In this document: one piece after another, positions 1 through 64,000 of the stretch
Layout of the letters: the number at the start of each line of letters is the position of its first letter
Numbering within the stretch: the stretch's first letter is position 1
Source: Neofamilia massiliensis
GTDB lineage: Bacteria > Bacillota > Clostridia > Tissierellales > Peptoniphilaceae
Length of the DNA: 64,000 nucleotides
NCBI RefSeq assembly: GCF_001299475.1
Contig: NZ_CYUJ01000003.1
Location: forward strand, 748,409-812,408
Direction: 5' to 3'
The notes under the pieces: model-generated
Database searches by the model: none
The model's input: only the letters and a program-made list of their open reading frames with translations
What the model was told of the DNA's origin: nothing
Made by a program: the position numbers and the translations under genes

Positions 1-51
1 GTTACTGGTGGAAAAACCCACTAAAGGAAGAGGGTAAAGCGAAAGCTTTCC

Positions 52-250
52 TCAGACTGTTGACAAAGCAGGTGCGTATGCACCTGCTTTTTTAATTTGA
101 TCTATCAGACGATGTCCATCTATCTTAAAATCTCCTCTAAATTTGGACCTGATAATCTCATCATCTTCTAATTCTAATAAAATTTGATCTTTATATTAAG
201 TAAAGCCATGTCCTAGTGGATACTTATACGATTTTGTTTTGGGAAAAGTT
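52..250 (-). pseudogene. Decayed coding remnant, unrecognised
   Basis: On the minus strand one frame reads a protein-like sequence (KSYKYPLGHGFT, stop, YKDQILLELEDDEII, RSKFRGDFKIDGHRLIDQI) interrupted by an in-frame TAA and preceded by further stops. The charged, locally conserved-looking segments resemble a gene that has lost its start and acquired nonsense codons. I do not recognise the family. It could also be chance, because the region is short. Confidence 0.3.
66..93 (+). terminator. Rho-independent terminator of a transcript entering from the left
   Basis: An 11-bp stem (AAAGCAGGTGC / GCACCTGCTTT) closes a GTAT loop and runs into six T. Just upstream, positions 30-53 fold into a second hairpin with a GAAA tetraloop (GAGG..AAAGC-GAAA-GCTTT-CCTC). 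The first bases can be read as the end of a protein (..VTGGKTH-stop at 22-24), but the two hairpins would also suit the 3' end of a structured RNA. I cannot tell which. Confidence 0.75.
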
Positions 251-329
251 ATATTTTACTCAATTTTTACCCATCCTTTAAGCCAACTTTTTCAAAGTCT
301 CCTAGTCTTAAAACAGGGAGATGATTAAA

Positions 330-581
330 TTGATAAGTAGTCAAAGAATTCGAAAAATTATTAGCGGTCTATCTACAATTATCTTAGTAGAACTTTTAAC
401 CTACAACCTGCCCTTTTTAAATTTAGACAGGACTAAGGTCATAAGTAGTTTAGTTTTACTTGCACTAATCGACCTAATTTTCTTTTTATATTTTTTCCGC
501 TGCCCAAATTGCAAAAAACTTTTAAGCCTTAAATATCCCTTCCAACACAAGTGCAAGGAATGTGGCTACGACATAAGATAA
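330..581 (+). CDS. Small membrane protein with C-terminal zinc ribbon
   Basis: About 83 residues. Two hydrophobic segments (roughly residues 10-30 and 38-56) are followed by a Cys4 ribbon: CPNC near residue 58 and CKEC near residue 77. The arrangement suggests a membrane protein with a cytosolic zinc-binding tail; function unknown. The frame has an ATG at 321, but the GGGAG ribosome binding site ends at 320 and abuts it. The TTG at 330 has normal spacing (9 nt), so I prefer it. It converges on the rnhB-yraN gene, with only a few bases between the two stops. Confidence 0.6.
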   Translation: MISSQRIRKIISGLSTIILVELLTYNLPFLNLDRTKVISSLVLLALIDLIFFLYFFRCPNCKKLLSLKYPFQHKCKECGYDIR

Positions 582-585
582 GTTC

Positions 586-1581
586 TTATTGGAAGGCGTC
601 TATAAAGTGGTTAAGGTCCTCTGTTTCTGAATAGATTTCTATAACGTCAAACCGTGGTTGGAGGTCTTCTTTGTTTACAAAGTGGTAGTAGTACTCTGCC
701 GCTTTTTTTATTTTCTTTTGTTTAATCTCGTCTACTGCTTCTGCTCCGTAGCCGTAGTTGGCATTTTTTCTCTGTTTGACTTCTACAAAGACTAGGTAAA
801 AATCTTTTTTGGCTATTAGGTCAATTTCTCCTTCGCCGTGGAAGATAAAATTTCTCTCTAGGATTTCATAGCCTTCATCTTTTAAATAGGCCTCTGCCTT
901 TTTTTCTCCCAGGTCTCCAATTCTCTTGGCCTCATCTTCCCACTTTTTCATATTTTTTAAAAATGACTGCCTGTGAATTGGACATGGGCCGTGTTTTAAA
1001 AGGGCCTCCCTGTGGGCTTTAGTTCCATAGCCCTTGTGTTTTAAAAATCCATAGCCTGGATAATCTTCTTCGTATTTTTTGCACAAGACTTCATCCCTGT
1101 AGACCTTGGCTAAAATTGAAGCGCAGGCTATTGAATAGCACTTATCATCTCCCTTGTCCAAAGAAACAGTTTCTATATGAGATTTTATTTTTACTGAGTC
1201 AACTAAGACTAAGTCGGCAACAATGTTTTTCTTTTTTAATTTTTCTTCCAGGTCCACTAAGGCCTTTTCCATTGACAGAATTGTTGCTTGAAGGATATTT
1301 ATCTTGTCTATGGTTTGGGCTGAGGCGCCTGCTATTGAAAAGTCTACTGCTGCTTCTTTGATTTTTCCTGCCAGGACCTGTCTCTTTTTTGCTGAAAGTT
1401 TTTTTGAATCCTTTATCCCTTCAATTAGGCCTAGGTCATGGGCTTCTTCGTTGATCTTGTCAAAGTCAACGCAAACTGCTGCTGCAACAACATCACCTGC
1501 AAGAGGTCCTCTGCCAACTTCGTCTATGCCAATAATATATCTCTTGCCTTGTGCATGGTAGGATCTTTCTATATCAAACAT
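586..1581 (-). CDS. rnhB: Ribonuclease HII fused to a YraN (UPF0102) nuclease-like domain
   Basis: 331 residues, much longer than a normal RNase HII (about 200-260). The N-terminal part has the RNase HII signature GIDEVGRGPLAG with acidic residues D20/E21, then KDSKKLS, VDSVK and the C-terminal YPGYGFLKHKGYGT block; it cleaves RNA in RNA/DNA hybrids, including single ribonucleotides. After about residue 210 comes a complete YraN domain: GDLGEKKAEAYL, GEGEIDLIA and FVEVKQR, the pattern of a restriction-endonuclease-like fold. In many bacteria rnhB and yraN are adjacent separate genes. The ATG at 1581 is chosen because a GGAGG precedes it and it overlaps the rbgA stop by 8 nt; a longer frame to 1608 lacks such support. 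Confidence 0.93.
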   Translation of the reverse strand: MFDIERSYHAQGKRYIIGIDEVGRGPLAGDVVAAAVCVDFDKINEEAHDLGLIEGIKDSKKLSAKKRQVLAGKIKEAAVDFSIAGASAQTIDKINILQATILSMEKALVDLEEKLKKKNIVADLVLVDSVKIKSHIETVSLDKGDDKCYSIACASILAKVYRDEVLCKKYEEDYPGYGFLKHKGYGTKAHREALLKHGPCPIHRQSFLKNMKKWEDEAKRIGDLGEKKAEAYLKDEGYEILERNFIFHGEGEIDLIAKKDFYLVFVEVKQRKNANYGYGAEAVDEIKQKKIKKAAEYYYHFVNKEDLQPRFDVIEIYSETEDLNHFIDAFQ

Positions 1582-2425
1582 TAGGCTCCTCCAAAGAAAT
1601 TCTGCCAATGGTCGCCTTTCTAAATTCGTCTAAGATTATATCTGTAACCCTAGTGTATTCAATTTCACTTCTACGCATAATGGCCCCTCTCTTCCTGGCG
1701 ATTTCTTCCATGGTCTCTAGGGGTCTTCCTTGAATCTTTATCTTAAATCTCTTTTCAAGAAGGTCTGGATAGTGGTCTGATAAATGCTCAACTAACTTTA
1801 GAGCCACATCTTCCTTAGGAAGGACTTCATCTTTTATTGATCCAATATAGGCCAAGTGAAGGGCCAGCTCTTCTGATTCAAATTTCGGCCACAAAACTCC
1901 TGGCGTGTCTAAAAGTAAAAGGTCTTCGCCAACTTTGATCCACTGGTTGGTCCTAGTTACTCCTGGAGTATTGCCTGTCTTTGTAGATTTTTTCTTGGCT
2001 AGTGAGTTTATTAAAGTTGACTTACCAACGTTAGGAACACCAATTATCATGGCCCTAACTTGTTTAGAAATAATTCCTCGATCTACATCTCTGGCTCTTT
2101 TTTCTTCCATGGTCTTGTGGACTTCTTTCATTAGCTCAGGAATGCCCTTGCCAGTATTTGAATTTAGTTCAACTGCTGGGATGTTATTTTCTTTATAGTA
2201 GGCCAGCCATTTTTTGTTGGTTTCAGGGTCAGCTAGGTCTGCCTTATTAAAAATTAAAATCCTCTTTTTGTCTCCTAAAAGTTCTTTAAGCAGGGGATTT
2301 TCTGTTGCCCTTGGTGCCCTTGCATCAACTAGTTCAAAGGCCAGGTCTACTTTTTTTAAATTTTCTCTAATAGAATCCGAAGTCTTTTTCATGTGACCTG
2401 GATACCAGTTTATATTTAAATTCAT
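1574..2425 (-). CDS. rbgA: Ribosome biogenesis GTPase RbgA (YlqF)
   Basis: 283 residues, the normal length. It is a circularly permuted GTPase: the G4 motif NKAD (60-63) comes before the P-loop GVPNVGKST (129-137) and the G3 motif DTPG (173-176). The N-terminal WYPGHMKK is typical of YlqF. RbgA acts late in 50S subunit assembly. It is the first gene of a pair with rnhB-yraN, with overlapping stop and start. Its promoter (TATAAT on the minus strand near 2440) and AGGTG ribosome binding site lie within the 85-bp repeat at 2423-2507. Confidence 0.95.
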   Translation of the reverse strand: MNLNINWYPGHMKKTSDSIRENLKKVDLAFELVDARAPRATENPLLKELLGDKKRILIFNKADLADPETNKKWLAYYKENNIPAVELNSNTGKGIPELMKEVHKTMEEKRARDVDRGIISKQVRAMIIGVPNVGKSTLINSLAKKKSTKTGNTPGVTRTNQWIKVGEDLLLLDTPGVLWPKFESEELALHLAYIGSIKDEVLPKEDVALKLVEHLSDHYPDLLEKRFKIKIQGRPLETMEEIARKRGAIMRRSEIEYTRVTDIILDEFRKATIGRISLEEPNV

Positions 2426-2507
2426 TTTATCACCTGTTTTAATTATACTATAGAAGCATCCTCTTTACATAGAAAAAAGCTGCTAGAAAATCTAACAGCT
2501 TAAGGGT
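2423..2507. repeat. 85-bp direct repeat, copy A
   Basis: It matches 3047-3131 with about three mismatches. Read on the minus strand it holds a terminator, a TATAAT -10 box, an AGGTG ribosome binding site and the start codon of rbgA. The two copies flank the VanZ-like pseudogene exactly, which indicates that the interval arose by duplication or insertion of a gene plus its control module. Confidence 0.9.
2473..2501 (-). terminator. Terminator after the VanZ-like gene
   Basis: An 11-bp stem with a 3-base loop is followed, on the minus strand, by a run of six T. It is identical to the terminator after pepF because both lie in the duplicated 85-bp module. Confidence 0.8.
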
Positions 2508-2512
2508 CAATT

Positions 2513-3049
2513 CTATTTATTTTTCAAAAACAATTTTTCGATTATACTTTTATAAATTCCAAAGCCTATAAGCACTCCAATACAGTTTGCTATTGAGTCA
2601 TTAATATTTATGTTTCTAAAAGTAAAACCTTGGATGAATATTAATATAAATTGGCACAATTCTAAACCTAAGCCTAAGGCTATGGCAATTTTTAAAATCT
2701 TCTTAATGTCTAAATCTTACTTTAAAACTCCCATTAGAAATCCAAAGGGTAGGGTCATAATAATATTTAAAACAAAATCTCTAAGGTTAAATCCAGAGAA
2801 AAACGGAAGCAAATTTACATTTGTGCTAATTATTTCTTTTAAAGTTAATTCGCTTCTCATTGTGTCTGCAATATCTGTCTTTAAATAAATTGGAAATATT
2901 GCATACTTTAGTAGCAATAAAATGTATGCAAAAAATATTGTTTTGATTATTCTTTCTCTTGTCGTCATTTTATTTCTCTTTAATATCAAATAGATTAAAA
3001 ATGGTAGAAATAATATTGCACCTGTAAATAAGTTAATTTCAATTATCAT
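2513..3049 (-). pseudogene. VanZ-like membrane protein, interrupted by an in-frame TAA
   Basis: The N-terminal part has two hydrophobic segments and the VanZ-type block NLLPFFSGF..NIIMTLPFGFLMG. It stops at a TAA at 2717-2719. The same frame then continues without shift through DLDIKKILKIAIALGLGLELCQF..NINDSIANCIGVLIGFG, the usual VanZ C-terminal half (E-L-x-Q, then D-x-x-x-N), and ends at TAG 2513-2515. One base change would restore a 178-residue protein. The start at 3049 has an AGGTG five bases upstream; an in-frame start at 3079 has none. VanZ-family proteins are membrane proteins, in one case linked to teicoplanin resistance; no such role is implied here. Confidence 0.8.
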
Positions 3050-3131
3050 TTTATCACCTATCTTAATTATACTATACAAGCATCCTCTTTACATAGAAAA
3101 AAGCTGCTAGAAAATCTAACAGCTTAAGGGT
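3047..3131. repeat. 85-bp direct repeat, copy B
   Basis: Second copy of the terminator, promoter, ribosome binding site and start-codon module. On the minus strand it ends pepF transcription and then drives the VanZ-like gene. Confidence 0.9.
3097..3125 (-). terminator. Terminator after pepF
   Basis: 11-bp stem with a T tract on the minus strand, within repeat copy B, just downstream of the pepF stop. Confidence 0.8.
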
Positions 3132-3136
3132 TGTTT

Positions 3137-4831
3137 TTAAAATTTGCTATCGTCTATTTTGTCTAGTTGTGACTTTATTGTCTCAACTGCTGCTTCCATT
3201 GTTCCATCTGCAAATGGACTCTTTAGGCCAGTTGATGCAACTAGGTCTAGGAAGGACTTTGATCCACCTAGCTTGCATAGGTCTAAATAAGTTTCCATAG
3301 CCTTGTCGTGGTCTTCTAGGCTCATTCTAAAGAAGCCAATGGCACAAACTTGGGCCAAAGTGTAGTCTATATAATAAAATGGACTTTGGAAAATGTGGGC
3401 TTGTTTAAAGAAAAATCCACCTGAGTTTAAAAAGTCATTGTCCTTGTAGTCCCTATGAGGTAAATACATTTTTTCTAACTCTCTAAATTTATTTCTTCTC
3501 TCTTCTGGACTGGCGTCTACATTTTCGTAAACGTAGTGTTGGAAGTGGTCAACTAAGGCCCCATAAGGTAGGAATTCCATTGTTCCAGCCATGTGAGCAA
3601 ACTTAAATTTTTCTGTATTTTCTTCAAAGAAAAGATCCATGTATGGGTAGGTTAAAAATTCCATAGACATTGAGTGGATTTCACAAGCTTCATAAGTTGG
3701 AAAACCGTAAGCTGATAGAATTTGGTTCCTAGATAGATACATTTGTAGGGCGTGGCCTGCTTCGTGGGTTAGAACTTCTACGTCCCCAGCTGTTCCATTT
3801 AGGTTGGCGAAGATAAATGGCACCTTGTATTCTTCTAGGCTAGTACAATAACCTCCAGACATTTTTCCGTCGTGGCTTAGTAAATCAAATAGATTATACT
3901 TGGTCATAATTGTAAAAAATTCATCAGTTACTGGTCCAAGACCCTTGTACATTTCCTTGCCCTTTTCTATAATCCACTCTGGGTCGCCTTTAGGGTTGGC
4001 GTTACCTGAATTAAAGTTTAGGGCTTCGTCATAGTAGTAAAGGTGGTCAAGGCCTAGTCTCTTTTCTTGTCTCTTTCTCAATTCTGTAGCAAAAGGCACA
4101 ACGTGTTTTACAATTTGCTCTCTGTACTTTGCAACTTCTTTTGGACCGTAGTCTGACCTAGACATTCTTAAATATCCAAGTTCAACAAAGTTTTCAAAGC
4201 CAAGTTTTTTTGCCATCCTGTCTCTAACGTGAACTAGGCGGTCGTAAATATCGTCAAACTTTTCCATATTTTTCTCAAAGAAACCAAAGTAGGCTTCGTT
4301 GGCCTTAATTCTAGTTTCCCTGTCCTTTGATTCGATTAGTGGCCTTAGGCGAGAAAGGGTATATTTTTTTCCATCTAAGTCAATTTCTGCTGAGCCAATT
4401 AGATCTTGGTATTCGTTGGAAATTTTTGCTTCTTCAACTAGGTCTTCAATAATTTCTGGACTAAAGGACTTTTCGTTCATTTCATAAAGGTTAAAAACTT
4501 GCTTGCCAAAAACTTCTTCTAAGCCAGCCCTGTGGTCTGAATATAAAACTGCCTTATTAAAATTGTTGGCAACGTCTTGGACCCTTGGCCCAATTTCGTC
4601 AAAGTATTCAGACTCGCCCTTATAAAATTCATCTCTGGTGTCTATTGAATACCTAATACTTGCAATAGTTCCTGCTGTGTTAATTTTTTCAGAGGCCTTG
4701 TCAACTTTCTTTATTAGGTCTACTTGGCCTTGTAAGTCTTTTTTAGGAAACTCTTCTGCGGCTTCTTTTAGTAGATCAATAAAGCCATCAACATCTGGTC
4801 TCTTGTATTCTATGTCTTGAAACTTTTTCAT
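3137..4831 (-). CDS. M3-family oligoendopeptidase (PepF-like)
   Basis: 564 residues, normal for M3-family oligoendopeptidases. The zinc motif HEAGH lies at 356-360, and an Asn-Gly-rich segment with a GDVEVL lead-in precedes it as in PepF-type enzymes. The protein has no signal peptide, so it should act in the cytosol, cutting short peptides for amino-acid use; that fits a peptide-fermenting anaerobe (inference). AGGAGG stands 6-7 nt before the ATG. It is monocistronic, ended by the terminator in repeat copy B. Confidence 0.93.
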   Translation of the reverse strand: MKKFQDIEYKRPDVDGFIDLLKEAAEEFPKKDLQGQVDLIKKVDKASEKINTAGTIASIRYSIDTRDEFYKGESEYFDEIGPRVQDVANNFNKAVLYSDHRAGLEEVFGKQVFNLYEMNEKSFSPEIIEDLVEEAKISNEYQDLIGSAEIDLDGKKYTLSRLRPLIESKDRETRIKANEAYFGFFEKNMEKFDDIYDRLVHVRDRMAKKLGFENFVELGYLRMSRSDYGPKEVAKYREQIVKHVVPFATELRKRQEKRLGLDHLYYYDEALNFNSGNANPKGDPEWIIEKGKEMYKGLGPVTDEFFTIMTKYNLFDLLSHDGKMSGGYCTSLEEYKVPFIFANLNGTAGDVEVLTHEAGHALQMYLSRNQILSAYGFPTYEACEIHSMSMEFLTYPYMDLFFEENTEKFKFAHMAGTMEFLPYGALVDHFQHYVYENVDASPEERRNKFRELEKMYLPHRDYKDNDFLNSGGFFFKQAHIFQSPFYYIDYTLAQVCAIGFFRMSLEDHDKAMETYLDLCKLGGSKSFLDLVASTGLKSPFADGTMEAAVETIKSQLDKIDDSKF

Positions 4832-4988
4832 AAATCCTCCTAGTGTTTTTTATTTTCTCATTCTTATTATAGTACAGAAATCCTTTTCCTTAAATAGGAA
4901 ATAGGAAAGAAATTCACTTTTCCTTTTAGAGAAACTTTTGTGTTATAATTTTTTTAAGATTATTTTAACAAAAATTTTAGGAGTTAGA

Positions 4989-5534
4989 ATGATAATTTTT
5001 CTAGAAAACTTAAGCTATGAAGAAAAAAACTTTATAGAGGACCTGTATAGAAGAGAAAAAGTCTTCTTATATAGGCTAGCCTTTGGAATTTTAAATAATA
5101 AAGACCTAGCTGAAGACGCTTTGTCTGCCTGTTTTATTAAAATTATGGATGATATTGATAGGGTTTTAAGTCTGCCAGAGTCAGCCTTAAGGCCCTACTG
5201 TCTTACTATTTTAAAAAATGAGGCTATAAATATTCTCAGAAGAGAAAAAAGGCTTGTCTATACCGACCAGGCTGAAAAACTCCTTATAGAAAATTTGGAA
5301 AACCAAATTGAAAAAGACCTTATAATAAAAGACCAAGTTGAAAGTCTCCTTTATAAAAACCAAGTCTTGACAGATGAGGAAAGAGATTTTATTATTTTCC
5401 GCTACAAACACGACTTGACTTATAAGGAAATTGGAAAGTTAATGGGCATATCAGAAGCCACTGCAACAAAAAGAAACCAAAGAATTTTAGAAAAAATTCG
5501 AAAGACCCAAAAAGGAGGCAAGGACAATGATTAA
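4989..5534 (+). CDS. ECF-type RNA polymerase sigma factor
   Basis: 181 residues. The sigma-2 region (FLYRLAFGILNNKDLAEDALSACFIKI) and the sigma-4 helix-turn-helix (DLTYKEIGKLMGISEATATKRNQRILEKIR) are clear, with a short linker as in ECF factors. An upstream in-frame ATG at 4938 is unlikely; the ATG at 4989 has AGGAG with a 5-nt gap, and a TATAAT box lies at 4944-4949. It overlaps the following anti-sigma gene by 8 nt, the usual arrangement for co-translated partners. The signal sensed is unknown. Confidence 0.92.
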   Translation: MIIFLENLSYEEKNFIEDLYRREKVFLYRLAFGILNNKDLAEDALSACFIKIMDDIDRVLSLPESALRPYCLTILKNEAINILRREKRLVYTDQAEKLLIENLENQIEKDLIIKDQVESLLYKNQVLTDEERDFIIFRYKHDLTYKEIGKLMGISEATATKRNQRILEKIRKTQKGGKDND

Positions 5535-6498
5535 AAATCAAAATTTAGAATTGAAAAAAATTGCCGACTTTTTGTATAGAGAAAAAGTTCAAGGGCTTAA
5601 AAATAAAAAATTTTTTGAAAAAGACTTAAATGACAATCAAATAAAGTCTCTTGCTTTAGTTATTAACGACCTGCCTTTTTCTTACCAAGGGCTTTTAAAG
5701 GCCAAGTTTATTTATAAGATGACTCCTAGTGAGGTTGAAAAAGTTTTTGCCATAGAAGATCCAAGATCTCTGATAATTTTTGTGGTAGACATTTTATCTA
5801 AAAAGCTAGGCCTCCAAGACCAAGTTATAAGTGAAAAGTCTCTTGAAGCTGCTTGCATCTTAGTTGAAAAGAGCGACCTTATAGATGCCAATAACTTGAC
5901 TAATAATGACCTAGCCTTTAAACCTACAAAAAATTTTAAAAAGACTTTGAAAAAAGCTGGCCTCGACCCTAGAAGGCCTTATGAAAAGATATTAAAAAGA
6001 GTCGCTTCCTTTATTTTAATAGTCTTGTCTAGCATTCTTGTATTTTTGAGCTTTAATGTTGCAGCAAGAGAAAAGTTTTTTGACTGGATAATTAAAGACT
6101 TTGGCCTATACAGTACCTTTACTCCAGAGATCATAGATCCTGATTCTCCTAATGCCGCAAAATTAAAAGACCTTAAAATTAATTATATCCCTGATGGTTT
6201 TGAACTTATAGATGAAAAATCAAGTAGACTTACAAAAAATTTTTGGTATATAAATTCTGAAAATGAAGACCTATTCTTTTCAATAACCTTCCATAAGTTA
6301 GTAAGTGAAAATTCGATCTCTATGTATGATACTGAAGATGCTGTTTTAGAAGAAATTTTTATTAATGGCAACAAGGGCTATTATTGGACCCACGGCACAA
6401 ACATGGTCCTTTGGCAGCAAAATAATATAGAATGTTTTATAGATGGAAGCATTTCTAGAGAAGAAATTATCAAAATCGCTGAAAATATTTCAAAATAA
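5527..6498 (+). CDS. Membrane-anchored anti-sigma factor-like protein, DUF4367-like extracellular domain
   Basis: 323 residues. A cytosolic N-terminal part (about 1-155) is followed by one membrane segment (SFILIVLSSILVFLSFNVA, about 160-180). The outer domain has LKINYIPDGFELIDE..LFFSITFHK..INGNKGYYW, the DUF4367 pattern found beside ECF sigma factors in clostridia. Overlap with the sigma gene supports a sigma/anti-sigma pair. The N-terminal half does not show the canonical zinc anti-sigma HxxxCxxC motif, so how it binds the sigma factor is unclear. Confidence 0.82.
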   Translation: MIKNQNLELKKIADFLYREKVQGLKNKKFFEKDLNDNQIKSLALVINDLPFSYQGLLKAKFIYKMTPSEVEKVFAIEDPRSLIIFVVDILSKKLGLQDQVISEKSLEAACILVEKSDLIDANNLTNNDLAFKPTKNFKKTLKKAGLDPRRPYEKILKRVASFILIVLSSILVFLSFNVAAREKFFDWIIKDFGLYSTFTPEIIDPDSPNAAKLKDLKINYIPDGFELIDEKSSRLTKNFWYINSENEDLFFSITFHKLVSENSISMYDTEDAVLEEIFINGNKGYYWTHGTNMVLWQQNNIECFIDGSISREEIIKIAENISK

Positions 6499-6560
6499 TT
6501 TTCAATTTTCTGTCCTTTTTTATCTTCTTAAAACGTTATTAATATAGGAGGTGAGAAAGA

Positions 6561-6968
6561 TTGAAAAAAACGACAATTCTTAGTGTTTCAATATTGATAT
6601 TGTTTTTAGTTGTATTAATAAGCAGTAAAGAAGTCTTAGCTAACAGTGAACTCATTCCAACTGTTCCTATGTTTAATAGTAGTAGCTTAATAACTCTTGA
6701 AATCTACTCGCATAATAATAATATTTTGGAAATTAATTGTTTCATTAAAGCTAAGTATCCGAATTCTTCAATATTTGGAACTGTATTTTTAGAAAAGTAT
6801 CATCATGGTAAATGGGTAGTTGTCAAATCTTGGAATTTTAATGATGTTAATTCAATATCATTTGTTAAAAGTTATAAAACTAATGTTGATTCTGCTTATA
6901 GAGCTCGAACATCTGGATTCATTGAAGAAGAAGAATTTTCTAAAATTACTAATATTATTAAATTATAA
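6561..6968 (+). CDS. Small secreted protein, unrecognised
   Basis: 135 residues, starting with TTG preceded by GGAGG nine bases upstream. There is a clear signal peptide (KKTTILSVSILILFLVVLISS, cleavage likely near VLA-NS). The mature part is beta-rich (TVFLEKYHHGKWVVVKSW) and resembles small secreted domains of clostridia (DUF6147-like at best; low certainty). It follows the sigma/anti-sigma pair and precedes another secreted protein. Its AT-rich codon choice lacks the GCC/AGG/CTA habit of its neighbours, hinting at foreign origin. Confidence 0.65.
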   Translation: MKKTTILSVSILILFLVVLISSKEVLANSELIPTVPMFNSSSLITLEIYSHNNNILEINCFIKAKYPNSSIFGTVFLEKYHHGKWVVVKSWNFNDVNSISFVKSYKTNVDSAYRARTSGFIEEEEFSKITNIIKL

Positions 6969-6993
6969 TATTATTTACAAAAAGGAGTTTGTT

Positions 6994-7884
6994 ATGAAAA
7001 AAATATTAGCGATTATACTGTCCGTGTTTTTTATTATATCAGGTGGAGTAACCAACGCATTGGCAAAGCAATTTGATAATTTGTATATTTTTAAGGATAA
7101 TGCTTTAGATTTATCTAATACAATAGAATTAGGAAGTCTTTCAGAAGATGTTATTAACTTACTTCCTGAGGATGCTAGAAAATATATGCTTGATAACAGC
7201 GATAAACTAGTAGCATCAGTTGTTACAATTCATATCGTTTCAACCAAAGATAAAGATAATCAAGTTATTGTAGCAAGTAAGAAATATGACCTAAGTGATA
7301 AAGAGGAAATTGAACTATTAAAAAATGATTTAGACTTTTTAGAAAAAGATGATTTTAGTACTTTTGAAAAAATTTCAATTACTCCTCTTAAGAGAGATGA
7401 CCATAGTTATATTATAACAGGTCTTAACGTTATTAAATTAAGTTCACCACAAAATAAATTTGAACTTGAGTTACAAGGATATTGGGATTGGAAAACTACT
7501 ATGTTAGTGTCAAGATATGATAGGATAGGACTCGGTTGGAGTGCTGATACCCACTTATTATCATCAACAGCGTTTGGAAATAGATACTACGACGGAAAAT
7601 CTATCTCACTTTCTAGAATAATAAATAATAATATACGAAATAACTATGATACACACGGTGTTTTGTGGAAACATAATAGCGATTATCAAAGCTATGGTAA
7701 TGTAATAGCAAGGATAAGTGGTAATAGTGGTATAGATATAAAATGTTGGTTAGATTATATTGCACCTGGCGGTCCTTCATCTGATGAGCATTGGTTTATC
7801 AATGTTTTTAATTTGATTTTTGATCATTTCAATATACCAGTAATCAACTATCGTTTTCAAACTAATATTGAATTATATGTCTAG
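6994..7884 (+). CDS. Secreted protein of unknown function
   Basis: 296 residues from ATG 6994, which has AAGGAG upstream; the open frame runs further left but only through the previous gene. The signal peptide is MKKILAIILSVFFIISGGVTNALA. The mature protein has an N-terminal charged region with a LLPEDARKYM motif and a C-terminal Trp/Gly/Tyr-rich region (YWDWKTTMLVSRYDRIGLGW). No enzyme motif is seen. Codon use is AT-rich like the preceding gene, and the two probably form one transferred unit. Confidence 0.7.
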   Translation: MKKILAIILSVFFIISGGVTNALAKQFDNLYIFKDNALDLSNTIELGSLSEDVINLLPEDARKYMLDNSDKLVASVVTIHIVSTKDKDNQVIVASKKYDLSDKEEIELLKNDLDFLEKDDFSTFEKISITPLKRDDHSYIITGLNVIKLSSPQNKFELELQGYWDWKTTMLVSRYDRIGLGWSADTHLLSSTAFGNRYYDGKSISLSRIINNNIRNNYDTHGVLWKHNSDYQSYGNVIARISGNSGIDIKCWLDYIAPGGPSSDEHWFINVFNLIFDHFNIPVINYRFQTNIELYV

Positions 7885-7930
7885 TTTCTATCAAAAAACA
7901 TTAGCTTTGTTAGAATAAAAAAGGTGAAAA

Positions 7931-8512
7931 ATGGGAAAAATTAAAGACTTTATTTCTAAAAATGATGGCAAGTTTTATAAGACTTTATTTATTATTAGTC
8001 TGGTAATTATTGTCAGTCTCTTGTCCCATCTATATAATTTTAGACAAGTTGACAAAGAGAGAATGGTCTATAGTACAAGTCGTTATATGGAATCCCTCCA
8101 AGTTTTTTCTGCTAAGGCGTCTGCATATTTAGAAAACCCTGATGATGAAGAACTCCTACTTGGCCTAAACAAAATGAGCTCTGATATGGGAAGCTTTATA
8201 AAAATATCTGCCTATAGTAAGTCTAATAAGTATAAGGACCTTGAGTCTGCCTTAGTAAAACTTGCAAAATTAAATTTTGAAGTGACTTTTGTCTACTTTC
8301 CTCAAGTTGACGATGGAGAAATCAAGAATAAAATTGAAAACTTTATCGAGGCCAACAAAGACCTTTATAATTTTTATAAGACAAGTGAAAGTGGACTTCC
8401 TGGTGCAAGTGATTTTGAAAACTATAAGGGGCTCTTAGAAAAAGTTCAAGAGACTAATAAAAATATTACAAGTGACTTTGCTATTGAAGATGAGAGTTTA
8501 AGAGATGAGTAA
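7931..8512 (+). CDS. Membrane-anchored protein, unrecognised
   Basis: 193 residues with one N-terminal membrane segment (FIISLVIIVSLLSHLY, about 20-36) and a long helical, charged outer part without cysteines. AGGTG precedes the ATG. Codon use returns to the genome norm (AAGGACCTT, GGCCTA), unlike the two genes before it. It is followed after 17 bp by a multi-pass membrane protein, so the two are likely co-transcribed and may work together. Function unknown. Confidence 0.6.
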   Translation: MGKIKDFISKNDGKFYKTLFIISLVIIVSLLSHLYNFRQVDKERMVYSTSRYMESLQVFSAKASAYLENPDDEELLLGLNKMSSDMGSFIKISAYSKSNKYKDLESALVKLAKLNFEVTFVYFPQVDDGEIKNKIENFIEANKDLYNFYKTSESGLPGASDFENYKGLLEKVQETNKNITSDFAIEDESLRDE

Positions 8513-8529
8513 AAACGAAAGGAGCAAGC

Positions 8530-8895
8530 ATGGAAGCCTTAATACTATTAATTTTAATACTTATCCAATTTAAAAAGTTTAAGCTAAGGGACAAGTTTAA
8601 GGATGAAGGCAGTATTTATATTAAGTCCTTTTTAATAATCCTAGGCCTTGGTGCTATTTATTTGGCCTTTAGGACGGCAATGGATCTTTCTAAGCTTGGT
8701 TCTTCTGTAAATATTTCCTACTACAAGCCCCTACTTATAGAGCTGAGAAATGTTTCTGCAGAGCTTTTAGCGAAAAATGAAAATGTCTTAGCAGGCTGGG
8801 CTATTGTTGGTCTAAAGACCTACCAATATTTACTAATGACCCTGGCCCTAATAACTTTGACTTTAATATTTTCTAGGAGCAAAAAGTCTGCCTAA
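8530..8895 (+). CDS. Small multi-pass membrane protein, unrecognised
   Basis: 121 residues with three hydrophobic segments (about 2-13, 35-52 and 95-115). AAGGAG lies just before the ATG. It is the last gene of the unit that starts with the 193-residue membrane protein, and a terminator follows. No family recognised. Confidence 0.6.
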   Translation: MEALILLILILIQFKKFKLRDKFKDEGSIYIKSFLIILGLGAIYLAFRTAMDLSKLGSSVNISYYKPLLIELRNVSAELLAKNENVLAGWAIVGLKTYQYLLMTLALITLTLIFSRSKKSA

Positions 8896-8935
8896 GATTT
8901 ATAAGCAGATAAAATTTTATAAATGAACATAAAAA

Positions 8936-8962
8936 AGGCTGGAGAAATTTCCAGCCTGTTTT
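8936..8962. terminator. Bidirectional terminator between convergent genes
   Basis: Stem AGGCTGGA / TCCAGCCT with A tracts before and T tracts after. It can serve both the plus-strand membrane gene and the minus-strand M16C gene, whose stop lies at the T tract. Confidence 0.8.
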
Positions 8963-11848
8963 TTAATCGTTCATTGTTTTTATTTGATCAAAATCTCTTT
9001 TTGATTTTTCTATTAGCTCTTTAGATCCTAGTACTCCGTAGACTTTTTTATCTTTAGCCTGGTCAAAGACTTCCTTGTAGGCCTTGATGTCAGATAATGT
9101 TGTAGTCAAGGCTTGATCTTTCATCTTTGCGAGATCGTCTTCGCCAAATTCTGTAAAGTATCTGGCCAAGGCTATGGTTGGGTACTGGCTTGGAGTTGTT
9201 GGTGGATCAAATTGGTTCATAGTTGCTATTATAAAGTCAGCTAGGTCTCTTTGGTCCAAGTCAAGGTCTCCTAAATAGTCTCCAATTTTGTCATAGGTCT
9301 CAAAGGTCTTGTCTAGGTTTGGATCCCTGTAGGAATATGTTGTTACATTTCCATTTGGGTTTATAGATATTCCTGCCCCATAGGCTCCTCCCTTGGCCCT
9401 AATTTGGGTGTGAAGGTAGTCGCCAGAAATTATTTTTGCCACAACTCTTTGAACTCCACTTGCATCTATGCCAAAGTCTTGGAGCTTAAAGCCGTCTGAT
9501 ACATAGCAAACATTTGATGATGACTTTAAGGCTATAGACTTAAGGTCTCCTCTTTCGTAAGCAAATACTTGGTCAAAGGGACTAAGTTTATTTTCAATTT
9601 TTTCTAGCCAAGTTTTGGTTTTTTCTAAATACTCATCCTTACCTGCTAGGGAAAGTGTCAGATTTTGGTTAAAGATCTTCTTATAAGTCTGATCTAATTT
9701 TTCTAAAAGAGCCTTTGGATCTTGGTCCAAGTCTTTTAAAACTTTCTTTAGATCAAATAAATATTTTCTGCCTCCCAGCATATTAGTTACATCTGCACTG
9801 TCATCTAACATTGATGCAACTTCTGATGCAATAAGTGTGTGGCCTCCTTGTTCAATTGATGCTTCTATGTCAGCTTTTTCTGCTAGCAGTAAATCTTTTA
9901 TTCTCTTTGGCTTTTCAAATTTTGTCCTAAAGATTATTTCTTCTACTAAGTCTAAATACTTGTCGATTTTATCTTCCATGGCCCTGCCTCTTAGGTTGCC
10001 TTGAACCTTGTAGGCTAAAGTTTTTGGATTTTGATAAATAGCTGGGCTAAAGCTTATGCCACCAGTGTGGATGTCAACTTGGTTGTTAAGGTCCTTGTAG
10101 GAATAATTTTCTGTGTCTAAGGATCCAAGTAGGTCAAAGACCACTGATACATAAAAGAGTTCTTCTGCCTTTATGTTTTTTAGGTCAAAGGACATGGTCA
10201 TATTATAAATTCCATTTGTAAAGGCACGGGTAAAGACTAGGTCTCTGTCTCCATCTTTTATTACTTCTGTGTCTAAGTGGCTGACACCTTTTGAGATGTC
10301 CTTTAAATCAAGTTTTGGAATTGTAGCCTTGTCTTCTTTTGAGTCTAGTTTTGTTTGGTATTCAAATAAGTCTTGGGTCTTTTTTACTAAATTTTCTTTT
10401 TCTTCTTGGGATAGGGATTCCTTGTAAGCCCTAAGTTTTTCTTCTTGGATTTTATCTTTTTCTAAAAATTCTCCTGGATTTGGTCTTACAGTCAGTTGAA
10501 TTTTTCTAGGGTTATTTAGAATTTTTTCTTTTATATATTCTTCCACTATGCCCTTGTCTAGGTTGTCTTTTATATAGGCTAAAGTGTCCTTGTATTTTAA
10601 GGCTTCAATAGGGCTGGCGTCATAGAGCCAAGATCTTAGGCAGGAAATATTTAAAAGGACTCCCTTGTGGATGCCTAGGTCCTTGGTTGAAAATTCAAAG
10701 GAATTTAAAGTTGCTGCCACTAGGTCCTGGTCAATTTTTTCTTCTACTGCTTGTCTTAGGCCGTCTTCAATTATTTTTACAAACTTGTCTAGACTCTTGC
10801 CGTCTCCGTTTTTTCCAACTATAAAAAAGTCTTGGCTTATTGAAGTTGAAACTTGGGAGAAGTAGTCTTCGCATAGGCCTGATTCTAAAAACTTGTCTTT
10901 TAAAATCGAAGAGTCTGATTCAATTATAATGTCTTGTAAGATGGATCTCATAAACCTATCCATTGGCGAAGTTGATGGGCCAATGGTCAGGCCATAAACA
11001 TAGTAGGCCTTATTTTCTTTCTTTTCTCCTGCGCCTATTGAGTAGGTCTTATCAAGAACTTCTATCTTGTTTTCACTTTGGCCCTCGTTAATCTTAGAAT
11101 TGACTTCAAGATAGTCAAAATTTCCTAAATATTCTTGGTCTATATATTTTAAAACTTCTTCTATATCCATGGCTCCATTTAAAAATATATAGGAGTTAGA
11201 TGGATGGTAGTATTTTTTGTGGAAGTTTAAAAAGTCCTCGTAGGTCAGGTCTGGAATGTGGTGGGGATTTCCTCCTGAGTCATGGGAATAAGTTGAGCCA
11301 GGGTGTAGAGCCTCAGAAATAATTTCTGAAACTTGGTCGTCTGGGTCTGAATAGGCTCCACGCATTTCATTGTAGACAACTCCGTTGTATTTTATTGGAG
11401 AGTCTAGGTCTTCCATTTCATAGTGCCAGCCTTCTTGGTAAAAGATCTTTTCTTCTTCGTAAATTCTCGGATAGAAAACTGCATCTAAATAGACGTCCAT
11501 TAGATTGTAAAAGTCTTTGGTATTCCTAGTTGCTATTGGATAAATTGTCTTGTCTGGAAAGGTCATTGCATTTAAAAAGGTCTGCAAAGAAGAATTGACC
11601 AAGTCCATAAAAGGTTCCTTGGTCCTATACTTCCTAGATCCTGACAATACTGTATGTTCAACAATGTGGGCAACTCCCGTTGAATCCTTTGGTGGAGTCC
11701 TAAAACCAATGGAAAAGGTCTTTATCTCGTCTTTGTTTTCTAAATAAAAGACCTTGGCCTTGGTTTTATTGTGAACAAAGTAATAGCCAGTTGAGTCTAG
11801 CTCTTCAATATATTCTTTTTGTTTAAGGGTATAATTTTTCAAATTCAT
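8963..11848 (-). CDS. M16C-family insulinase-like metalloprotease
   Basis: 961 residues, the length of the single-chain presequence-protease type (PreP/Cym1/falcilysin). The inverted zinc motif HxxEH is at 61-65 (HIVEHTVLSGS) with the FMDLVNSSLQTFLNAMTFPDKTIYP block after it. The C-terminal R/Y region (RAKGGAYGAGISINPNGNVTTYSYRDPN) is also typical. No signal peptide is seen, so it probably degrades peptides in the cytosol. It lies 29 bp after the HAAS-domain gene on the same strand, without a terminator between. Confidence 0.93.
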   Translation of the reverse strand: MNLKNYTLKQKEYIEELDSTGYYFVHNKTKAKVFYLENKDEIKTFSIGFRTPPKDSTGVAHIVEHTVLSGSRKYRTKEPFMDLVNSSLQTFLNAMTFPDKTIYPIATRNTKDFYNLMDVYLDAVFYPRIYEEEKIFYQEGWHYEMEDLDSPIKYNGVVYNEMRGAYSDPDDQVSEIISEALHPGSTYSHDSGGNPHHIPDLTYEDFLNFHKKYYHPSNSYIFLNGAMDIEEVLKYIDQEYLGNFDYLEVNSKINEGQSENKIEVLDKTYSIGAGEKKENKAYYVYGLTIGPSTSPMDRFMRSILQDIIIESDSSILKDKFLESGLCEDYFSQVSTSISQDFFIVGKNGDGKSLDKFVKIIEDGLRQAVEEKIDQDLVAATLNSFEFSTKDLGIHKGVLLNISCLRSWLYDASPIEALKYKDTLAYIKDNLDKGIVEEYIKEKILNNPRKIQLTVRPNPGEFLEKDKIQEEKLRAYKESLSQEEKENLVKKTQDLFEYQTKLDSKEDKATIPKLDLKDISKGVSHLDTEVIKDGDRDLVFTRAFTNGIYNMTMSFDLKNIKAEELFYVSVVFDLLGSLDTENYSYKDLNNQVDIHTGGISFSPAIYQNPKTLAYKVQGNLRGRAMEDKIDKYLDLVEEIIFRTKFEKPKRIKDLLLAEKADIEASIEQGGHTLIASEVASMLDDSADVTNMLGGRKYLFDLKKVLKDLDQDPKALLEKLDQTYKKIFNQNLTLSLAGKDEYLEKTKTWLEKIENKLSPFDQVFAYERGDLKSIALKSSSNVCYVSDGFKLQDFGIDASGVQRVVAKIISGDYLHTQIRAKGGAYGAGISINPNGNVTTYSYRDPNLDKTFETYDKIGDYLGDLDLDQRDLADFIIATMNQFDPPTTPSQYPTIALARYFTEFGEDDLAKMKDQALTTTLSDIKAYKEVFDQAKDKKVYGVLGSKELIEKSKRDFDQIKTMND

Positions 11849-11877
11849 TAATTACTTATTTCCTTATCTTTCTAATC

Positions 11878-13410
11878 TTATTTATTGTTTTTCTTCATAA
11901 AGTCAGCAATAGTTGGTGCCTTAGACTCATCTGTAGCTTTTTTTATGTTATCTCTTTTTATAACTTGGGTGTGAGAGTTTTCAAAGTCTGAGTCTTTGTA
12001 ATCTTCATGGAAAATTGAATTTTCCTTATTTGGATCTAATTCTCCAAGGGGATCAAACTCTGTGTCCACTTCTTTTAGCGGATCGATTTTTTTATTATTA
12101 TTTTTAACTAAGTTATCAGGATTTATTTCTCTCTTGTCCTCTGGTGTTTTTTCAATTGTCTCTGGCATTAATACTGGATCAACTGATTTTAATGGATCAA
12201 TTTTATTGTCTGGCTCTGGATCAAATTCGTGCACCTTAAGTGGTTCTTCTTCTGGAGCCTCGCTGTCAGATGTTTCTGGCATTAATACTGGATCAGCTGA
12301 TTTTAGTGGGTCAATTTTATCTTCAATTACTGTAGTTTGTTTGTCAGATTCAAAGACTACAGGTTCGACTTCTTCTGGTAGGTCTTCTAGGTCCTTAAGG
12401 TCTGTATCAACTTTGCCAAAGTCGTCTTGGTAAATTCCTTCAACTGAGTCTTTCTTGTTAGAGTGGAAGCCAAGGGCTGTTGCTATAATATCAATTGAGC
12501 AAATAAGCACAACTATGAAAAATACAACTAGGCCAAGATTGTTAACAAGGCCTGCCATTAGGTCGTTATTAGGAAGGACTCCTGAAAGCCAAGATTTAAA
12601 ACTTGAACTTAGGGCGTCTTCTCTTACAAAAAGTAAAAAGCTTAGGCCAATTATAGCAAGTTTTGAAATAATTGTTGAAAACAAAACTCCGCCAGTAAAT
12701 TTTCTATCAACTTCCTTGTAGGCAATATTTAAGGTGCTTAGAAAGTAGGCTAAAATTATTACTGGAGCAAAAATTAACATATAGCCGTTACCTAGGTCGA
12801 TGCCTTCGTAGGTCATGCCCAAAAGTTCTTTAGCAAAGGCAAAGACAACTAAAAGTATGGCTGAAAAAATAACTTGAAACTTCATTTCAAAGGCAGAAAC
12901 TCTTGAGCTCTTTGATGGCTCTGCTGTTAAAGTCTTAGAAAACTTGTCCCAAGATTTTAACCTGCCTCCAGACACCCAAGAAAAACTTAGGGTGTAGCAA
13001 ATATAAATTACTAAAATGATAGAAACTAGGTCCACGCCTAAAAGCAAGGCATTTTCAAAATCGAAAACTGCTGTTTTAAATAGGCCAAAAGACAAAAAGG
13101 CTATGAGACCATAAAAAATAATAGCTGTAGCAAGTCCCAAGTACTTGTCAGTTGCATAGTGGCTGTAATGTGGTTGAGGGACTAGGGCCCTGTTTCCTTT
13201 TTCTGTATATTTTTGGGCCACATCTGCAGGGTCGCCATAGTCTTTTAAAACCTCAAGAATTTCTTCCTTGGTTTCTACTGGTCCTTTTTTCCTTTGATCT
13301 ATCTTTTCATAAATTTCTTTTTCTAATTTTTCATAAACTTCTTTTTTATCTTTTCGTGAAAGGGATTTTGTAACTTCGTACAAGTATCCATCTACAATTT
13401 CTCGATTCAT
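11878..13410 (-). CDS. HAAS-domain membrane protein with acidic repeat tail
   Basis: 510 residues. The N-terminus (about 1-70: YLYEVTKSLSRKDKKEVYEKLEKEIYEKI..VLKDYGDPADVAQKYT) matches the HAAS domain often found in membrane proteins paired with PadR-type regulators. Six or so hydrophobic segments span about 90-320. The cytosolic tail is strongly acidic and holds a repeated unit, KIDPLKSxDPVLMPET twice and a variant KIDPLKEVD later. AGGAGG precedes the ATG. No PadR gene is adjacent. Likely one transcription unit with the M16C protease. Confidence 0.75.
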   Translation of the reverse strand: MNREIVDGYLYEVTKSLSRKDKKEVYEKLEKEIYEKIDQRKKGPVETKEEILEVLKDYGDPADVAQKYTEKGNRALVPQPHYSHYATDKYLGLATAIIFYGLIAFLSFGLFKTAVFDFENALLLGVDLVSIILVIYICYTLSFSWVSGGRLKSWDKFSKTLTAEPSKSSRVSAFEMKFQVIFSAILLVVFAFAKELLGMTYEGIDLGNGYMLIFAPVIILAYFLSTLNIAYKEVDRKFTGGVLFSTIISKLAIIGLSFLLFVREDALSSSFKSWLSGVLPNNDLMAGLVNNLGLVVFFIVVLICSIDIIATALGFHSNKKDSVEGIYQDDFGKVDTDLKDLEDLPEEVEPVVFESDKQTTVIEDKIDPLKSADPVLMPETSDSEAPEEEPLKVHEFDPEPDNKIDPLKSVDPVLMPETIEKTPEDKREINPDNLVKNNNKKIDPLKEVDTEFDPLGELDPNKENSIFHEDYKDSDFENSHTQVIKRDNIKKATDESKAPTIADFMKKNNK

Positions 13411-13615
13411 AAATAGGTCCTCCTTAGCCTGTATTTGTATTTAAAATCATACCCTAAATTGCCTTTAATAAATCAGTTTTTCTAAGTTAGAGGCCTTGGT
13501 CTGGCTTAATTTTTATTTTTCCTTTTATAATTTTGAATTTTTTCGAAATAACTCTTGCAAAAATATTTTTCTGGCCCTATAATCTAATTAGATAATAATT
13601 GAAATAGGTGATTGT

Positions 13616-13897
13616 ATGGGACTTGATTTAACTTTAAAGGCCCTGGGAGATCCAACAAGAAGAGAAATTTTAAAAATGCTAAAAAAAGGACCAATGACTG
13701 CAGGCCAAATTGGCCAAGCCTTTGACATGAGTCCTGCTACAGTTTCTTATCATCTTTCGCTCCTTCTAGAGGCTGAATTGATTTTTTTGAGAAAAGAAAA
13801 AAACTACAGGATTTATTCTCTAAACCTGTCAGTTTTTGAAGAGCTAATGACATATTTTATGAATTTTACTAAAGGAGACAAAAATGAAGAGATCTAA
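13616..13897 (+). CDS. ArsR-family autorepressor (SdpR-like)
   Basis: 93 residues. It is a single winged-helix domain (LGDPTRREILKMLKKGPMTAGQIGQAFDMSPATVSYHLSLL) without the metal-binding cysteines of ArsR/SmtB sensors. Its stop overlaps the SdpI-like gene by 14 nt. In Bacillus subtilis SdpR represses the sdpRI operon and is relieved when SdpI sequesters it at the membrane; the same logic is inferred here from the gene pair. Confidence 0.88.
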   Translation: MGLDLTLKALGDPTRREILKMLKKGPMTAGQIGQAFDMSPATVSYHLSLLLEAELIFLRKEKNYRIYSLNLSVFEELMTYFMNFTKGDKNEEI

Positions 13898-14534
13898 AAC
13901 TTTTAAAATCGGCTTAATTGTTTCAATAATTCCCTTTATCCTAGGAGGAATTTTTTATAAGAGCTTGCCAGATCAAATTGCAACTCATTTTGATATTAAT
14001 AACAATCCAGATGCTTATTCATCTAAGAACTTTGCCCTCTTTGGCCTGCCTGCTATAATGTTTTTGGTCTATCTGTCAGCTTACTTTTTTACAAATGCCG
14101 ATCCAAAAAAATCCAACCAAGGTGACAAGGCCTTAAATATAGTTTTAATCGCCCTGCCTTTAATTAATATAGTAATTTCTGCAGCGACCATTGCCTTTGG
14201 CCTAGGAAAGAAAATTGATATTTCAACTATAACAACTTCTCTAGTTGCCATACTTATGATTTTTATTGGCAACTACCTACCTAAGGTCAAGAGAAATTAC
14301 ACCATTGGCATTAAGCTACCGTGGACAATGAATAGCGACTATGTCTGGGAAAAGACCCATGTCCTAGCTGGCAAGGTCTACATGCTAGGAGGATTTTTAA
14401 TCTTAATCAGCTCAATCCTCTTTAACAATTTTTATTTCTTTATAGGAGTCTTTGTCCTAATGACTTTTATTCCAATGATTTATTCTTATAAAATTTATAG
14501 TGACTTGTCAAAGGATGGAGAAGATGAAAATTAA
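13884..14534 (+). CDS. SdpI-family membrane protein
   Basis: 216 residues, six predicted membrane segments. The DUF1648 start (LPDQIATHFDINNNPDAYSSK) and the SdpI half (LPKVKRNYTIGIKLPWTMNSDYVWEKTHVLAGKVYMLGG) are both clear. In B. subtilis SdpI gives immunity to the SDP toxin and transduces the signal to SdpR. No SdpC toxin gene is visible here, so its role may be protection against toxins of others. GGAG precedes the ATG. Confidence 0.9.
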   Translation: MKRSKTFKIGLIVSIIPFILGGIFYKSLPDQIATHFDINNNPDAYSSKNFALFGLPAIMFLVYLSAYFFTNADPKKSNQGDKALNIVLIALPLINIVISAATIAFGLGKKIDISTITTSLVAILMIFIGNYLPKVKRNYTIGIKLPWTMNSDYVWEKTHVLAGKVYMLGGFLILISSILFNNFYFFIGVFVLMTFIPMIYSYKIYSDLSKDGEDEN

Positions 14535-15144
14535 AAAAGACCAGGTTGTTTTATTTGTTCTAGGAGTCCTTTGCTTTTTTATTAGTCAAATTGTTCTTAG
14601 GATTCCACTTTTAAATTACTTAAGTAGGCACTTTTCCTTTTCAATTTTTTCACTAAGGCATCCTGTCCTAGTTAGCCTAGGAGTTTTAGTTTCTGCTGGC
14701 CTTTTTGAAGAGGGCTTTAGGTTTTTGTTTAGGAAATTTTTATTAAGATCAGAGGGGCAAAATGAAAAAGGCTTATTTGAATTTAAGGACAGTTTATCTA
14801 GGCCAATAATTTTCGGGCTAGGTCATGGACTTTGTGAAGTGGCCTATGTTTTTAGCCTAGCAGACTTAGGCTTAAGTTTTGAAAATTATTTTTATATTAT
14901 CTTAGAAAGATTTTTAGCTGTGGTCTTTCACATATGCCAGACGATTTTAATTTTTAAAGGCTTTAAAGTGGGAAAAAAGTATTTATACTTAGGTCTTGCT
15001 ATACTTTTCCACACTTTGTTTAACAGCTTAATTTATTTAAGGGACCAAGTTGGAATCTTAGGTCTTTATGGGCTTTTTGCCCTTTTTGATTTTGTTTATA
15101 TATTTCTAGTGAAGAAAAATTCTTATGAGAAAAAGGAGATTTAA
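14524..15144 (+). CDS. YhfC-like intramembrane glutamic protease
   Basis: About 206 residues, at least six membrane segments. The pattern is that of YhfC-type glutamic intramembrane proteases: FEEGFR, then FGLGHGLCEV, then FH and a final FHTLFN. These are distant relatives of CAAX (Abi) proteases. The ATG at 14524 has AAGGA eight bases upstream and overlaps the sdpI-like stop, so it is translationally coupled; an earlier in-frame start at 14500 is less likely. Confidence 0.75.
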   Translation: MKIKKDQVVLFVLGVLCFFISQIVLRIPLLNYLSRHFSFSIFSLRHPVLVSLGVLVSAGLFEEGFRFLFRKFLLRSEGQNEKGLFEFKDSLSRPIIFGLGHGLCEVAYVFSLADLGLSFENYFYIILERFLAVVFHICQTILIFKGFKVGKKYLYLGLAILFHTLFNSLIYLRDQVGILGLYGLFALFDFVYIFLVKKNSYEKKEI

Positions 15145-15145
15145 A

Positions 15146-15559
15146 ATGAAAAAATATTTTTTAGTTAGTCTTTTAGTTTTGTGCCTAGTCTTAACAGCTT
15201 GTGGGAAAAAGACCCCTACAGAAGAAATGCCAGCTGAAGACCAAGAAAAGTACATCCAAATGTCCAAGGACGCCATTACAACCCTTAACGAAGAAGGCTT
15301 TGCCGCCTTAGAGGACAAGTATTCTGAAGATATGAAAAAGGCGATGACAGCTGATGCTTTAGAAAAATCAGAGGAAGTTTTAGCCGCCAAGGGAGCCTTT
15401 AAGGACTTTGGCCAAACTGCTGCCCTTTATTATACTGACGAAAAAACTTCTAATAAGTATATTATCAGCCAGGTTGAAACCCTTTATGAAGACGGAAGCC
15501 TAGTTTTTACAATTTCCTACGACTTAGATGACAATATAATTGGTCTCTTTATGAAGTAA
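15146..15559 (+). CDS. DUF3887-like lipoprotein
   Basis: 137 residues with a lipoprotein signal peptide ending LTAC, followed by a mature domain of the DUF3887 type (YIQMSKDAITTLNEEGFAALEDKYSEDMKKAMTADAL..FGQTAALYYTDEK). AAAGGAG stands before the ATG. It is the last gene of the SdpR/SdpI/YhfC-like cassette and is followed by a terminator. Extracytoplasmic, membrane-tethered; biochemical role unknown. Confidence 0.8.
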   Translation: MKKYFLVSLLVLCLVLTACGKKTPTEEMPAEDQEKYIQMSKDAITTLNEEGFAALEDKYSEDMKKAMTADALEKSEEVLAAKGAFKDFGQTAALYYTDEKTSNKYIISQVETLYEDGSLVFTISYDLDDNIIGLFMK

Positions 15560-15569
15560 AATATAAAAG

Positions 15570-15616
15570 AAAAACCTCCAGCTTAAGTTTTTATAACTAA
15601 AGTCTTGGAGGTTTTT
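15570..15616. terminator. Bidirectional terminator
   Basis: Stem AAAAACCTCCA / TGGAGGTTTTT with a long loop, between two convergent genes. Confidence 0.75.
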
Positions 15617-17453
15617 AATTTTTGCAAGCTTCTTCTAATTCAATTAAAAAATCAGATATTTCAGTTTCTTGGTCCCAAACTTTTTTTGGATATAGAATTG
15701 AAAGTTTGTCCCTGGCCCTGGTCATGCCAACGTAGAAAAGTCGCCTTTCTTCTTCCCACTCAGTTTTTAAAGAAGAGTCTAAAGACCTAGATGGAAACAT
15801 ATTTTTGTAGACGTCAATTAAAAATACCTGGTCGTATTCCTTGCCCTTGGCTGAATGGATTGTAGAAAGAGTTAAACCTTTATCATTGAAGGCCGACTTA
15901 TAGACAACTTGGTCTAAGTATTTTAATCTACCAATAAATTCATTAAGCTCTGATGCTTCTTTTGAAATCCTATTTAGATTTTCAAAAACTAAAATTTCAC
16001 TTTGGAGGCCAAAGCCTTCTTTTTTGGAAAAGAAATTTATATAGGCCTTGTAGTCTAAGTCACTATAAATAAAATCTAGCTTGTCCTTCATTGGAAGTTT
16101 CTTTAAGATCTTTAAAGATTTTTGTAGGTCTTCTATGGCCCTAAGTGAATAAGACCTAAGACTAGGCAGGCTGGCGACTTTGTCTAAGGCGTCGCCTCTT
16201 CCTCCTAGGGCCTTTACTTGGTCTACCATAAGTCTAGAAATATAGCCCTTGACCTTATAAAATATTTCTTCTAAAAGGTCTATGCGGCTAGGATCTTCTG
16301 AGAAATTTATTATATTTAAAATGTCTCTTGTGATCCTGTGAGAGTAAAATCTTATTTTCGACCTGTCTGTCAGCTTAAAGTCTATGTTTTTTCTCTCTAA
16401 AAATTCAATTAGGCCCATGGCTGAAATATTATTTCTATAAAGAATCCCAACTTGGTCGTAAGACTCTTCTTCGATATTTTCTAAAATATATTCATACTGG
16501 GAAAGGGTGTCTGCAAGTCTTACAACTTCAACTGGCCTGTCAAAGTCCTTTGATGACCTTAGGTCTTTTTTATAACGAACTTGGTTTTGTTCAATAAAGG
16601 ACCTAGCCGCTAGGACAATATTTTTTGAAGACCTAAAGTTGGTTTCCATATAATAAATTTTTAGGTCCTTATAGTCGTCTTCAAGGGCGAATATCCCCCT
16701 GGGGTCAGCTCCCCTAAAGGAATAAATTGACTGGTCGTCGTCTGCAACAATAAATAAATTGTTTTTCTTCTTTGTAAGAATCTTTACTATTTCCATTTGA
16801 AGTTTTGACGTATCTTGGCCTTCGTCAACTTGGACATAGTCGTACTTGTCTATATATTTTTTTCGAATTGAATAATTGTCTTTTAAAATCCTAAGGCCTT
16901 CTTCTAGCATATCGTCAAAGTCTATATACTTGTACTTTTTCTTAAAGTCTTCGTAGAGATAAAAGATTTCATCAAAGCTGTCGATTTCTGTGTTGACGAC
17001 CTTTGGGTCTAGCATCATATTTTTTACATAGCCAATTTTGTTAATGAGATTGTCTAGTTTTTCGTCAGAAATATAGGTCTTGTGGACCTGGTAATAAAAT
17101 TTTGATAAAAGCTTGTACTTGTTTATACTTTTATCCCCTTCTAAAAGTTTATAGTCTATGCCCCTTCTTCTGCCGTAGTCTCTTAGGACTATATAAGAAA
17201 AGGCGTGGATGGTGTGAAAGTGAGGAAGGGTTTTTTGGTCTGGGTTTTGCTTTTTAAATCTCTCCTCTAACTCGCTTGCTGCTGCCCTAGAAAAACTTAT
17301 AGTCAAAATTTTTTCAGGATCAACTCCTGCCTTTATTAAGTTGTCAATTCTAGCTAAAAGCATGGTAGTCTTTCCAGCTCCAGGTGTTCCTATAACCAGG
17401 CTGGAGTTTTTTAAAGACTGGGAAGCCCTTCTTTGTTCTTCTGATAAAATCAT
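15615..17453 (-). CDS. UvrD/PcrA-like superfamily 1 DNA helicase
   Basis: 612 residues, shorter than PcrA (about 730). Walker A is GTPGAGKTT near residue 20; motif II is VDEGQDTS (the usual DEAQD reads DEGQD); motif III is DDDQSIYSFRGADP; then STIHSAKGKEYDQVFL and FYVGMTRARDKL. It should unwind DNA 3'-5' in repair. It stands alone, with a TTGGTG-type ribosome binding site before the ATG. Confidence 0.93.
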   Translation of the reverse strand: MILSEEQRRASQSLKNSSLVIGTPGAGKTTMLLARIDNLIKAGVDPEKILTISFSRAAASELEERFKKQNPDQKTLPHFHTIHAFSYIVLRDYGRRRGIDYKLLEGDKSINKYKLLSKFYYQVHKTYISDEKLDNLINKIGYVKNMMLDPKVVNTEIDSFDEIFYLYEDFKKKYKYIDFDDMLEEGLRILKDNYSIRKKYIDKYDYVQVDEGQDTSKLQMEIVKILTKKKNNLFIVADDDQSIYSFRGADPRGIFALEDDYKDLKIYYMETNFRSSKNIVLAARSFIEQNQVRYKKDLRSSKDFDRPVEVVRLADTLSQYEYILENIEEESYDQVGILYRNNISAMGLIEFLERKNIDFKLTDRSKIRFYSHRITRDILNIINFSEDPSRIDLLEEIFYKVKGYISRLMVDQVKALGGRGDALDKVASLPSLRSYSLRAIEDLQKSLKILKKLPMKDKLDFIYSDLDYKAYINFFSKKEGFGLQSEILVFENLNRISKEASELNEFIGRLKYLDQVVYKSAFNDKGLTLSTIHSAKGKEYDQVFLIDVYKNMFPSRSLDSSLKTEWEEERRLFYVGMTRARDKLSILYPKKVWDQETEISDFLIELEEACKN

Positions 17454-17563
17454 TAAATCACCAAGGCTATTTTATCATAGAATTTTAAAAAGAATAAGAT
17501 TAAAAGATTTAGCTAAGAGTAAGAAAAAATTTAAGGGTATAATAATTTTATAAGGATGGACCT

Positions 17564-18121
17564 ATGAAAAAGAGAGAAAATATTTTTATAAGATTTGACA
17601 ATTTCATTTTAAAACTAGTAAACAAAAATATGAACAACAGGTTTTTTGATCAGTTTTTTACTAGGTTTACAAATTTAGCTGGCGGACTTTCAATAACAGT
17701 CTTTATTTTTGCCTGCTATTTTTTCTCAACTAGTGAATTTTCAAAGACCTTTGCCATCCACATGCTAGCTAGCCAAATGCTCACCCAGGCTGCAGCCCAC
17801 ACAATAAAGTTTTTAGTAAAAAGACTTAGGCCCTATGAAGTTTTAGAATGGCTAAACACCTTTGATATTATAATGAGAGACTATTCCTTTCCATCAGGCC
17901 ACACTGCCTCAGCTTTTTCCATAGCCTTAGTTGGGGCTAGATTTTTCCCAGCCTTTACTATTGGCTTTTATATTTACGCAGGATTAATTGGAATTTCTAG
18001 GCTGTATTTGGCAGTTCACTTTCCAACAGACATTTTAGTTGGCGCCCTTGTTGGGACTCTTATGACACTAATTTCTCTTGCTAGCTTTGGCCCATGGTTA
18101 GTAGGCCTAATTCTTTACTAA
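17564..18121 (+). CDS. PAP2-family membrane phosphatase
   Basis: 185 residues with about five membrane segments. The three phosphatase motifs are present: KFLVKRLRP, PSGHTAS and SRLYLAVHFPTD. Such enzymes often dephosphorylate undecaprenyl diphosphate or phosphatidyl lipids on the outer membrane face; the substrate here is not determined. AAGGA precedes the ATG. Confidence 0.9.
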   Translation: MKKRENIFIRFDNFILKLVNKNMNNRFFDQFFTRFTNLAGGLSITVFIFACYFFSTSEFSKTFAIHMLASQMLTQAAAHTIKFLVKRLRPYEVLEWLNTFDIIMRDYSFPSGHTASAFSIALVGARFFPAFTIGFYIYAGLIGISRLYLAVHFPTDILVGALVGTLMTLISLASFGPWLVGLILY

Positions 18122-18179
18122 AAATAAATATTTTTCTAAATTTAGGGTATGAAAGACATAAGATATACAGGAGGAGCTT

Positions 18180-18989
18180 ATGAAATCAATAAAAACATAT
18201 TTAAAGGAGAGAAAATCTGTTAGAGACTTTCAAGACAGAAGGCTAAACACAGATGATGCATCAAATGTAAGAAACGCCATTAAAGAAGTTAAAGAAAAAT
18301 TAGGTTGGGACGAAGTTGACCTTGACCTAGTTGAAGATGGCGAAAAAGTTTATAAGGCCTTAGAAGGAAAAGCTGGCTATGCAGGAGTCTTTATAAAATC
18401 TGGCGCATACATTCCAGTAATTTATTCTGACGATCAAATGATCAACCACATAAAAGCAGCCTTTTATATGGGCGACCTTATAACAAAACTACTAGAACTA
18501 AACCTTGGTTCTTGTATAATAACTTTAAACGATGACATAAAATCAGAAAAAGAAAGTCTATTTGGGCCTAAGGGAGCATGCGCAAAATATGTAATTGCCC
18601 TAGGCTATCCAGAAGAAAAGAAGGCCTTTACTCCAGAGCCAACTTCATCTAGATTAAAGGTTGAAGATATTGTCTTCTTAGACGAAAACTTTGAAAAACC
18701 TGCAACAGAAAAACTTAGACAAATGAACATGCTAGACTTGTTCTCTGAATTAAAATCTGCCCCATCATATAAGAACCTCCAACCATGGAGATTTGTCCTT
18801 GAAGATGGCTTTGTTTATGCCTTTGTAAAAAATTCAACAGACCTAGTTCACTCAGTTGCCGACGTAGGTTTTGCCATGTACTATTTCCAAGAAATGGCAA
18901 GGACTATGGGTATAGACAACAACTGGGAAATTGTAGAAAAAGTAAATCCAGAAGGCGATTATATTAAACTAGGCAGATACAAGATCTAA
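18180..18989 (+). CDS. Nitroreductase-family protein
   Basis: 269 residues. The start (KTYLKERKSVRDFQDRRLN) is the FMN-binding RSVRxF type, and two related halves (CIITLNDD..YVIALGYPEE and LQPWRFVLEDGFVYAF) resemble the putative-TM nitroreductase family. It would be a cytosolic flavoprotein oxidoreductase of unknown substrate. AGGAGG lies just before the ATG and a terminator follows. Confidence 0.85.
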   Translation: MKSIKTYLKERKSVRDFQDRRLNTDDASNVRNAIKEVKEKLGWDEVDLDLVEDGEKVYKALEGKAGYAGVFIKSGAYIPVIYSDDQMINHIKAAFYMGDLITKLLELNLGSCIITLNDDIKSEKESLFGPKGACAKYVIALGYPEEKKAFTPEPTSSRLKVEDIVFLDENFEKPATEKLRQMNMLDLFSELKSAPSYKNLQPWRFVLEDGFVYAFVKNSTDLVHSVADVGFAMYYFQEMARTMGIDNNWEIVEKVNPEGDYIKLGRYKI

Positions 18990-18999
18990 AAATAAATTT

Positions 19000-19027
19000 A
19001 AGGAGCTTAAAAATAGCTCCTTTTTTA
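19000..19027 (+). terminator. Terminator after the nitroreductase gene
   Basis: Stem AAGGAGCT / AGCTCCTT followed by a T run. Confidence 0.8.
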
Positions 19028-19076
19028 TTTGCCCTTAATAAATTTTTGAAAAAAATAAAATATTTCTTTAAAAGCC

Positions 19077-19105
19077 TTTACAAAAGAAATAAAAAGGTCT
19101 ATACT
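19077..19105 (+). promoter_or_regulatory. Promoter of tRNA-Lys
   Basis: TTTACA, 17 bp, TATACT, placing the start of transcription about 5-6 bp before the tRNA. Confidence 0.75.
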
Positions 19106-19116
19106 AGTTAAGTAAT

Positions 19117-19192
19117 GCACCTTTGGCTCAGTTGGTAGAGCAACTGACTCTTAATCAGTGGGTCGGGGGTTCGAGTCCCCCAAGGTGTACCA
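19117..19192 (+). tRNA. tRNA-Lys (anticodon CTT)
   Basis: 76 nt including an encoded CCA. Seven-base acceptor, D arm GCTC..GAGC, anticodon stem ACTGA/TCAGT with loop CTCTTAA (anticodon CTT) and T arm GGGGG-TTCGAGT-CCCCC all pair. The first acceptor pair is G1-T72 rather than G-C, a mild oddity. Confidence 0.96.
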
Positions 19193-19194
19193 TT

Positions 19195-19236
19195 AGAAAA
19201 GCTGACAGTTGTGTGATTGCCAGCTTTTCTTTTTTT
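19195..19236 (+). terminator. Terminator after tRNA-Lys
   Basis: Stem AGAAAAGCTG / CAGCTTTTCT with a T run. Confidence 0.8.
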
Positions 19237-19267
19237 ATGCCAATTTAAAATAAAAATTTCCAATCAT

Positions 19268-19972
19268 AACCACCGGCGTAGCCGGTGGTTTGCTCTGCCC
19301 CTATAAGGGGCTTTTACCTGCTGTGCACCTTGTGCACACTGAATGTCTATCAATCGCACTACTTTCTCAACTAGCGCTAAAGCGCCTCATTCCATTTTTT
19401 ACATTTTTGTTTTTTCTCCAGTAAATGGATCCATATATTCCTTTATACTTATTTGGTCTTTTGTAAAATCTTCTTTTAACTGATTTTGGATATATTCTTG
19501 AATTTTCTTCATGTTCTTTCCTGCTGTATCTACATAATAACCTCTACACCAAAAGTTTCTATTTCCATACTTATATTTTAAATGGGCATGGCGGTCAAAT
19601 ATCATTAAGCTACTGTTTTGTATTCAGTATCCCATTATTTCGTACACGCTATATTTTGGTGGTATCTCTAGTAACTTATGAACGTGGTCTAGGCATAACT
19701 CTGCTTCTATTATTTTTATTCCTTTTCTAGTCAGCAAATCTCTTAAAATTTTTCCTATATCTGTTTTTATTCTTCCATAAATTATTTGTCTTCTGTATTT
19801 TGGTGCAAATACTATATGATATTTACAATTCCATTTTGTATGTGATAAACTATTATTATCCACGTGGGTAACTCCTTTCATTTAATTAGATTGATAGACA
19901 AATCTATTTTAACATGATTGGAGTTTTTTTCCTTGAAGCTAAAGCTAATTATTCCCCCAGCATAGCTGGGGG
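19268..19972 (-). mobile_element. Inactive IS200/IS605-type insertion sequence
   Basis: A remnant tnpA bounded by two hairpins: CACCGGC-GTA-GCCGGTG at 19268-19290 and CCCCCAGC-ATA-GCTGGGGG at 19954-19972. A third palindrome (TGTGCAC-CTT-GTGCACA) lies at 19322-19338. Subterminal hairpins without terminal inverted repeats are normal for this family. It sits just downstream of the tRNA-Lys terminator. Exact ends are not fixed. Confidence 0.8.
19399..19881 (-). pseudogene. tnpA: IS200-type transposase (tnpA) with in-frame TGA
   Basis: A Y1 transposase: SLSHTKWNCKYHIVFAPKYRR at the start, HVH metal motif, and the catalytic Tyr in IQEYIQNQ. The frame is closed by a TGA at 19621-19623 (..YEIMGY, stop, IQNSSLMIFD..) where the intact relative at 53220 reads MGFLKGKSS. 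No frameshift is needed, but the residues after the stop have also drifted, so the copy is dead rather than merely recoded. Confidence 0.9.
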
Positions 19973-19995
19973 TATTTATTGTGGTAAACCCACAA

Positions 19996-20038
19996 TAAAA
20001 AACCTTCTAGTCCAAGTCGGATTAGAAGGTCTTTTTTT
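19996..20038. terminator. Terminator downstream of the ZIP gene
   Basis: 12-bp stem (ACCTTCTAGTCC / GGATTAGAAGGT, one G-T pair) with A and T tracts on either side; it can end the minus-strand ZIP transcript. Confidence 0.8.
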
Positions 20039-20798
20039 AAAACAAAGTATCCAAGGCCATCATCAAGATAAAACCTAAAATTACTCCATAGGTGGCCTCT
20101 CGTTCGTAGCCATTTCTGTGGGTCTCAGGAATAATTTCATCAGAAATTACAAAGAGCATAGCTCCTGCTGCCAGTGCCAAAATAAAAGGCAAAATTGGTT
20201 CAAAAGTAGAAACTAAAAGCAAACCTAAAAAGGCGCCAACAGGTTCTAAAAGCCCTGTTAAAGTAGCAATTAAAAAAGCTTTATTCTGACTATAACCTTC
20301 CTTTACCAAGGCCAAGGCCACAGCCATTCCCTCAGGCATATTTTGTAAACTGATGCCAATGGCAATTGAAAGGCCGTTTTTTATATCCTCTCCACCAAAG
20401 CCGACACCAGTTGCCAGTCCTTCTGGAAAGTTGTGAATAGTAATTGCAATTACAAAAAGCCAAAGTTTTGAAAGCTCCCTGTGCTCTGCTCCACCTTCCA
20501 TTCTCTTGTCAATTAAATGTTCGTGAGGGGCATACTTGTCAATTAAATCTAGCATTACAGCTCCTAAAAATATACCCAAGCTAGTTATAAAAACTCCCTT
20601 AAAACTTCCATCGCCTGCTTCTAAACTTGGTATAATTAAAGAAAAACAAGTCGCTGCAAGCATTACTCCTGCTGCTGCAGAAAGTAAAACGTCTAAAAGT
20701 TTTTGGCCAACATTTCTTGTGAAAAATATAGGGATGGCACCTACCCCTGTCATAACTCCTGGAAGAATACATCCAAGTATAATAAATTTTGTATCCAT
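20037..20798 (-). CDS. ZIP-family metal transporter
   Basis: 253 residues, eight membrane segments. The ZIP signature helices are present: HNFPEGLATGVGFGG and SLQNMPEGMAVA. It likely imports zinc or related divalent metals across the cytoplasmic membrane. ATG 20798 follows AGGAG by 7 nt; the open frame reaches 20858 but that extension lacks a binding site and would add a charged tail ahead of the first membrane helix. Confidence 0.92.
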   Translation of the reverse strand: MDTKFIILGCILPGVMTGVGAIPIFFTRNVGQKLLDVLLSAAAGVMLAATCFSLIIPSLEAGDGSFKGVFITSLGIFLGAVMLDLIDKYAPHEHLIDKRMEGGAEHRELSKLWLFVIAITIHNFPEGLATGVGFGGEDIKNGLSIAIGISLQNMPEGMAVALALVKEGYSQNKAFLIATLTGLLEPVGAFLGLLLVSTFEPILPFILALAAGAMLFVISDEIIPETHRNGYEREATYGVILGFILMMALDTLF

Positions 20799-20893
20799 AA
20801 ATTTTCTCCTGTTAAAAAACTCTTTATATATTTTATAGGAAATAAAATTAAAATACAAGATAGGACAAGAAAAAAGAGACCTAGCTGGCCTCC

Positions 20894-21262
20894 TTATATG
20901 CTTTCAAAAGTTGCAATATTTAAAATAATTAAAAGAAAATAGATAATGACAATGGCAAAAAAAATTCTACCTAAGATCTTCCAAAGTCTTTCCCTTCTTT
21001 GGTTTTTTATATGAAGTTCATGGTTAATCTTTTCTAAAATCTCCTTAAGATTAGCTTCATCGTCCTTATTTTCTATATCTAAGAGACTAGAAAGGTCAGT
21101 GTCGAAAATTTCTGCCAAAATTTTTAAGCTGTCAGCATCTGGCATTGACTGGCCCTTTTCCCACTTAGAAACTGTCTGCCTGACGACATTTAATTTTTTC
21201 GCCAGGTCTTCTTGGGACAGACCATTTTTTATTCTTAAAGCTTTAATATTTTCTCCAAGCAT
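20894..21262 (-). CDS. XRE-family regulator with C-terminal membrane helix
   Basis: 122 residues. The helix-turn-helix is at about 5-60 (IKALRIKNGLSQEDLAKKLNVVRQTVSKWEKGQSMPDADSL). A charged linker and one C-terminal membrane segment (IFFAIVIIYFLLIILNIA) follow. It precedes the ZIP gene on the same strand, about 95 bp apart, so it may control or share its transcript. The ligand is unknown. Confidence 0.85.
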   Translation of the reverse strand: MLGENIKALRIKNGLSQEDLAKKLNVVRQTVSKWEKGQSMPDADSLKILAEIFDTDLSSLLDIENKDDEANLKEILEKINHELHIKNQRRERLWKILGRIFFAIVIIYFLLIILNIATFESI

Positions 21263-21360
21263 AAGCTCACCTTCTTAATTTATTTGCTTCAAGTCTAAAT
21301 ATTTCTCTCTATTTTTGCAAGCAATGAATCTTAACATTTGTCACTTTATAAAAATTTGCC

Positions 21361-22527
21361 CTAGATTTTATTTTTTTGTGGTAGAGAGTCTCCAAATCTT
21401 TCTTGGATACTAGATTTCTTTTGAGCAACTGAATCTAAAATATTTTCAATAAAAAGATCCTTAGACTGATTAATAAATTTCCCAATTAAAGAAACTATAA
21501 GGTCGTATTGGCTTTTAGGTAGGGTCTTAGAAGCTTGCAAAACTTCTTTTACAGAGTTTAGACCTCCTTCATGAAGCTCAATAAAAGTTGCGGCCTTAGC
21601 TGCTTCTAGACAATAAAAGACTCCATCTACAGCTTCCTTTCTCTTGTCAAAGGGAACATCTTCTATCCACTGGCTTAGAGCCTTGTTAACAAAAATTGCA
21701 TCATCTGAAAGCTTTTCTTCCCTTATAAAGGCATTTCCTATTAGCTGCCAGCTTAGAGGATCGTGTTGGTAAATTAATTTTGCATCTGCCCTGACAATTT
21801 CAGCCTTGACAGTATGTTCCATTAAAAGGCCAACAACAGAAGACTGAGGTATAAGTAAGGAAATCTTACCTTTGATTTTTTCAAAATCTTCTTTAATAGC
21901 CAGGTCATTAGTAAAGCCTGGGCTGTCATTGGCATAAACTTTTTTTATCCTAGACCTAATAGCCTCATCAGAAAAGAGTAGGGCATAAATTGCAAGATTG
22001 CCTCCCTTTGAATGGCCACCTAAGAAAAAGTCACCTTCAACCAAGGCAGATATTTCCTTTAAATAATCTACAGCCATAAGCTGGGACATAGTTCCACTAC
22101 TATAAGAAAAATAAAAATCTTCCTTCCAACCTACAAGAGAATGGTCAGTTCCACCAAAGACAACATAAACTAAGTCGTCTATCATATAAGTAACTGCAAC
22201 AAATTGGCCAACTTGGTCCTTAGAAATAATATTTCTGTAGTAGCCAATTTTCATATTTTCATATCTTTTAGTCTGAACAAGGTCATCTAAAATAAGGACA
22301 GACCTGCCAAGAAAAGTAGACCTAGACCTTACCTCTTCTTCAGGATAAACTTCAAAATACTTCTTATGGGCATCCTTAATAGAGACAAAGCCCTTATCAA
22401 TTCCAGGAACACAAGAAAAATCAGTATAAGTTAGCTGACAGAGAATTAAATTGTCTACTTCATTAAAGGGATCATTTTTAAAACTAAGGTCCCCTCTCCA
22501 CTTTAGATAATCAATTATATTTGCCAT
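21361..22527 (-). CDS. Mbeg1-like alpha/beta hydrolase (DUF2974)
   Basis: 388 residues. The nucleophile elbow GGHSKGGNLAIYALL and the start NIIDYLKWRGDLSF..DNLILCQLTYTDF are typical of the DUF2974 (Mbeg1-like) family, lipase-fold proteins common in Firmicutes. No signal peptide is seen. GAGGTG precedes the ATG, and rlmH lies just upstream on the same strand (17 bp gap), suggesting one transcript. The substrate is unknown. Confidence 0.85.
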   Translation of the reverse strand: MANIIDYLKWRGDLSFKNDPFNEVDNLILCQLTYTDFSCVPGIDKGFVSIKDAHKKYFEVYPEEEVRSRSTFLGRSVLILDDLVQTKRYENMKIGYYRNIISKDQVGQFVAVTYMIDDLVYVVFGGTDHSLVGWKEDFYFSYSSGTMSQLMAVDYLKEISALVEGDFFLGGHSKGGNLAIYALLFSDEAIRSRIKKVYANDSPGFTNDLAIKEDFEKIKGKISLLIPQSSVVGLLMEHTVKAEIVRADAKLIYQHDPLSWQLIGNAFIREEKLSDDAIFVNKALSQWIEDVPFDKRKEAVDGVFYCLEAAKAATFIELHEGGLNSVKEVLQASKTLPKSQYDLIVSLIGKFINQSKDLFIENILDSVAQKKSSIQERFGDSLPQKNKI

Positions 22528-22544
22528 AAATCACCTCAAAAAAC

Positions 22545-23027
22545 TTACTTGTGATAGGGTTCGTTTGAAAGAATTTTCATGGCCCTATAAATTTGTTCTA
22601 ATAAAATTACCCTCATTAGCTGGTGGGGAAAAGTCATTTCAGAAAAACTTAGGGCCAAGTCAGATCTAAACATAACATACTTAGAAAGTCCATTAGATCC
22701 TCCAATAACAAAGACTAAATCTCTTCCAAAACCTTCTAACATCTCTTTTTGAAAAAACTCAGCAAACTTTTCGCTAGACATTTGCCTGCCAAGGATTTCT
22801 AAGGTGACAACAAAGGCGTCGTCTTTAATTTTTTCTAAAATCCTTTGGCCTTCCTTTTCCTTGACAAGGTCTAAATCTTTTTCAGACAAGTTTTCAGGCG
22901 CCCTTTCGTCAGCAAGTTCTATAATCTTTAATTTTGTATAGGGCCTTAGTCTCTTTTCATACTCGGCTAAGGCATCACGCAAGTATTTTTCCTTAATTTT
23001 TCCAACTGCAATAACTTCTATATTCAT
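22545..23027 (-). CDS. rlmH: 23S rRNA pseudouridine-1915 N3-methyltransferase
   Basis: 160 residues, as usual for RlmH. The SPOUT fold motifs are clear: [15 protein letters not shown] at the start, [10 protein letters not shown], and the C-terminal [23 protein letters not shown]. It methylates pseudouridine 1915 in helix 69 of 23S rRNA. The frame opens with a GTG at 23042, but the ATG at 23027 gives the standard N-terminus. Confidence 0.97.
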
Positions 23028-23095
23028 AAAAACATAAACCACCTTTTCTAAATCTATTATAACATTTAATAGAAAAATTTAATTACTTAGAAAAT

Positions 23096-23123
23096 AAAAA
23101 ACTGGCGAAAATTTCCGCCAGAA
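23096..23123 (-). terminator. Terminator after the SpoIIM-like gene
   Basis: Stem CTGGCG / CGCCAG with a T run on the minus strand. Confidence 0.75.
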
Positions 23124-23145
23124 TTTATTTCTACTTGAGATAAAC

Positions 23146-23787
23146 TTACATAGCTAAATTTAATAAAAGTGGTGTAAGTTTAGTTTCAATAAGGCCAGCC
23201 ACAATCATAAGTGGAATGCAGACAAAAATTATTGTCTTTAAGCCATTTAAAAACGCCTCTTTAACAGACAGGTCAGCTGGTTTTTTTCTAATCTTTTTAC
23301 TTACAGCTGAACATAAAATCAGTCCTGCTGCAACTGCAAAGAAAATTGCAGGCAGTTCTAAAATCCCATGAGGCAAAATTCCAAAAACAAAAATTGACAA
23401 AGTGCCAATAATTGATTCAGATCCAATAACCCCTAAAAGCCCGCCGACAATTCCTGCATTAATAGCTAGTACAAAGGCTGGCAAATAAATAAAGGGCACG
23501 ATTCCAATAAAAAATGCTAAAAAAGTCACCCTAATATTATTTAAAATAAGCCCCAGGGTATCAATGCTACCATCATCATTAACAAGGCCTTCAAGACTTT
23601 CCATAAGCTTTCCCGTATAATTTTTGACAAGAGTAGACAAACCACCTAGATCAAAAACTAAAACCACAGCAACCAAGGCCATGATAATAATAAAAGCCAA
23701 AGTGATTTTAAAAGAATAAGACCTAATGTAGGAAAAATATTCCTGAAAAGTCAAATTTTCTCTCTTATAAATATTTCTATCTTCCAT
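23146..23787 (-). CDS. SpoIIM-like (DUF95) membrane protein
   Basis: 213 residues with five or so membrane segments. NNIRVTFLAFFIGIVPFIYLPAFVLAINAGIVGGLLG and FGILPHGILELPAIFFAVAAGLIL match the stage II sporulation protein M family, which also occurs in non-sporulating bacteria. No sporulation gene is seen in the window. AGGGAGG precedes the ATG. Confidence 0.85.
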   Translation of the reverse strand: MEDRNIYKRENLTFQEYFSYIRSYSFKITLAFIIIMALVAVVLVFDLGGLSTLVKNYTGKLMESLEGLVNDDGSIDTLGLILNNIRVTFLAFFIGIVPFIYLPAFVLAINAGIVGGLLGVIGSESIIGTLSIFVFGILPHGILELPAIFFAVAAGLILCSAVSKKIRKKPADLSVKEAFLNGLKTIIFVCIPLMIVAGLIETKLTPLLLNLAM

Positions 23788-23801
23788 AATTTCCTCCCTA
23801 A

Positions 23802-23912
23802 TTAATATTTACCCATAAAAATCTTTGATAAAATCTCTAAAATAAAAGGAATGAGTTTAGGACTTTTTTCTTTTATAATGCCTCCAGTTGCATAAATATA
23901 AGAAATAAACAT
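23802..23912 (-). pseudogene. 36-codon ORF, possible 3' fragment cut by the CRISPR array
   Basis: Reads MFISYIYATGGIIKEKSPKL and continues IPFILEILSKIFMGKY, ending 14 bp before the spoIIM-like start. It has no ribosome binding site, and the tight spacing to the next gene looks like an operon junction. I suspect the C-terminal end of a gene whose 5' part was lost when the array came to lie here. Low certainty. Confidence 0.3.
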
Positions 23913-23938
23913 CGATTAACTTATCTTGTAAGATCCAA

Positions 23939-25492
23939 GGATCACCCCCGCGTGTGCGGGAACTACTGGTCTAGTAAGGACATTTTTGTGTTCATATTAG
24001 GATCACCCCCGCGTGTGCGGGAACTACTGGGACAATTTTATTTTTCAGGAGAAAAGAAGAGGATCACCCCCGCGTGTGCGGGAACTACTCTGGATCATAT
24101 TTAGCTACATTTTCTGATAGGGGATCACCCCCGCGTGTGCGGGAACTACCGTGGTCTATAACTTGTATGCCTATACATTTGCGGATCACCCCCGCGTGTG
24201 CGGGAACTACCTCTTTATCATTTCTGATACTGCATCAGCATAGGGATCACCCCCGCGTGTGCGGGAACTACTGAAACATACACCCCTTTGCTAGACTTAA
24301 GTAAGGATCACCCCCGCGTGTGCGGGAACTACGCTTCTTACGTTAGTTCGTTTTTAGAAAATATAGGATCACCCCCGCGTGTGTGGGAACTACAAATTAG
24401 CTGTTAAACTGTGGATATCTCGCCTAGGATCACCCCCGCGTGTGCGGGAACTACAGAATGGCTAGAGGCCTGGCTAGAAGAGAAACAGGATCACCCCCGC
24501 GTGTGCGGGAACTACCGTCATTAAAGCAGTCTAGGACTTCTTTTTCTAGGATCACCCCCGCGTGTGCGGGAACTACGTTAGACGTTCCAAAAAGTTATAA
24601 CATGAGCAAGGATCACCCCCGCGTGTGCGGGAACTACCATACCTAATTAATTAACGTGCCTAATTTTTGAGGATCACCCCCGCGTGTGCGGGAACTACGT
24701 GCCAAACTGGAATACTTTTTTTGCCTGTTAAGGATCACCCCCGCGTGTGCGGGAACTACTAATCGTGTTAAGGTCAAGTCCTTCCTCGTAACGGGATCAC
24801 CCCCGCGTGTGCGGGAACTACTTTTAATATCATACTTTCTTCCCCAAGCTTCAAGGATCACCCCCGCGTGTGCGGGAACTACCCTTGTTGAAAAGACTGT
24901 GTCTGGATCCAGTGAGGATCACCCCCGCGTGTGCGGGAACTACTCATTGTCTTTTCATTGGCTTTTGTTTCTCCAAGGATCACCCCCGCGTGTGCGGGAA
25001 CTACTGTAGATTCTGAAACTCCAACTAATTCTGCTAAGGATCACCCCCGCGTGTGCGGGAACTACGTTGTTGCCATAAAAATTTAAGCCTCCTTTGTAGG
25101 ATCACCCCCGCGTGTGCGGGAACTACGTATTTAGCTGATAAACTGAAGCTAGCACAAAGGGATCACCCCCGCGTGTGCGGGAACTACCTATCTTTTCATG
25201 ACCAGCTAACTTTTGAATTGGGATCACCCCCGCGTGTGCGGGAACTACGAATACAACGAAAGAATTAAGCTTGCAGAACAAGGATCACCCCCGCGTGTGC
25301 GGGAACTACGAAAATCAAGGTGGATATATTTCTAAAAGTGCAGGATCACCCCCGCGTGTGCGGGAACTACGCAAAAGACCACATTAGTAGGTCGGCCTTA
25401 TCAGGATCACCCCCGCGTGTGCGGGAACTACTTACTGGTGCTAAGGCAGTTGATGCCTTTAACAGGATCACCCCCGCGTGTGCGGGAACTAC
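23939..25492 (-). CRISPR. Type I-E CRISPR array, 26 repeats and 25 spacers
   Basis: The 28-nt repeats start at 23939 and recur every 61 bp; spacers are 33 nt except one of 34 (24760-24793). On the plus strand the repeat begins GGATCACC and ends GGGAACTAC, with the palindrome CCCGC-GTGT-GCGGG region. Read on the minus strand it resembles published type I-E repeats, where the hairpin is followed by an 8-nt handle (GGTGATCC); this sets transcription to the minus strand, the same as the cas genes. All repeats are identical except that at 24366, which has a C-to-T change in the stem. The leader-proximal end is the right end, 29 bp from the cas2 stop. Confidence 0.98.
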
Positions 25493-25521
25493 ACTTAAAG
25501 ATCCTTTATTTTTACAGCTTT

Positions 25522-26415
25522 CTATTTTAGATTTTCTTGAAATTTATTCACTTGCTTTGATAGCTGATAGGTTAGCCTGCTATCTTCTAGGGCTCTATGT
25601 GGCACTTTTTTATTGATCCCATATTCTTTTATTACTGTTTCTAAGCTATAATCTGCTAGATACTTTTTTTCCTTTTTTACATATCTGAGTAGGTCATAGC
25701 TTTTGTTACTTATCCTATCCATTTCCAAGCTTTCTAAGGCCTTGTTTATAAATCTTATATCAAAGTTAATATTATAGCCTACTAGTGGCAAGTCTTTAAT
25801 AAAGTTTTTAAATTCTTCTAAGACGTTTTTTAAAGGCTGGCCATTTTTTTCAAGGTCGGCATCTCTTATACCTGTAAGGTCTGTAATGGTCTTAGGCAAC
25901 TTTTTTCCTATTTTTATTAAAGAGGAAAATTCATATATTTTAGAGTTTTCCTCTTTTATGGCTCCAATTTCTATTATTGAGTTTTGATTTTCGTCTAGGC
26001 CGTCAGTTTCTATGTCGATTACTACGTAGTTTTTCTTTGGGCTTGTTTTTGCTGATGAGAATTTTTCTGCCTTTCTGTATTTTGCTGCCTTACTAAAGCC
26101 AAACTTTAGGTCTGGTCCCTTTTCTTTTTCTATCTCTTCTGCTTTTATAAGGACTAAGGGAATGCCATCAAAGTATATTGGCTCTCTTTGGCAGTTTATT
26201 GTTTGGAATTTATAGCCTATTTCATTTCTATAGTGGTAGCTAAGGGTTGCCTCTCCTTCTTCTAGATTTTCTTGGACTCGTTTCCATAGTTCTTCTCTGA
26301 CTTTACTGTTAAAGTTTCCTACATAAACTCCTGTTGCTATTTCTTGCATCCACTTAGTCAAGTCTCCTCTTAGGGACTTGGGCACTTTTTTTATTGTTAT
26401 TACTGTAAGTGGCAT
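25522..26415 (-). CDS. cas2: Type I-E Cas2 fused to a DEDDh (DnaQ-like) exonuclease
   Basis: 297 residues. Residues 1-95 are Cas2 of the I-E type (MPLTVITIKKVPKSLRGDLTKWMQEIATGVYVG). A basic linker follows, then from about 128 a DnaQ-like exonuclease with all five catalytic residues: D134 and E136 (VIDIETDG), D219 (YNINFD), and H273/D278 (HRALED). Similar fusions occur in Streptococcus thermophilus and Megasphaera, where the nuclease trims prespacers before Cas1-Cas2 integrates them. The coding region ends 29 bp from the first repeat, so any leader must lie mostly within this gene. Confidence 0.96.
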   Translation of the reverse strand: MPLTVITIKKVPKSLRGDLTKWMQEIATGVYVGNFNSKVREELWKRVQENLEEGEATLSYHYRNEIGYKFQTINCQREPIYFDGIPLVLIKAEEIEKEKGPDLKFGFSKAAKYRKAEKFSSAKTSPKKNYVVIDIETDGLDENQNSIIEIGAIKEENSKIYEFSSLIKIGKKLPKTITDLTGIRDADLEKNGQPLKNVLEEFKNFIKDLPLVGYNINFDIRFINKALESLEMDRISNKSYDLLRYVKKEKKYLADYSLETVIKEYGINKKVPHRALEDSRLTYQLSKQVNKFQENLK

Positions 26416-26417
26416 TT

Positions 26418-27973
<1,556 letters not shown>

Positions 27974-27987
<14 letters not shown>

Positions 27988-28732
27988 CTTCCCCTCCTAT
28001 GGCTCCAAAGGCATCGTGGTCTGTGGTCCTATTTTCTTTTGTCTTTTCATCTTCTTCAAGACCTAGGCCTACTAGGTCTATAGTAATTTTCCCCTCGTAT
28101 CTGTAGGCAAATTTTCTTTCTTTTTGAGAAAAAGATATGACCCTATCTTTTCTAAGTTCTTTATAGTTATTTTGAACTAAGTTACTATCTCCATAAATTT
28201 CTAACCTAGTCTTTTCGTCTGAGTTTTTCTTTTTGTACCAACCAGCTGCCTGCCAATTTATATTTTTTAAAGCTTCTACTGGATCTTTATCACTTATTGC
28301 TAATAAAAAATCGTAATTTACTGGCAGAGACCTTCTGCCAAAGTAGGGTTGAAAGTAAGGTGACTTTATGGCTTTAACTAGGCTATCAATAAAGTCAGGG
28401 TCCTTATGGCCTAGGCCTACTAGGAAGACCCCATCTTCTAAATAATAACGGTTAGTTACATAGGTCCTGTTTACTTCTCCATTGTCTTTAAATTTTCTAG
28501 CTATGTGGTAGTCTCTTAAAAGCTCTCCCCTTTGGTCAATTCGCACAGCAAAGTCTAGGTCATTAAGTTTTTTTATTTTTTCGTCTTCGTCTCTTCTGTA
28601 ACCAAGACAGGCTGCTAAAAGGCCTATTATCCCACTTTTTGATGGATAATAATCAGTTCTCCTATATTCAAAGTGAGATTTTGTTCCCCAGGCCTGCAAG
28701 GGTCCAGAGAGTTTTAATACAATAGTTTTCAT
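27974..28732 (-). CDS. cas5e: Cas5e (CasD) Cascade subunit
   Basis: 252 residues from ATG 28732, which is spaced from AGGTGAG; the GTG at 28741 is part of that binding site. It begins KTIVLKLSGPLQAWGTKSHFEYRRTDYYPSKSGIIGLLAACLGYRR, the canonical Cas5 signature. Cas5e caps the 5' handle of crRNA. Its start lies 1 bp after the stop of the frame-shifted cas7e tail. Confidence 0.97.
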
Positions 28733-28733
28733 T

Positions 28734-29818
28734 TTACTCACCTAAAATCTTATCTAGGCTTGCTGCCAACTCTACCTCAAAGTCATCTAATAAGTTATAA
28801 AGGGATATTTTTTCGTCGCCAATTTGGTCTAGGCGTCAATGTCTTCTACAGAAATGTACATGGTAAAAATTTCTGGGTCTGCAAATTTTTCTGCTTTTTT
28901 ATATTCTTCTGCTAGTTTCTTTATTGATTCTTTGCCATAACCAGTATTTGATTTTATAGGCTCTTCAAAGGCAGAAACTAAATTTACTGGCCTGTCTGTC
29001 CTTAGGGTCACTGCTAAAAACTGTGGTAGGGTTTGGTTGGCGAAAGTGTTTATCTTTCCTGTTGGCAGAGACTTGGCAAAGGCTTCTATAAATAATTTAC
29101 TGGCTGCTAGGGTGCTTTCCTTGTCAGCAAGTTGGTGAACTAGTTCATGAAGGGCAATATTTGCATACCTGTAAATTGTTGATGAATTAAATTCAACTGT
29201 CCCAAGCATACCTGCTCCTGCGTTGTCTTCTGGTGCAAGGTCATCTACTGCTGTGAAAAAGTCAAATTCATTTTCAATGGCATGGGTTGAAATAGCGTGG
29301 GCAACTTGGCAAGAAGCATCTTCGTTTAAAGATGGATCATCAGCTACCATTCGTCCAAATAAAGCAATATCTACAGCTGGATTATCTCTTAATATTTCCT
29401 TTAAAGCTTTTGGATCTTTGACTCCTTCAAGGGCAGCTTTTGCTAAATCTTCTGCTTGGTCATTACCTAGGAAGAAAAGAGCCTTGGCTCTCTTGTCCTT
29501 TGTTTTTATTCCAGCTAAGTTTATTATTTCATCTGCTAGGTCCATTGCCTGGTCCATGTTAAGACTTGGATCTTTTTCTAAAATTTTTTCTGCTAGATAT
29601 TTTACAATGTCTAAAGTTCTAACACCAACATTGGCTGCTTGGCTATTGCTATTAAAATATTCTCTAATTGCCCTTTTCCAAGATTGAGATGAAACTCTAG
29701 TTCTTGTAACTCCTCCGTATTGGGCAGTTTTTGGTGAGCCTGTGTCATCTCTATTGATGTTTGATGGTGGCAGGTTTTGGATGGCGTGAATGTCTAGGTA
29801 TAGTCTCTTATTTGTCAT
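28734..29818 (-). CDS. cas7e: Cas7e (Cse4/CasC) Cascade backbone subunit, C-terminus frameshifted
   Basis: The intact frame gives 329 residues and stops at TAG 28829-28831, from 29818. It starts RLYLDIHAIQNLPPSNINRDDTGSPKTAQYGGVTRTRVSSQSWKR, a textbook I-E Cas7. Beyond the stop, a second frame reads LDQIGDEKISLYNLLDDFEV and continues ELAASLDKILGE, ending at TAA 28734-28736, one base before the cas5e ATG. One missing base near 28832-28836 would join them into about 360 residues. Cas7 lines crRNA in six copies, so tail loss may or may not matter. It overlaps cse2 by 11 nt. Confidence 0.93.
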
Positions 29819-30398
29819 TGTCTTCTTCTCCTTTGTCTTTTCTATTTTCTCTATAATATTCTCTGGCCCATGATATAATTACATCATCTTTTTTTCCTCT
29901 TAAAATCCAATAAAGGTCCTTGGCTAAATTTCCGTAGTTTACCTTGCTTTGTGGGGACTTGGCCTTTAAGATTTTTACTAAATGTCTCAGGTGGCCAATA
30001 AATTCTTCATAGGTGCTGGCAGTTAGCATGGCATTAAATCTCCTATCTGCTCCTAAACTGCCGTCTCCTTGTCTAAGGTCCCTTAAAGAAGTTCCCATAT
30101 TAGAAAAACCTTCTTCTTTTCCTATGTTTACTGACTTCTCTTGGCCTTGTTGGTGGAGGGCAAAAAGCTGCAAGGCGGTAATTATCGCTCTTTCTTCATC
30201 ACTTAGATCCCTCTTTTTTGAAAGAAAGTCTTCTGGTAAACTTTCAAAAATTATTGGCCAAATTTCAGGACACTGGCTTAGGTTTTTTCCCATAGAATTT
30301 CTAAGGTTGGCCAAGTCTGCCCTTCCTTGGGGATTTCCTAAAAGAGCAATTCCTCTGTACAAAATTTTACTAGTTACTCCATAAATATCTTTTCCCAT
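29808..30398 (-). CDS. cse2: Cse2 (CasB, Cas11) Cascade small subunit
   Basis: 196 residues, helical. It starts KDIYGVTSKILYRGIALLGNPQGRADLANLRNSMGKNL and has the FALHQQGQ and RRFNAMLTASTYEEFIGHLRHLVKIL blocks common to Gram-positive Cse2. It stabilises the non-target DNA strand in Cascade as a dimer. Confidence 0.95.
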   Translation of the reverse strand: MGKDIYGVTSKILYRGIALLGNPQGRADLANLRNSMGKNLSQCPEIWPIIFESLPEDFLSKKRDLSDEERAIITALQLFALHQQGQEKSVNIGKEEGFSNMGTSLRDLRQGDGSLGADRRFNAMLTASTYEEFIGHLRHLVKILKAKSPQSKVNYGNLAKDLYWILRGKKDDVIISWAREYYRENRKDKGEEDNDK

Positions 30399-30406
30399 TT
30401 TTCCTC

Positions 30407-32089
30407 CTATCCTAATTGTCTTTTGATAAAATAGCTAAAGCTGTTATAAACTGTGGCAATGTTTACAACCTTATCTCCTTCTGTAATACCTGTGTAGTCT
30501 CTGCCAGTAGCTCCACGCATATGACTTTTGCCTTCTTCTATTACAAGGTCTTTTAGCGTATCCTTCCACTCTTTAAATTTTTCACTTTGGCTGTCACTTG
30601 CCCTTATACTTGCCAGCCAGTTTCTAAAAGGCTGGTCTATTTTAAAGTACAAGTCTTCAACACTTGAGTTTACAAAGTCTGTCCCTTGAATATTTCTTAT
30701 TTTTCTAATTGTGTTTACATATCTTCTATAGGTGGACTCTACTACTTCACTTGTTAGGTCAACAGCTTCGTTAATTCTTGCTATCCAACCTTCTTCTGCT
30801 AGGTCAGTTAAAACATAATTGGAAATAACTAACTTATCTAAAATTTCATCTGTAGGAACCCAAGAAGCAGCAGTACCATCATCTTTCATGCTTACCGCAT
30901 TTATAGAAAGTTTATGTTCTGGAAAGTCCATATTATCCTCTAAAAAATTATACCAATCAATAAAGCCTGGTTTAATTTTTTTCTCATCTTCACTTTCAAA
31001 GTTTAAGGTCATTAGACCAAAGGACCTCCACAAGGACTTACCTGCCTGGTGTTTACGAGGAAAATAATCTCCTTGGCCCTTTCTTTCTTCCTTATAAATC
31101 CACAAGGTCATTGGTTCCAAAAAATTATTTTTATGATTAACTTCTACCAGCTTCCCTGACCTAAGAGAGAAGGCATCTGTGTCTACATGGTTTGAATCTA
31201 TATATATACCTCTTGACCAGACAGTATACAGTCCTGCTATATTATCTTGCAAATTTCCACTCAAATTGTTTTCTATAATTTCTCTTGAACTTTGTTCCCA
31301 ACATGGTTTTTGGATATTTAATAATTCACTGCCCTCATAAATTAGACAGTAGTTTAGCATTAAAGTTTCAAAGAGATTATCTCCACCTAAGTAAAGACCT
31401 CCTAAATCATAGACCCACCCCTTAGAATCGTTCTTACTTCCTTTAAGGAATTTAACTTTTTCTCCAGTACCACTATAGGCCTGGTAGCTTAATAACCATC
31501 TGGCTATTTCTTGGTCTGATAGGATTTCCTTGTTATTGTTGGAACTATTTTTATAGGAAAATAAAACTTCCTTGTTGGCACTTTCGGATAATTTTCTATC
31601 AATATTCTTGCCCCATATTGTGCCTTTTATTGTTTTTAGGTCAATAACTTTTTCAATATCCTCCTTTCTGACTTGGAAAAACGGATAGTTTTCATCATAG
31701 AGATAAAACCTGTCCCTCCACTTTTCTAAGTACTTTCCAACAATTTCTGGGAAGCTCCCCCTTTCCCAAAGGTCTGCCCAAGTATCAACTAGGGCATCTT
31801 CATAGGTGTCTGCATCACTTTCGTCAACTTTTTCCAGCTGTCTAAAGTTTTCGTCTAAATAAATTCCCTCATAGACTTGGCCTTCAGAGTCAAATCTTGA
31901 AAAAACTGTGTGGACTACTGCTAGCAATAGTCTTAAAATTACAAAGTCTTGGGTCTTAGTATCTCCTGCTAGGTCCTTGTAGAGATGGGCTTTTTCAAAT
32001 AATTCTTTTAAGCCAACCTCTTCAGTCCTTCCCTTGTCATCAACAATCACCCCTATCCAAGGCTCGTCTAACAAATTAAATCTGCTCAA
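30407..32089 (-). CDS. cse1: Cse1 (CasA, Cas8e) Cascade large subunit
   Basis: 560 residues. The N-terminus RFNLLDEPWIGVI and the internal Trp-rich blocks (GWVYDLGGLYLGGDNLFETLMLNY; LMTLNFESEDEKK) identify Cse1, which recognises the PAM and recruits Cas3. Its start follows the cas3 stop closely, and cse2 follows 8 bp later. Confidence 0.96.
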   Translation of the reverse strand: MSRFNLLDEPWIGVIVDDKGRTEEVGLKELFEKAHLYKDLAGDTKTQDFVILRLLLAVVHTVFSRFDSEGQVYEGIYLDENFRQLEKVDESDADTYEDALVDTWADLWERGSFPEIVGKYLEKWRDRFYLYDENYPFFQVRKEDIEKVIDLKTIKGTIWGKNIDRKLSESANKEVLFSYKNSSNNNKEILSDQEIARWLLSYQAYSGTGEKVKFLKGSKNDSKGWVYDLGGLYLGGDNLFETLMLNYCLIYEGSELLNIQKPCWEQSSREIIENNLSGNLQDNIAGLYTVWSRGIYIDSNHVDTDAFSLRSGKLVEVNHKNNFLEPMTLWIYKEERKGQGDYFPRKHQAGKSLWRSFGLMTLNFESEDEKKIKPGFIDWYNFLEDNMDFPEHKLSINAVSMKDDGTAASWVPTDEILDKLVISNYVLTDLAEEGWIARINEAVDLTSEVVESTYRRYVNTIRKIRNIQGTDFVNSSVEDLYFKIDQPFRNWLASIRASDSQSEKFKEWKDTLKDLVIEEGKSHMRGATGRDYTGITEGDKVVNIATVYNSFSYFIKRQLG

Positions 32090-32093
32090 AGTA

Positions 32094-34880
32094 TCACTCC
32101 TTTCTTCTCACTCCAAATTCTCTGCTATACTCTAACTTTATCCCTTGAAGGCTACATTCGTTATTTTCATCAAAGATTAAGCCCAAAGATCCCTTTAGCC
32201 AAGATGATTCCTGCCAGTCACTTAGGTCTCTAATATTATTTTCTTCTAACTCCCTTATCAACTTGTCTATGCTTACATAAGTAAAGATAGATGGCAGTCT
32301 TAGGGTGTTTTTTGCCAGGTCCTTGGCTATTTCTGTCTTAAAAATTTCCTTAGAAATATCAACTTGGTCTTTAAAGGTCCCGTAGCCTGATCCGATTTTT
32401 TTAAGGGCTATTACTTCAACTGTATCTTTTATATCCCTAACCCTTGCTAGGCCTGCTTCTTCTCCTGTATCTAAAGGAGCCTTGGCCAACCAGCCTATTA
32501 GGTTATCTTTTTTACTTGTTGTCTTTTTTAAAACTGGATCGGAAATTTTAAAAGCTTTTGCCTTGGTCTCTTTTTTCTTTTTCTCACTAATATGAGATTT
32601 TTTAAAATCCAAATAGGTCTCAACTAGGTCTGCTCTTAAATCTATATCTGCATCCAAACTTCCATTTTCGTCAAAGTTATAAACTCTTCCAACTAAAATC
32701 GGAATTTCTCTTGGTAGCTGAATTTTTTCTTCTAAATAATATTGAGTCCTGGCTAGGAGATATGACCCATAAACAGCTGCTGAACCTGCTTCAAAGTCAA
32801 AGTCCTCACTTGTGTCAACCACATAAAACTTTGGCTTTTTAAAAAACTCTGGTCTATTTATTTGGTGCCTGTGAAGCCTACCCATTCTTTGGATAAGTAA
32901 GTCCATAGGAGCCAGCTGGCTAACCATTACATCAAAATCAATGTCCAGTGACTGTTCTATAACTTGGGTCCCAATAATTATTTTCTTCCTTGGCCTGTCA
33001 GCCTTTTTGCCAACTAAGTCTAAAAGATCTTTCTCCTTTTCTGCCCTATCTGTGGCAATAAAGTTTGAGTGTAGTAAAAACACTTGGTCTTCTCCATACT
33101 TTTCTTTAAAGTCCATGGCCAGGTTTTGGGCTTTTTTCACTGTGTTTACTATAATTCCAATATTGCCATCTTCTTTGTAAAGGTCGTCTATTAGGTTTTC
33201 AATTTGCCCCTGGTATTTTATTAAAGCTACTTCTTTACTCTCTTCTTCTTCAAAATCAGCAAAAGTTTTTATCTGACCACCGTCATTGTAGCTAATTAGT
33301 GGATAGGATGTAGTCGATAATTCTTTTGCTGCTTCCATCCTTTGGTCCTTATTTAAAATAACTCCTTTACCCTTTAAATAGGCCTTTATTAATTCAAGTC
33401 TTCTTTTAGGCGGAAGGGTTGCAGATAAAATAATTACAGGAACCTTTAAGGCTCCCAACCAAACTAGGGCCTCGTCTAGGTACTGGCTCATGTAGGCATC
33501 ATAGGCATGGACTTCGTCTATGACTACAACTTTCTTGCTAAATCCTAGGTGTCTTAGGGCCAGGTGTTTTTGTTTTAGGGCCATCATAAGTATTTGGTCT
33601 ACAGTTCCAACTACAAAGTCATCTAAGGCAGAAGTCTTTTTACCTGCAAACCATTCATTTACGATAACGTTGTCCTTGGTATCCTTATCGTCTTGGTTTA
33701 TATGGTTTGCTAGACTAGAGAAAACTTCGTTTAAAGCTGCCTTGCCATGGTTAAGCCTGATGCCAAACTTGTCTTCGTCATCATAGTAGCCCCATTCTTC
33801 CCTATAAAATTCTAGCATATTGCTTAGCCAGTCATTTATTCTAGGGAAAATTCCATTTGATGTAGCCTGGGTTGGCAGACCAAAATAAAGACCAGATGCT
33901 CCAAGCTTATATGCCAACTGCTCTGCCCCAATTAAGGCCGCTTCAGTTTTGCCCTTGCCCATAGCTGCTTCTACAATAAAAATTTGAGAATCGTCCTTGC
34001 TTTCAATTAGATCAAAAAATCCTTTTTGGAAATTATTAGGACTTGCAAAGCCAAATCTGGATTTATAGGCGAGCTCAGCTTGGCTCAAGTCTTCAGCTTC
34101 CCATCTGGCAGTTTTTTTCCATTTTTCAAAGGCCCTTTGATAACGAAGGTCTGAATTCTCTACAGCAAATTCTTCAAGGTCAATTAGAGGAAAATAATTT
34201 TCATTAGATGCTATCCAGTCTGCCATAATAATTAGGCCAGCTAAAATAACCTGGGCTGGCTGAGAAATATTTTCAAAGTCTTCAGGACCTGAAAAATTCC
34301 CCTGAGCCAAAGCCCAAGCTAATATTTGCTCCTGCTGGTCTGCCCATTTTTTACAAAGGTCTGTATCCTTAGGAAGGTCAGATTGGTAGTAGTTTTTCTT
34401 ATAGGATTTTTGATTTTTTACTTCTTTTATGTCGTCTACTGGTAGGCCGTGGTGGCTACCAACTATTGTGGAAATTTGGTCTGGAAACCCAGACTTGAAT
34501 AATATGTACTGACCAGCCAAGGCGTGTTTGGTTCTCTTGCCATCAGCTGTAAATAAAGATAGGTTTTCAAAGCCTGAACTTTCTAATCTAGAAATTAAAA
34601 ATTCATCAAGGTCTCCTCCTTGGTAGAAAAAACTTTTTGAGCATTGAAAAACTGGAGTTGCCTTGCCTAGGTCGTGAATGGCAGCTAAAAATAAGGCAAG
34701 GTCTCTGCCTCTAAATTTAGTCGCCTGATCAATTAAATCTCTCTGCCCTTGGCTAAGCCAATGGTCCCACAAAAGGCCTGCTATGTTTTTTGTATCTTCC
34801 AAATGCTGGTAAAGTGGCAACCAAGACCCTGTCACTTGGCCTTGCTTTTTCTTTGCCCAAAGAGCCTTATTTATTTCCAT
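32094..34880 (-). CDS. cas3: Cas3 HD-nuclease/helicase
   Basis: 928 residues. The N-terminal HD nuclease has H69-D70 in FLAAIHDLGKATPVFQ and a further His (KHALAGQ). The helicase has Walker A (AAMGKGKTEAAL), DEVH (VVIDEVHAYDAYM), SAT (ILSATLPP) and motif VI (QRMGRLHRH). It nicks and degrades target DNA once recruited by Cse1. It is the first gene of the eight-gene operon; GGAGG precedes the ATG and a promoter lies upstream. Confidence 0.97.
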   Translation of the reverse strand: MEINKALWAKKKQGQVTGSWLPLYQHLEDTKNIAGLLWDHWLSQGQRDLIDQATKFRGRDLALFLAAIHDLGKATPVFQCSKSFFYQGGDLDEFLISRLESSGFENLSLFTADGKRTKHALAGQYILFKSGFPDQISTIVGSHHGLPVDDIKEVKNQKSYKKNYYQSDLPKDTDLCKKWADQQEQILAWALAQGNFSGPEDFENISQPAQVILAGLIIMADWIASNENYFPLIDLEEFAVENSDLRYQRAFEKWKKTARWEAEDLSQAELAYKSRFGFASPNNFQKGFFDLIESKDDSQIFIVEAAMGKGKTEAALIGAEQLAYKLGASGLYFGLPTQATSNGIFPRINDWLSNMLEFYREEWGYYDDEDKFGIRLNHGKAALNEVFSSLANHINQDDKDTKDNVIVNEWFAGKKTSALDDFVVGTVDQILMMALKQKHLALRHLGFSKKVVVIDEVHAYDAYMSQYLDEALVWLGALKVPVIILSATLPPKRRLELIKAYLKGKGVILNKDQRMEAAKELSTTSYPLISYNDGGQIKTFADFEEEESKEVALIKYQGQIENLIDDLYKEDGNIGIIVNTVKKAQNLAMDFKEKYGEDQVFLLHSNFIATDRAEKEKDLLDLVGKKADRPRKKIIIGTQVIEQSLDIDFDVMVSQLAPMDLLIQRMGRLHRHQINRPEFFKKPKFYVVDTSEDFDFEAGSAAVYGSYLLARTQYYLEEKIQLPREIPILVGRVYNFDENGSLDADIDLRADLVETYLDFKKSHISEKKKKETKAKAFKISDPVLKKTTSKKDNLIGWLAKAPLDTGEEAGLARVRDIKDTVEVIALKKIGSGYGTFKDQVDISKEIFKTEIAKDLAKNTLRLPSIFTYVSIDKLIRELEENNIRDLSDWQESSWLKGSLGLIFDENNECSLQGIKLEYSREFGVRRKE

Positions 34881-34918
34881 ATCCTACCTCCATGCAGAAT
34901 GTTTGTTCGGTTAATATA

Positions 34919-34947
34919 AGTTTATATAAATTTTCATCTCTTGTCAA
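34919..34947 (-). promoter_or_regulatory. Promoter of the cas operon
   Basis: Read on the minus strand: TTGACA (34947-34942), 17 bp, TAAACT, with TATAAA also in reach at 15 bp. No other clear promoter is seen before the array, so array transcription may depend partly on it. Confidence 0.65.
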
Positions 34948-34959
34948 TAGGAAAACGCT

Positions 34960-35571
34960 TTAAATTTTCACCGATAAAAACTTACTTCCCTTTATATAAA
35001 ATCTATACAAATAATCCCTGGCTTCTTCTGCGTAGTCGATGCCGATTCGTTTGGATTTTTCGATTTCAAAATCTGAATAGTCGTCGTCTTCTAGGTAGAT
35101 TTTTTCGCCGAGGATGTCTATGCCGTTATGTGATCTATCTAGACCCAAGGCTTGGGCGAGTTTTCCTGGGCCGTTTGTTAGATTTTTCTTTTGATAGGAA
35201 CTTAGGTCCTTGTAAGTTTTGTCAAAGCGATTTTTAGCCATAAGGTCTAGGCCTTCTAGGGGTTCTCCTGCTCGAATTAAAACTGCTTGACCATCGTCTT
35301 GTCTTCCTGTTACTATGTTTAGCATATTATACATGCCATAGATTAAATAGACGTAAAGATGGCCTCCTTCTTTATACATAACTTCTGTTCTTGCAGTCCT
35401 TCTGCCGCCATAAGTGTGACAGGCCTTGTCTTCTTCTCCTGTGTAGGCTTCAACTTCAACTAATCGAACTTTCATCGCCCCCTCATCTGTTTCAACTATT
35501 AAATTTTTTCCCAGTAAGTCTTTAGCAACTTCTAGGGCATCTCTTTTAAAAAATTCTCTTTGTATTTTCAT
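34960..35571 (-). CDS. 3-methyladenine DNA glycosylase (AAG/MPG type)
   Basis: 203 residues. The family blocks RLVEVEAYTGEEDKACHTYGGRRTARTEVMY, GHLYVYLIYGMYNMLNIVTG and NGPGKLAQALG are complete, including the catalytic Glu in VEVEAY. It removes alkylated purines to start base-excision repair. It is monocistronic, next to the cas operon promoter; no clear Shine-Dalgarno is seen. Confidence 0.96.
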   Translation of the reverse strand: MKIQREFFKRDALEVAKDLLGKNLIVETDEGAMKVRLVEVEAYTGEEDKACHTYGGRRTARTEVMYKEGGHLYVYLIYGMYNMLNIVTGRQDDGQAVLIRAGEPLEGLDLMAKNRFDKTYKDLSSYQKKNLTNGPGKLAQALGLDRSHNGIDILGEKIYLEDDDYSDFEIEKSKRIGIDYAEEARDYLYRFYIKGSKFLSVKI

Positions 35572-35597
35572 AATTTAATTATAGCATAGGGCCTTTA

Positions 35598-35628
35598 AAA
35601 AAAGTCAATCTGTTAGAGACTGACTTTT
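35598..35628 (-). terminator. Terminator after the XRE gene
   Basis: AAAAGTCA / TGACTTTT stem with a T tract on the minus strand. Confidence 0.6.
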
Positions 35629-35637
35629 CTTATATTT

Positions 35638-36366
35638 CTATTCGTATTTTTTCCCGATTATATAGACTGGCACAAATAAAATTAATAACGGGACCAGCAT
35701 GCCAAGGGTTTTAATTGTCTGACTCTCAACATTTCTAAGAGCCAGCTCAATAAGGGGACTTATAAATATTAGACCTAAGGTCCAAATTCTAAGATAAGTT
35801 AAAACTGGCTTCCAATTTGAGTTGTTAAAGCTAAGGCCAGCTAGATTTATTCTAAAAAATCCATTGGACACAAAGGAGATTTTATTTTCATCGTAATAAG
35901 TTGGAAGTTTGTCACTTACAAAAAGCCAAGTCTGGCTGGCAAATATTACCCCTAAAATTATTGGTGTTAAAATCCTGCTTAGGTCTAAGTTCGCATATTT
36001 ATAGAGAATAAAATATTCTATACAGGCGATAAACATAGCTAGTGAAAATATTTTTATATTTCTCTTCTTTTTTCTCCTTTCCTCTTCTGGATTTGTGGCG
36101 GACATATCTACAACTTTTCTTATTAGATCTTCAACTTGTGAATCTGAATTTTCTTCTCCCTGCAAAAGGTCCTTGAGTTTGACTTCTAAAATATCGCTTA
36201 GGGGAATTAGTAGGGTGATGTCTGGATAAGACTGGCCTCTTTCCCACTTGCTAACTGCCTGAGGGGAAATAAATAACTTGTCTGCTAGGTCTTTTTGGGT
36301 AAGATTTTTTTCTTTTCTCTTTCTTGCAATAAAGTCTCCAAATTTTTCTCTGTCAATTGTATTCAT
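35638..36366 (-). CDS. XRE-family regulator with membrane domain
   Basis: 242 residues. The helix-turn-helix (FGDFIARKRKEKNLTQKDLADKLFISPQAVSKWERGQSYPDITL) covers about 8-60. After a charged linker, four or five hydrophobic segments span about 105-240. Such fused regulators often respond to envelope or nutrient signals, but the ligand is unknown here. It is divergent from the paralogous pair at 36572, whose expression it might control (inference). Confidence 0.85.
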   Translation of the reverse strand: MNTIDREKFGDFIARKRKEKNLTQKDLADKLFISPQAVSKWERGQSYPDITLLIPLSDILEVKLKDLLQGEENSDSQVEDLIRKVVDMSATNPEEERRKKKRNIKIFSLAMFIACIEYFILYKYANLDLSRILTPIILGVIFASQTWLFVSDKLPTYYDENKISFVSNGFFRINLAGLSFNNSNWKPVLTYLRIWTLGLIFISPLIELALRNVESQTIKTLGMLVPLLILFVPVYIIGKKYE

Positions 36367-36571
36367 AAGATACTCCTTCTTTTTTTATTTTACTATAAAT
36401 TTTTAAATCTTGCCTTGTTTATATTTCTAAGTTAAGATACTTGACGTTTTTTGTAAATAAACTCCTAGTTGAGTCTGGTTTTTTCAACTATTGTATGACT
36501 TTTTGTCTTAGAAAAAGATAATATTTCAATCTCTGGGTATAAGTATAGAAAGAACGAACTAGGTGATTGAG

Positions 36572-37000
36572 ATGAATGACGATAGAAATAAAAAAATTCA
36601 AGAGCTTTTACTTTTTTCTGACAGGACTTTAATTCATTTAAATTCTGCTTTAAAGGAAATTGATTCTGCTGGAAATTGGGGAGCCTTTAATACATTGACC
36701 AAGGGACTTTTAGAAAGTTTTTCAAAAAATGATTTTATAGATGATGTTTCTGACGAACTTCTTAGGGCCAAAAGAGAGTTTGAAGTTTTAAAAGGCCTAC
36801 TAGTTGACCTTGATAAGGACTTTGAACTAATTAATGTTTCTGAATTTTTAGCCTTTGCTGGTGAGTTTTTTGATGGCTTTGTCCCAAACTTTTCGCACGT
36901 CTCTGACCTAGTCCAAAGTGAGATCACAATAAGAAGGGCCATTAGCGAAATTGAAGCTATTAGACTGGCCTTTGCTAGTTATAATTATAGAAAGTTTTAG
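36572..37000 (+). CDS. Helical protein of unknown function, paralog 1
   Basis: 142 residues from ATG 36572 with AGGTG six bases before it; the frame opens earlier at a GTG that is part of that site. Predicted mostly alpha-helical with heptad-like segments (DDVSDELLRAKREFEVLKGLLVDLDKDFELI). A glycine/phenylalanine-rich middle (FLAFAGEFFDGF) aligns with the same region of the next gene. No known family; probably co-transcribed with it. Confidence 0.6.
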   Translation: MNDDRNKKIQELLLFSDRTLIHLNSALKEIDSAGNWGAFNTLTKGLLESFSKNDFIDDVSDELLRAKREFEVLKGLLVDLDKDFELINVSEFLAFAGEFFDGFVPNFSHVSDLVQSEITIRRAISEIEAIRLAFASYNYRKF

Positions 37001-37017
37001 TAAAGGAGCTTTATTAG

Positions 37018-37455
37018 ATGAATGATATTTATGTTAAGGAACTTAGAGAAGCTATTGTCGCTGTAGATGTAGTTTTGTCAAGGCTAGATAGGGCAAAAAA
37101 GTCCATTAACTCTGCCCAAGGCCTAGGAGTTTTAGACCTTCTTGGTGGAAAGAAGTTTATGACTTTCTTAAAGAGAAGACAAATTTCCAAGGCTGAAAAT
37201 GAAATTGCTAAGGCAAAAAAGGAAATAAAAAATCTCAACAAGGAACTGGCTGACTTAAATGAGTATGTGGATATTGATTTTAATATTGGCGCCTTGCTTG
37301 GATTTTTTGATTATTTCTTTGGCGGAGCCTTTGCAGATTGGATTGTCCTAGGAAAACTTGGAAAGGCCAAGAAAAACATTGACGATGCTAGAAGACAGCT
37401 TTTTGATATTAAAGTTAAGCTGGAAGATCTTTTAGCTAGGGAATATAGTCGTTAA
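37018..37455 (+). CDS. Helical protein of unknown function, paralog 2
   Basis: 145 residues, GGAG before the ATG, 17 bp after paralog 1. It shows the same plan: an N-terminal helix (VDVVLSRLDRAKKSINSA), a coiled-coil-like charged helix (QISKAENEIAKAKKEIKNLNKELADL), an aromatic/Gly segment (ALLGFFDYFFGGAFADW) and a final helix (AKKNIDDARRQL). Gene duplication is likely. Function unknown. Confidence 0.6.
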   Translation: MNDIYVKELREAIVAVDVVLSRLDRAKKSINSAQGLGVLDLLGGKKFMTFLKRRQISKAENEIAKAKKEIKNLNKELADLNEYVDIDFNIGALLGFFDYFFGGAFADWIVLGKLGKAKKNIDDARRQLFDIKVKLEDLLAREYSR

Positions 37456-37515
37456 TTTTTAAAATTTTGTGCTGGTAGATGCTATCAGCACTTTTTTATT
37501 GCAAGTTTTGATAAT

Positions 37516-37541
37516 GGGGACACAGCTAAAGCAATGTCCCC
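37516..37541. repeat. REP-like hairpin, short form
   Basis: GGGGACA-N12-TGTCCCC, a perfect 7-bp stem. Member of the family also at 44616, 44677 and 58000. Confidence 0.8.
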
Positions 37542-37563
37542 CTAAATCTTTCTTTGTTTCATC

Positions 37564-37590
37564 GGGGACAGGCCACAAGGGACAGTCCCC
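37564..37590 (-). repeat. REP-like hairpin, long form
   Basis: GGGGAC..GTCCCC ends with the inner sequence TGTCCCTTGTGGCCT on the minus strand. The same unit occurs on the plus strand at 44561 and 63365. Confidence 0.8.
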
Positions 37591-37613
37591 TAACTTTTGT
37601 ACTAGGGCTTCGG

Positions 37614-37707
37614 CAGTCAAATTCTAGCCAATCGTCCTTCCCTTTGGTCGGTCTCTTGGGAATTTTTTGCACGAGACCTGTAACCAAATCAAAGATTTGG
37701 ACTAGGG
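37614..37707 (-). repeat. Intergenic repeat, inverted relative to 44385-44480
   Basis: About 95 bp, similar over its whole length to the reverse complement of 44385-44480. It is flanked by two copies of ACTAGGGCTTCGG (37601-37613, 37701-37713). Together with the hairpins it fills the 37456-37782 gap, which holds no gene. Confidence 0.75.
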
Positions 37708-37782
37708 CTTCGGATGTACCCGAACTTGCTAAATAAAAAAGAAGAAGGTCTCTGCCTTCTCCTTTAGTATTTGATATTGAGT

Positions 37783-38880
37783 TTATGCCCTAGCTATTTC
37801 TACTAGAAGTTTTGAAACATCTATTATTGTGTCAACCTTACAGAATTCGTCAACTGAATGGGCCTTGGTCATACCTACTCCTAGGTTTACTGCTGGAATG
37901 TTGTTTAGGTTGTAGTTGTTTGTGTCTGATCCGCCGCCTGATTTTGCTGGTGCAAATTTGTAGCCTAGTTTTTCACAGGCTGCCTTTACTGTTTGGGCTG
38001 GAAGTGAATCTAGTTCTACTTTAAATGGCTTGTAGGCTTCTAGAACTTCAATTTCTGCTTCGATACCGTATTTTGCTTGGGCATCTTTTACACATTTAAC
38101 CATGTGGTCAACTTGGGCCTTTAGTTTTTTGTCATCTAGAGACCTTGCTTCTGCGTGGATTTCTACTGTGTCTGTTACAATATTTGTTGGTCCACCACCG
38201 TTTATTGAACCAATGTTTGCTGTTGTTTCTTCGTCAATTCTTAGAAGTTTCATATTGGCAATTGCTTCTGCTGCAATTACTATAGCTGATACTCCGTCTT
38301 CTGGAGCAACTCCTGCGTGGGCAGATTTTCCCTTGAATTTTACATTCAGTTTTGTTTGGGCTGGTCCTTGAACTATTGTGTGTCCTGGTTCTCCACCTGA
38401 GTCTACTACTATACCAAAGTCTGCATTGACTTTTGAGTAGTCTAGGTTTTTAGATCCCTTTAGGCCGCCTTCTTCTGAAATTGTAAAGGCAACTTCTATA
38501 TTGTGGTGAGGAATATTTTCTTCTTTTAACACTGTTAGCATTTCCATTATTGCTGAAACTCCAGCCTTGTCATCTGATGCTAGGATTGTATCGCCTTTGG
38601 ACCTTAGGACATTGTCTTCGTCTATATATGGTTCAATGCCCTTGCCTGGTGATACTGTATCCATGTGAGATGAAAATAAGATAGTCTTATCTCCTGTTCC
38701 CTTTAGTTTTGCTATAAGGTTACCTGAGTTTGATCCTACTTTTTCTCCTGCATTATCTTCGTAAACTTCAAGGCCTAGGTCTTCTAGGTCTTTTTTTAGT
38801 CTTTCTTTAAAGTCATATTCGTTTAGTGTTTCGCTGTCGATTTTTGCGTATTCAATAAATCTTTCTATTACTCTTTCCAT
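37783..38880 (-). CDS. M20-family peptidase T-like enzyme
   Basis: 365 residues. Metal ligands and context are visible: LFSSHMDTV, ILASDDKAG, TISEEGGLKGS, DSGGEPG and SGGGSDTNNYN..KAHSVDEF. The closest type is the PepT-like tripeptidase group. It would cleave small peptides in the cytosol, as pepF would upstream in the pathway. AGGTGAG precedes the ATG by 9 nt. Monocistronic. Confidence 0.9.
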   Translation of the reverse strand: MERVIERFIEYAKIDSETLNEYDFKERLKKDLEDLGLEVYEDNAGEKVGSNSGNLIAKLKGTGDKTILFSSHMDTVSPGKGIEPYIDEDNVLRSKGDTILASDDKAGVSAIMEMLTVLKEENIPHHNIEVAFTISEEGGLKGSKNLDYSKVNADFGIVVDSGGEPGHTIVQGPAQTKLNVKFKGKSAHAGVAPEDGVSAIVIAAEAIANMKLLRIDEETTANIGSINGGGPTNIVTDTVEIHAEARSLDDKKLKAQVDHMVKCVKDAQAKYGIEAEIEVLEAYKPFKVELDSLPAQTVKAACEKLGYKFAPAKSGGGSDTNNYNLNNIPAVNLGVGMTKAHSVDEFCKVDTIIDVSKLLVEIARA

Positions 38881-38941
38881 TTAATTTATCTCACCTTTCT
38901 TTATTAAGTTATTTTTCTTATACCCTTTTAATTTTCTTCTT

Positions 38942-38975
38942 AAAAAAATCACCGAAAGATTGTCTCTCGGTGATT
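38942..38975 (-). terminator. Terminator after the AbgT-type transporter gene
   Basis: Stem AATCACCGA / TCGGTGATT with a seven-base A tract that reads as T on the minus strand. Confidence 0.8.
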
Positions 38976-38983
38976 GATTTTTC

Positions 38984-40525
38984 TTATAGATAAAGTGGTG
39001 CGCCTGGTCCTACTGGAATTCCAATTAGCATCCAAATAACTAAGAATATTAACCAGAATACTAGGAAAGACATTGAGTATGGTAGCATTGTTGATGTCAA
39101 TGTTCCAAGACCGCTGTCTTCGTCGTATTTTTGCATAAAGGCAACAATTACTGCAAAGTAAGACATAAGTGGGGTAATGATGTTAGTTGATGAGTCCCCA
39201 ATTCTGTATGCTACTTGAGTAAGGGCTGGATGAATTCCTGCTTGGGCCATCATTGGTACAAAGATAGGTGCCATAATTGCCCATTTTGCTGAAGCTGATC
39301 CCATAAATAGGTTTAGGAAGGCTGATAGTAGTACAAAAATTACCATTAGTGGAATACCTGTAATTCCTGCACTTTCTAAGAAAGTTGCTCCTGAAATTGA
39401 AACAATCTTTCCAATGTTAGTGTGACCAAAGTAGTTTACGAATTGTGATGCAAAGAAGGCTAGTACTAGGTATGAGCCCATGCCTGCCATTGATTTTGAC
39501 ATCATCTTTACTAGGTCGTTTGAGTCTTTAAGTTTTCCTACAGTCTTACCAAATACAATACCTGGGATCATAAATAGAAGTAAGATTCCAAGCATTAAAC
39601 CGTTGTTTAAGAAAGTCTTTAGACCTTCGATTCCTGGCTTGCCTTCTTCTCTAAATACTGCATTTTGTGGGAACATTAAGAAGGCCATAATAATTATGAA
39701 AATTAAAGCAGCAATTCCTGCTCTTTTTAAGCCTTTAAGTTCAAGGTCTGTTAGTGGAATATCTTCGTGTACATAAGATCCTGTGTATTCGCCTAGGTTC
39801 TTTTCTACTATTTTTTCAGTTACTACAGTACCAATTATTGTTACGATAAAAGTAGAAACAAATAGGAAGTACCAGTTACATGTTGGTGCAAGTTCCATAT
39901 CCATACCAGCTTTTAGTAAAGCTTCGTTAGTAATACCTGTTAGTAGTGGGTCAGTTGTACCAATTAAAAGGTTGGCTGAGAATCCTCCTGATACACCAGC
40001 AAAGGCTGCTGCCAAACCTGCAATAGGATGTCTGTCTGATGCTGCAAACATCATTGCTCCTAGAGGAACTACTATTAGATAACCTGCATCAGATGCTATG
40101 TTAGACATAACCCCTGCTAGAATAACTACTACTGTTAAAACTCTTGGGTTTACTCCTGATAACATCTTCTTTAAAGAAGCGTCAAATAAGCCTGAGTGTT
40201 CTGCTACACCTACACCAAGCATTGCAACTAGAACTGTTCCTAGTGGAGCAAAGCCTGTAAAGTTTTTAGTAGCATTGTTAAAGATATAGGCTAGACCTTC
40301 TTTATTTAGTAGAGAAAGGGCGCCGATTTGTACTTCTTCTCCTGCCTTAGCATCGAAATAAGTCCAAGTAGCTCCACTTCTTGCTACAAATTCTGCAATG
40401 ATGATTAAGATAACTGATAAAATAACAAAAATCATTGCTGGGTGTGGAAGAGCGTTACCTACACGTTCTACGCCTTTCAAAAACCCGCCAACATCATTTG
40501 CATCTCTTTTTTGTTTTTTAGCCAT
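38984..40525 (-). CDS. AbgT-family transporter
   Basis: 513 residues with a dozen or so membrane segments. The start (VERVGNALPHPAMIFVILSVILIIIAEFVARSG) and the end (IITPLMSYFAVIVAFMQKYDEDSGLGTL) match AbgT, the p-aminobenzoyl-glutamate transporter family, some members of which export sulfonamides. The substrate here is undetermined. An M20 peptidase gene lies downstream on the same strand, a pairing seen with abgA/abgB in E. coli, but the two are separated by a terminator. AGGAGG precedes the ATG. Confidence 0.92.
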   Translation of the reverse strand: MAKKQKRDANDVGGFLKGVERVGNALPHPAMIFVILSVILIIIAEFVARSGATWTYFDAKAGEEVQIGALSLLNKEGLAYIFNNATKNFTGFAPLGTVLVAMLGVGVAEHSGLFDASLKKMLSGVNPRVLTVVVILAGVMSNIASDAGYLIVVPLGAMMFAASDRHPIAGLAAAFAGVSGGFSANLLIGTTDPLLTGITNEALLKAGMDMELAPTCNWYFLFVSTFIVTIIGTVVTEKIVEKNLGEYTGSYVHEDIPLTDLELKGLKRAGIAALIFIIIMAFLMFPQNAVFREEGKPGIEGLKTFLNNGLMLGILLLFMIPGIVFGKTVGKLKDSNDLVKMMSKSMAGMGSYLVLAFFASQFVNYFGHTNIGKIVSISGATFLESAGITGIPLMVIFVLLSAFLNLFMGSASAKWAIMAPIFVPMMAQAGIHPALTQVAYRIGDSSTNIITPLMSYFAVIVAFMQKYDEDSGLGTLTSTMLPYSMSFLVFWLIFLVIWMLIGIPVGPGAPLYL

Positions 40526-40882
40526 GCGTTTATCCTCCTGTAATTAAATTCTCCTTACAAATTTTTGTAAAAAGTTTGCATATCTAAAAGTACAAAAATT
40601 TTATACTTTTTTCTATAATATCACATTTCTTATATAGCTGTCAACTAGTTATTTACTATAATACACGCTATTCGTGCAATTTAACTTCTAGTGGAATTTT
40701 CATTGTTTTTTAACAAACACTTCACTTTCTTAGTCTGAATTTTTTATTAATTTTTCTATATGGTTAAAATATTTTTAATAATGTTTTATTTCGCTTTGAT
40801 AAATTCTCTATTAGAAAAATATTTAAAGAAAATTTTTCTTAAATTTTTTCTCTTTTAGGCTATAATTAACTTAGGTGATAAA
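40526..40882. other. Gene-free intergenic region between abgT-type gene and deoA
   Basis: 357 bp, very AT-rich, no ORF of note. It carries the AbgT promoter (40615-40644) and, near 40861, a TATAAT box for deoA, followed by AGGTG before the ATG. Confidence 0.7.
40615..40644 (-). promoter_or_regulatory. Promoter of the AbgT-type transporter gene
   Basis: Minus strand TTGACA (perfect -35), 18 bp, TATTAT. Confidence 0.75.
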
Positions 40883-42184
40883 ATGAATGTAGTTGATATT
40901 ATAAATAAGAAAAAATACAAGGAGGCCTTAAATGAAGAGGAGATAAACTTTTTTATTAGCGGCCTAGCCCAAGGATCTATAAAGGACTATCAAGCCAGCT
41001 CCCTTCTTATGGCAATCCTCTTAAACGGCATGACCCTTGAAGAGACTAGTCTTTTAACTAAGGCCATGGTAGACTCAGGCGATACAGTTGACCTAAGTGA
41101 AATTCCTGGCATAAAAGTAGACAAGCACTCAACAGGTGGAGTTGGAGACAAGGTGTCTCTAGCATTGGTTCCCTTACTTGCCTCTTGTGGCCTTAAGTTT
41201 GCAAAAATGTCTGGCAAGGGCCTGGGCCATACTGGTGGAACTCTAGACAAGTTAGAATCTATTCCAGGCTTTAATATTGAACTTAGTCAAGATGAATTTA
41301 TTGAAACAGTTAAATCTTTTGGGGCTGCAATAATTTCTCAAACAGACAATTTAGTTCCTGCCGATAAAATTCTCTACGCCCTTAGAGATGTTTGTGGAAC
41401 TGTGGATTCAATTCCCCTAATTGCATCTTCTATTATGTCTAAAAAACTTGCTGCAGGAGCAGATACAATATTTTTAGATGTAAAAGTTGGCAAGGGGGCC
41501 TTTATGAAAGACCTAGATTCTGCACGAGAGCTAGCTCGTACTATGGTCTATATTGGAAAATCCCAAGGAAAAAATACCCAGGCTATAATTTCTGATATGA
41601 ACCAGCCTTTAGGCCGTACAATTTGAAATTCTTTAGAGCTAATGGAGGCCATTGACACCCTAAAGGGTCACGGCCCTAAGGATTTTGAAGACTTAGTCTT
41701 ATCCTGTGGTGAAATTATCCTTGACCAAGCTAACCTTGAAAAAGATAAAGTAAAAGCGAGAAAGTTATTAAAAGAAAAACTTGCAGATGGATCAGCCCTT
41801 GAAGCCTTAAATAAATTAATTATAGGCCAAGGTGGAGACCCTGAAGTTACTTATGACATTGCAAATCTTCCCCTAGCTGCTGGCCTAACTGAAGTCTTAA
41901 GTCCAGTTGATGGCTATGTTGAAGAAATCGATCCTTTAAAACTTGGACTTTTGTCAGCTGACCTAGGAGCAGGAAGAAAGGAAGTGGGCCAGGCTATTGA
42001 CCACGGCACTGGATTTTTATTAATAAAAAAACCTGGCGACTATGTAAAGAAAAACTATCCACTTATTTTAATTTACCACTCTAAAGACCTAAGACCAGGC
42101 TTTGTTAGCGACCTAATATCAGCCTATAAATTTGGAGACGAAAAGCCAGCTGAAAGAACCCTAATTTATGACCATATTTTTTAA
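40883..42184 (+). pseudogene. Pyrimidine-nucleoside phosphorylase, interrupted by an in-frame TGA
   Basis: 434 codons. The protein begins [27 protein letters not shown] and has [16 protein letters not shown] and [23 protein letters not shown], the phosphate and thymidine/uridine binding blocks. After [10 protein letters not shown] there is a TGA (41624-41626), then NSLELMEAIDTLKG in the same frame to the true end. The family has Gly there, so GGA-to-TGA is the simplest cause. The enzyme would convert pyrimidine nucleosides and phosphate to base and sugar-1-phosphate. The 247-residue stub and a possible 180-residue restart at 41642 are not expected to be active. Confidence 0.9.
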
Positions 42185-42194
42185 GGAGGAAAAA

Positions 42195-42833
42195 ATGAAT
42201 TTAAATAAATATATTGACCACACTTTTTTAAAGGCAAATGGCAGACAGAAAGATATTGACAAGTTAATTGAAGAAGGAATAAAATACGACTTTAAAAGTC
42301 TGTGCATAAACCCATCTTGGGTCGAATATGTTAGCGAAAAACTAAAAGACTCTGACGTCTTAGTTTGTACAGTAATAGGCTTTCCACTAGGAGCAATGAC
42401 AACTGAGTCAAAGATCTTTGAAACTTCTGATGCAATTTCTAAAGGAGCTGACGAAATTGACATGGTTATAAATGTTGGCAGACTAAAAGACAGAGACTTA
42501 GATTATGTAACTAAAGAAATAAAGGCAGTAAAAAACGCCTGCCAAGACAGGGTCCTCAAGGTTATAATTGAAACTTCCCTTTTAGATGAAGAAGAAATTC
42601 GCCTGGCTGCCCAAGCTGTTGTAGACGCTGGTGCAGACTTTGTAAAAACTTCTACAGGTTTTTCAACTCGTGGAGCCTCTGTTGAAGATGTAAAAATTAT
42701 CAAAGAAGTCGTCGGCGACAAGGCAAAAATCAAGGCATCAGGTGGCATTAGAAGTCACGAAGATATGATGAAGATGATTGAAGCTGGCGCAGATAGAATT
42801 GGCGCCTCAGCTGGTGCAACCTTGTTAGGCTAA
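42195..42833 (+). CDS. deoC: Deoxyribose-phosphate aldolase
   Basis: 212 residues. The Schiff-base Lys is in FVKTSTGFSTRGA and the second Lys in KIKASGGIRS. The start NLNKYIDHTFLKANG is typical. It splits deoxyribose-5-phosphate to acetaldehyde and glyceraldehyde-3-phosphate. It is translated from ATG 42195 with AAGGAGGA before it, right after the broken phosphorylase gene, so the pathway has probably lost one upstream step here. Confidence 0.96.
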   Translation: MNLNKYIDHTFLKANGRQKDIDKLIEEGIKYDFKSLCINPSWVEYVSEKLKDSDVLVCTVIGFPLGAMTTESKIFETSDAISKGADEIDMVINVGRLKDRDLDYVTKEIKAVKNACQDRVLKVIIETSLLDEEEIRLAAQAVVDAGADFVKTSTGFSTRGASVEDVKIIKEVVGDKAKIKASGGIRSHEDMMKMIEAGADRIGASAGATLLG

Positions 42834-42865
42834 GATTTTATTAGAATAAGACGAAGATAAAAATA

Positions 42866-42903
42866 AGAGCTACTAGAAAATAATCTAGAAGCTCTTTTTT
42901 TCT
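42866..42903. terminator. Terminator after deoC, possibly bidirectional
   Basis: Stem AGAGCT-A-CTAGA / TCTAG-A-AGCTCT and a T run; the convergent NCS2 gene ends just beyond. Confidence 0.75.
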
Positions 42904-42925
42904 TTTGCAAATATGCTTTTAAATA

Positions 42926-44233
42926 TTAGCCAAATATTTTGTAAACCATAAATAAAATTGCTAAAAGAATCATTAAGATTGAAACTTTTTCTTTCTTGCC
43001 AGTTAATAGGTTTAAAATTACAAAAGAAGTAATTCCCCATACAATACCTTCAGCAACTGAATAAGCAAATGGCATCATAGCAATTGTTAAGAAGGCTGGA
43101 ATTGATTCTGTATAGTCGTCAAAATTTATGTCCTTAACTGGGCTCATCATAAATAGGCCAACAATAATTAGGGCAGGAGCTGTAGCTGATGCAGGAATTA
43201 TTGCAAAAATTGGGAATAAGAATAAACTTAGTAAGAATAAGCCAGCTGTAGTTAATGATGTTAGGCCAGTTCTGCCTCCGTCTGCAACACCTGAAGCTGA
43301 TTCAACAAAGGTTGTAACAGTAGAAGTTCCTAAAAGGGCTCCAGCTGTTGTAGCTATAGCATCAGAAAGTAAGGCTGGTCCAAGATTTGGAAGATCGTCA
43401 TTTTCATCTAACATGTCTGCCTTAGTTGCAACGCCAATTAAGGTTCCAATTGTGTCAAAAATATCTACAAAAAGAAAAGCAAATACAACTGCAAACATCT
43501 CTTTAGTGAAGATATCAGACCATTGTAGTTTAAAGGCTATTGGTGCAAGAGAAGGTGGTAGAGAAAACACCTTAGTTGGAAGGTTAGTAACTCCTAGGAT
43601 AATAGCTAAAATAGTTGAAGCTAAAATTCCTATAAGTAGACTACCTCTAACATTTTTCTTTAATAATACTCCAATTACTAAAAGCCCAAAAATCGCTACA
43701 AGAGCTGGTGGAGCTGTAAGATCTCCAATTGAAATTAAAGTTGCAGGATTATCTATAATTATACCTGCATTAACTAGACCAATTAAAGTAATGAAAAGTC
43801 CAATACCTACAGAAACTCCCTTCTTTAAGGTTGTTGGAATTGCCTTGAAAATTGCCTCTCTAATATTAAATATTGACATTAAAATAAAGATAATTCCTTC
43901 AATAAATACTGCTGTCAAGGCATAGGTCCAGTCGTGGCCCATATTTAAAACAACTGTGTAGGTAAAATAAGCATTTAGTCCCATACCAGCTGAAAGGGCA
44001 AAGGGATAATTTGCAAGCAAGGCCATTAGAATTGTTCCTAATGCTGAAGCCAAAATTGTTGCAGTAAAAACTGCCCCTTGGTCCATGCCAGCTTCACTTA
44101 ACATACCTGGGTTTACTGCTAAAATATATGACATTGTCATAAAAGTAGTAATCCCTGCCATAACTTCAGTTTTCACTGTTGTCTTATGTTCAGAAAGTTT
44201 AAAGCGTCTTTCTAAAAATGATTTTTCTGCCAT
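42926..44233 (-). CDS. NCS2-family purine permease (adenine/guanine/hypoxanthine type)
   Basis: 435 residues, about 12-14 membrane segments. The family blocks AGITTFMTMSYILAVNP, ANYPFALSAGMGLNAYFTY, VFAFLFVDIFDTIGTL and TTAGALLGTSTVTTFVESASGVADGGRTGLT are complete (AzgA/PbuG branch). It imports purine bases by proton symport. AGGAGG precedes the ATG. The 5' leader has two small hairpins but no purine riboswitch core that I can recognise. Confidence 0.94.
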   Translation of the reverse strand: MAEKSFLERRFKLSEHKTTVKTEVMAGITTFMTMSYILAVNPGMLSEAGMDQGAVFTATILASALGTILMALLANYPFALSAGMGLNAYFTYTVVLNMGHDWTYALTAVFIEGIIFILMSIFNIREAIFKAIPTTLKKGVSVGIGLFITLIGLVNAGIIIDNPATLISIGDLTAPPALVAIFGLLVIGVLLKKNVRGSLLIGILASTILAIILGVTNLPTKVFSLPPSLAPIAFKLQWSDIFTKEMFAVVFAFLFVDIFDTIGTLIGVATKADMLDENDDLPNLGPALLSDAIATTAGALLGTSTVTTFVESASGVADGGRTGLTSLTTAGLFLLSLFLFPIFAIIPASATAPALIIVGLFMMSPVKDINFDDYTESIPAFLTIAMMPFAYSVAEGIVWGITSFVILNLLTGKKEKVSILMILLAILFMVYKIFG

Positions 44234-44384
44234 GTCTTCCTCCTATAAAATTTTTAAAATAAATTCTCCCTTGGCTAGGGATGTTTGAATAAGTCCAAAC
44301 AATATTATTATACAGTATAAAATGAATTTAGTAGCATATTTTTAAAATATTTTTTTGCAAGTAATAGTCAAGGTGACAGTTGAA

Positions 44385-44480
44385 ACCCTAGCCAAAATCT
44401 TTGATTTTGTAGCAGGTCTCATGCAAAAGATTCCCAAGAAGCCGACCAAAGGGAAGGCTGATTGGTCGAATCTGACTGCC
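44385..44480 (+). repeat. Intergenic repeat, inverted copy of 37614-37707
   Basis: Similar to the reverse complement of the segment at 37614-37707. It is part of a 483-bp gene-free stretch (44234-44716) that also holds three hairpin repeats. A frame here on the minus strand is only a consequence of the repeat. Confidence 0.75.
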
Positions 44481-44560
44481 AATTTAGGTCTGTCCCTAAT
44501 GAAGGGAGAAAAAGTTTTGCAAATGACAAGGACACACAGGGCAAGGGGGACGGATTAAAG

Positions 44561-44587
44561 GGGGACTGTCCCTTGTGGCCTGTCCCC
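44561..44587 (+). repeat. REP-like hairpin, long form
   Basis: Same unit as 37564-37590 and 63365-63391; GGGGAC..GTCCCC ends with conserved inner sequence. Confidence 0.8.
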
Positions 44588-44615
44588 GGTGAAGGGAGAA
44601 AAGTTTCTTGATAAC

Positions 44616-44641
44616 GGGGACACACATAAATGAATGTCCCC
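44616..44641. repeat. REP-like hairpin, short form
   Basis: GGGGACA-N12-TGTCCCC with loop CACATAAATGAA. Confidence 0.85.
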
Positions 44642-44676
44642 TTTACTCCCCTCTTTCCCAACTCTCCACAAAAAAT

Positions 44677-44702
44677 GGGGACACACATAAATGAATGTCC
44701 CC
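44677..44702. repeat. REP-like hairpin, short form
   Basis: Identical to the copy at 44616, 61 bp away in the same orientation. Confidence 0.85.
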
Positions 44703-44716
44703 AAATTAATTTTATC

Positions 44717-45889
44717 TTATAGTTTGTTTACGCCAGTTTTAATGGCTGTTTCTTTTACAGCATTTGCTACTGCATCTGCAACTCTCTCATCAAATGGTGA
44801 TGGAATTACATAGTCTTCGTTTAAGTCTTTTTCATCAATTAAGTTTGCAATTGCATGAGCCGCTGCAATTTTCATTTCTTCGTTAATTTCTTTGGCACGA
44901 ACTTCTAGAGCTCCCTTGAAGATTCCAGGGAAGGCTAAGACGTTGTTAATTTGGTTAGGGAAGTCTGATCTTCCTGTTCCCATAATTCTAATGCCACCAG
45001 CCTTGGCTATTTCTGGAGTTACTTCTGGAACTGGATTGGCCATTGCAAAGGCTATAGCGTTGTCGTTCATTGATTCAACCATTTCCTTAGAAACTACATC
45101 TGAAACTGATACTCCAATAAAGATGTCTGCTTCCTTCATAGCGTCTGCTAGAGTTCCTGTCTTCTTAGTCTTGTTTGTAGTCTCAGCTACTTCTTTTCTA
45201 ATTGGGTCAAGTTTTTCGTCATTTGGTTCTAGGATTCCCCTTGAGTTACAAACGATTACGTCTTTAATACCAGCTGAAACTAAAAGTTTTGCTATGGCAA
45301 TTCCCGCAGCTCCTGCTCCAGAAATTGCTGCTGTACAGTCTTCGATTTTCTTGTCAACAACTTTAAGGGCGTTAATAATTCCTGCTAGGGTTACTATTGC
45401 TGTACCGTGTTGGTCGTCGTGGAAAACTGGAATGTCTAATTCTTTCTTTAGTCTTGCTTCTATTTCAAAGCACTTTGGTGCATTAATATCTTCTAGGTTA
45501 ATGCCACCGAAAGTTGGTGCAATGTGCTTAACAGTTTGAATAATTTCTTCTGTGTCTTGGGTGTCTAAGCAAATTGGGAAGGCGTCTACGCCAGCAAATT
45601 CTTTAAATAGAACAGCCTTTCCTTCCATAACTGGAAGTCCTGCTATACCACCAATGTTTCCAAGACCTAAAACTGCTGAGCCGTCTGTTACAACTGCTAC
45701 CATATTGCCCTTGTTGGTATATTCAAAGGCTAGGTCCTTGTCTTTGGCAATTTCCTTACAAGGTTCTGCTACTCCTGGTGAATAGGCAAGTGAAAGGGCC
45801 GCTGCATCTTTTACCTCTACCTTTGATTCAACAGAGATTTTCCCATGGTTATCCTTGTGTAATTTTAAAGCATCTTCTCTTAATGACAT
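44717..45889 (-). CDS. Malic enzyme (NAD(P)-dependent)
   Basis: 390 residues, the short bacterial form. [15 protein letters not shown] with the catalytic Tyr, [38 protein letters not shown] and the dinucleotide fold [15 protein letters not shown] are present. It decarboxylates malate to pyruvate in the cytosol; the cofactor cannot be told from this. AGGAGGA precedes the ATG. Confidence 0.95.
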
Positions 45890-46050
45890 AATTTCCTCCT
45901 CATAATTTATAACTTGTTTATATTATAACACACCTTGACAAAGTTTTCATGTCCTTTTGTGTATTTATAAAAAAATCTGTCAAGGCCGTAATTTTAGCTT
46001 TTTATTGAGGCTAGACTGAAATTATTTCAATAAATTTAAGTCCTCTTTTT

Positions 46051-46929
46051 TTAATATTTTATTGTAATTGTTAATAGGTCACCTTCAAGGTCAGCTGAAA
46101 TATCATGGCCCATTTTTTCTAAAATAACTTTTGAAGCGTACATTCCAATTCCTGATGAACCCTTGTTTCTAGATTTTTGGCCAGTATAAAATTTTTCAAA
46201 GATTTTGTCTACGTCCAAGTCCTCCGCTGGAGAAATTTTGTTGGAAAAAGTTGTTAAAACTTGGTCTCCCTGTCTTTTGTGGACAATTTTTGCAGTCTGG
46301 CATCCATGGTTTTTTATATTGGAAAGTAAATTGCTGTAGACCCTACTTAGGCCCTGGCTGTTAGATGAAATAAGGTCAGAATTTTCAATATCAATTGCTA
46401 ACTTTATCCCCCTGTCTTCAATGTCCTTGTAGTATTCCATAATTTTATCTTCAAGGACCATTGACGGAGCCAGGTCTTCTAGGTCGATTTGATAATTTTT
46501 GTCCTCTAAAAGTGAAATGTCATAAAAATCTACAACTAACTTTTGCAGACTCTTAGTTTTTTTCTTCAAGGTTTCCATATAGGCCTGATATTCTTCAGGG
46601 TCTTTAGTTTTTTCTAAAAGATCTAAATAGCCGACTATTGAAGTTAGAGGAGTTCTTAGGTCGTGGGAAATTGAAGTTATTTGGTTTTTTATTTTTTCTT
46701 TTTCATAAGATAGCTCTTCTTCTTTAATTTTTCCCTGGTCTATATATTTGTTGATTTCCATAACTAGAGAGTCTAAGAAAAAGCCATGAAAGCCTAAATT
46801 TAGTCTCTTGTTGGTCTTGTCTTCTCTATTTATATAGGCCATTTGGTCTCTTAGGGATTTTAATTCTAGACTTAAAAGCAAAATGACAAGCAGAGCTGCT
46901 GCTAAAAGTCCAAGTAGTATTCCAATCAC
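46051..46929 (-). CDS. Sensor histidine kinase of an ABC-transporter operon
   Basis: 292 residues from GTG 46929, which overlaps the permease stop by one base and follows AAGGAGGG. One N-terminal membrane segment, then a linker, the H box SHDLRTPLTSIVGYLDLL and the ATP lid SSGIGMYASKVILEKMG. The asparagine box reads LLSNIKNHG. There is no extracellular sensor domain, as in kinases that sense through their transporter. No response regulator is next to it. Confidence 0.9.
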   Translation of the reverse strand: MIGILLGLLAAALLVILLLSLELKSLRDQMAYINREDKTNKRLNLGFHGFFLDSLVMEINKYIDQGKIKEEELSYEKEKIKNQITSISHDLRTPLTSIVGYLDLLEKTKDPEEYQAYMETLKKKTKSLQKLVVDFYDISLLEDKNYQIDLEDLAPSMVLEDKIMEYYKDIEDRGIKLAIDIENSDLISSNSQGLSRVYSNLLSNIKNHGCQTAKIVHKRQGDQVLTTFSNKISPAEDLDVDKIFEKFYTGQKSRNKGSSGIGMYASKVILEKMGHDISADLEGDLLTITIKY

Positions 46930-47675
46930 TATAATTCCCTCCTTGAAAAGATTTTGTAGGAAATAAAAATTGCAAGTAGAGGATAAAGGACCAGCCAAAA
47001 GACCGTCCTAAAAATTCCAAAACCTTGGCCCAAGTTTAAGTAGTCAACAAATTTACTTAAAGGGAAAAATAAACTAAGTCCCTTAATGAAAAAACCTGGA
47101 AGCTTATTTTTTAAAGTATCCCAAAAACCAACTATCCCCAAGTGGATTATATAGTTACAAATATATGCTAAAACTCCTGAGTCCATTAAGTAGGTAAGAA
47201 TATAAATAAGAGAATTTACACCAACTTGCATTTGGAAGACGCGAAAAAATGTCTCCATAAACATCTTTGTCCCTGCAAAAATCTCCAGTCCCTGGCTGTA
47301 ATTTATAAGACCACTGGAGACAATGCAAATTAGAGCTGAAATCAGTCCAAGGACTAGGACTAAAAGTTGATAAAAGACAAAGTCATAGGCCAAGATAGAA
47401 AATTTTGACAGGCCTTGGCTTAGTAAAAGCCTGTAGTAGTCGTTAGGTTTTTTTACATAAATTATCACCAGAGCATAAATATTGGATCCAAAAACTAGGA
47501 AGGGAAGTAAGGATGACAAAAATAAATAGGCCTGGCCTTCTACAGACTCAGTTTGGAAAAAATCATTGACAAAAAGCGCCAAAATAGCAGGGATGATAAT
47601 CCCCGCTAAAATTAAGACCTTTATTAAGATAGATTTTTTGGCTCGAAAAAATTCTGCCCTTAAAAAGTTTAACAT
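46929..47675 (-). CDS. ABC transporter permease
   Basis: 248 residues, six membrane segments, of the lantibiotic-immunity/ABC-2 type (LNFLRAEFFRAKKSILIKVLILAGIIIPAILALF). Its ATG overlaps the ATPase stop (TAATG). With the ATPase and the other permease it likely forms one exporter, perhaps for antimicrobial peptides (inference from the operon type). Confidence 0.82.
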   Translation of the reverse strand: MLNFLRAEFFRAKKSILIKVLILAGIIIPAILALFVNDFFQTESVEGQAYLFLSSLLPFLVFGSNIYALVIIYVKKPNDYYRLLLSQGLSKFSILAYDFVFYQLLVLVLGLISALICIVSSGLINYSQGLEIFAGTKMFMETFFRVFQMQVGVNSLIYILTYLMDSGVLAYICNYIIHLGIVGFWDTLKNKLPGFFIKGLSLFFPLSKFVDYLNLGQGFGIFRTVFWLVLYPLLAIFISYKIFSRREL

Positions 47676-48577
47676 TAATTCTCTCCTGTTAGGTTAATGT
47701 AGTAGTCTTCTAGGCTCTTGTGTTCTTTTAAGACCTTAGAGACGCCTATGTTTTCTCCTACAAGTTTCTTTACAATTTCTTCAACTTGGTCTAGGCCTTC
47801 AAGAACTTTTATTTGCCCTTCTGGAAGAACTTCGTAATTCTTTATCTTAAAGTCTTTTTCTAAAATTGCAACAGTCCTTGCTGGATCAGAAGTTTTTAGC
47901 TCTAAATAGGCTGAAGATTTTTCGTACAAGTCTTCTAGGCTAAGTTCTTCTTTAATTTCTCCTTTGTCAATAATTACAACTTTTGTGGCCAAGTTTGCAA
48001 GTTCTGCTAGGATGTGAGATGAAATTAAAATTGTCACTCCCTCTTCTTTTGCAAGTTTTTGTAAAAGCTTTCTAATTTGGACTATGCCTGCTGGGTCAAT
48101 GCCAGATGTTGGCTCGTCTAAAATTAAAATTTCTGGATTTGACATTAGGGCAAGGGCTAGGGCCAATCTTTGTTTCATGCCTACAGAAAATTTCTTTACT
48201 TGTTTTTTCCCAACATCTCCTAGGTCAACTAAGTTTAAAACCTGATCAATTTTTTTCTGGTCGGGAATGCCCCTTTGGATTCTAAAGTATTCTAGGTTTT
48301 CTCTGGCAGATAAATCACCAAAGAGACTTGGGTTTTCAACTATGGCTGCCATTTTCTTTCTTTGGGTCTCTAAATTACTTTTCTCAAAGATTTTTATGTC
48401 TCCTGATGTTGGCATGGTTATGCCAGAAATTAGTTTTAAAAGGGTGGACTTGCCTGCACCATTTTTTCCAACTATGCCGTAGATGTCTCCCTTTTCAACT
48501 TTTATTGAACAGTCTTTAAGGGCGTATTGGTCCTTGTATTTTTTTGTCAGATTATTTGTTTCAATTACTAGGTTCAT
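47675..48577 (-). CDS. ABC transporter ATP-binding protein
   Basis: 300 residues. Walker A GIVGKNGAGKSTLLKLI, signature SVGMKQRLALALALMS, Walker B ILILDEPTSGIDP and the H loop ILISSHILAELA. The C-terminal 70 residues are the accessory part seen in bacitracin/lantibiotic type ATPases. Second gene of the operon. Confidence 0.93.
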   Translation of the reverse strand: MNLVIETNNLTKKYKDQYALKDCSIKVEKGDIYGIVGKNGAGKSTLLKLISGITMPTSGDIKIFEKSNLETQRKKMAAIVENPSLFGDLSARENLEYFRIQRGIPDQKKIDQVLNLVDLGDVGKKQVKKFSVGMKQRLALALALMSNPEILILDEPTSGIDPAGIVQIRKLLQKLAKEEGVTILISSHILAELANLATKVVIIDKGEIKEELSLEDLYEKSSAYLELKTSDPARTVAILEKDFKIKNYEVLPEGQIKVLEGLDQVEEIVKKLVGENIGVSKVLKEHKSLEDYYINLTGEN

Positions 48578-48588
48578 TGTAGTCCTCC

Positions 48589-49344
48589 TTAATAAATTTC
48601 CCTGTTTTTAAAGGCCAGGTAGCCTGGTATTAGGAAGCAGACAATAACATAGATCACTCCTGCTCCAATAATTTTATAGGCGTCAGCTCCCATAGCTTTG
48701 ATTCCGTCTGATGCAAAGTCTTGGAGAATTATATAGGGTTGGATTTTTAAAAACTTCATTATATATGGTCCAAAGTCCTTGTCTATAGTAAAAGCTGTAG
48801 CTATTTGTAAAAGAGCTGGCAGGATAACAATGTGGCCGATAAGACCTAAGGGAACTGAATTTAATAAATAGCCTAGACCAAAAATTGCATTATTTAAATT
48901 TATGCTATATAGGATTAGTCTTAATACAAAGGCTATAAAGCCAATGTAGGCTTCATGAGTCACACTTGCTAGGCCTAAAAGATTGGCAACAAAGCCTGTG
49001 GCTAAAGCAATTAAACCTAAGATTATTGTAGTTACTAGGGATATGGCCTGCATAGTTATTAGGTCATAAAAATACATTTGTCCCCTGGTCATTCCGTAGG
49101 ATAAAATTTGGACTTTTGTGTCCTTGGTCTTGTAGGCTATAGTCATTGCTATAGAAATTACTAAAATTATGGCAACTAAGGCTAGAGCGCACATGCCCAC
49201 CATAAAGTCTCCACTGTCAGAAAATTTTAATGGCTTCCAAACTCCAAGGATTACTAACATAACCCCTACGCAAAAGGCTAAAAACTTTTTGTAAAGGGGA
49301 CTGTGGAAGGTCCTATAAAATTCTGCTTTAATATACTTGATCAT
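48589..49344 (-). CDS. ABC transporter permease
   Basis: 251 residues, six membrane segments. MIKYIKAEFYRTFHSPLYKKFLAF is the usual start of ABC-2 permeases of this class. It begins the four-gene operon permease, ATPase, permease, kinase. AGGAGGA precedes the ATG. Confidence 0.82.
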   Translation of the reverse strand: MIKYIKAEFYRTFHSPLYKKFLAFCVGVMLVILGVWKPLKFSDSGDFMVGMCALALVAIILVISIAMTIAYKTKDTKVQILSYGMTRGQMYFYDLITMQAISLVTTIILGLIALATGFVANLLGLASVTHEAYIGFIAFVLRLILYSINLNNAIFGLGYLLNSVPLGLIGHIVILPALLQIATAFTIDKDFGPYIMKFLKIQPYIILQDFASDGIKAMGADAYKIIGAGVIYVIVCFLIPGYLAFKNREIY

Positions 49345-49470
49345 TTTTCTTCCTCCTCAATTTGTTAAGTCTATTATAGGACTTATCTTTCTTAAGAGCT
49401 TGTAGAAAGACTAAAGGATTTATAAAGAAAGTATAAAGGCAAGGGCCTAGAAATTTTAGACCCCTGCCTT

Positions 49471-49695
49471 TTACTCTTCTTCTTTTTTATAATTTACTAG
49501 GGCAATAAATTTGCCGTCGACGAGAATTTTTCTAACCCTTTTTTCAAAGTCCCTTCTAGGCATCCAAACTTGTCTGTCACAGCCTAGGCACTTTAGTTTT
49601 ATGTCGACGCCAGTTCTTTGGACTTCCCATTTATTTTCCCCACATGGGTGGCCTTTTTTCATGGTAACAATGTCTCCAACTTGGTAGTTAAGCAT
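49471..49695 (-). CDS. DUF951 protein
   Basis: 74 residues, matching the DUF951 family in full: YQVGDIVTMKKGHPCGENKWEVQRTGVDIKLKCLGCDRQVWMPRRDFEKRVRKI. Three Cys (HPCG, KCLGC) suggest a metal site. Its function is not known; it is common in Firmicutes near MscS or ribosomal genes. It starts two bases after the MscS-type gene. Confidence 0.93.
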   Translation of the reverse strand: MLNYQVGDIVTMKKGHPCGENKWEVQRTGVDIKLKCLGCDRQVWMPRRDFEKRVRKILVDGKFIALVNYKKEEE

Positions 49696-49696
49696 T

Positions 49697-50515
49697 TTAT
49701 TCTCCTTCTATTTTAATTATAGGATGGTAAAGGTTTATATTGTTTTCCTTTAAGGCCTCTGCAATCATGGCCCTTATTTTTCTTTGGTATTCGTAAATCA
49801 TCCCGTTTTTTACTGTTGTTAAAATTAAAATACTGTAGTACCTGTCTTTAAAGCCAGAAATTCCCTTGACACTTGGCCCTGCAATAATATTTGGATCTTC
49901 GAAAGCCTCTAGCTTGTCTTTTAGAACTTGTAAAATAAATTCTGCGTCATAGTCGTTAGGCACGTCTATAGAAATATTTACAATTTGGTTGGCCTTAGAC
50001 CTGTTTTCCACATTTGTTATATTGCCATTGGGAATAAAGTGGATGGCCCCTGTTGAAAAGTCTTGGACCTTGGTCGTCCTAAGGGTAAAGTCTACAACAT
50101 TTCCTGAAATTCCCTCGATGACAACTTCGTCACCTATATAGTACTGGCCTTCAATTAAAATAAAGAGACCAGAAATAATGTCCTTGACTAGAGATTGGGC
50201 TCCAAAGGCTAGGGCAACCCCTCCAATTCCTGCTGTGGCAATTAGAGATGAGGTGTTAATGCCAAAGAAGTCTAAAATTGTCACCAAGGCCATAATTATA
50301 AAAAGTATATTTATTATATTTTTCATCAGGTTCACTGCTGTGACTAAGACTTTTTCGTTGATCTTTGTGGCAGATAAGAGTTTTTCTAAAATGTACTTAA
50401 TAATCTTTGCAACTATATATAAGACAAGTAAGGTTATTAGCACATCTATTATCCCTAGAATAAGCTTGCTTTCAATATAGCCGCCTAATAATTTTTCGTT
50501 TATTACGTCGCTCAA
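49697..50515 (-). CDS. MscS-family mechanosensitive channel
   Basis: 272 residues. Membrane segments precede the pore helix region (GIGGVALAFGAQSLVKDIISGLFILIEGQYYIGDEVVIEGISGNVVDFTLRTTKVQ), the classic MscS core. The cytoplasmic domain ends near KIEGE. It would release solutes on hypo-osmotic shock. It overlaps the upstream gene by 4 nt and is followed closely by the DUF951 gene. Confidence 0.94.
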   Translation of the reverse strand: MSDVINEKLLGGYIESKLILGIIDVLITLLVLYIVAKIIKYILEKLLSATKINEKVLVTAVNLMKNIINILFIIMALVTILDFFGINTSSLIATAGIGGVALAFGAQSLVKDIISGLFILIEGQYYIGDEVVIEGISGNVVDFTLRTTKVQDFSTGAIHFIPNGNITNVENRSKANQIVNISIDVPNDYDAEFILQVLKDKLEAFEDPNIIAGPSVKGISGFKDRYYSILILTTVKNGMIYEYQRKIRAMIAEALKENNINLYHPIIKIEGE

Positions 50516-51570
50516 TTTTTCTCCTCTTCTATTGGTTCAAATAAATAAAGTTCTGTGTTGTACTTGTGGCTAATTAAAAGACCCTTGTCATTAGAATCTA
50601 CACCGTAGACTATAGACTCAAAGGACTTAGTAAAGGACCTTTGTTCGCCTACAAAGGCAACTAGGTCAGTAGGTCCCCAAACAAAGTAGGACCCGTAGTG
50701 GACTAGAAGACCTGAGTTAGAAATTCCAATGTCATCTGACTTTTCTATACCTAGGTCTGGATTAAAGACCACAAGTTTGTTGTCATAGAGGACTACAATT
50801 TTTTTATCTTCAAAGCGGTAGTCCTTAAAATTTTTCAGCTCAACTTTTTCTTTTTCATTGCCTACTATCTTATAGAGGTTTTTGTTAGTAATGGCCAGGA
50901 GTTTTTTCCCATAGACTTTTGTTTCTAAAACTGTTTCGTTGCCAAAGTCAAAGACTCTTGTTTCCTTGCCATCTAAAATTGTTAAAACCGACTTATAAGA
51001 ATAGTTTTCTGTTGTAATTTCGCTAATGTATAATTTTGATTTTTCTGGATCAAAGTTTATAATAAATCTTTCTGTTTCATATACTGGAGATTCCTTGCCT
51101 CTGCCCTCTAACTTGGCTAGACTTTCTAGCCTGCCATCTTGCATTTGGTCCTTTCTGTGGACATAAAAGTCTCCATTTTTTTCTATCATAGAATAAACAG
51201 ATCCTGACAGCTCAATTTTTTCCTTTAAGTCGCCTAATGAAGAATAAAGATAAAAGACGTTTAGCTGCTTGTCTAAAACTCCAATTTGGTCATCGAAAAA
51301 ATAAACATTGGTATAATAGCCGTTTCCTAAAATTTCTTCTACTAGATCACCTTGAAGGTTGTAAATCTTTATTGACGAGTTGTCCCAAGTTACAATAGAC
51401 GAGTCAGTAAGTTTAGACTTTTGAATTTCAACGTCTGTCCAAATCGATTTTTCTTCAACCATTTTTATTGGTCTTTGAATTCTATCTTCTATTAATTTAT
51501 TTATAACTACAATTAAAAATATTAGTCCTAGGCCTAGGAGTAAATACTTGATTATCTTAGGTTTTTTCAT
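50512..51570 (-). CDS. Membrane-anchored beta-propeller-like protein (DUF5711-like)
   Basis: 352 residues from ATG 51570. One N-terminal membrane helix (YLLLGLGLIFLIVVINKLI), then repeated blades (SSIKIYNLQGDLVEEIL; LNVFYLYSSLGDLKEKIEL; NKLVVFNPDLG) of a propeller-like outer domain. It resembles the DUF5711 group of clostridia. First gene of an operon with MscS and DUF951. Function unknown; perhaps an envelope sensor. Confidence 0.65.
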   Translation of the reverse strand: MKKPKIIKYLLLGLGLIFLIVVINKLIEDRIQRPIKMVEEKSIWTDVEIQKSKLTDSSIVTWDNSSIKIYNLQGDLVEEILGNGYYTNVYFFDDQIGVLDKQLNVFYLYSSLGDLKEKIELSGSVYSMIEKNGDFYVHRKDQMQDGRLESLAKLEGRGKESPVYETERFIINFDPEKSKLYISEITTENYSYKSVLTILDGKETRVFDFGNETVLETKVYGKKLLAITNKNLYKIVGNEKEKVELKNFKDYRFEDKKIVVLYDNKLVVFNPDLGIEKSDDIGISNSGLLVHYGSYFVWGPTDLVAFVGEQRSFTKSFESIVYGVDSNDKGLLISHKYNTELYLFEPIEEEKN

Positions 51571-51659
51571 CTGCCACCTCACTATTAATTATATTATATA
51601 CAGTAGATTTAACAAGTCCCCATCTTTACAATAAAGGAGATATTTTATACAATATAGGC

Positions 51660-52769
51660 ATGAACAAAAGAGGAAATTTTTTTAAAGATGTAGACTACAA
51701 ATTAATACTTGGAATCCTGGCCCTAATTTTTTATGGCTTTTTAGTCTTGTCCTCAGCTACTAAGGCCTTAGATACTGGACCAAGAATTATGCGTAGCCAA
51801 AAAATCGCCAGTCTCATTGGCGCCTTTGCCCTAGTTGTCTTAGCAGCTATTGACTATAGAAATTGGAAGTACCTTTACAAGATAATTTATATAGGATCTT
51901 GTACCCTGCTTCTAGCTACAGTAATTTTTGGTATAGGCCCTCAGGCAGGATCAGATATAAAGTCTTGGCTAAAAATTGGCCCAGTTGTCTTCCAACCTTC
52001 TGAGTTTGTAAAGATCGCCTTTATAATTTGTCTGGCCTCTTACTTAGAAGAAGTTCACGAAGACTTAAACAAACCCCTAGTTTTAATTAAGGTCTTGGCC
52101 TTTGCCTTTTTCCCAATATTTTTAATTTTAAGACAACCTGACGCAGGAACTGCCATGGTTTATATGTTTATAACAATAGTCATGCTGTTTTTAGCTGGCA
52201 TCCACTGGAAGTATATTGCCCTAGCTGCAATCCTTGCAGTTATTGCTGCTCCAATAATTTGGTTTTCCTTAGAAAATTATCAAAAGGACAGGTTCTATGA
52301 CTTTTTAAACCCAGAAGCCTCAGCAACTGGAACTGCCTGGCAGTACATTCAAGGCCGAGTTGCCATTGGCTCTGGCCAGTTTTTAGGAAAAGGCCTTTAC
52401 AAGGGAAGCCAAACCCAGTACGGCTTTATACCAGAAAGACAAAACGACTTTATCTTCCCAGTAGTTGCTGAAGAGTTAGGCTTTGTTGGAGGAATAGCAC
52501 TGATTCTCCTCTATCTCTTTATCCTCTTTAGGATGTATAGAATTTCCAAAGAGTCCATAGACTACTACGGGTCCTTTATGGTCATAGGCATTGCTGCCAT
52601 GTTTCTCTTCCACATTTTCGAAAACATAGGCATGACCCTAGGAGTTGTGCCAATAACAGGTATCCCCCTTCCCTTTGTATCAGCAGGCGGAACCTTTCAA
52701 CTGACAAATATGATAATGATCGGCCTAGTCCTTTCAGTTTCAGGCCACAAAAATATAAAATACTTTTAA
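51660..52769 (+). CDS. rodA: SEDS peptidoglycan polymerase RodA
   Basis: 369 residues, about ten membrane segments. SEDS motifs: FQPSEFVKIAFIICLASYL, SGQFLGKGLYKGSQTQYGFIPERQNDFIFPVVAEELGFVGG (with the catalytic Asp in NDF) and GIPLPFVSAGGTFQLTNM. It polymerises lipid II with a class B PBP in side-wall growth. The start is as expected for RodA, though the only nearby Shine-Dalgarno (GGAG near 51636) is farther than usual. It could be called FtsW-like, but sequence features favour RodA. Confidence 0.92.
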   Translation: MNKRGNFFKDVDYKLILGILALIFYGFLVLSSATKALDTGPRIMRSQKIASLIGAFALVVLAAIDYRNWKYLYKIIYIGSCTLLLATVIFGIGPQAGSDIKSWLKIGPVVFQPSEFVKIAFIICLASYLEEVHEDLNKPLVLIKVLAFAFFPIFLILRQPDAGTAMVYMFITIVMLFLAGIHWKYIALAAILAVIAAPIIWFSLENYQKDRFYDFLNPEASATGTAWQYIQGRVAIGSGQFLGKGLYKGSQTQYGFIPERQNDFIFPVVAEELGFVGGIALILLYLFILFRMYRISKESIDYYGSFMVIGIAAMFLFHIFENIGMTLGVVPITGIPLPFVSAGGTFQLTNMIMIGLVLSVSGHKNIKYF

Positions 52770-52775
52770 ACTAAG

Positions 52776-52807
52776 ACCAAGTCCAAGTTCAAGGCTTGGT
52801 TTTTTTC
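52776..52807 (+). terminator. Terminator after rodA
   Basis: ACCAAG..CTTGGT stem with a T run. Confidence 0.7.
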
Positions 52808-52874
52808 CACTTAGCTTATAAGTTAAAGCATTAAAAAATATTCATATAAAAGTAATAATGGAGGTCAATAAAAT

Positions 52875-53045
52875 ATGGAAACAAGAAAAATATTATCGCT
52901 AATTATCTTTCTAATAATTTGCCTTATATATCTAGTATCAAATTATACCTCACTTATTAAATCGGAAAAACTTAGAAGAAAGATCTCGCTAATTTCATAT
53001 ATAGTATGGTTTCTTATAGTGTTTTTTGGACTCTTATTAGATTAG
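52875..53045 (+). CDS. Small two-helix membrane protein
   Basis: 56 residues: METRKILSLIIFLIICLIYL, a polar loop with KSEKLRRK, then a second hydrophobic stretch ending FFGLLLD. GGAGG stands 10 bases before the ATG. It fits a small membrane protein; no family recognised. It lies between rodA and the IS200 copy. Confidence 0.5.
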   Translation: METRKILSLIIFLIICLIYLVSNYTSLIKSEKLRRKISLISYIVWFLIVFFGLLLD

Positions 53046-53116
53046 AAATGAGAATATTATAGTTCGAAAATCTTGCCCTTAGCTTATAAATTCAAGGGAA
53101 AATTTACAATAATCAT

Positions 53117-53803
53117 CCCCCGGCGTAGCCGGGGGTTTTTCTCATGCGGCCCAAAGGGCCTGTATTACCAGCCACGCCTCAATGGCGTTGGTTAGTCCGC
53201 CACTTGCAACTTCTACTTGCTACCCTTTAAAAGGGTCAACTACATCAAATGTTAGTTGTTCGCTTAACTGATCTTGTTTTAATTGGTTTTGGATATATTC
53301 TTGGATTGCTTTTGCATTTTTACCTGCTGTGTCTACATAATATCCTCTACACCAAAACTGTCTTCCTCTGTATTTATATTTTAAATTTCCCCATCTTTCA
53401 TATATCATTATGCTACTCTTTCCTTTTAAAAATCCCATAAAACTTGATACTGATAGTTTTGGTGGTATTTCTACTAACATATGAATATGATCTGGGCATA
53501 CTTCCGCTTCTATTATGTTTACTTCTTTCCAGCTACATAATTCTCGAAGTATTTGTCCTATTTCTAATCTTTTGCTTCCGTAAAATTCTTTTCTCCTATA
53601 TTTTGGTGCAAATACTATATGGTATTTACAGTTCCATTTTGTATGTGATAAACTATGTTTGTCATTTATTGATGACATTTTCTTACCTCCTTGATATTTT
53701 TTATTGCAGTTGGCGAACTACAATTTAATTATATATCATTGGAGGTTTTTTGTTGGTTTTTCATCGCTAAAGCTATACTGAACCCCCAGTCTAACTGGGG
53801 GTT
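53117..53803 (-). mobile_element. IS200/IS605-type insertion sequence, intact
   Basis: Intact tnpA between hairpins CCCCCGGC-GTA-GCCGGGGG (53117-53135) and CCCCCAGT-CTA-ACTGGGGG (53781-53803); further palindromes (GGCCC-AAA-GGGCC) lie inside the left end. It has no tnpB. The ends resemble those of the broken copy at 19268 in layout, not in full sequence. Confidence 0.85.
53220..53678 (-). CDS. tnpA: IS200-type Y1 transposase
   Basis: 152 residues, full length for IS200-type TnpA. SLSHTKWNCKYHIVFAPKYRR, HUH motif in CPDHIHMLVEIPPKLSV and the catalytic Tyr in IQEYIQNQL are all present. It moves single-stranded DNA by a peel-and-paste mechanism. GGAGG precedes the ATG. It should be active as far as sequence shows. 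Confidence 0.95.
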   Translation of the reverse strand: MSSINDKHSLSHTKWNCKYHIVFAPKYRRKEFYGSKRLEIGQILRELCSWKEVNIIEAEVCPDHIHMLVEIPPKLSVSSFMGFLKGKSSIMIYERWGNLKYKYRGRQFWCRGYYVDTAGKNAKAIQEYIQNQLKQDQLSEQLTFDVVDPFKG

Positions 53804-53812
53804 TTCTTCTTA

Positions 53813-53844
53813 CAAAAAAATAGAAGAACTAAATCTTCTATTTT
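53813..53844 (-). terminator. Terminator after the LCP gene
   Basis: Stem AATAGAAGA / TCTTCTATT; the stem overlaps the stop codon of the LCP gene; seven T follow on the minus strand. Confidence 0.8.
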
Positions 53845-54758
53845 AATCCCATTTCTATTAAGGTGTTGGCTAGACCTGTTTCGTCGTAGATAAAGTAGGA
53901 AGTCTTTTCTATATACTGGCCTGAGCCTGGTAGGGTGTAAGTTGTAACCTTGTCCTTGTCGATTTTTTTCGCAAGACTTAGACCGCTTACCATGTCGCCT
54001 ACTGGAATGTTGGTTTGAACTCTGTCCAAGTAAATATTTATTAGCTTAGGTAGTTTTAAAATATTTTTTCCTTGAAGGACTTGTTTGGCAAATTCTTTTA
54101 TAAAATACTGTTGGGTTTCGATTCTGCCAACGTCTCCCTTTTCGTATTGTTCTGTGTAGTCGTTATTTTTTCTCCACCTTAGAAACTCCATGGCCTTTTT
54201 CCCATCTAAAACTTGTTGGCCTTCGTAAAGGTCTACAGTAAAGTCAACTGATGGGTCAGAGTATTCCATTCGCCTTGGTACATAGATGTCAACTCCGCCA
54301 ATGGCGTCTACCATTTCTTCAACTGCCCTGTAGTCAACTAGGCAGTAGTATTTAATATCTGTATCAAGTAAGGCGTTTATCGATTCTAAAGTCATATCAA
54401 CTCCGCCATAGGAATGGGCGTGGTTGATTTTATCTTTCTTGCCGTTTACATAGGTCCTAGTGTCTCTTGGTATTGACAAAATTTTAAGGTTGCCATCTGC
54501 AAAGTCTGCCTTGGCTACCATTATTGTATCTGTTCTTATTCCCTTGTAGGATTCAATGTCCAAGGTGTCTACGCCTAAGAGGACAAAGGTTAGGCTGTCG
54601 CCATCTAGGTCTCCACCGTCTCCCTTGGCCTTTAAAAATGGCAGGTCTGGAATTTGGTCCAGGCTAAGTTTTCCACTTTCAAGTCCGAAAACTAGGCCTC
54701 CTCCTAAAAGACATATTATTAAAAGACTGATAAAAAAAGTCTTAAAAAATTTCTTCAT
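53838..54758 (-). CDS. LytR-CpsA-Psr family cell-wall ligase
   Basis: 306 residues with one N-terminal membrane helix. LCP landmarks: FVLLGVDT, RTDTIMVAKAD, ILSIPRDTRTYV, KINHAHSYGG, DYRAVEEMVDAIGGVDIYVP and MEFLRWRKNNDY..GDVGRIETQQYFI. LCP enzymes attach teichoic acids or polysaccharides to peptidoglycan outside the membrane. It lies near rodA and an OmpR-type regulator on the envelope side of the window. Confidence 0.95.
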   Translation of the reverse strand: MKKFFKTFFISLLIICLLGGGLVFGLESGKLSLDQIPDLPFLKAKGDGGDLDGDSLTFVLLGVDTLDIESYKGIRTDTIMVAKADFADGNLKILSIPRDTRTYVNGKKDKINHAHSYGGVDMTLESINALLDTDIKYYCLVDYRAVEEMVDAIGGVDIYVPRRMEYSDPSVDFTVDLYEGQQVLDGKKAMEFLRWRKNNDYTEQYEKGDVGRIETQQYFIKEFAKQVLQGKNILKLPKLINIYLDRVQTNIPVGDMVSGLSLAKKIDKDKVTTYTLPGSGQYIEKTSYFIYDETGLANTLIEMGLK

Positions 54759-54865
54759 AGTATTTCAACTTCTCTTTTCTAAAAATTTTCCAGCCTTTAT
54801 AATAGTGTATTTATTAAACAAATGCAAATGAATTTTTAGTGTATTTCTTTAAAAAATTCTTACAA

Positions 54866-55546
54866 TTATTTAGAAAGCTTATAGCCAACTCCCCAAACTG
54901 TAACAATTATGTCCTCTCCTGTGGCCTGCCTTAGTTTTTGGCGAAGGTGGGAGATGTGAACAGTTATGGCATTGTCGCCTTCTTGGTAGTCGTAGCCCCA
55001 AATAGAGTCATAAAGTCTGTCTCTAGAAAAAACTGAGTCTGGATCCTTTAAAAACTCATAGAGAATTAAAAACTCTGTTTGAGTTAGGCTTAAATTCTTG
55101 TCGTCTACAAAAACTTCCATGGATTTTGGCTTCAAACTTATAGACTTATAGGTCAGCTGGTCTTCTGCTGGCTTCTTTTCTAGGGCAAGTCTTCTAAGTA
55201 AAACCTTGATCCTAGCTAGAAGCTCCCTCTTTTCAAAGGGTTTTGTCATATAGTCATCTGCACCTAAGTCTAGGGCGTTTACCTTGTCGTCTAATTCTGC
55301 TTTTCCTGATACAACTAAAATCGGTCCTTGGCTAATCTTTCTAATTTCTTCAATTATTTCCTCTCCACTTAAGCCTGGTAGCATTAGGTCTAAAATAAAA
55401 AGGTCGATCTCTTCCTTTAAATAAAACTTGGCCTCAGTTCCTGAAAAGGCTTGAAAAACTATGTAGCCTTCTTCCTCTAAGTAAGACTTTATTAAATTGT
55501 TTATAGCTTCGTCATCTTCGACTATTAAAATTTTGTACTTGTCCAT
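54866..55546 (-). CDS. OmpR/PhoB-type response regulator
   Basis: 226 residues. Receiver with D-D at VEDDEAI, phospho-Asp in LFILDLMLPG and Lys in MTKPF; the C-terminal winged helix ends AITVHISHLRQKLRQA..VWGVGYKLSK. GGAGG precedes the ATG. No kinase is next to it; the kinase at 46051 lacks an adjacent regulator, so the two may pair (inference). Target genes unknown. Confidence 0.94.
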   Translation of the reverse strand: MDKYKILIVEDDEAINNLIKSYLEEEGYIVFQAFSGTEAKFYLKEEIDLFILDLMLPGLSGEEIIEEIRKISQGPILVVSGKAELDDKVNALDLGADDYMTKPFEKRELLARIKVLLRRLALEKKPAEDQLTYKSISLKPKSMEVFVDDKNLSLTQTEFLILYEFLKDPDSVFSRDRLYDSIWGYDYQEGDNAITVHISHLRQKLRQATGEDIIVTVWGVGYKLSK

Positions 55547-55594
55547 AGGGCCTCCTCGTCATAATGTCTTTATTATACTATAAGTCCATAAAAG

Positions 55595-55622
55595 AAAAAA
55601 CCACCAGCATCTGCCAGTGGTT
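55595..55622 (-). terminator. Terminator after pyrG
   Basis: 10-bp stem (AACCACCAGC / GCCAGTGGTT on the plus strand, two wobble pairs) and a T tract on the minus strand. Confidence 0.75.
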
Positions 55623-55629
55623 GTAAAAT

Positions 55630-57234
55630 CTAATTGTTGGCCCTGTGTAAGGCTGCTGCCTTAACGAAGCCTTTAAAAAGTGGATGGATATTTGTCGGCC
55701 TATTTCTATATTCTGGGAAGAAGGAACAAGCTAAATAAAAGTCCAAGTCCTTGTGTTCAATTATTTCAACAAGACCTAGGTCTTCATTTACTCCAGCCAT
55801 TACAAGTCCAGCTCCTTCAAAGTCTTTTTCGTAAGTCCTATTAAGCTCTAACCTGTGATAGTGACGTTCTTCAACTTGGTCTAGGTTATAAAGTTTTTGG
55901 ACCATAGTTCCTTCGACTAAATTACAAGTGTAGTTGCCTAGTCTTTCTCTGCCTTGAGGATCTAGAGAGCCTTCTGGAGATACTACATCTAAAACTGGAT
56001 ACTTAGTGTTATTGTCCATTTGAGTTGAGTCTGCCCCTTCAAAGCCTAAAACATTTCTAGCAATTTCAATTAGAGAAATATTAAAGCCAAGGCCGATGCC
56101 AAAGTATGGAAGATTTTCTTCTCTGGCATATTTAGCAGCTAAAAGTAGGCCTTCATTGCCTCTTTTACCTGAACCATTTGGCACAACTAGGCCGTCAAGG
56201 CCAGCAAATTTTTCCACATAGTTGTCTTCGTTAACTTCTTCTGATTTTATTAATTCTATGTCTACCCTATAGCCAGAATCATAGCCTGCATCCTTTAGTG
56301 AGTTCATTACAGATAGGTAGGCATCTGGTAGTTCTGTGTACTTGCCTACTAGGCCAATAGTAAGTGGAAGGTTGGCGTTTTTAAACTTAGTTACCATTTC
56401 GTCCCACTCTGTGCACTTGTCGCCTTTTTCTTCTAGGTGAAGTTTTTTCATTATATATTCTGCTAAGCCCTGTTCTTCAAGACTAAGTGGAACTTCATAA
56501 ATTAGGTCTACGTTTTTTGACTGAACAATGGCCTCAGCTGGCACGTCACAGAAAAGGGAAATTTTTTCCTTTAGGTCATCTGTAAGTAAGCCGTCTGACC
56601 TGGCAATAATTACGTCAGTTTTTATTCCCAGACTCATTAATTCCTTATAAGAGTGTTGGGTAGGTTTAGTCTTTAATTCAGTTGTTCCAGGAACTGCTGG
56701 AACTAAAGTTGTGTGAATAAATAAGACGTCATCTCTCTTGTTTTCAGCGTGGATTTGTCTAATAGCTTCTAAAAATGGTAGAGATTCTATATCCCCAACT
56801 GTTCCACCAATTTCTGTAATTATAATATCTGCTCCAGATTGTTTTTGGGCAGAATAAACTGCGTTTTTTATTTCGTCAGTAATGTGAGGAATAACTTGGA
56901 CAGTGGCGCCGTTATAGTCTCCTCTTTTTTCTTTTTTTAGGACGCTGTCGTAGATCCTACCTGTAGTCACTGAAGATTTTTGAGTAAGTTCTACGTCTAT
57001 AAATCTTTCATAGTGGCCTAGGTCTAGGTCTGTCTTTGCTCCGTCCTTGGTTACGAAAACCTCTCCGTGTTGGTAAGGGCTTAAAAGTCCAGGGTCAACA
57101 TTTAAGTAGGGATCGAATTTTTGCATAAAAACAGAATAGCCCCTATCTTTTAATAATCTACCAATACTCGCTGCTGAAATTCCCTTGCCTATGCCACTAA
57201 CTACTCCACCAGTGACAAATATATACTTTGACAT
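55630..57234 (-). CDS. pyrG: CTP synthase with degenerate glutaminase domain
   Basis: 534 residues, full length. The N-terminal amidoligase is normal: YIFVTGGVVSGIGKGI (P-loop), QKFDPYLNVDPG, SPYQHGEVFV, DLGHYERFID. The C-terminal class-I glutaminase domain has lost its active site: the family motif GICLG reads GIGLG (Gly381 in place of the nucleophile Cys, codon GGC at 56092-56094), PGGFG reads PNGSG, and FHPE reads FFPE (Phe506 for His, codon 55717-55719). Glu508 is kept. The enzyme should still make CTP from UTP but with free ammonia rather than glutamine. AGGAGG precedes the ATG. Confidence 0.95.
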   Translation of the reverse strand: MSKYIFVTGGVVSGIGKGISAASIGRLLKDRGYSVFMQKFDPYLNVDPGLLSPYQHGEVFVTKDGAKTDLDLGHYERFIDVELTQKSSVTTGRIYDSVLKKEKRGDYNGATVQVIPHITDEIKNAVYSAQKQSGADIIITEIGGTVGDIESLPFLEAIRQIHAENKRDDVLFIHTTLVPAVPGTTELKTKPTQHSYKELMSLGIKTDVIIARSDGLLTDDLKEKISLFCDVPAEAIVQSKNVDLIYEVPLSLEEQGLAEYIMKKLHLEEKGDKCTEWDEMVTKFKNANLPLTIGLVGKYTELPDAYLSVMNSLKDAGYDSGYRVDIELIKSEEVNEDNYVEKFAGLDGLVVPNGSGKRGNEGLLLAAKYAREENLPYFGIGLGFNISLIEIARNVLGFEGADSTQMDNNTKYPVLDVVSPEGSLDPQGRERLGNYTCNLVEGTMVQKLYNLDQVEERHYHRLELNRTYEKDFEGAGLVMAGVNEDLGLVEIIEHKDLDFYLACSFFPEYRNRPTNIHPLFKGFVKAAALHRANN

Positions 57235-57440
57235 TTTTCCTCCTTATCAACTTACTTTTCTTTAACACTAATAATCTTTATTATAACACAGCTTGGAGTC
57301 TGGGTAAAAATTTTTCTAGCTAAAAGTAAAAAAAGTTTTTAAAAGAGTAAGGGAACTGACCTTGGTTTAAAAGCTTCGCCGTTTGCAAAATGGACTTCTA
57401 CGCAAAGTCTTTCTCTTTAACTAACTAATCAACAACCTCA

Positions 57441-57483
57441 GGAGGAGGCTAAGGGAGTCAGATTCTCCCTCATCGCCTCCTCC
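57441..57483 (+). ncRNA. Nested GC-rich hairpin, possible structured RNA
   Basis: Outer stem GGAGGAGGC / GCCTCCTCC (9 bp, all paired), inner stem GGGAG / CTCCC with a 7-base loop. It has no T run, so it is not a simple terminator. Whether it is transcribed is unknown. Confidence 0.35.
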
Positions 57484-57999
57484 CGAGACCCTCCTCCCCT
57501 TTCACCCTAAACTGTTCCTGCGGAAAGCTGCTTCGCCGTTGGCAAAGTCTTTTTCGGAAAATAATTCTTTTTTATAACCTGCTAATTGTTGTTACTTTTT
57601 ACAAACCTCATCTTTTATAATAATATGAGTTTTAGTTTTTAAAAAGCGATAGCTCCAATAACTTTTAAAAATGGTATTAAGCATTGAGTTGAAATTGTTT
57701 TTGTTAACACGAAGTCCAGCCCTCTGCAAGAGCTCTACAGGGTGTAAGAAGGGTTGGGGTTTGGTTGGAAGCGACCATGAGGGAGTTTGAGCTTCCCTTC
57801 GTTCCCTTCCCCAAGAGCTGGAAGTCAGAGAAAAGAAAGAAAAAGTAATTAAGCAACAATAAAGTTATCTAACGGCGACAGCCACCACAGATTGTTAATG
57901 AAACAGAAAGATTAATGAGCAATATAATTTTTGCAAATGGCGAAGCTGAATTATCAGTAAGCTGATCAGTTGTAAAAATCTATCTCCATTATAAAAAAT

Positions 58000-58025
58000 G
58001 GGGACGCACATAAATGAACGTCCCC
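58000..58025. repeat. REP-like hairpin, short form, covarying
   Basis: GGGGACG-N12-CGTCCCC with the same loop as at 44616, but the A-T pair next to the loop has become G-C: a compensatory change that keeps the stem. Confidence 0.85.
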
Positions 58026-58054
58026 GAACTGTTGAATTCCAAAAAATTGAAATT

Positions 58055-58636
58055 CTATTTTAAATTTTTTAAATCTTCTTGATAATTTAAATTTTGAAAA
58101 ATCTTTAAGGCTGGATCAAATTTCTGAACCTGATCTTTAGAAATTTTTATAAAGTCATTTTCCTCAATTAGACTTTGGATCTTCAAATCTCTATTCTCTA
58201 ATTTCTCTTCGAGAATAGGAATTAAATCCTTAGAATAAAGGCCAGCCATCGGTTCAATAAAACCATCGTGGGCCGTTACAAGCCCAAGGGCGTTAGACTT
58301 TTCAAAGATTTGAACTATATAAGAAATATAGCCGTCATTAATATTAGGCATATCACAAGCAATAACAAAGGAGCCTTGCGACCCAGCATGCTCTAATCCT
58401 GCGTGGATGCCTGCCAAGGGCCCTAGGCCCTTATAGTAGTCCTGGCAAAGAGTGTAGCCCCTATCCCTATAAATGTCTGGAGTCCTTGTCACTACAATAA
58501 TTTGAGAAAAGTGCCTTTGCAGAATTTCTGCCTGGTAGTCGACAATTAATTTCCCGTCAATTTTTATTTCTTGCTTGTCAAAGCCCATCCGCCTTGACCT
58601 GCCTCCTGCTAGGATTATTCCTGTGTCTACTTTCAC
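58055..58636 (-). CDS. mobA: Molybdenum cofactor guanylyltransferase
   Basis: 193 residues. GIILAGGRSRRMGFDKQEI is the MobA nucleotide-binding loop, with GPLAGIHAGLEHA and VIACDMPNI following. It adds GMP to molybdopterin to make the bis-MGD cofactor required by the catalytic subunit encoded upstream. GTG start with AGGAG six bases before it; the start follows the chaperone stop directly. Confidence 0.94.
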   Translation of the reverse strand: MKVDTGIILAGGRSRRMGFDKQEIKIDGKLIVDYQAEILQRHFSQIIVVTRTPDIYRDRGYTLCQDYYKGLGPLAGIHAGLEHAGSQGSFVIACDMPNINDGYISYIVQIFEKSNALGLVTAHDGFIEPMAGLYSKDLIPILEEKLENRDLKIQSLIEENDFIKISKDQVQKFDPALKIFQNLNYQEDLKNLK

Positions 58637-59206
58637 TTATAGCTCCTTGAGAGTATCTATTGTAGCCTGGGCGATTTTTGAATAAAAACTTATTTCTTCT
58701 CCTGCTGAGATTTTTTCTTTAAAGGCTTCTAACCAAGCCATATTTTTTGTAAGCATCTTTATATCCTTGTCAATTTCTACCTTTAAAACATCTTCTTGGA
58801 CCTGGTCTTTATGATCAAGAAGCAGAGAAATTACTGCAAGTTTTGCCCTAATATGGTCTGGCAGGTCCTTGTAGTCCTCTTCAAAGTCCAGGCCCCACTT
58901 TTTCATTATCTTAATCATATCCCTAGCTGGCTTTTCCATTAAGTGAGAGTCTTTTCTATAATAAGATGACTCGTAAGGAGAGGCCAAGGGACTGGAAACT
59001 CCAACAAAGAGATAGAGATAGTCCTTGGAAATTTTTTCTTCTAAAGATTTTCTATAAGATTCATCTTTAAATTCTTCAAAGGAAGTTAGAGGAAATGCCG
59101 TCTCTAGCATCTCCCCTAAAGATCCATCTAATATTTTTTCTTTTATAAAATCATCTGGCCTTGAATATAAAAGGCTTAAGATGTCTAATTTTTCTTTAAG
59201 CTTCAT
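58637..59206 (-). CDS. TorD/DmsD-family molybdoenzyme chaperone
   Basis: 189 residues, all helical. The block DYLYLFVGVSSPLASPYESSYYRKD is the TorD-family signature. Such chaperones hold the apo catalytic subunit, guard its Tat signal and help cofactor insertion. Its ATG overlaps the catalytic gene stop by one base, and mobA follows. Confidence 0.93.
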   Translation of the reverse strand: MKLKEKLDILSLLYSRPDDFIKEKILDGSLGEMLETAFPLTSFEEFKDESYRKSLEEKISKDYLYLFVGVSSPLASPYESSYYRKDSHLMEKPARDMIKIMKKWGLDFEEDYKDLPDHIRAKLAVISLLLDHKDQVQEDVLKVEIDKDIKMLTKNMAWLEAFKEKISAGEEISFYSKIAQATIDTLKEL

Positions 59207-61587
59207 TAGATTGCTTGAACGTTACAAACTTCTGCTTTGACTGTAAAGCAGTTTGAGTATGGGTCCACTCTCAAGTTGTCAACTAAAACAGATGGATTTG
59301 CTCCAACGCCGTCAGCTAGGGTCATTGTTGGTGCATGGTGACCAAAGCCGTGGGTCATGTGAACATACCCCTTTGGACATCTCTTAGTTGCTAAAACTTC
59401 TGCTTGGACTTCGCCAGTTGGGCTGTAGGCCCTTGCCATATCGCCAGTTTGAAGTCCTCTTTCTTCTGCATCTTCTACAGACATTACAATATAGTTTTTA
59501 TCTTTTACAATAACTTCGTCATCAAAAATTTGCATTAGATACTTGTTGTTTCTAGTTGAAGTTTGAGTGTGCCAGCAGACTTTTCCTCCAGCCATAAATC
59601 TTAGTGGATATTCATCTGTTGTGTCAGCTGGTTCAATATAACCTGGAACTCCAGATCCTGCTGAAACGTAGACCTTTTGGTCGTCTGTAAGGTCGTCGCC
59701 TACAAATGAGAAGTAGTACTTGCCATTGTTAAAGACCTTGTCGTAGTTTTCGTAAGTCCTTGCGTCAGCGTCCTTCTTCATCCAAACTCCCTCAGTCTTA
59801 AGCTGGTCAAGGTCAGCTATTAGGCCGTCACCTTGATCTGCCTTAAGAACTGAATCTTCCATAGCCTTTTCTTCTCCTTCTGGGTCTAGGGCTAAAAATT
59901 CTTTAAAACCAAATTTTTGGCCTAGCTTTATAAAGATCCAGTAGGCTGACTTTGATTCCCACATTGGGTCAACAAGAGGTTGAGAAATAGCTAGGGCTTG
60001 GGTATAGGCATTTATTTGTCTAGCTGCGTATCTTTCCAGATAAGTTGCTTCAGGTAGAGCGATTCCTCCAACAGGTAGGGCCTCACAAGTTTGGTTTAGA
60101 TAAATATCTATAACTACACCAAAGTCCAAAGCGTTAAAGGCCTGGATCATTTTTTCTGTATTTGATTGAGAACCAATTGGGTCTGTTTGGTAGACAATTA
60201 GGGCCTTAAGTCCATTTCCATTATAAAGTGGCAGACTTTCTTCTTCTGCAAGTGGACCTGCTGGAACTGCATCAGGAGTCAAGATACATTCAGGAAGAAT
60301 ATTTCTATTTCCACCTTCTGGGTTACCTGAATAAGAAACATAGCCTAAGGCCTCCCAGAATTTTTCCTTGCCCTTGGAGTTGTCTTCTTCAAACTTGTCT
60401 GAAGATAATTTTGCTTTGGCCCTTTTAGTGATTCCACCTTCGCCTAGCATATTGCCAGTTAAAGCAACTAGGTTAAGGAGGTGCCAGTCAGCTTGGGTTC
60501 CGTTTTGGTGCATAATTATTCCAGATGAAGTATCTGCAACAGCCCTGTCGGCAGCAGCAAATTCTCTAGCAATTCTCCTAATAGTTTCAGCATCAATGCC
60601 ACAAATATCAGCAACAGCTTCTGGACTGTATTCGTCTTTTAAAATTTCTGCCTTGTATTCTTCAAAGCCGTAACCAAGATTATTTACAAAATCCTTGTCA
60701 TAAAGGTCTTCAGAAATAATTACATGGTTCATGGCCATTAGCATTAGGCCGTCAGTTCCAGCCTTAATAGGCAGATACTCGTCAGCCTTGGCAGCTGCGT
60801 AGTTAAATCTTGGGTCAACTACAATAAGTTTGGCCCCATTTTCTTTGGCTGTTAAAATATCCCCTGGCATTCCCAGTCTATACCTAGGAGCTTCCATTTG
60901 GTTGGCTCCAAAGAGCATTATATAATCAGAGTTTTTAAAGTCGCAATAAAGACCTGCAGCACCTGCAACAAGTTGTTGGGCTACTCTCTTGCCTGAGTCA
61001 CAAATTGAGTTTTGACCAAGGACGCCATTTGGAGATCCATAGGCCTTTAAAAATGCCTTTAAATATGAAGTATAATAGCCTCTTCTATTTAGGCCTAAAA
61101 CTGTTTCAGGTCCATAGTCATTTGCTATTCTACTTAAGTTTTCGTAAATATCATCAAAGGCTTCTTCCCAAGAAATTTCTTCCCAAGTATCTGGCCCTGT
61201 TTTTCTCATAGGAGTCTTTAGCCTGTCTTCGTCATAAAGTTGGGCAATACCGGCATTTCCTTTGGCACAAAGAGAGCCGTTAGAAACTGGACAGTTTGGA
61301 TTTGCTTCCATTCTCTTTACTATGCCGTCTTCGTCAACAACTCCAACTGCAGCACAGTTAATAGCACACATATAGCAGGCTGTAGGAATTTTTGTAACCT
61401 TTTCAGCTGGATAAGTGTAAGGATAATTTCTGTGGTCAGTAGATTTTTTTGGAGTATTAGTAAGCTCCTTTGGCTCTGTAAAATATTCTTTTGAACATCC
61501 GCTTAAAACTGTGGCAGAAGCTACAGCAAGGCCAGATGCTTTTAGAAACTTTCTCCTTGATATTTCCTTGTTCCAATCCTTAAGCAT
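59206..61587 (-). CDS. Tat-exported molybdopterin oxidoreductase (DMSO reductase superfamily)
   Basis: 793 residues. The Tat signal is SRRKFLK (10-16), followed by a hydrophobic stretch and LSGC (lipobox-like, Cys31). A [4Fe-4S] site is C71-x2-C74-x3-C78..C107. The likely Mo ligand is Cys196 (NSICDSGKR), a Cys as in Psr/Phs/Ttr-like enzymes rather than the Ser of DmsA. The substrate cannot be told from sequence; a sulfur-oxyanion or similar acceptor is possible. It lies in the operon ferredoxin, FeS subunit, catalytic subunit, TorD, MobA, and overlaps the FeS gene by 8 nt. Confidence 0.92.
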   Translation of the reverse strand: MLKDWNKEISRRKFLKASGLAVASATVLSGCSKEYFTEPKELTNTPKKSTDHRNYPYTYPAEKVTKIPTACYMCAINCAAVGVVDEDGIVKRMEANPNCPVSNGSLCAKGNAGIAQLYDEDRLKTPMRKTGPDTWEEISWEEAFDDIYENLSRIANDYGPETVLGLNRRGYYTSYLKAFLKAYGSPNGVLGQNSICDSGKRVAQQLVAGAAGLYCDFKNSDYIMLFGANQMEAPRYRLGMPGDILTAKENGAKLIVVDPRFNYAAAKADEYLPIKAGTDGLMLMAMNHVIISEDLYDKDFVNNLGYGFEEYKAEILKDEYSPEAVADICGIDAETIRRIAREFAAADRAVADTSSGIIMHQNGTQADWHLLNLVALTGNMLGEGGITKRAKAKLSSDKFEEDNSKGKEKFWEALGYVSYSGNPEGGNRNILPECILTPDAVPAGPLAEEESLPLYNGNGLKALIVYQTDPIGSQSNTEKMIQAFNALDFGVVIDIYLNQTCEALPVGGIALPEATYLERYAARQINAYTQALAISQPLVDPMWESKSAYWIFIKLGQKFGFKEFLALDPEGEEKAMEDSVLKADQGDGLIADLDQLKTEGVWMKKDADARTYENYDKVFNNGKYYFSFVGDDLTDDQKVYVSAGSGVPGYIEPADTTDEYPLRFMAGGKVCWHTQTSTRNNKYLMQIFDDEVIVKDKNYIVMSVEDAEERGLQTGDMARAYSPTGEVQAEVLATKRCPKGYVHMTHGFGHHAPTMTLADGVGANPSVLVDNLRVDPYSNCFTVKAEVCNVQAI

Positions 61588-62155
61588 CTTTTTCCTCCTC
61601 TAAAATATAATAAACATAAGGTTCAAAATCTTCAGTTCCATTGTCTAAGTATTCGTCAAGTCTAACGACCTTTCCTTCAGCGACAAGTTTTGAAACTTCA
61701 GAATTTGGATCATCTAAGTCGCCGAAAATCCTACACTTAGTTGGGCAAGTAGAAACACAAATAGGGCTTCCGCCATTTTCAACTAAGTTGGCACAGAAAG
61801 AGCACTTTACAGCAACTCTGGCCTCTGTATCCATAGACCTAGCCCCATAAGGACAAGCCTTTACACAAAGAGAGCAGCCTACACAGTTTTCTGGATTAAT
61901 AAGTACATAGCCTTCAGGAGTTCTAAAGGTTGCATCTTCAACTGGACAAACATCCACACACTTTGGGTTGCCACAGTGGGCACAAAGATGAGGAGTAAAG
62001 TCTAGTTTTAAATCTGGAAATTCACCTGATTCTTCAACAGTGACCCAGTTTAATTTGTTTTCTGCTGGCATAGAATAATTTTGCTGGCAGGAAACAACAC
62101 AGGCATTGCAGCCTATACAGTTTTTCTTATCAAATATCATTGCATATCTGGACAT
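61580..62155 (-). CDS. Four-cluster FeS electron-transfer subunit (DmsB/NrfC-like)
   Basis: 191 residues. Four cysteine groups for [4Fe-4S] clusters: CIGCNACVVSC, CAHCGNPKCVDVCP, CVGCSLCVKACP and CSFC..CVSTCP. This is the usual wiring subunit of a DMSO-reductase-type enzyme. No membrane-anchor gene (DmsC/NrfD) follows in the operon. Confidence 0.95.
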   Translation of the reverse strand: MSRYAMIFDKKNCIGCNACVVSCQQNYSMPAENKLNWVTVEESGEFPDLKLDFTPHLCAHCGNPKCVDVCPVEDATFRTPEGYVLINPENCVGCSLCVKACPYGARSMDTEARVAVKCSFCANLVENGGSPICVSTCPTKCRIFGDLDDPNSEVSKLVAEGKVVRLDEYLDNGTEDFEPYVYYILEEEKDA

Positions 62156-63246
62156 TAATTTTTCCTCCTATTAATTTTGCGTCGTCTATTTTTTCTTCTT
62201 AGGGCACAAGTTGGACAAAGTCCTTCATCATCTAAGTCGCTAGTTGCAACATTACAAGACTTGCAAAGACTTTTTTCCTTTTTATAGAGAATCTTCTCTT
62301 CAAAATCTTTTAAGCTTGATTTTCTTAAAGCCGAGCTTGGGCATTTTTCTAAACACCTGCCACAAAAGTTACAAAGACTCTGATCAAGAACAAGTTGGTC
62401 CCTGTCCTTATAAGTCTCAACTTTTATAGCTCCAGTAGGACAAAGATTTTCACACCGCCTACAAAAAATGCAAGCAGAACTGCCTTCTAAGCTGTAGATG
62501 TGTGGCATAAAAATACTTAAGTCCACCCCGTCCTTTAAAGCCTTTTTAAGAAGAATTTTTATTAAAGTGTCTACGTTCTCTTCTGTTTCTAGGTCTAGGC
62601 CAAAGTCCTTTGACGTCTGTCTCACAGAAGACTTGGCCAAATCTTCAGTAGTCTTAAAGATGTTTTTAAAAAGGTCTCGCCTAGAAAGGTCAGTCTCTTC
62701 TTGAGTCTCCAAGGTCCCAAAAGAAATTTTTAAAGCCTCATTTCCAGCCTTGTCTTTGAAATCTTCAATCAAAGACTTAGTGTCTAAACCTAAGTCCTTG
62801 TAGGCACAGTTTTCGCAAGAAGAAAAATCCATTTTCACCTGAGCTCTTAAGTCTCCTGCAAAAATCGCCCCTAAAAATCTAGGATCAATAGTTCGCAGAC
62901 AGCCAAAATTCACATCAGCTTTCCCTTGGCTTTTTATACAGCCACAAGAAAACTCTTGGACCTTTTCATCTAAGGCCTTGTTAATAAAGGCCAGATAGGG
63001 ACGGTCAGCTGAGTGCAAGGCCCTTGAATAACAAGAGCTGACACAGATATTACAGCCAGTACACTCGAGAGGGTCCACATAAACTTGGGTCTCCTTAAGA
63101 CTAATAGCCTTAGCAGGACAAAGCTCAAAACACCTTTGACACTTGTCCTTGTCGTGCCTAGACCTAAGACAAGCCCCAGAATTATTTTCAATTTTCTTCT
63201 TAAAAGTCTGGTCCAAAAGCCCTTGGACTAACAATTTCTCTAACAT
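62155..63246 (-). CDS. Multi-cluster ferredoxin-like protein with internal NapF-like motif and C-terminal zinc ribbon
   Basis: 363 residues. An N-terminal pair of clusters (CQRCFELCP, CTGCNICVSSC) is followed by a Cys-rich linker (FSCGC, CENC). Near residue 190 a SRRDLFKNIF motif begins a second, NapF-like section with two more clusters (CIFCRRCENLCP, CNFCGRCLEKCP). The C-terminus has CKSC..CPTC and a very basic tail. Overlaps the FeS subunit start by one base. It likely feeds electrons to the molybdoenzyme or helps its maturation; I know no exact match. Confidence 0.85.
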   Translation of the reverse strand: MLEKLLVQGLLDQTFKKKIENNSGACLRSRHDKDKCQRCFELCPAKAISLKETQVYVDPLECTGCNICVSSCYSRALHSADRPYLAFINKALDEKVQEFSCGCIKSQGKADVNFGCLRTIDPRFLGAIFAGDLRAQVKMDFSSCENCAYKDLGLDTKSLIEDFKDKAGNEALKISFGTLETQEETDLSRRDLFKNIFKTTEDLAKSSVRQTSKDFGLDLETEENVDTLIKILLKKALKDGVDLSIFMPHIYSLEGSSACIFCRRCENLCPTGAIKVETYKDRDQLVLDQSLCNFCGRCLEKCPSSALRKSSLKDFEEKILYKKEKSLCKSCNVATSDLDDEGLCPTCALRRKNRRRKINRRKN

Positions 63247-63364
63247 AGCATCACTTTCTAAGTATATAAAAATACATAATGATTATAGCATATTACAAAT
63301 CTTTTTGCGAGAAAAGGAGTTGGAAGAGTAAGGGAACATTTAAATCCCTAGCCAAGAAGAGTAA

Positions 63365-63391
63365 GGGGACTGTCCCTTGTGGCCTGTCCCC
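63365..63391 (+). repeat. REP-like hairpin, long form
   Basis: Same unit as 44561-44587, on the plus strand. Confidence 0.8.
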
Positions 63392-63436
63392 GGTGAAAGA
63401 AGAGTATTTTTTCTTTCCTCTGTTTGAAGAATATTT

Positions 63437-63464
63437 GGGGACATTCCTTTGAACCGATATGTCC
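63437..63464. repeat. REP-like hairpin, truncated by the IS end
   Basis: GGGGACAT..ATGTCC: the last two stem bases are lost where the IS3-like element begins. Confidence 0.6.
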
Positions 63465-63509
63465 AAAGTAGACAGCGTAATTAATTAAAAATACGCTAGA
63501 TACTTTGGA
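63462..63509 (+). promoter_or_regulatory. Hairpin covering the transposase ribosome binding site
   Basis: TCCAAAGTA-GAC-AGCGTA-N12-TACGCT-AGA-TACTTTGGA: outer 9-bp and inner 6-bp stems. The GGAGG of the transposase gene (63507-63511) is partly inside the 3' arm, so read-through RNA would hide it. Confidence 0.65.
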
Positions 63510-63518
63510 GGTATATCG

Positions 63519-64000
63519 ATGAACAAACAATATGATTTAGAAACAAAAATTAAAGCTTGTAAAGATTATGAAGAAGGCAGAGAGTCATATGATAGCTTAG
63601 CAAGAAAATTATCTGCAGCAAAATCAACAATTAGAAGATGGTGCTTTAGATACAAAGAGCATGGGGAAGAAGCCTTTAAAAAGCCAGATCATAAACAGGT
63701 CTACACAAAAGAATTCAAACACAAAGTAGTAGAAGAATATGTAAGTGAAGAATCTCCATAGGAGGCTTAACTGCAAAATAACAACTAAACCACAGCACCA
63801 TAGTTAGATGGGTAAACAAATGGTATAATGGAATAGAATTAAAAGACTATACCAAAGGAGCTACCATTACCATGAAAACTAGAAAGACCACATATGAAGA
63901 AAGAATAGAAATTGTAGAGTGGACAATAAAAAATAATATGAACTACAAAAAAGCTTCAGGAAAATATGAAATTCCATATGCAAACATATATAAATGGACA
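63519..64000 (+). pseudogene. IS3-like transposase orfA, frameshifted
   Basis: The first frame gives 80 residues with a helix-turn-helix (LETKIKACKDYEEGRESYDSLARKLSAAKSTIRRWCFRY) and ends at TAG 63759-63761. A one-base shift near 63757 continues IGGLTAK, stop, QLNHSTIVRWVNKWYNGIELKDY, then TYEERIEIVEWTIKNNMNY to the window edge: two more helix-turn-helix units, as in IS150-type OrfA. A frameshift and a TAA therefore make the gene non-functional. Confidence 0.8.

Follow-up and report, generated by a model that had tools for sequence, protein, structure and literature searches.

Introduction

In textbook nucleotide synthesis, glutamine is the nitrogen source, and glutaminase domains exclude free ammonia from the reaction. 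In Escherichia coli CTP synthase (CTPS, the product of pyrG), outside ammonia is thought to enter via the GTP cleft and GTP inhibits the use of ammonia, while a G352P variant is reported to have undetectable glutamine-dependent activity and almost full activity with NH4Cl (PMC9138612); CTPS modified by DON is still able to use NH4+ (PMC11211670). Among other amidotransferases, in human CPS1 the catalytic Cys is replaced by Ser (PMC4655335, PMC7657897), and single-domain NAD synthetase NadE is considered ancestral and has been called only the second known instance of direct ammonia use in vivo, in a paper whose Table 1 lists pyrG and guaA as glutaminase-fused in 100% of ~800 and ~730 genomes, respectively (PMC3376133). 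Our literature search, the coverage of which left out most subscription journals and bioRxiv preprints, found no published PyrG or GuaA with a dead glutaminase. Here we report a computational analysis of such a PyrG, encoded in a stretch of 64,000 nucleotides from Neofamilia massiliensis that we call the window, and of its relatives.

Results

The window encodes a CTP synthase with the following layout.

55630..57234, minus strand: pyrG, full-length CTP synthase of 534 aa (TIGR00337, 701 bits; cut-off 462.75)
56434..57228, minus strand: amidoligase domain CTP_synth_N, residues 3-267 (PF06418, 409 bits)
55660..56331, minus strand: glutaminase domain of the class I GATase type, residues 302-525; triad lost, fold retained
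56167..56181, minus strand: altered oxyanion loop, residues 352-356, PNGSG (Asn and Ser for E. coli G351 and F353)
56092..56094, minus strand: codon 381, GGC, Gly at the nucleophile position (E. coli Cys379)
55717..55719, minus strand: codon 506, TTC, Phe at the position of the triad His (E. coli His515)
55711..55713, minus strand: triad Glu codon 508, GAA, Glu, retained (E. coli Glu517)

The first-pass annotation had described a full-length CTP synthase from which the catalytic Cys and His are gone and whose amidoligase half keeps its motifs, and both statements are borne out. The protein fails the test for the Cys-His-Glu triad of class I glutaminases (Gly381, Phe506, Glu508), and in its oxyanion loop codons 353 (AAT, Asn) and 355 (TCA, Ser) face E. 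coli Gly351 and Phe353. The amidoligase half retains every ATP/UTP residue that we could name (those facing E. coli K18, K40, D72, E140 and K223) as well as the gate residues P54, H57 and V60 (E. coli numbering). Since the TIGR00337 score exceeds its cut-off despite the lost triad, automatic annotation would label this PyrG glutamine hydrolysing, a name that it indeed still carries and that should be read as a warning. A second complete pyrG, which would have refuted the proposal of the first-pass annotation, was not found, because a profile search of the whole genome (1.92 Mb in 3 contigs, completeness rating 100%) gave a single CTP_synth_N match, the gene in the window. The selenoprotein-type family NF004836 (CTP synthase C-terminal region-related) was considered and ruled out, at 110.5 bits against a curated cut-off of 260.

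The neighbours of pyrG are a response regulator and, beyond an upstream gap of ~820 bp, a mobA-like gene, with no adjoining glutaminase gene. Relatives carry a glutamine synthetase (GS) of ~700 aa adjoining pyrG. The gap itself (57235-58054) is gene-free and contains short repeats, e.g. CGGCGAAGC. A GS fossil near pyrG was sought by tblastn of the relatives' upstream proteins against 57235-58060 and rejected, as only chance matches were returned (best E 1.5). Elsewhere, the window holds a type I-E CRISPR-Cas system (23930-25493 and 25522-34880, with Cas1e, Cse1, Cas7/Cse4 and Cas3) whose array has a 61-bp repeat-spacer unit in 24 or more in-register copies. In its Cas2e ORF (25522-26415, 297 aa) the first part matches Cas2e and the remainder a DnaQ-type 3'-5' exonuclease, which makes the ORF a Cas2-exonuclease fusion. 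A 340-aa ORF at 586-1608 on the minus strand joins ribonuclease HII to a YraN-family domain.

That these changes stem from a sequencing or assembly error can hardly be maintained, as the first-pass annotation had already judged. A separate genome of the same genus (G001, locus L003) has a PyrG 87% identical to that of the window with the same GIGLG, FFPE and PNGSG, and the affected codons are neither near-stops nor homopolymers. With this second genome, the other refuter in the first-pass annotation that is open to computation, Cys and His at these codons, did not hold either. In a third genome of this genus, with a completeness rating of only 64%, there was no PyrG match. For a wider comparison, 80 PyrG loci from 79 genomes of the family were aligned with 80 named loci from public genomes. 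Cys, His and Glu are all present in 148 of the 161 PyrG loci examined, a count in which the window gene was entered twice (L001, L002), L069 and L104 are one contig, and L064 stops short of the triad His position. Four loci with stops or partial frames were left out before sites were counted, and columns with at least 97% identity among 131 distinct Cys-bearing sequences were defined as near-invariant. There are 147 such columns, of which the amidoligase has 92 and the glutaminase 55. The window PyrG deviates at 17 of them, 13/55 in the glutaminase vs 4/92 in the amidoligase (Fisher p 8e-4), and the imbalance remains when Cys379 and His515, which had prompted the search, are excluded (11/53 vs 4/92, p 0.003). 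By comparison, the 131 Cys-bearing PyrGs deviate at a mean of 0.34 near-invariant glutaminase sites, with a maximum of 5. The glutamine pocket is among the regions affected, with residues facing E. coli G351, F353, Q383 and E403 all altered.

The few deviations in the amidoligase are concentrated as well, all four of them corresponding to E. coli T51, M52, E68 and R104. The affected residues, together with one in the glutaminase half, are listed here with the roles given for them in PMC9138612, a review that assigns T51, M52, E68 and the 104-110 loop to the GTP site or the ammonia tunnel.

57082..57087, minus strand: residues 50-51, Leu-Leu (E. coli T51 and M52; GTP site, ammonia-tunnel loop)
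57034..57036, minus strand: residue 67, Lys (E. coli E68; GTP purine contact)
56926..56928, minus strand: residue 103, Lys (E. coli R104; 104-110 loop, GTP site)
55858..55860, minus strand: residue 459, Tyr (E. coli R468; GTP purine contact)

All four amidoligase changes (4/4) fall among the 9 near-invariant GTP/tunnel columns (hypergeometric 4.5e-5), with the caveat that this set of columns was drawn from the review's list after the changes had been seen. T438, in the 429-440 loop, is altered too. The window PyrG fails the test for the GTP allosteric site in part, with T51, M52, E68, R104, T438 and R468 changed, and since R356, G357 and R470 are retained, the site is altered rather than erased. 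These data bear on the possibility that the dead domain is a sensor of glutamine or nucleotides that regulates the amidoligase. Such a role would fit a domain that is whole and, as described below, under purifying selection, but the residues of the glutamine pocket and of the GTP site are themselves among those altered, which makes it very unlikely.

Comparison of the window genome (G000) with G001 by NG86 gave a dN/dS of 0.035 for the amidoligase, indicating strong purifying selection, and of 0.138 for the glutaminase domain, indicating purifying selection there too, the latter value resting on NG86 only because a second method yielded none. The glutaminase nevertheless evolves fast relative to the amidoligase, with a dN ratio of 5.8 against a median of 2.6 in intact within-genus pairs, of which only 2/150 (pairs that are not independent) reach such a ratio. 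This disparity would be expected if pyrG were decaying while CTP came from salvage, and the family can manage without PyrG, only 79 of its 130 genomes having the gene. We nonetheless consider decay quite unlikely, because the open frames are full-length in both genomes, dN/dS is low in both domains, no named ATP/UTP or gate residue has been lost, and glutaminase dN/dS equals or exceeds that of the window pair in 25/98 intact pairs. An AF2 model of the window PyrG (mean pLDDT 88.8, pTM 0.88) meets the test for the two-domain fold, its best PDB match being E. coli CTPS (8i9o, TM 0.95), with loops 46-50 and 420-427 unreliable, the first of which touches the T51 site.

Enzymes that make or use glutamine were also sought elsewhere in the genome. 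No match was found in it for GS or for GATase_6 (GlmS, PurF), while the same searches were positive in 14/14 control genomes in each case. Class I GATase matches number three: PyrG, GuaA and a 254-aa protein of the Peptidase_C26 family (PF07722, E 2.5e-58). In GuaA, AINYAIE stands at the place of GLCYGMQ in intact relatives, with Asn replacing the Cys, and the His-Pro-Glu is retained. As far as class I and class II searches can tell, no live amidotransferase is left in this genome, PyrG and GuaA both being dead at the nucleophile. GatB was found, and glutaminyl-tRNA is therefore probably formed by transamidation, which is an inference. That the organism ferments amino acids is likewise inferred, from weak context only (the window encodes peptidases and a transporter of the AbgT type). 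Could PyrG still depend on glutamine through a separate glutaminase that acts in trans and supplies it with ammonia? The 254-aa protein has both its Cys (GICRGMQ) and an HPE-type motif intact, and the scope of our search excluded nitrilase-type and amidase-type glutaminases. However, Peptidase_C26 is a family of stand-alone hydrolases, no glutaminase gene adjoins pyrG and the genome has no GS match, and we consider this explanation unlikely.

The fate of PyrG in the window is not an isolated case. We surveyed a family set of 130 genomes (Peptoniphilaceae or their GTDB family), of which 74 have GS, mostly as the ~700-aa protein and often adjoining pyrG. The PyrG Cys is lost in 9 of the 25 GS-lacking genomes with pyrG vs none of the 54 GS-bearing ones (p 1e-5). 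Among the nine, G065 retains HPE, and its loss looks recent, while G061 also has an intact second PyrG. In this MAG (L069/L104, L065), the intact PyrG groups with Erysipelothrix-like sequences and the triad-dead one is native to the family tree; possibly, a replacement is in progress. For GuaA, 110 loci were retrieved and 109 classed, one 66-aa fragment being left out: 91 are intact, 4 have the Cys replaced (in G000, G044, G073 and G077), 13 have the glutaminase domain gone or cut, and 1 is split in two frames. The split gene (L261, in G094) was not counted and is either a broken gene or the result of misassembly. In GuaA of G061 and of G002, which is of the window's genus, the first 60-odd residues are kept and the catalytic middle is deleted. 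Overall, the glutaminase of PyrG or GuaA is dead in 20/56 GS-lacking vs 0/74 GS-bearing genomes (p 5e-9). Neither protein was read in 12 GS-bearing and 5 GS-lacking genomes, and restriction to those actually read gives 20/51 vs 0/62 (p 1e-8).

Because genomes are related, these p-values are too strong; counting instead the ~7 lineages with loss, all GS-lacking, gives a rough figure of (56/130)^7 = 0.003. Genera g4 and g8 contain both kinds of genome, and there too the dead ones are GS-lacking. Absence of GS is not sufficient for loss, since in 36 of the 56 genomes without GS neither a dead PyrG nor a dead GuaA is among the proteins read. On a tree of the amidoligase domain, the dead label needs five changes, all five forced by well-supported branches, with origins in the window genus, G065, the second copy of G061, the clade g11/g21/g25/g30, and L149, which lies outside the family. 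Judging from these sequences, there are at least four origins of PyrG glutaminase loss within the family. The tree of the GuaA synthetase likewise needs five changes, four of them forced, and 11 proteins consisting of the synthetase alone group together in a single clade, possibly through one old event or as a transferred form. T51 is a recurrent casualty, changed in 9/10 triad-dead PyrGs (4/5 origins) vs 2/145 Cys-bearing ones, and one of these two belongs to G073, whose GuaA is dead. With GuaA, CarA and PurF of that genome all triad-dead, this PyrG (L045), which has its Cys intact and Val for T51, perhaps represents an early stage of conversion. We thus observe, in sequence, glutaminase losses, their recurrence, and in this family a tie between loss in PyrG or GuaA and a missing GS. 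As a separate matter, 51/130 family genomes, including 31/31 of genus g3 and many rated 97-99% complete, have no PyrG match beyond a fragment and should need external cytidine or another route to CTP.

Other amidotransferases follow this pattern less strictly. In the genomes with dead glutaminases, all 12 GATase_6 matches were read: Cys is missing from PurF in 7/7 and from GlmS in G061 and G078, and is kept in GlmS of G077 and the AsnB-like proteins of G090 and G091. CarA has Gly at the Cys site in the 4/4 read (G061, G063, G073, G091). The PabA/TrpG-like protein of G079 and the class I GATase of 190 aa in G044 are intact, as is the glutaminase motif inside a frameshifted gene of G090; class I matches of 230-290 aa were not individually read. 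In GS-bearing controls, GlmS is intact in 12/12, while PurF is intact in 7/10 and dead in 3/10 (G080, G126, G059), which suggests that PurF sheds its glutaminase more readily. A strict rule that glutaminase death requires GS loss had to be rejected, both on these PurFs and because its advance prediction failed for L149, a Tidjanibacter MAG in which Ala replaces the PyrG Cys and the genome has two GS matches. The rule is limited to PyrG and GuaA in the family. As for L149, the alternatives are a misbinned contig and a link to GS that does not hold generally.

Discussion

The first-pass annotation had predicted an ammonia-dependent CTP synthase, and this stands as the best reading, activity with ammonia being inferred in the absence of enzyme data. 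We consider it very probable, on the evidence of sequence, that the window PyrG is a working CTP synthase that uses free ammonia, with a pseudo-glutaminase half and with its GTP control inferred to be lost. From its retained residues, the amidoligase half would phosphorylate UTP and aminate it as usual. By known triad chemistry, the other half should be unable to hydrolyse glutamine, with Cys and His gone and the oxyanion loop altered, and would persist as part of the folded tetramer. The altered GTP-activator site would leave the entry open to outside ammonia, a change that fits because in the E. coli enzyme GTP acts in glutamine hydrolysis and keeps outside ammonia from entering. In a cell without GS and with much ammonia, glutaminase and GTP activation would bring no gain, and GTP would hinder.

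The window PyrG would then be one instance of a recurrent change in the family, in which GS-lacking genomes strip PyrG, GuaA and sometimes CarA, PurF and GlmS of their glutaminases. With the sole PyrG and the GuaA of this genome dead, and repeated losses in GS-lacking relatives, nucleotides are probably built from free ammonia. We therefore favour, with somewhat less assurance, a broader account in which this lineage gave up glutamine for nucleotide amides: after loss of GS, an order of events that is inferred, PyrG, GuaA, CarA, PurF and GlmS would repeatedly have lost their glutaminases, by point change or domain loss, and run on ammonia, the window PyrG also shedding GTP control. If this is true, the family offers repeated natural conversions of several amidotransferases together with their intermediates, from intact proteins through loss of the Cys and deletion of half the domain to its complete absence, and would allow a comparative test of what ammonia channelling, and GTP control in CTP synthase, are worth. 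Nucleotide synthesis in such bacteria is also predicted to be resistant to glutamine analogues such as DON.

Comparison with known systems places this enzyme as follows. It shares domain order, length, fold, and amidoligase and gate residues with E. coli PyrG (TIGR00337, PDB 1s1m, 8i9o), and differs from it in lacking the triad Cys and His and in its altered oxyanion loop and GTP site. The two-subunit archaeal GMP synthetase resembles the 11 family genomes whose GuaA is a separate synthetase protein; in those genomes, no free GuaA-type glutaminase partner was found among the class I matches read, some being unread. Single-domain NadE is similarly an amidotransferase supplied with free ammonia in vivo (PMC3376133), while the window PyrG once had a glutaminase and then lost it. 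By analogy, the nearest parallel is human CPS1, since the vertebrate enzyme also combines ammonia dependence with a glutaminase domain that is whole but inactive (PMC4655335, PMC7657897). CPS1 is nonetheless another enzyme, which serves ammonia disposal rather than biosynthesis in the absence of GS, and in the window genome several enzymes are affected.
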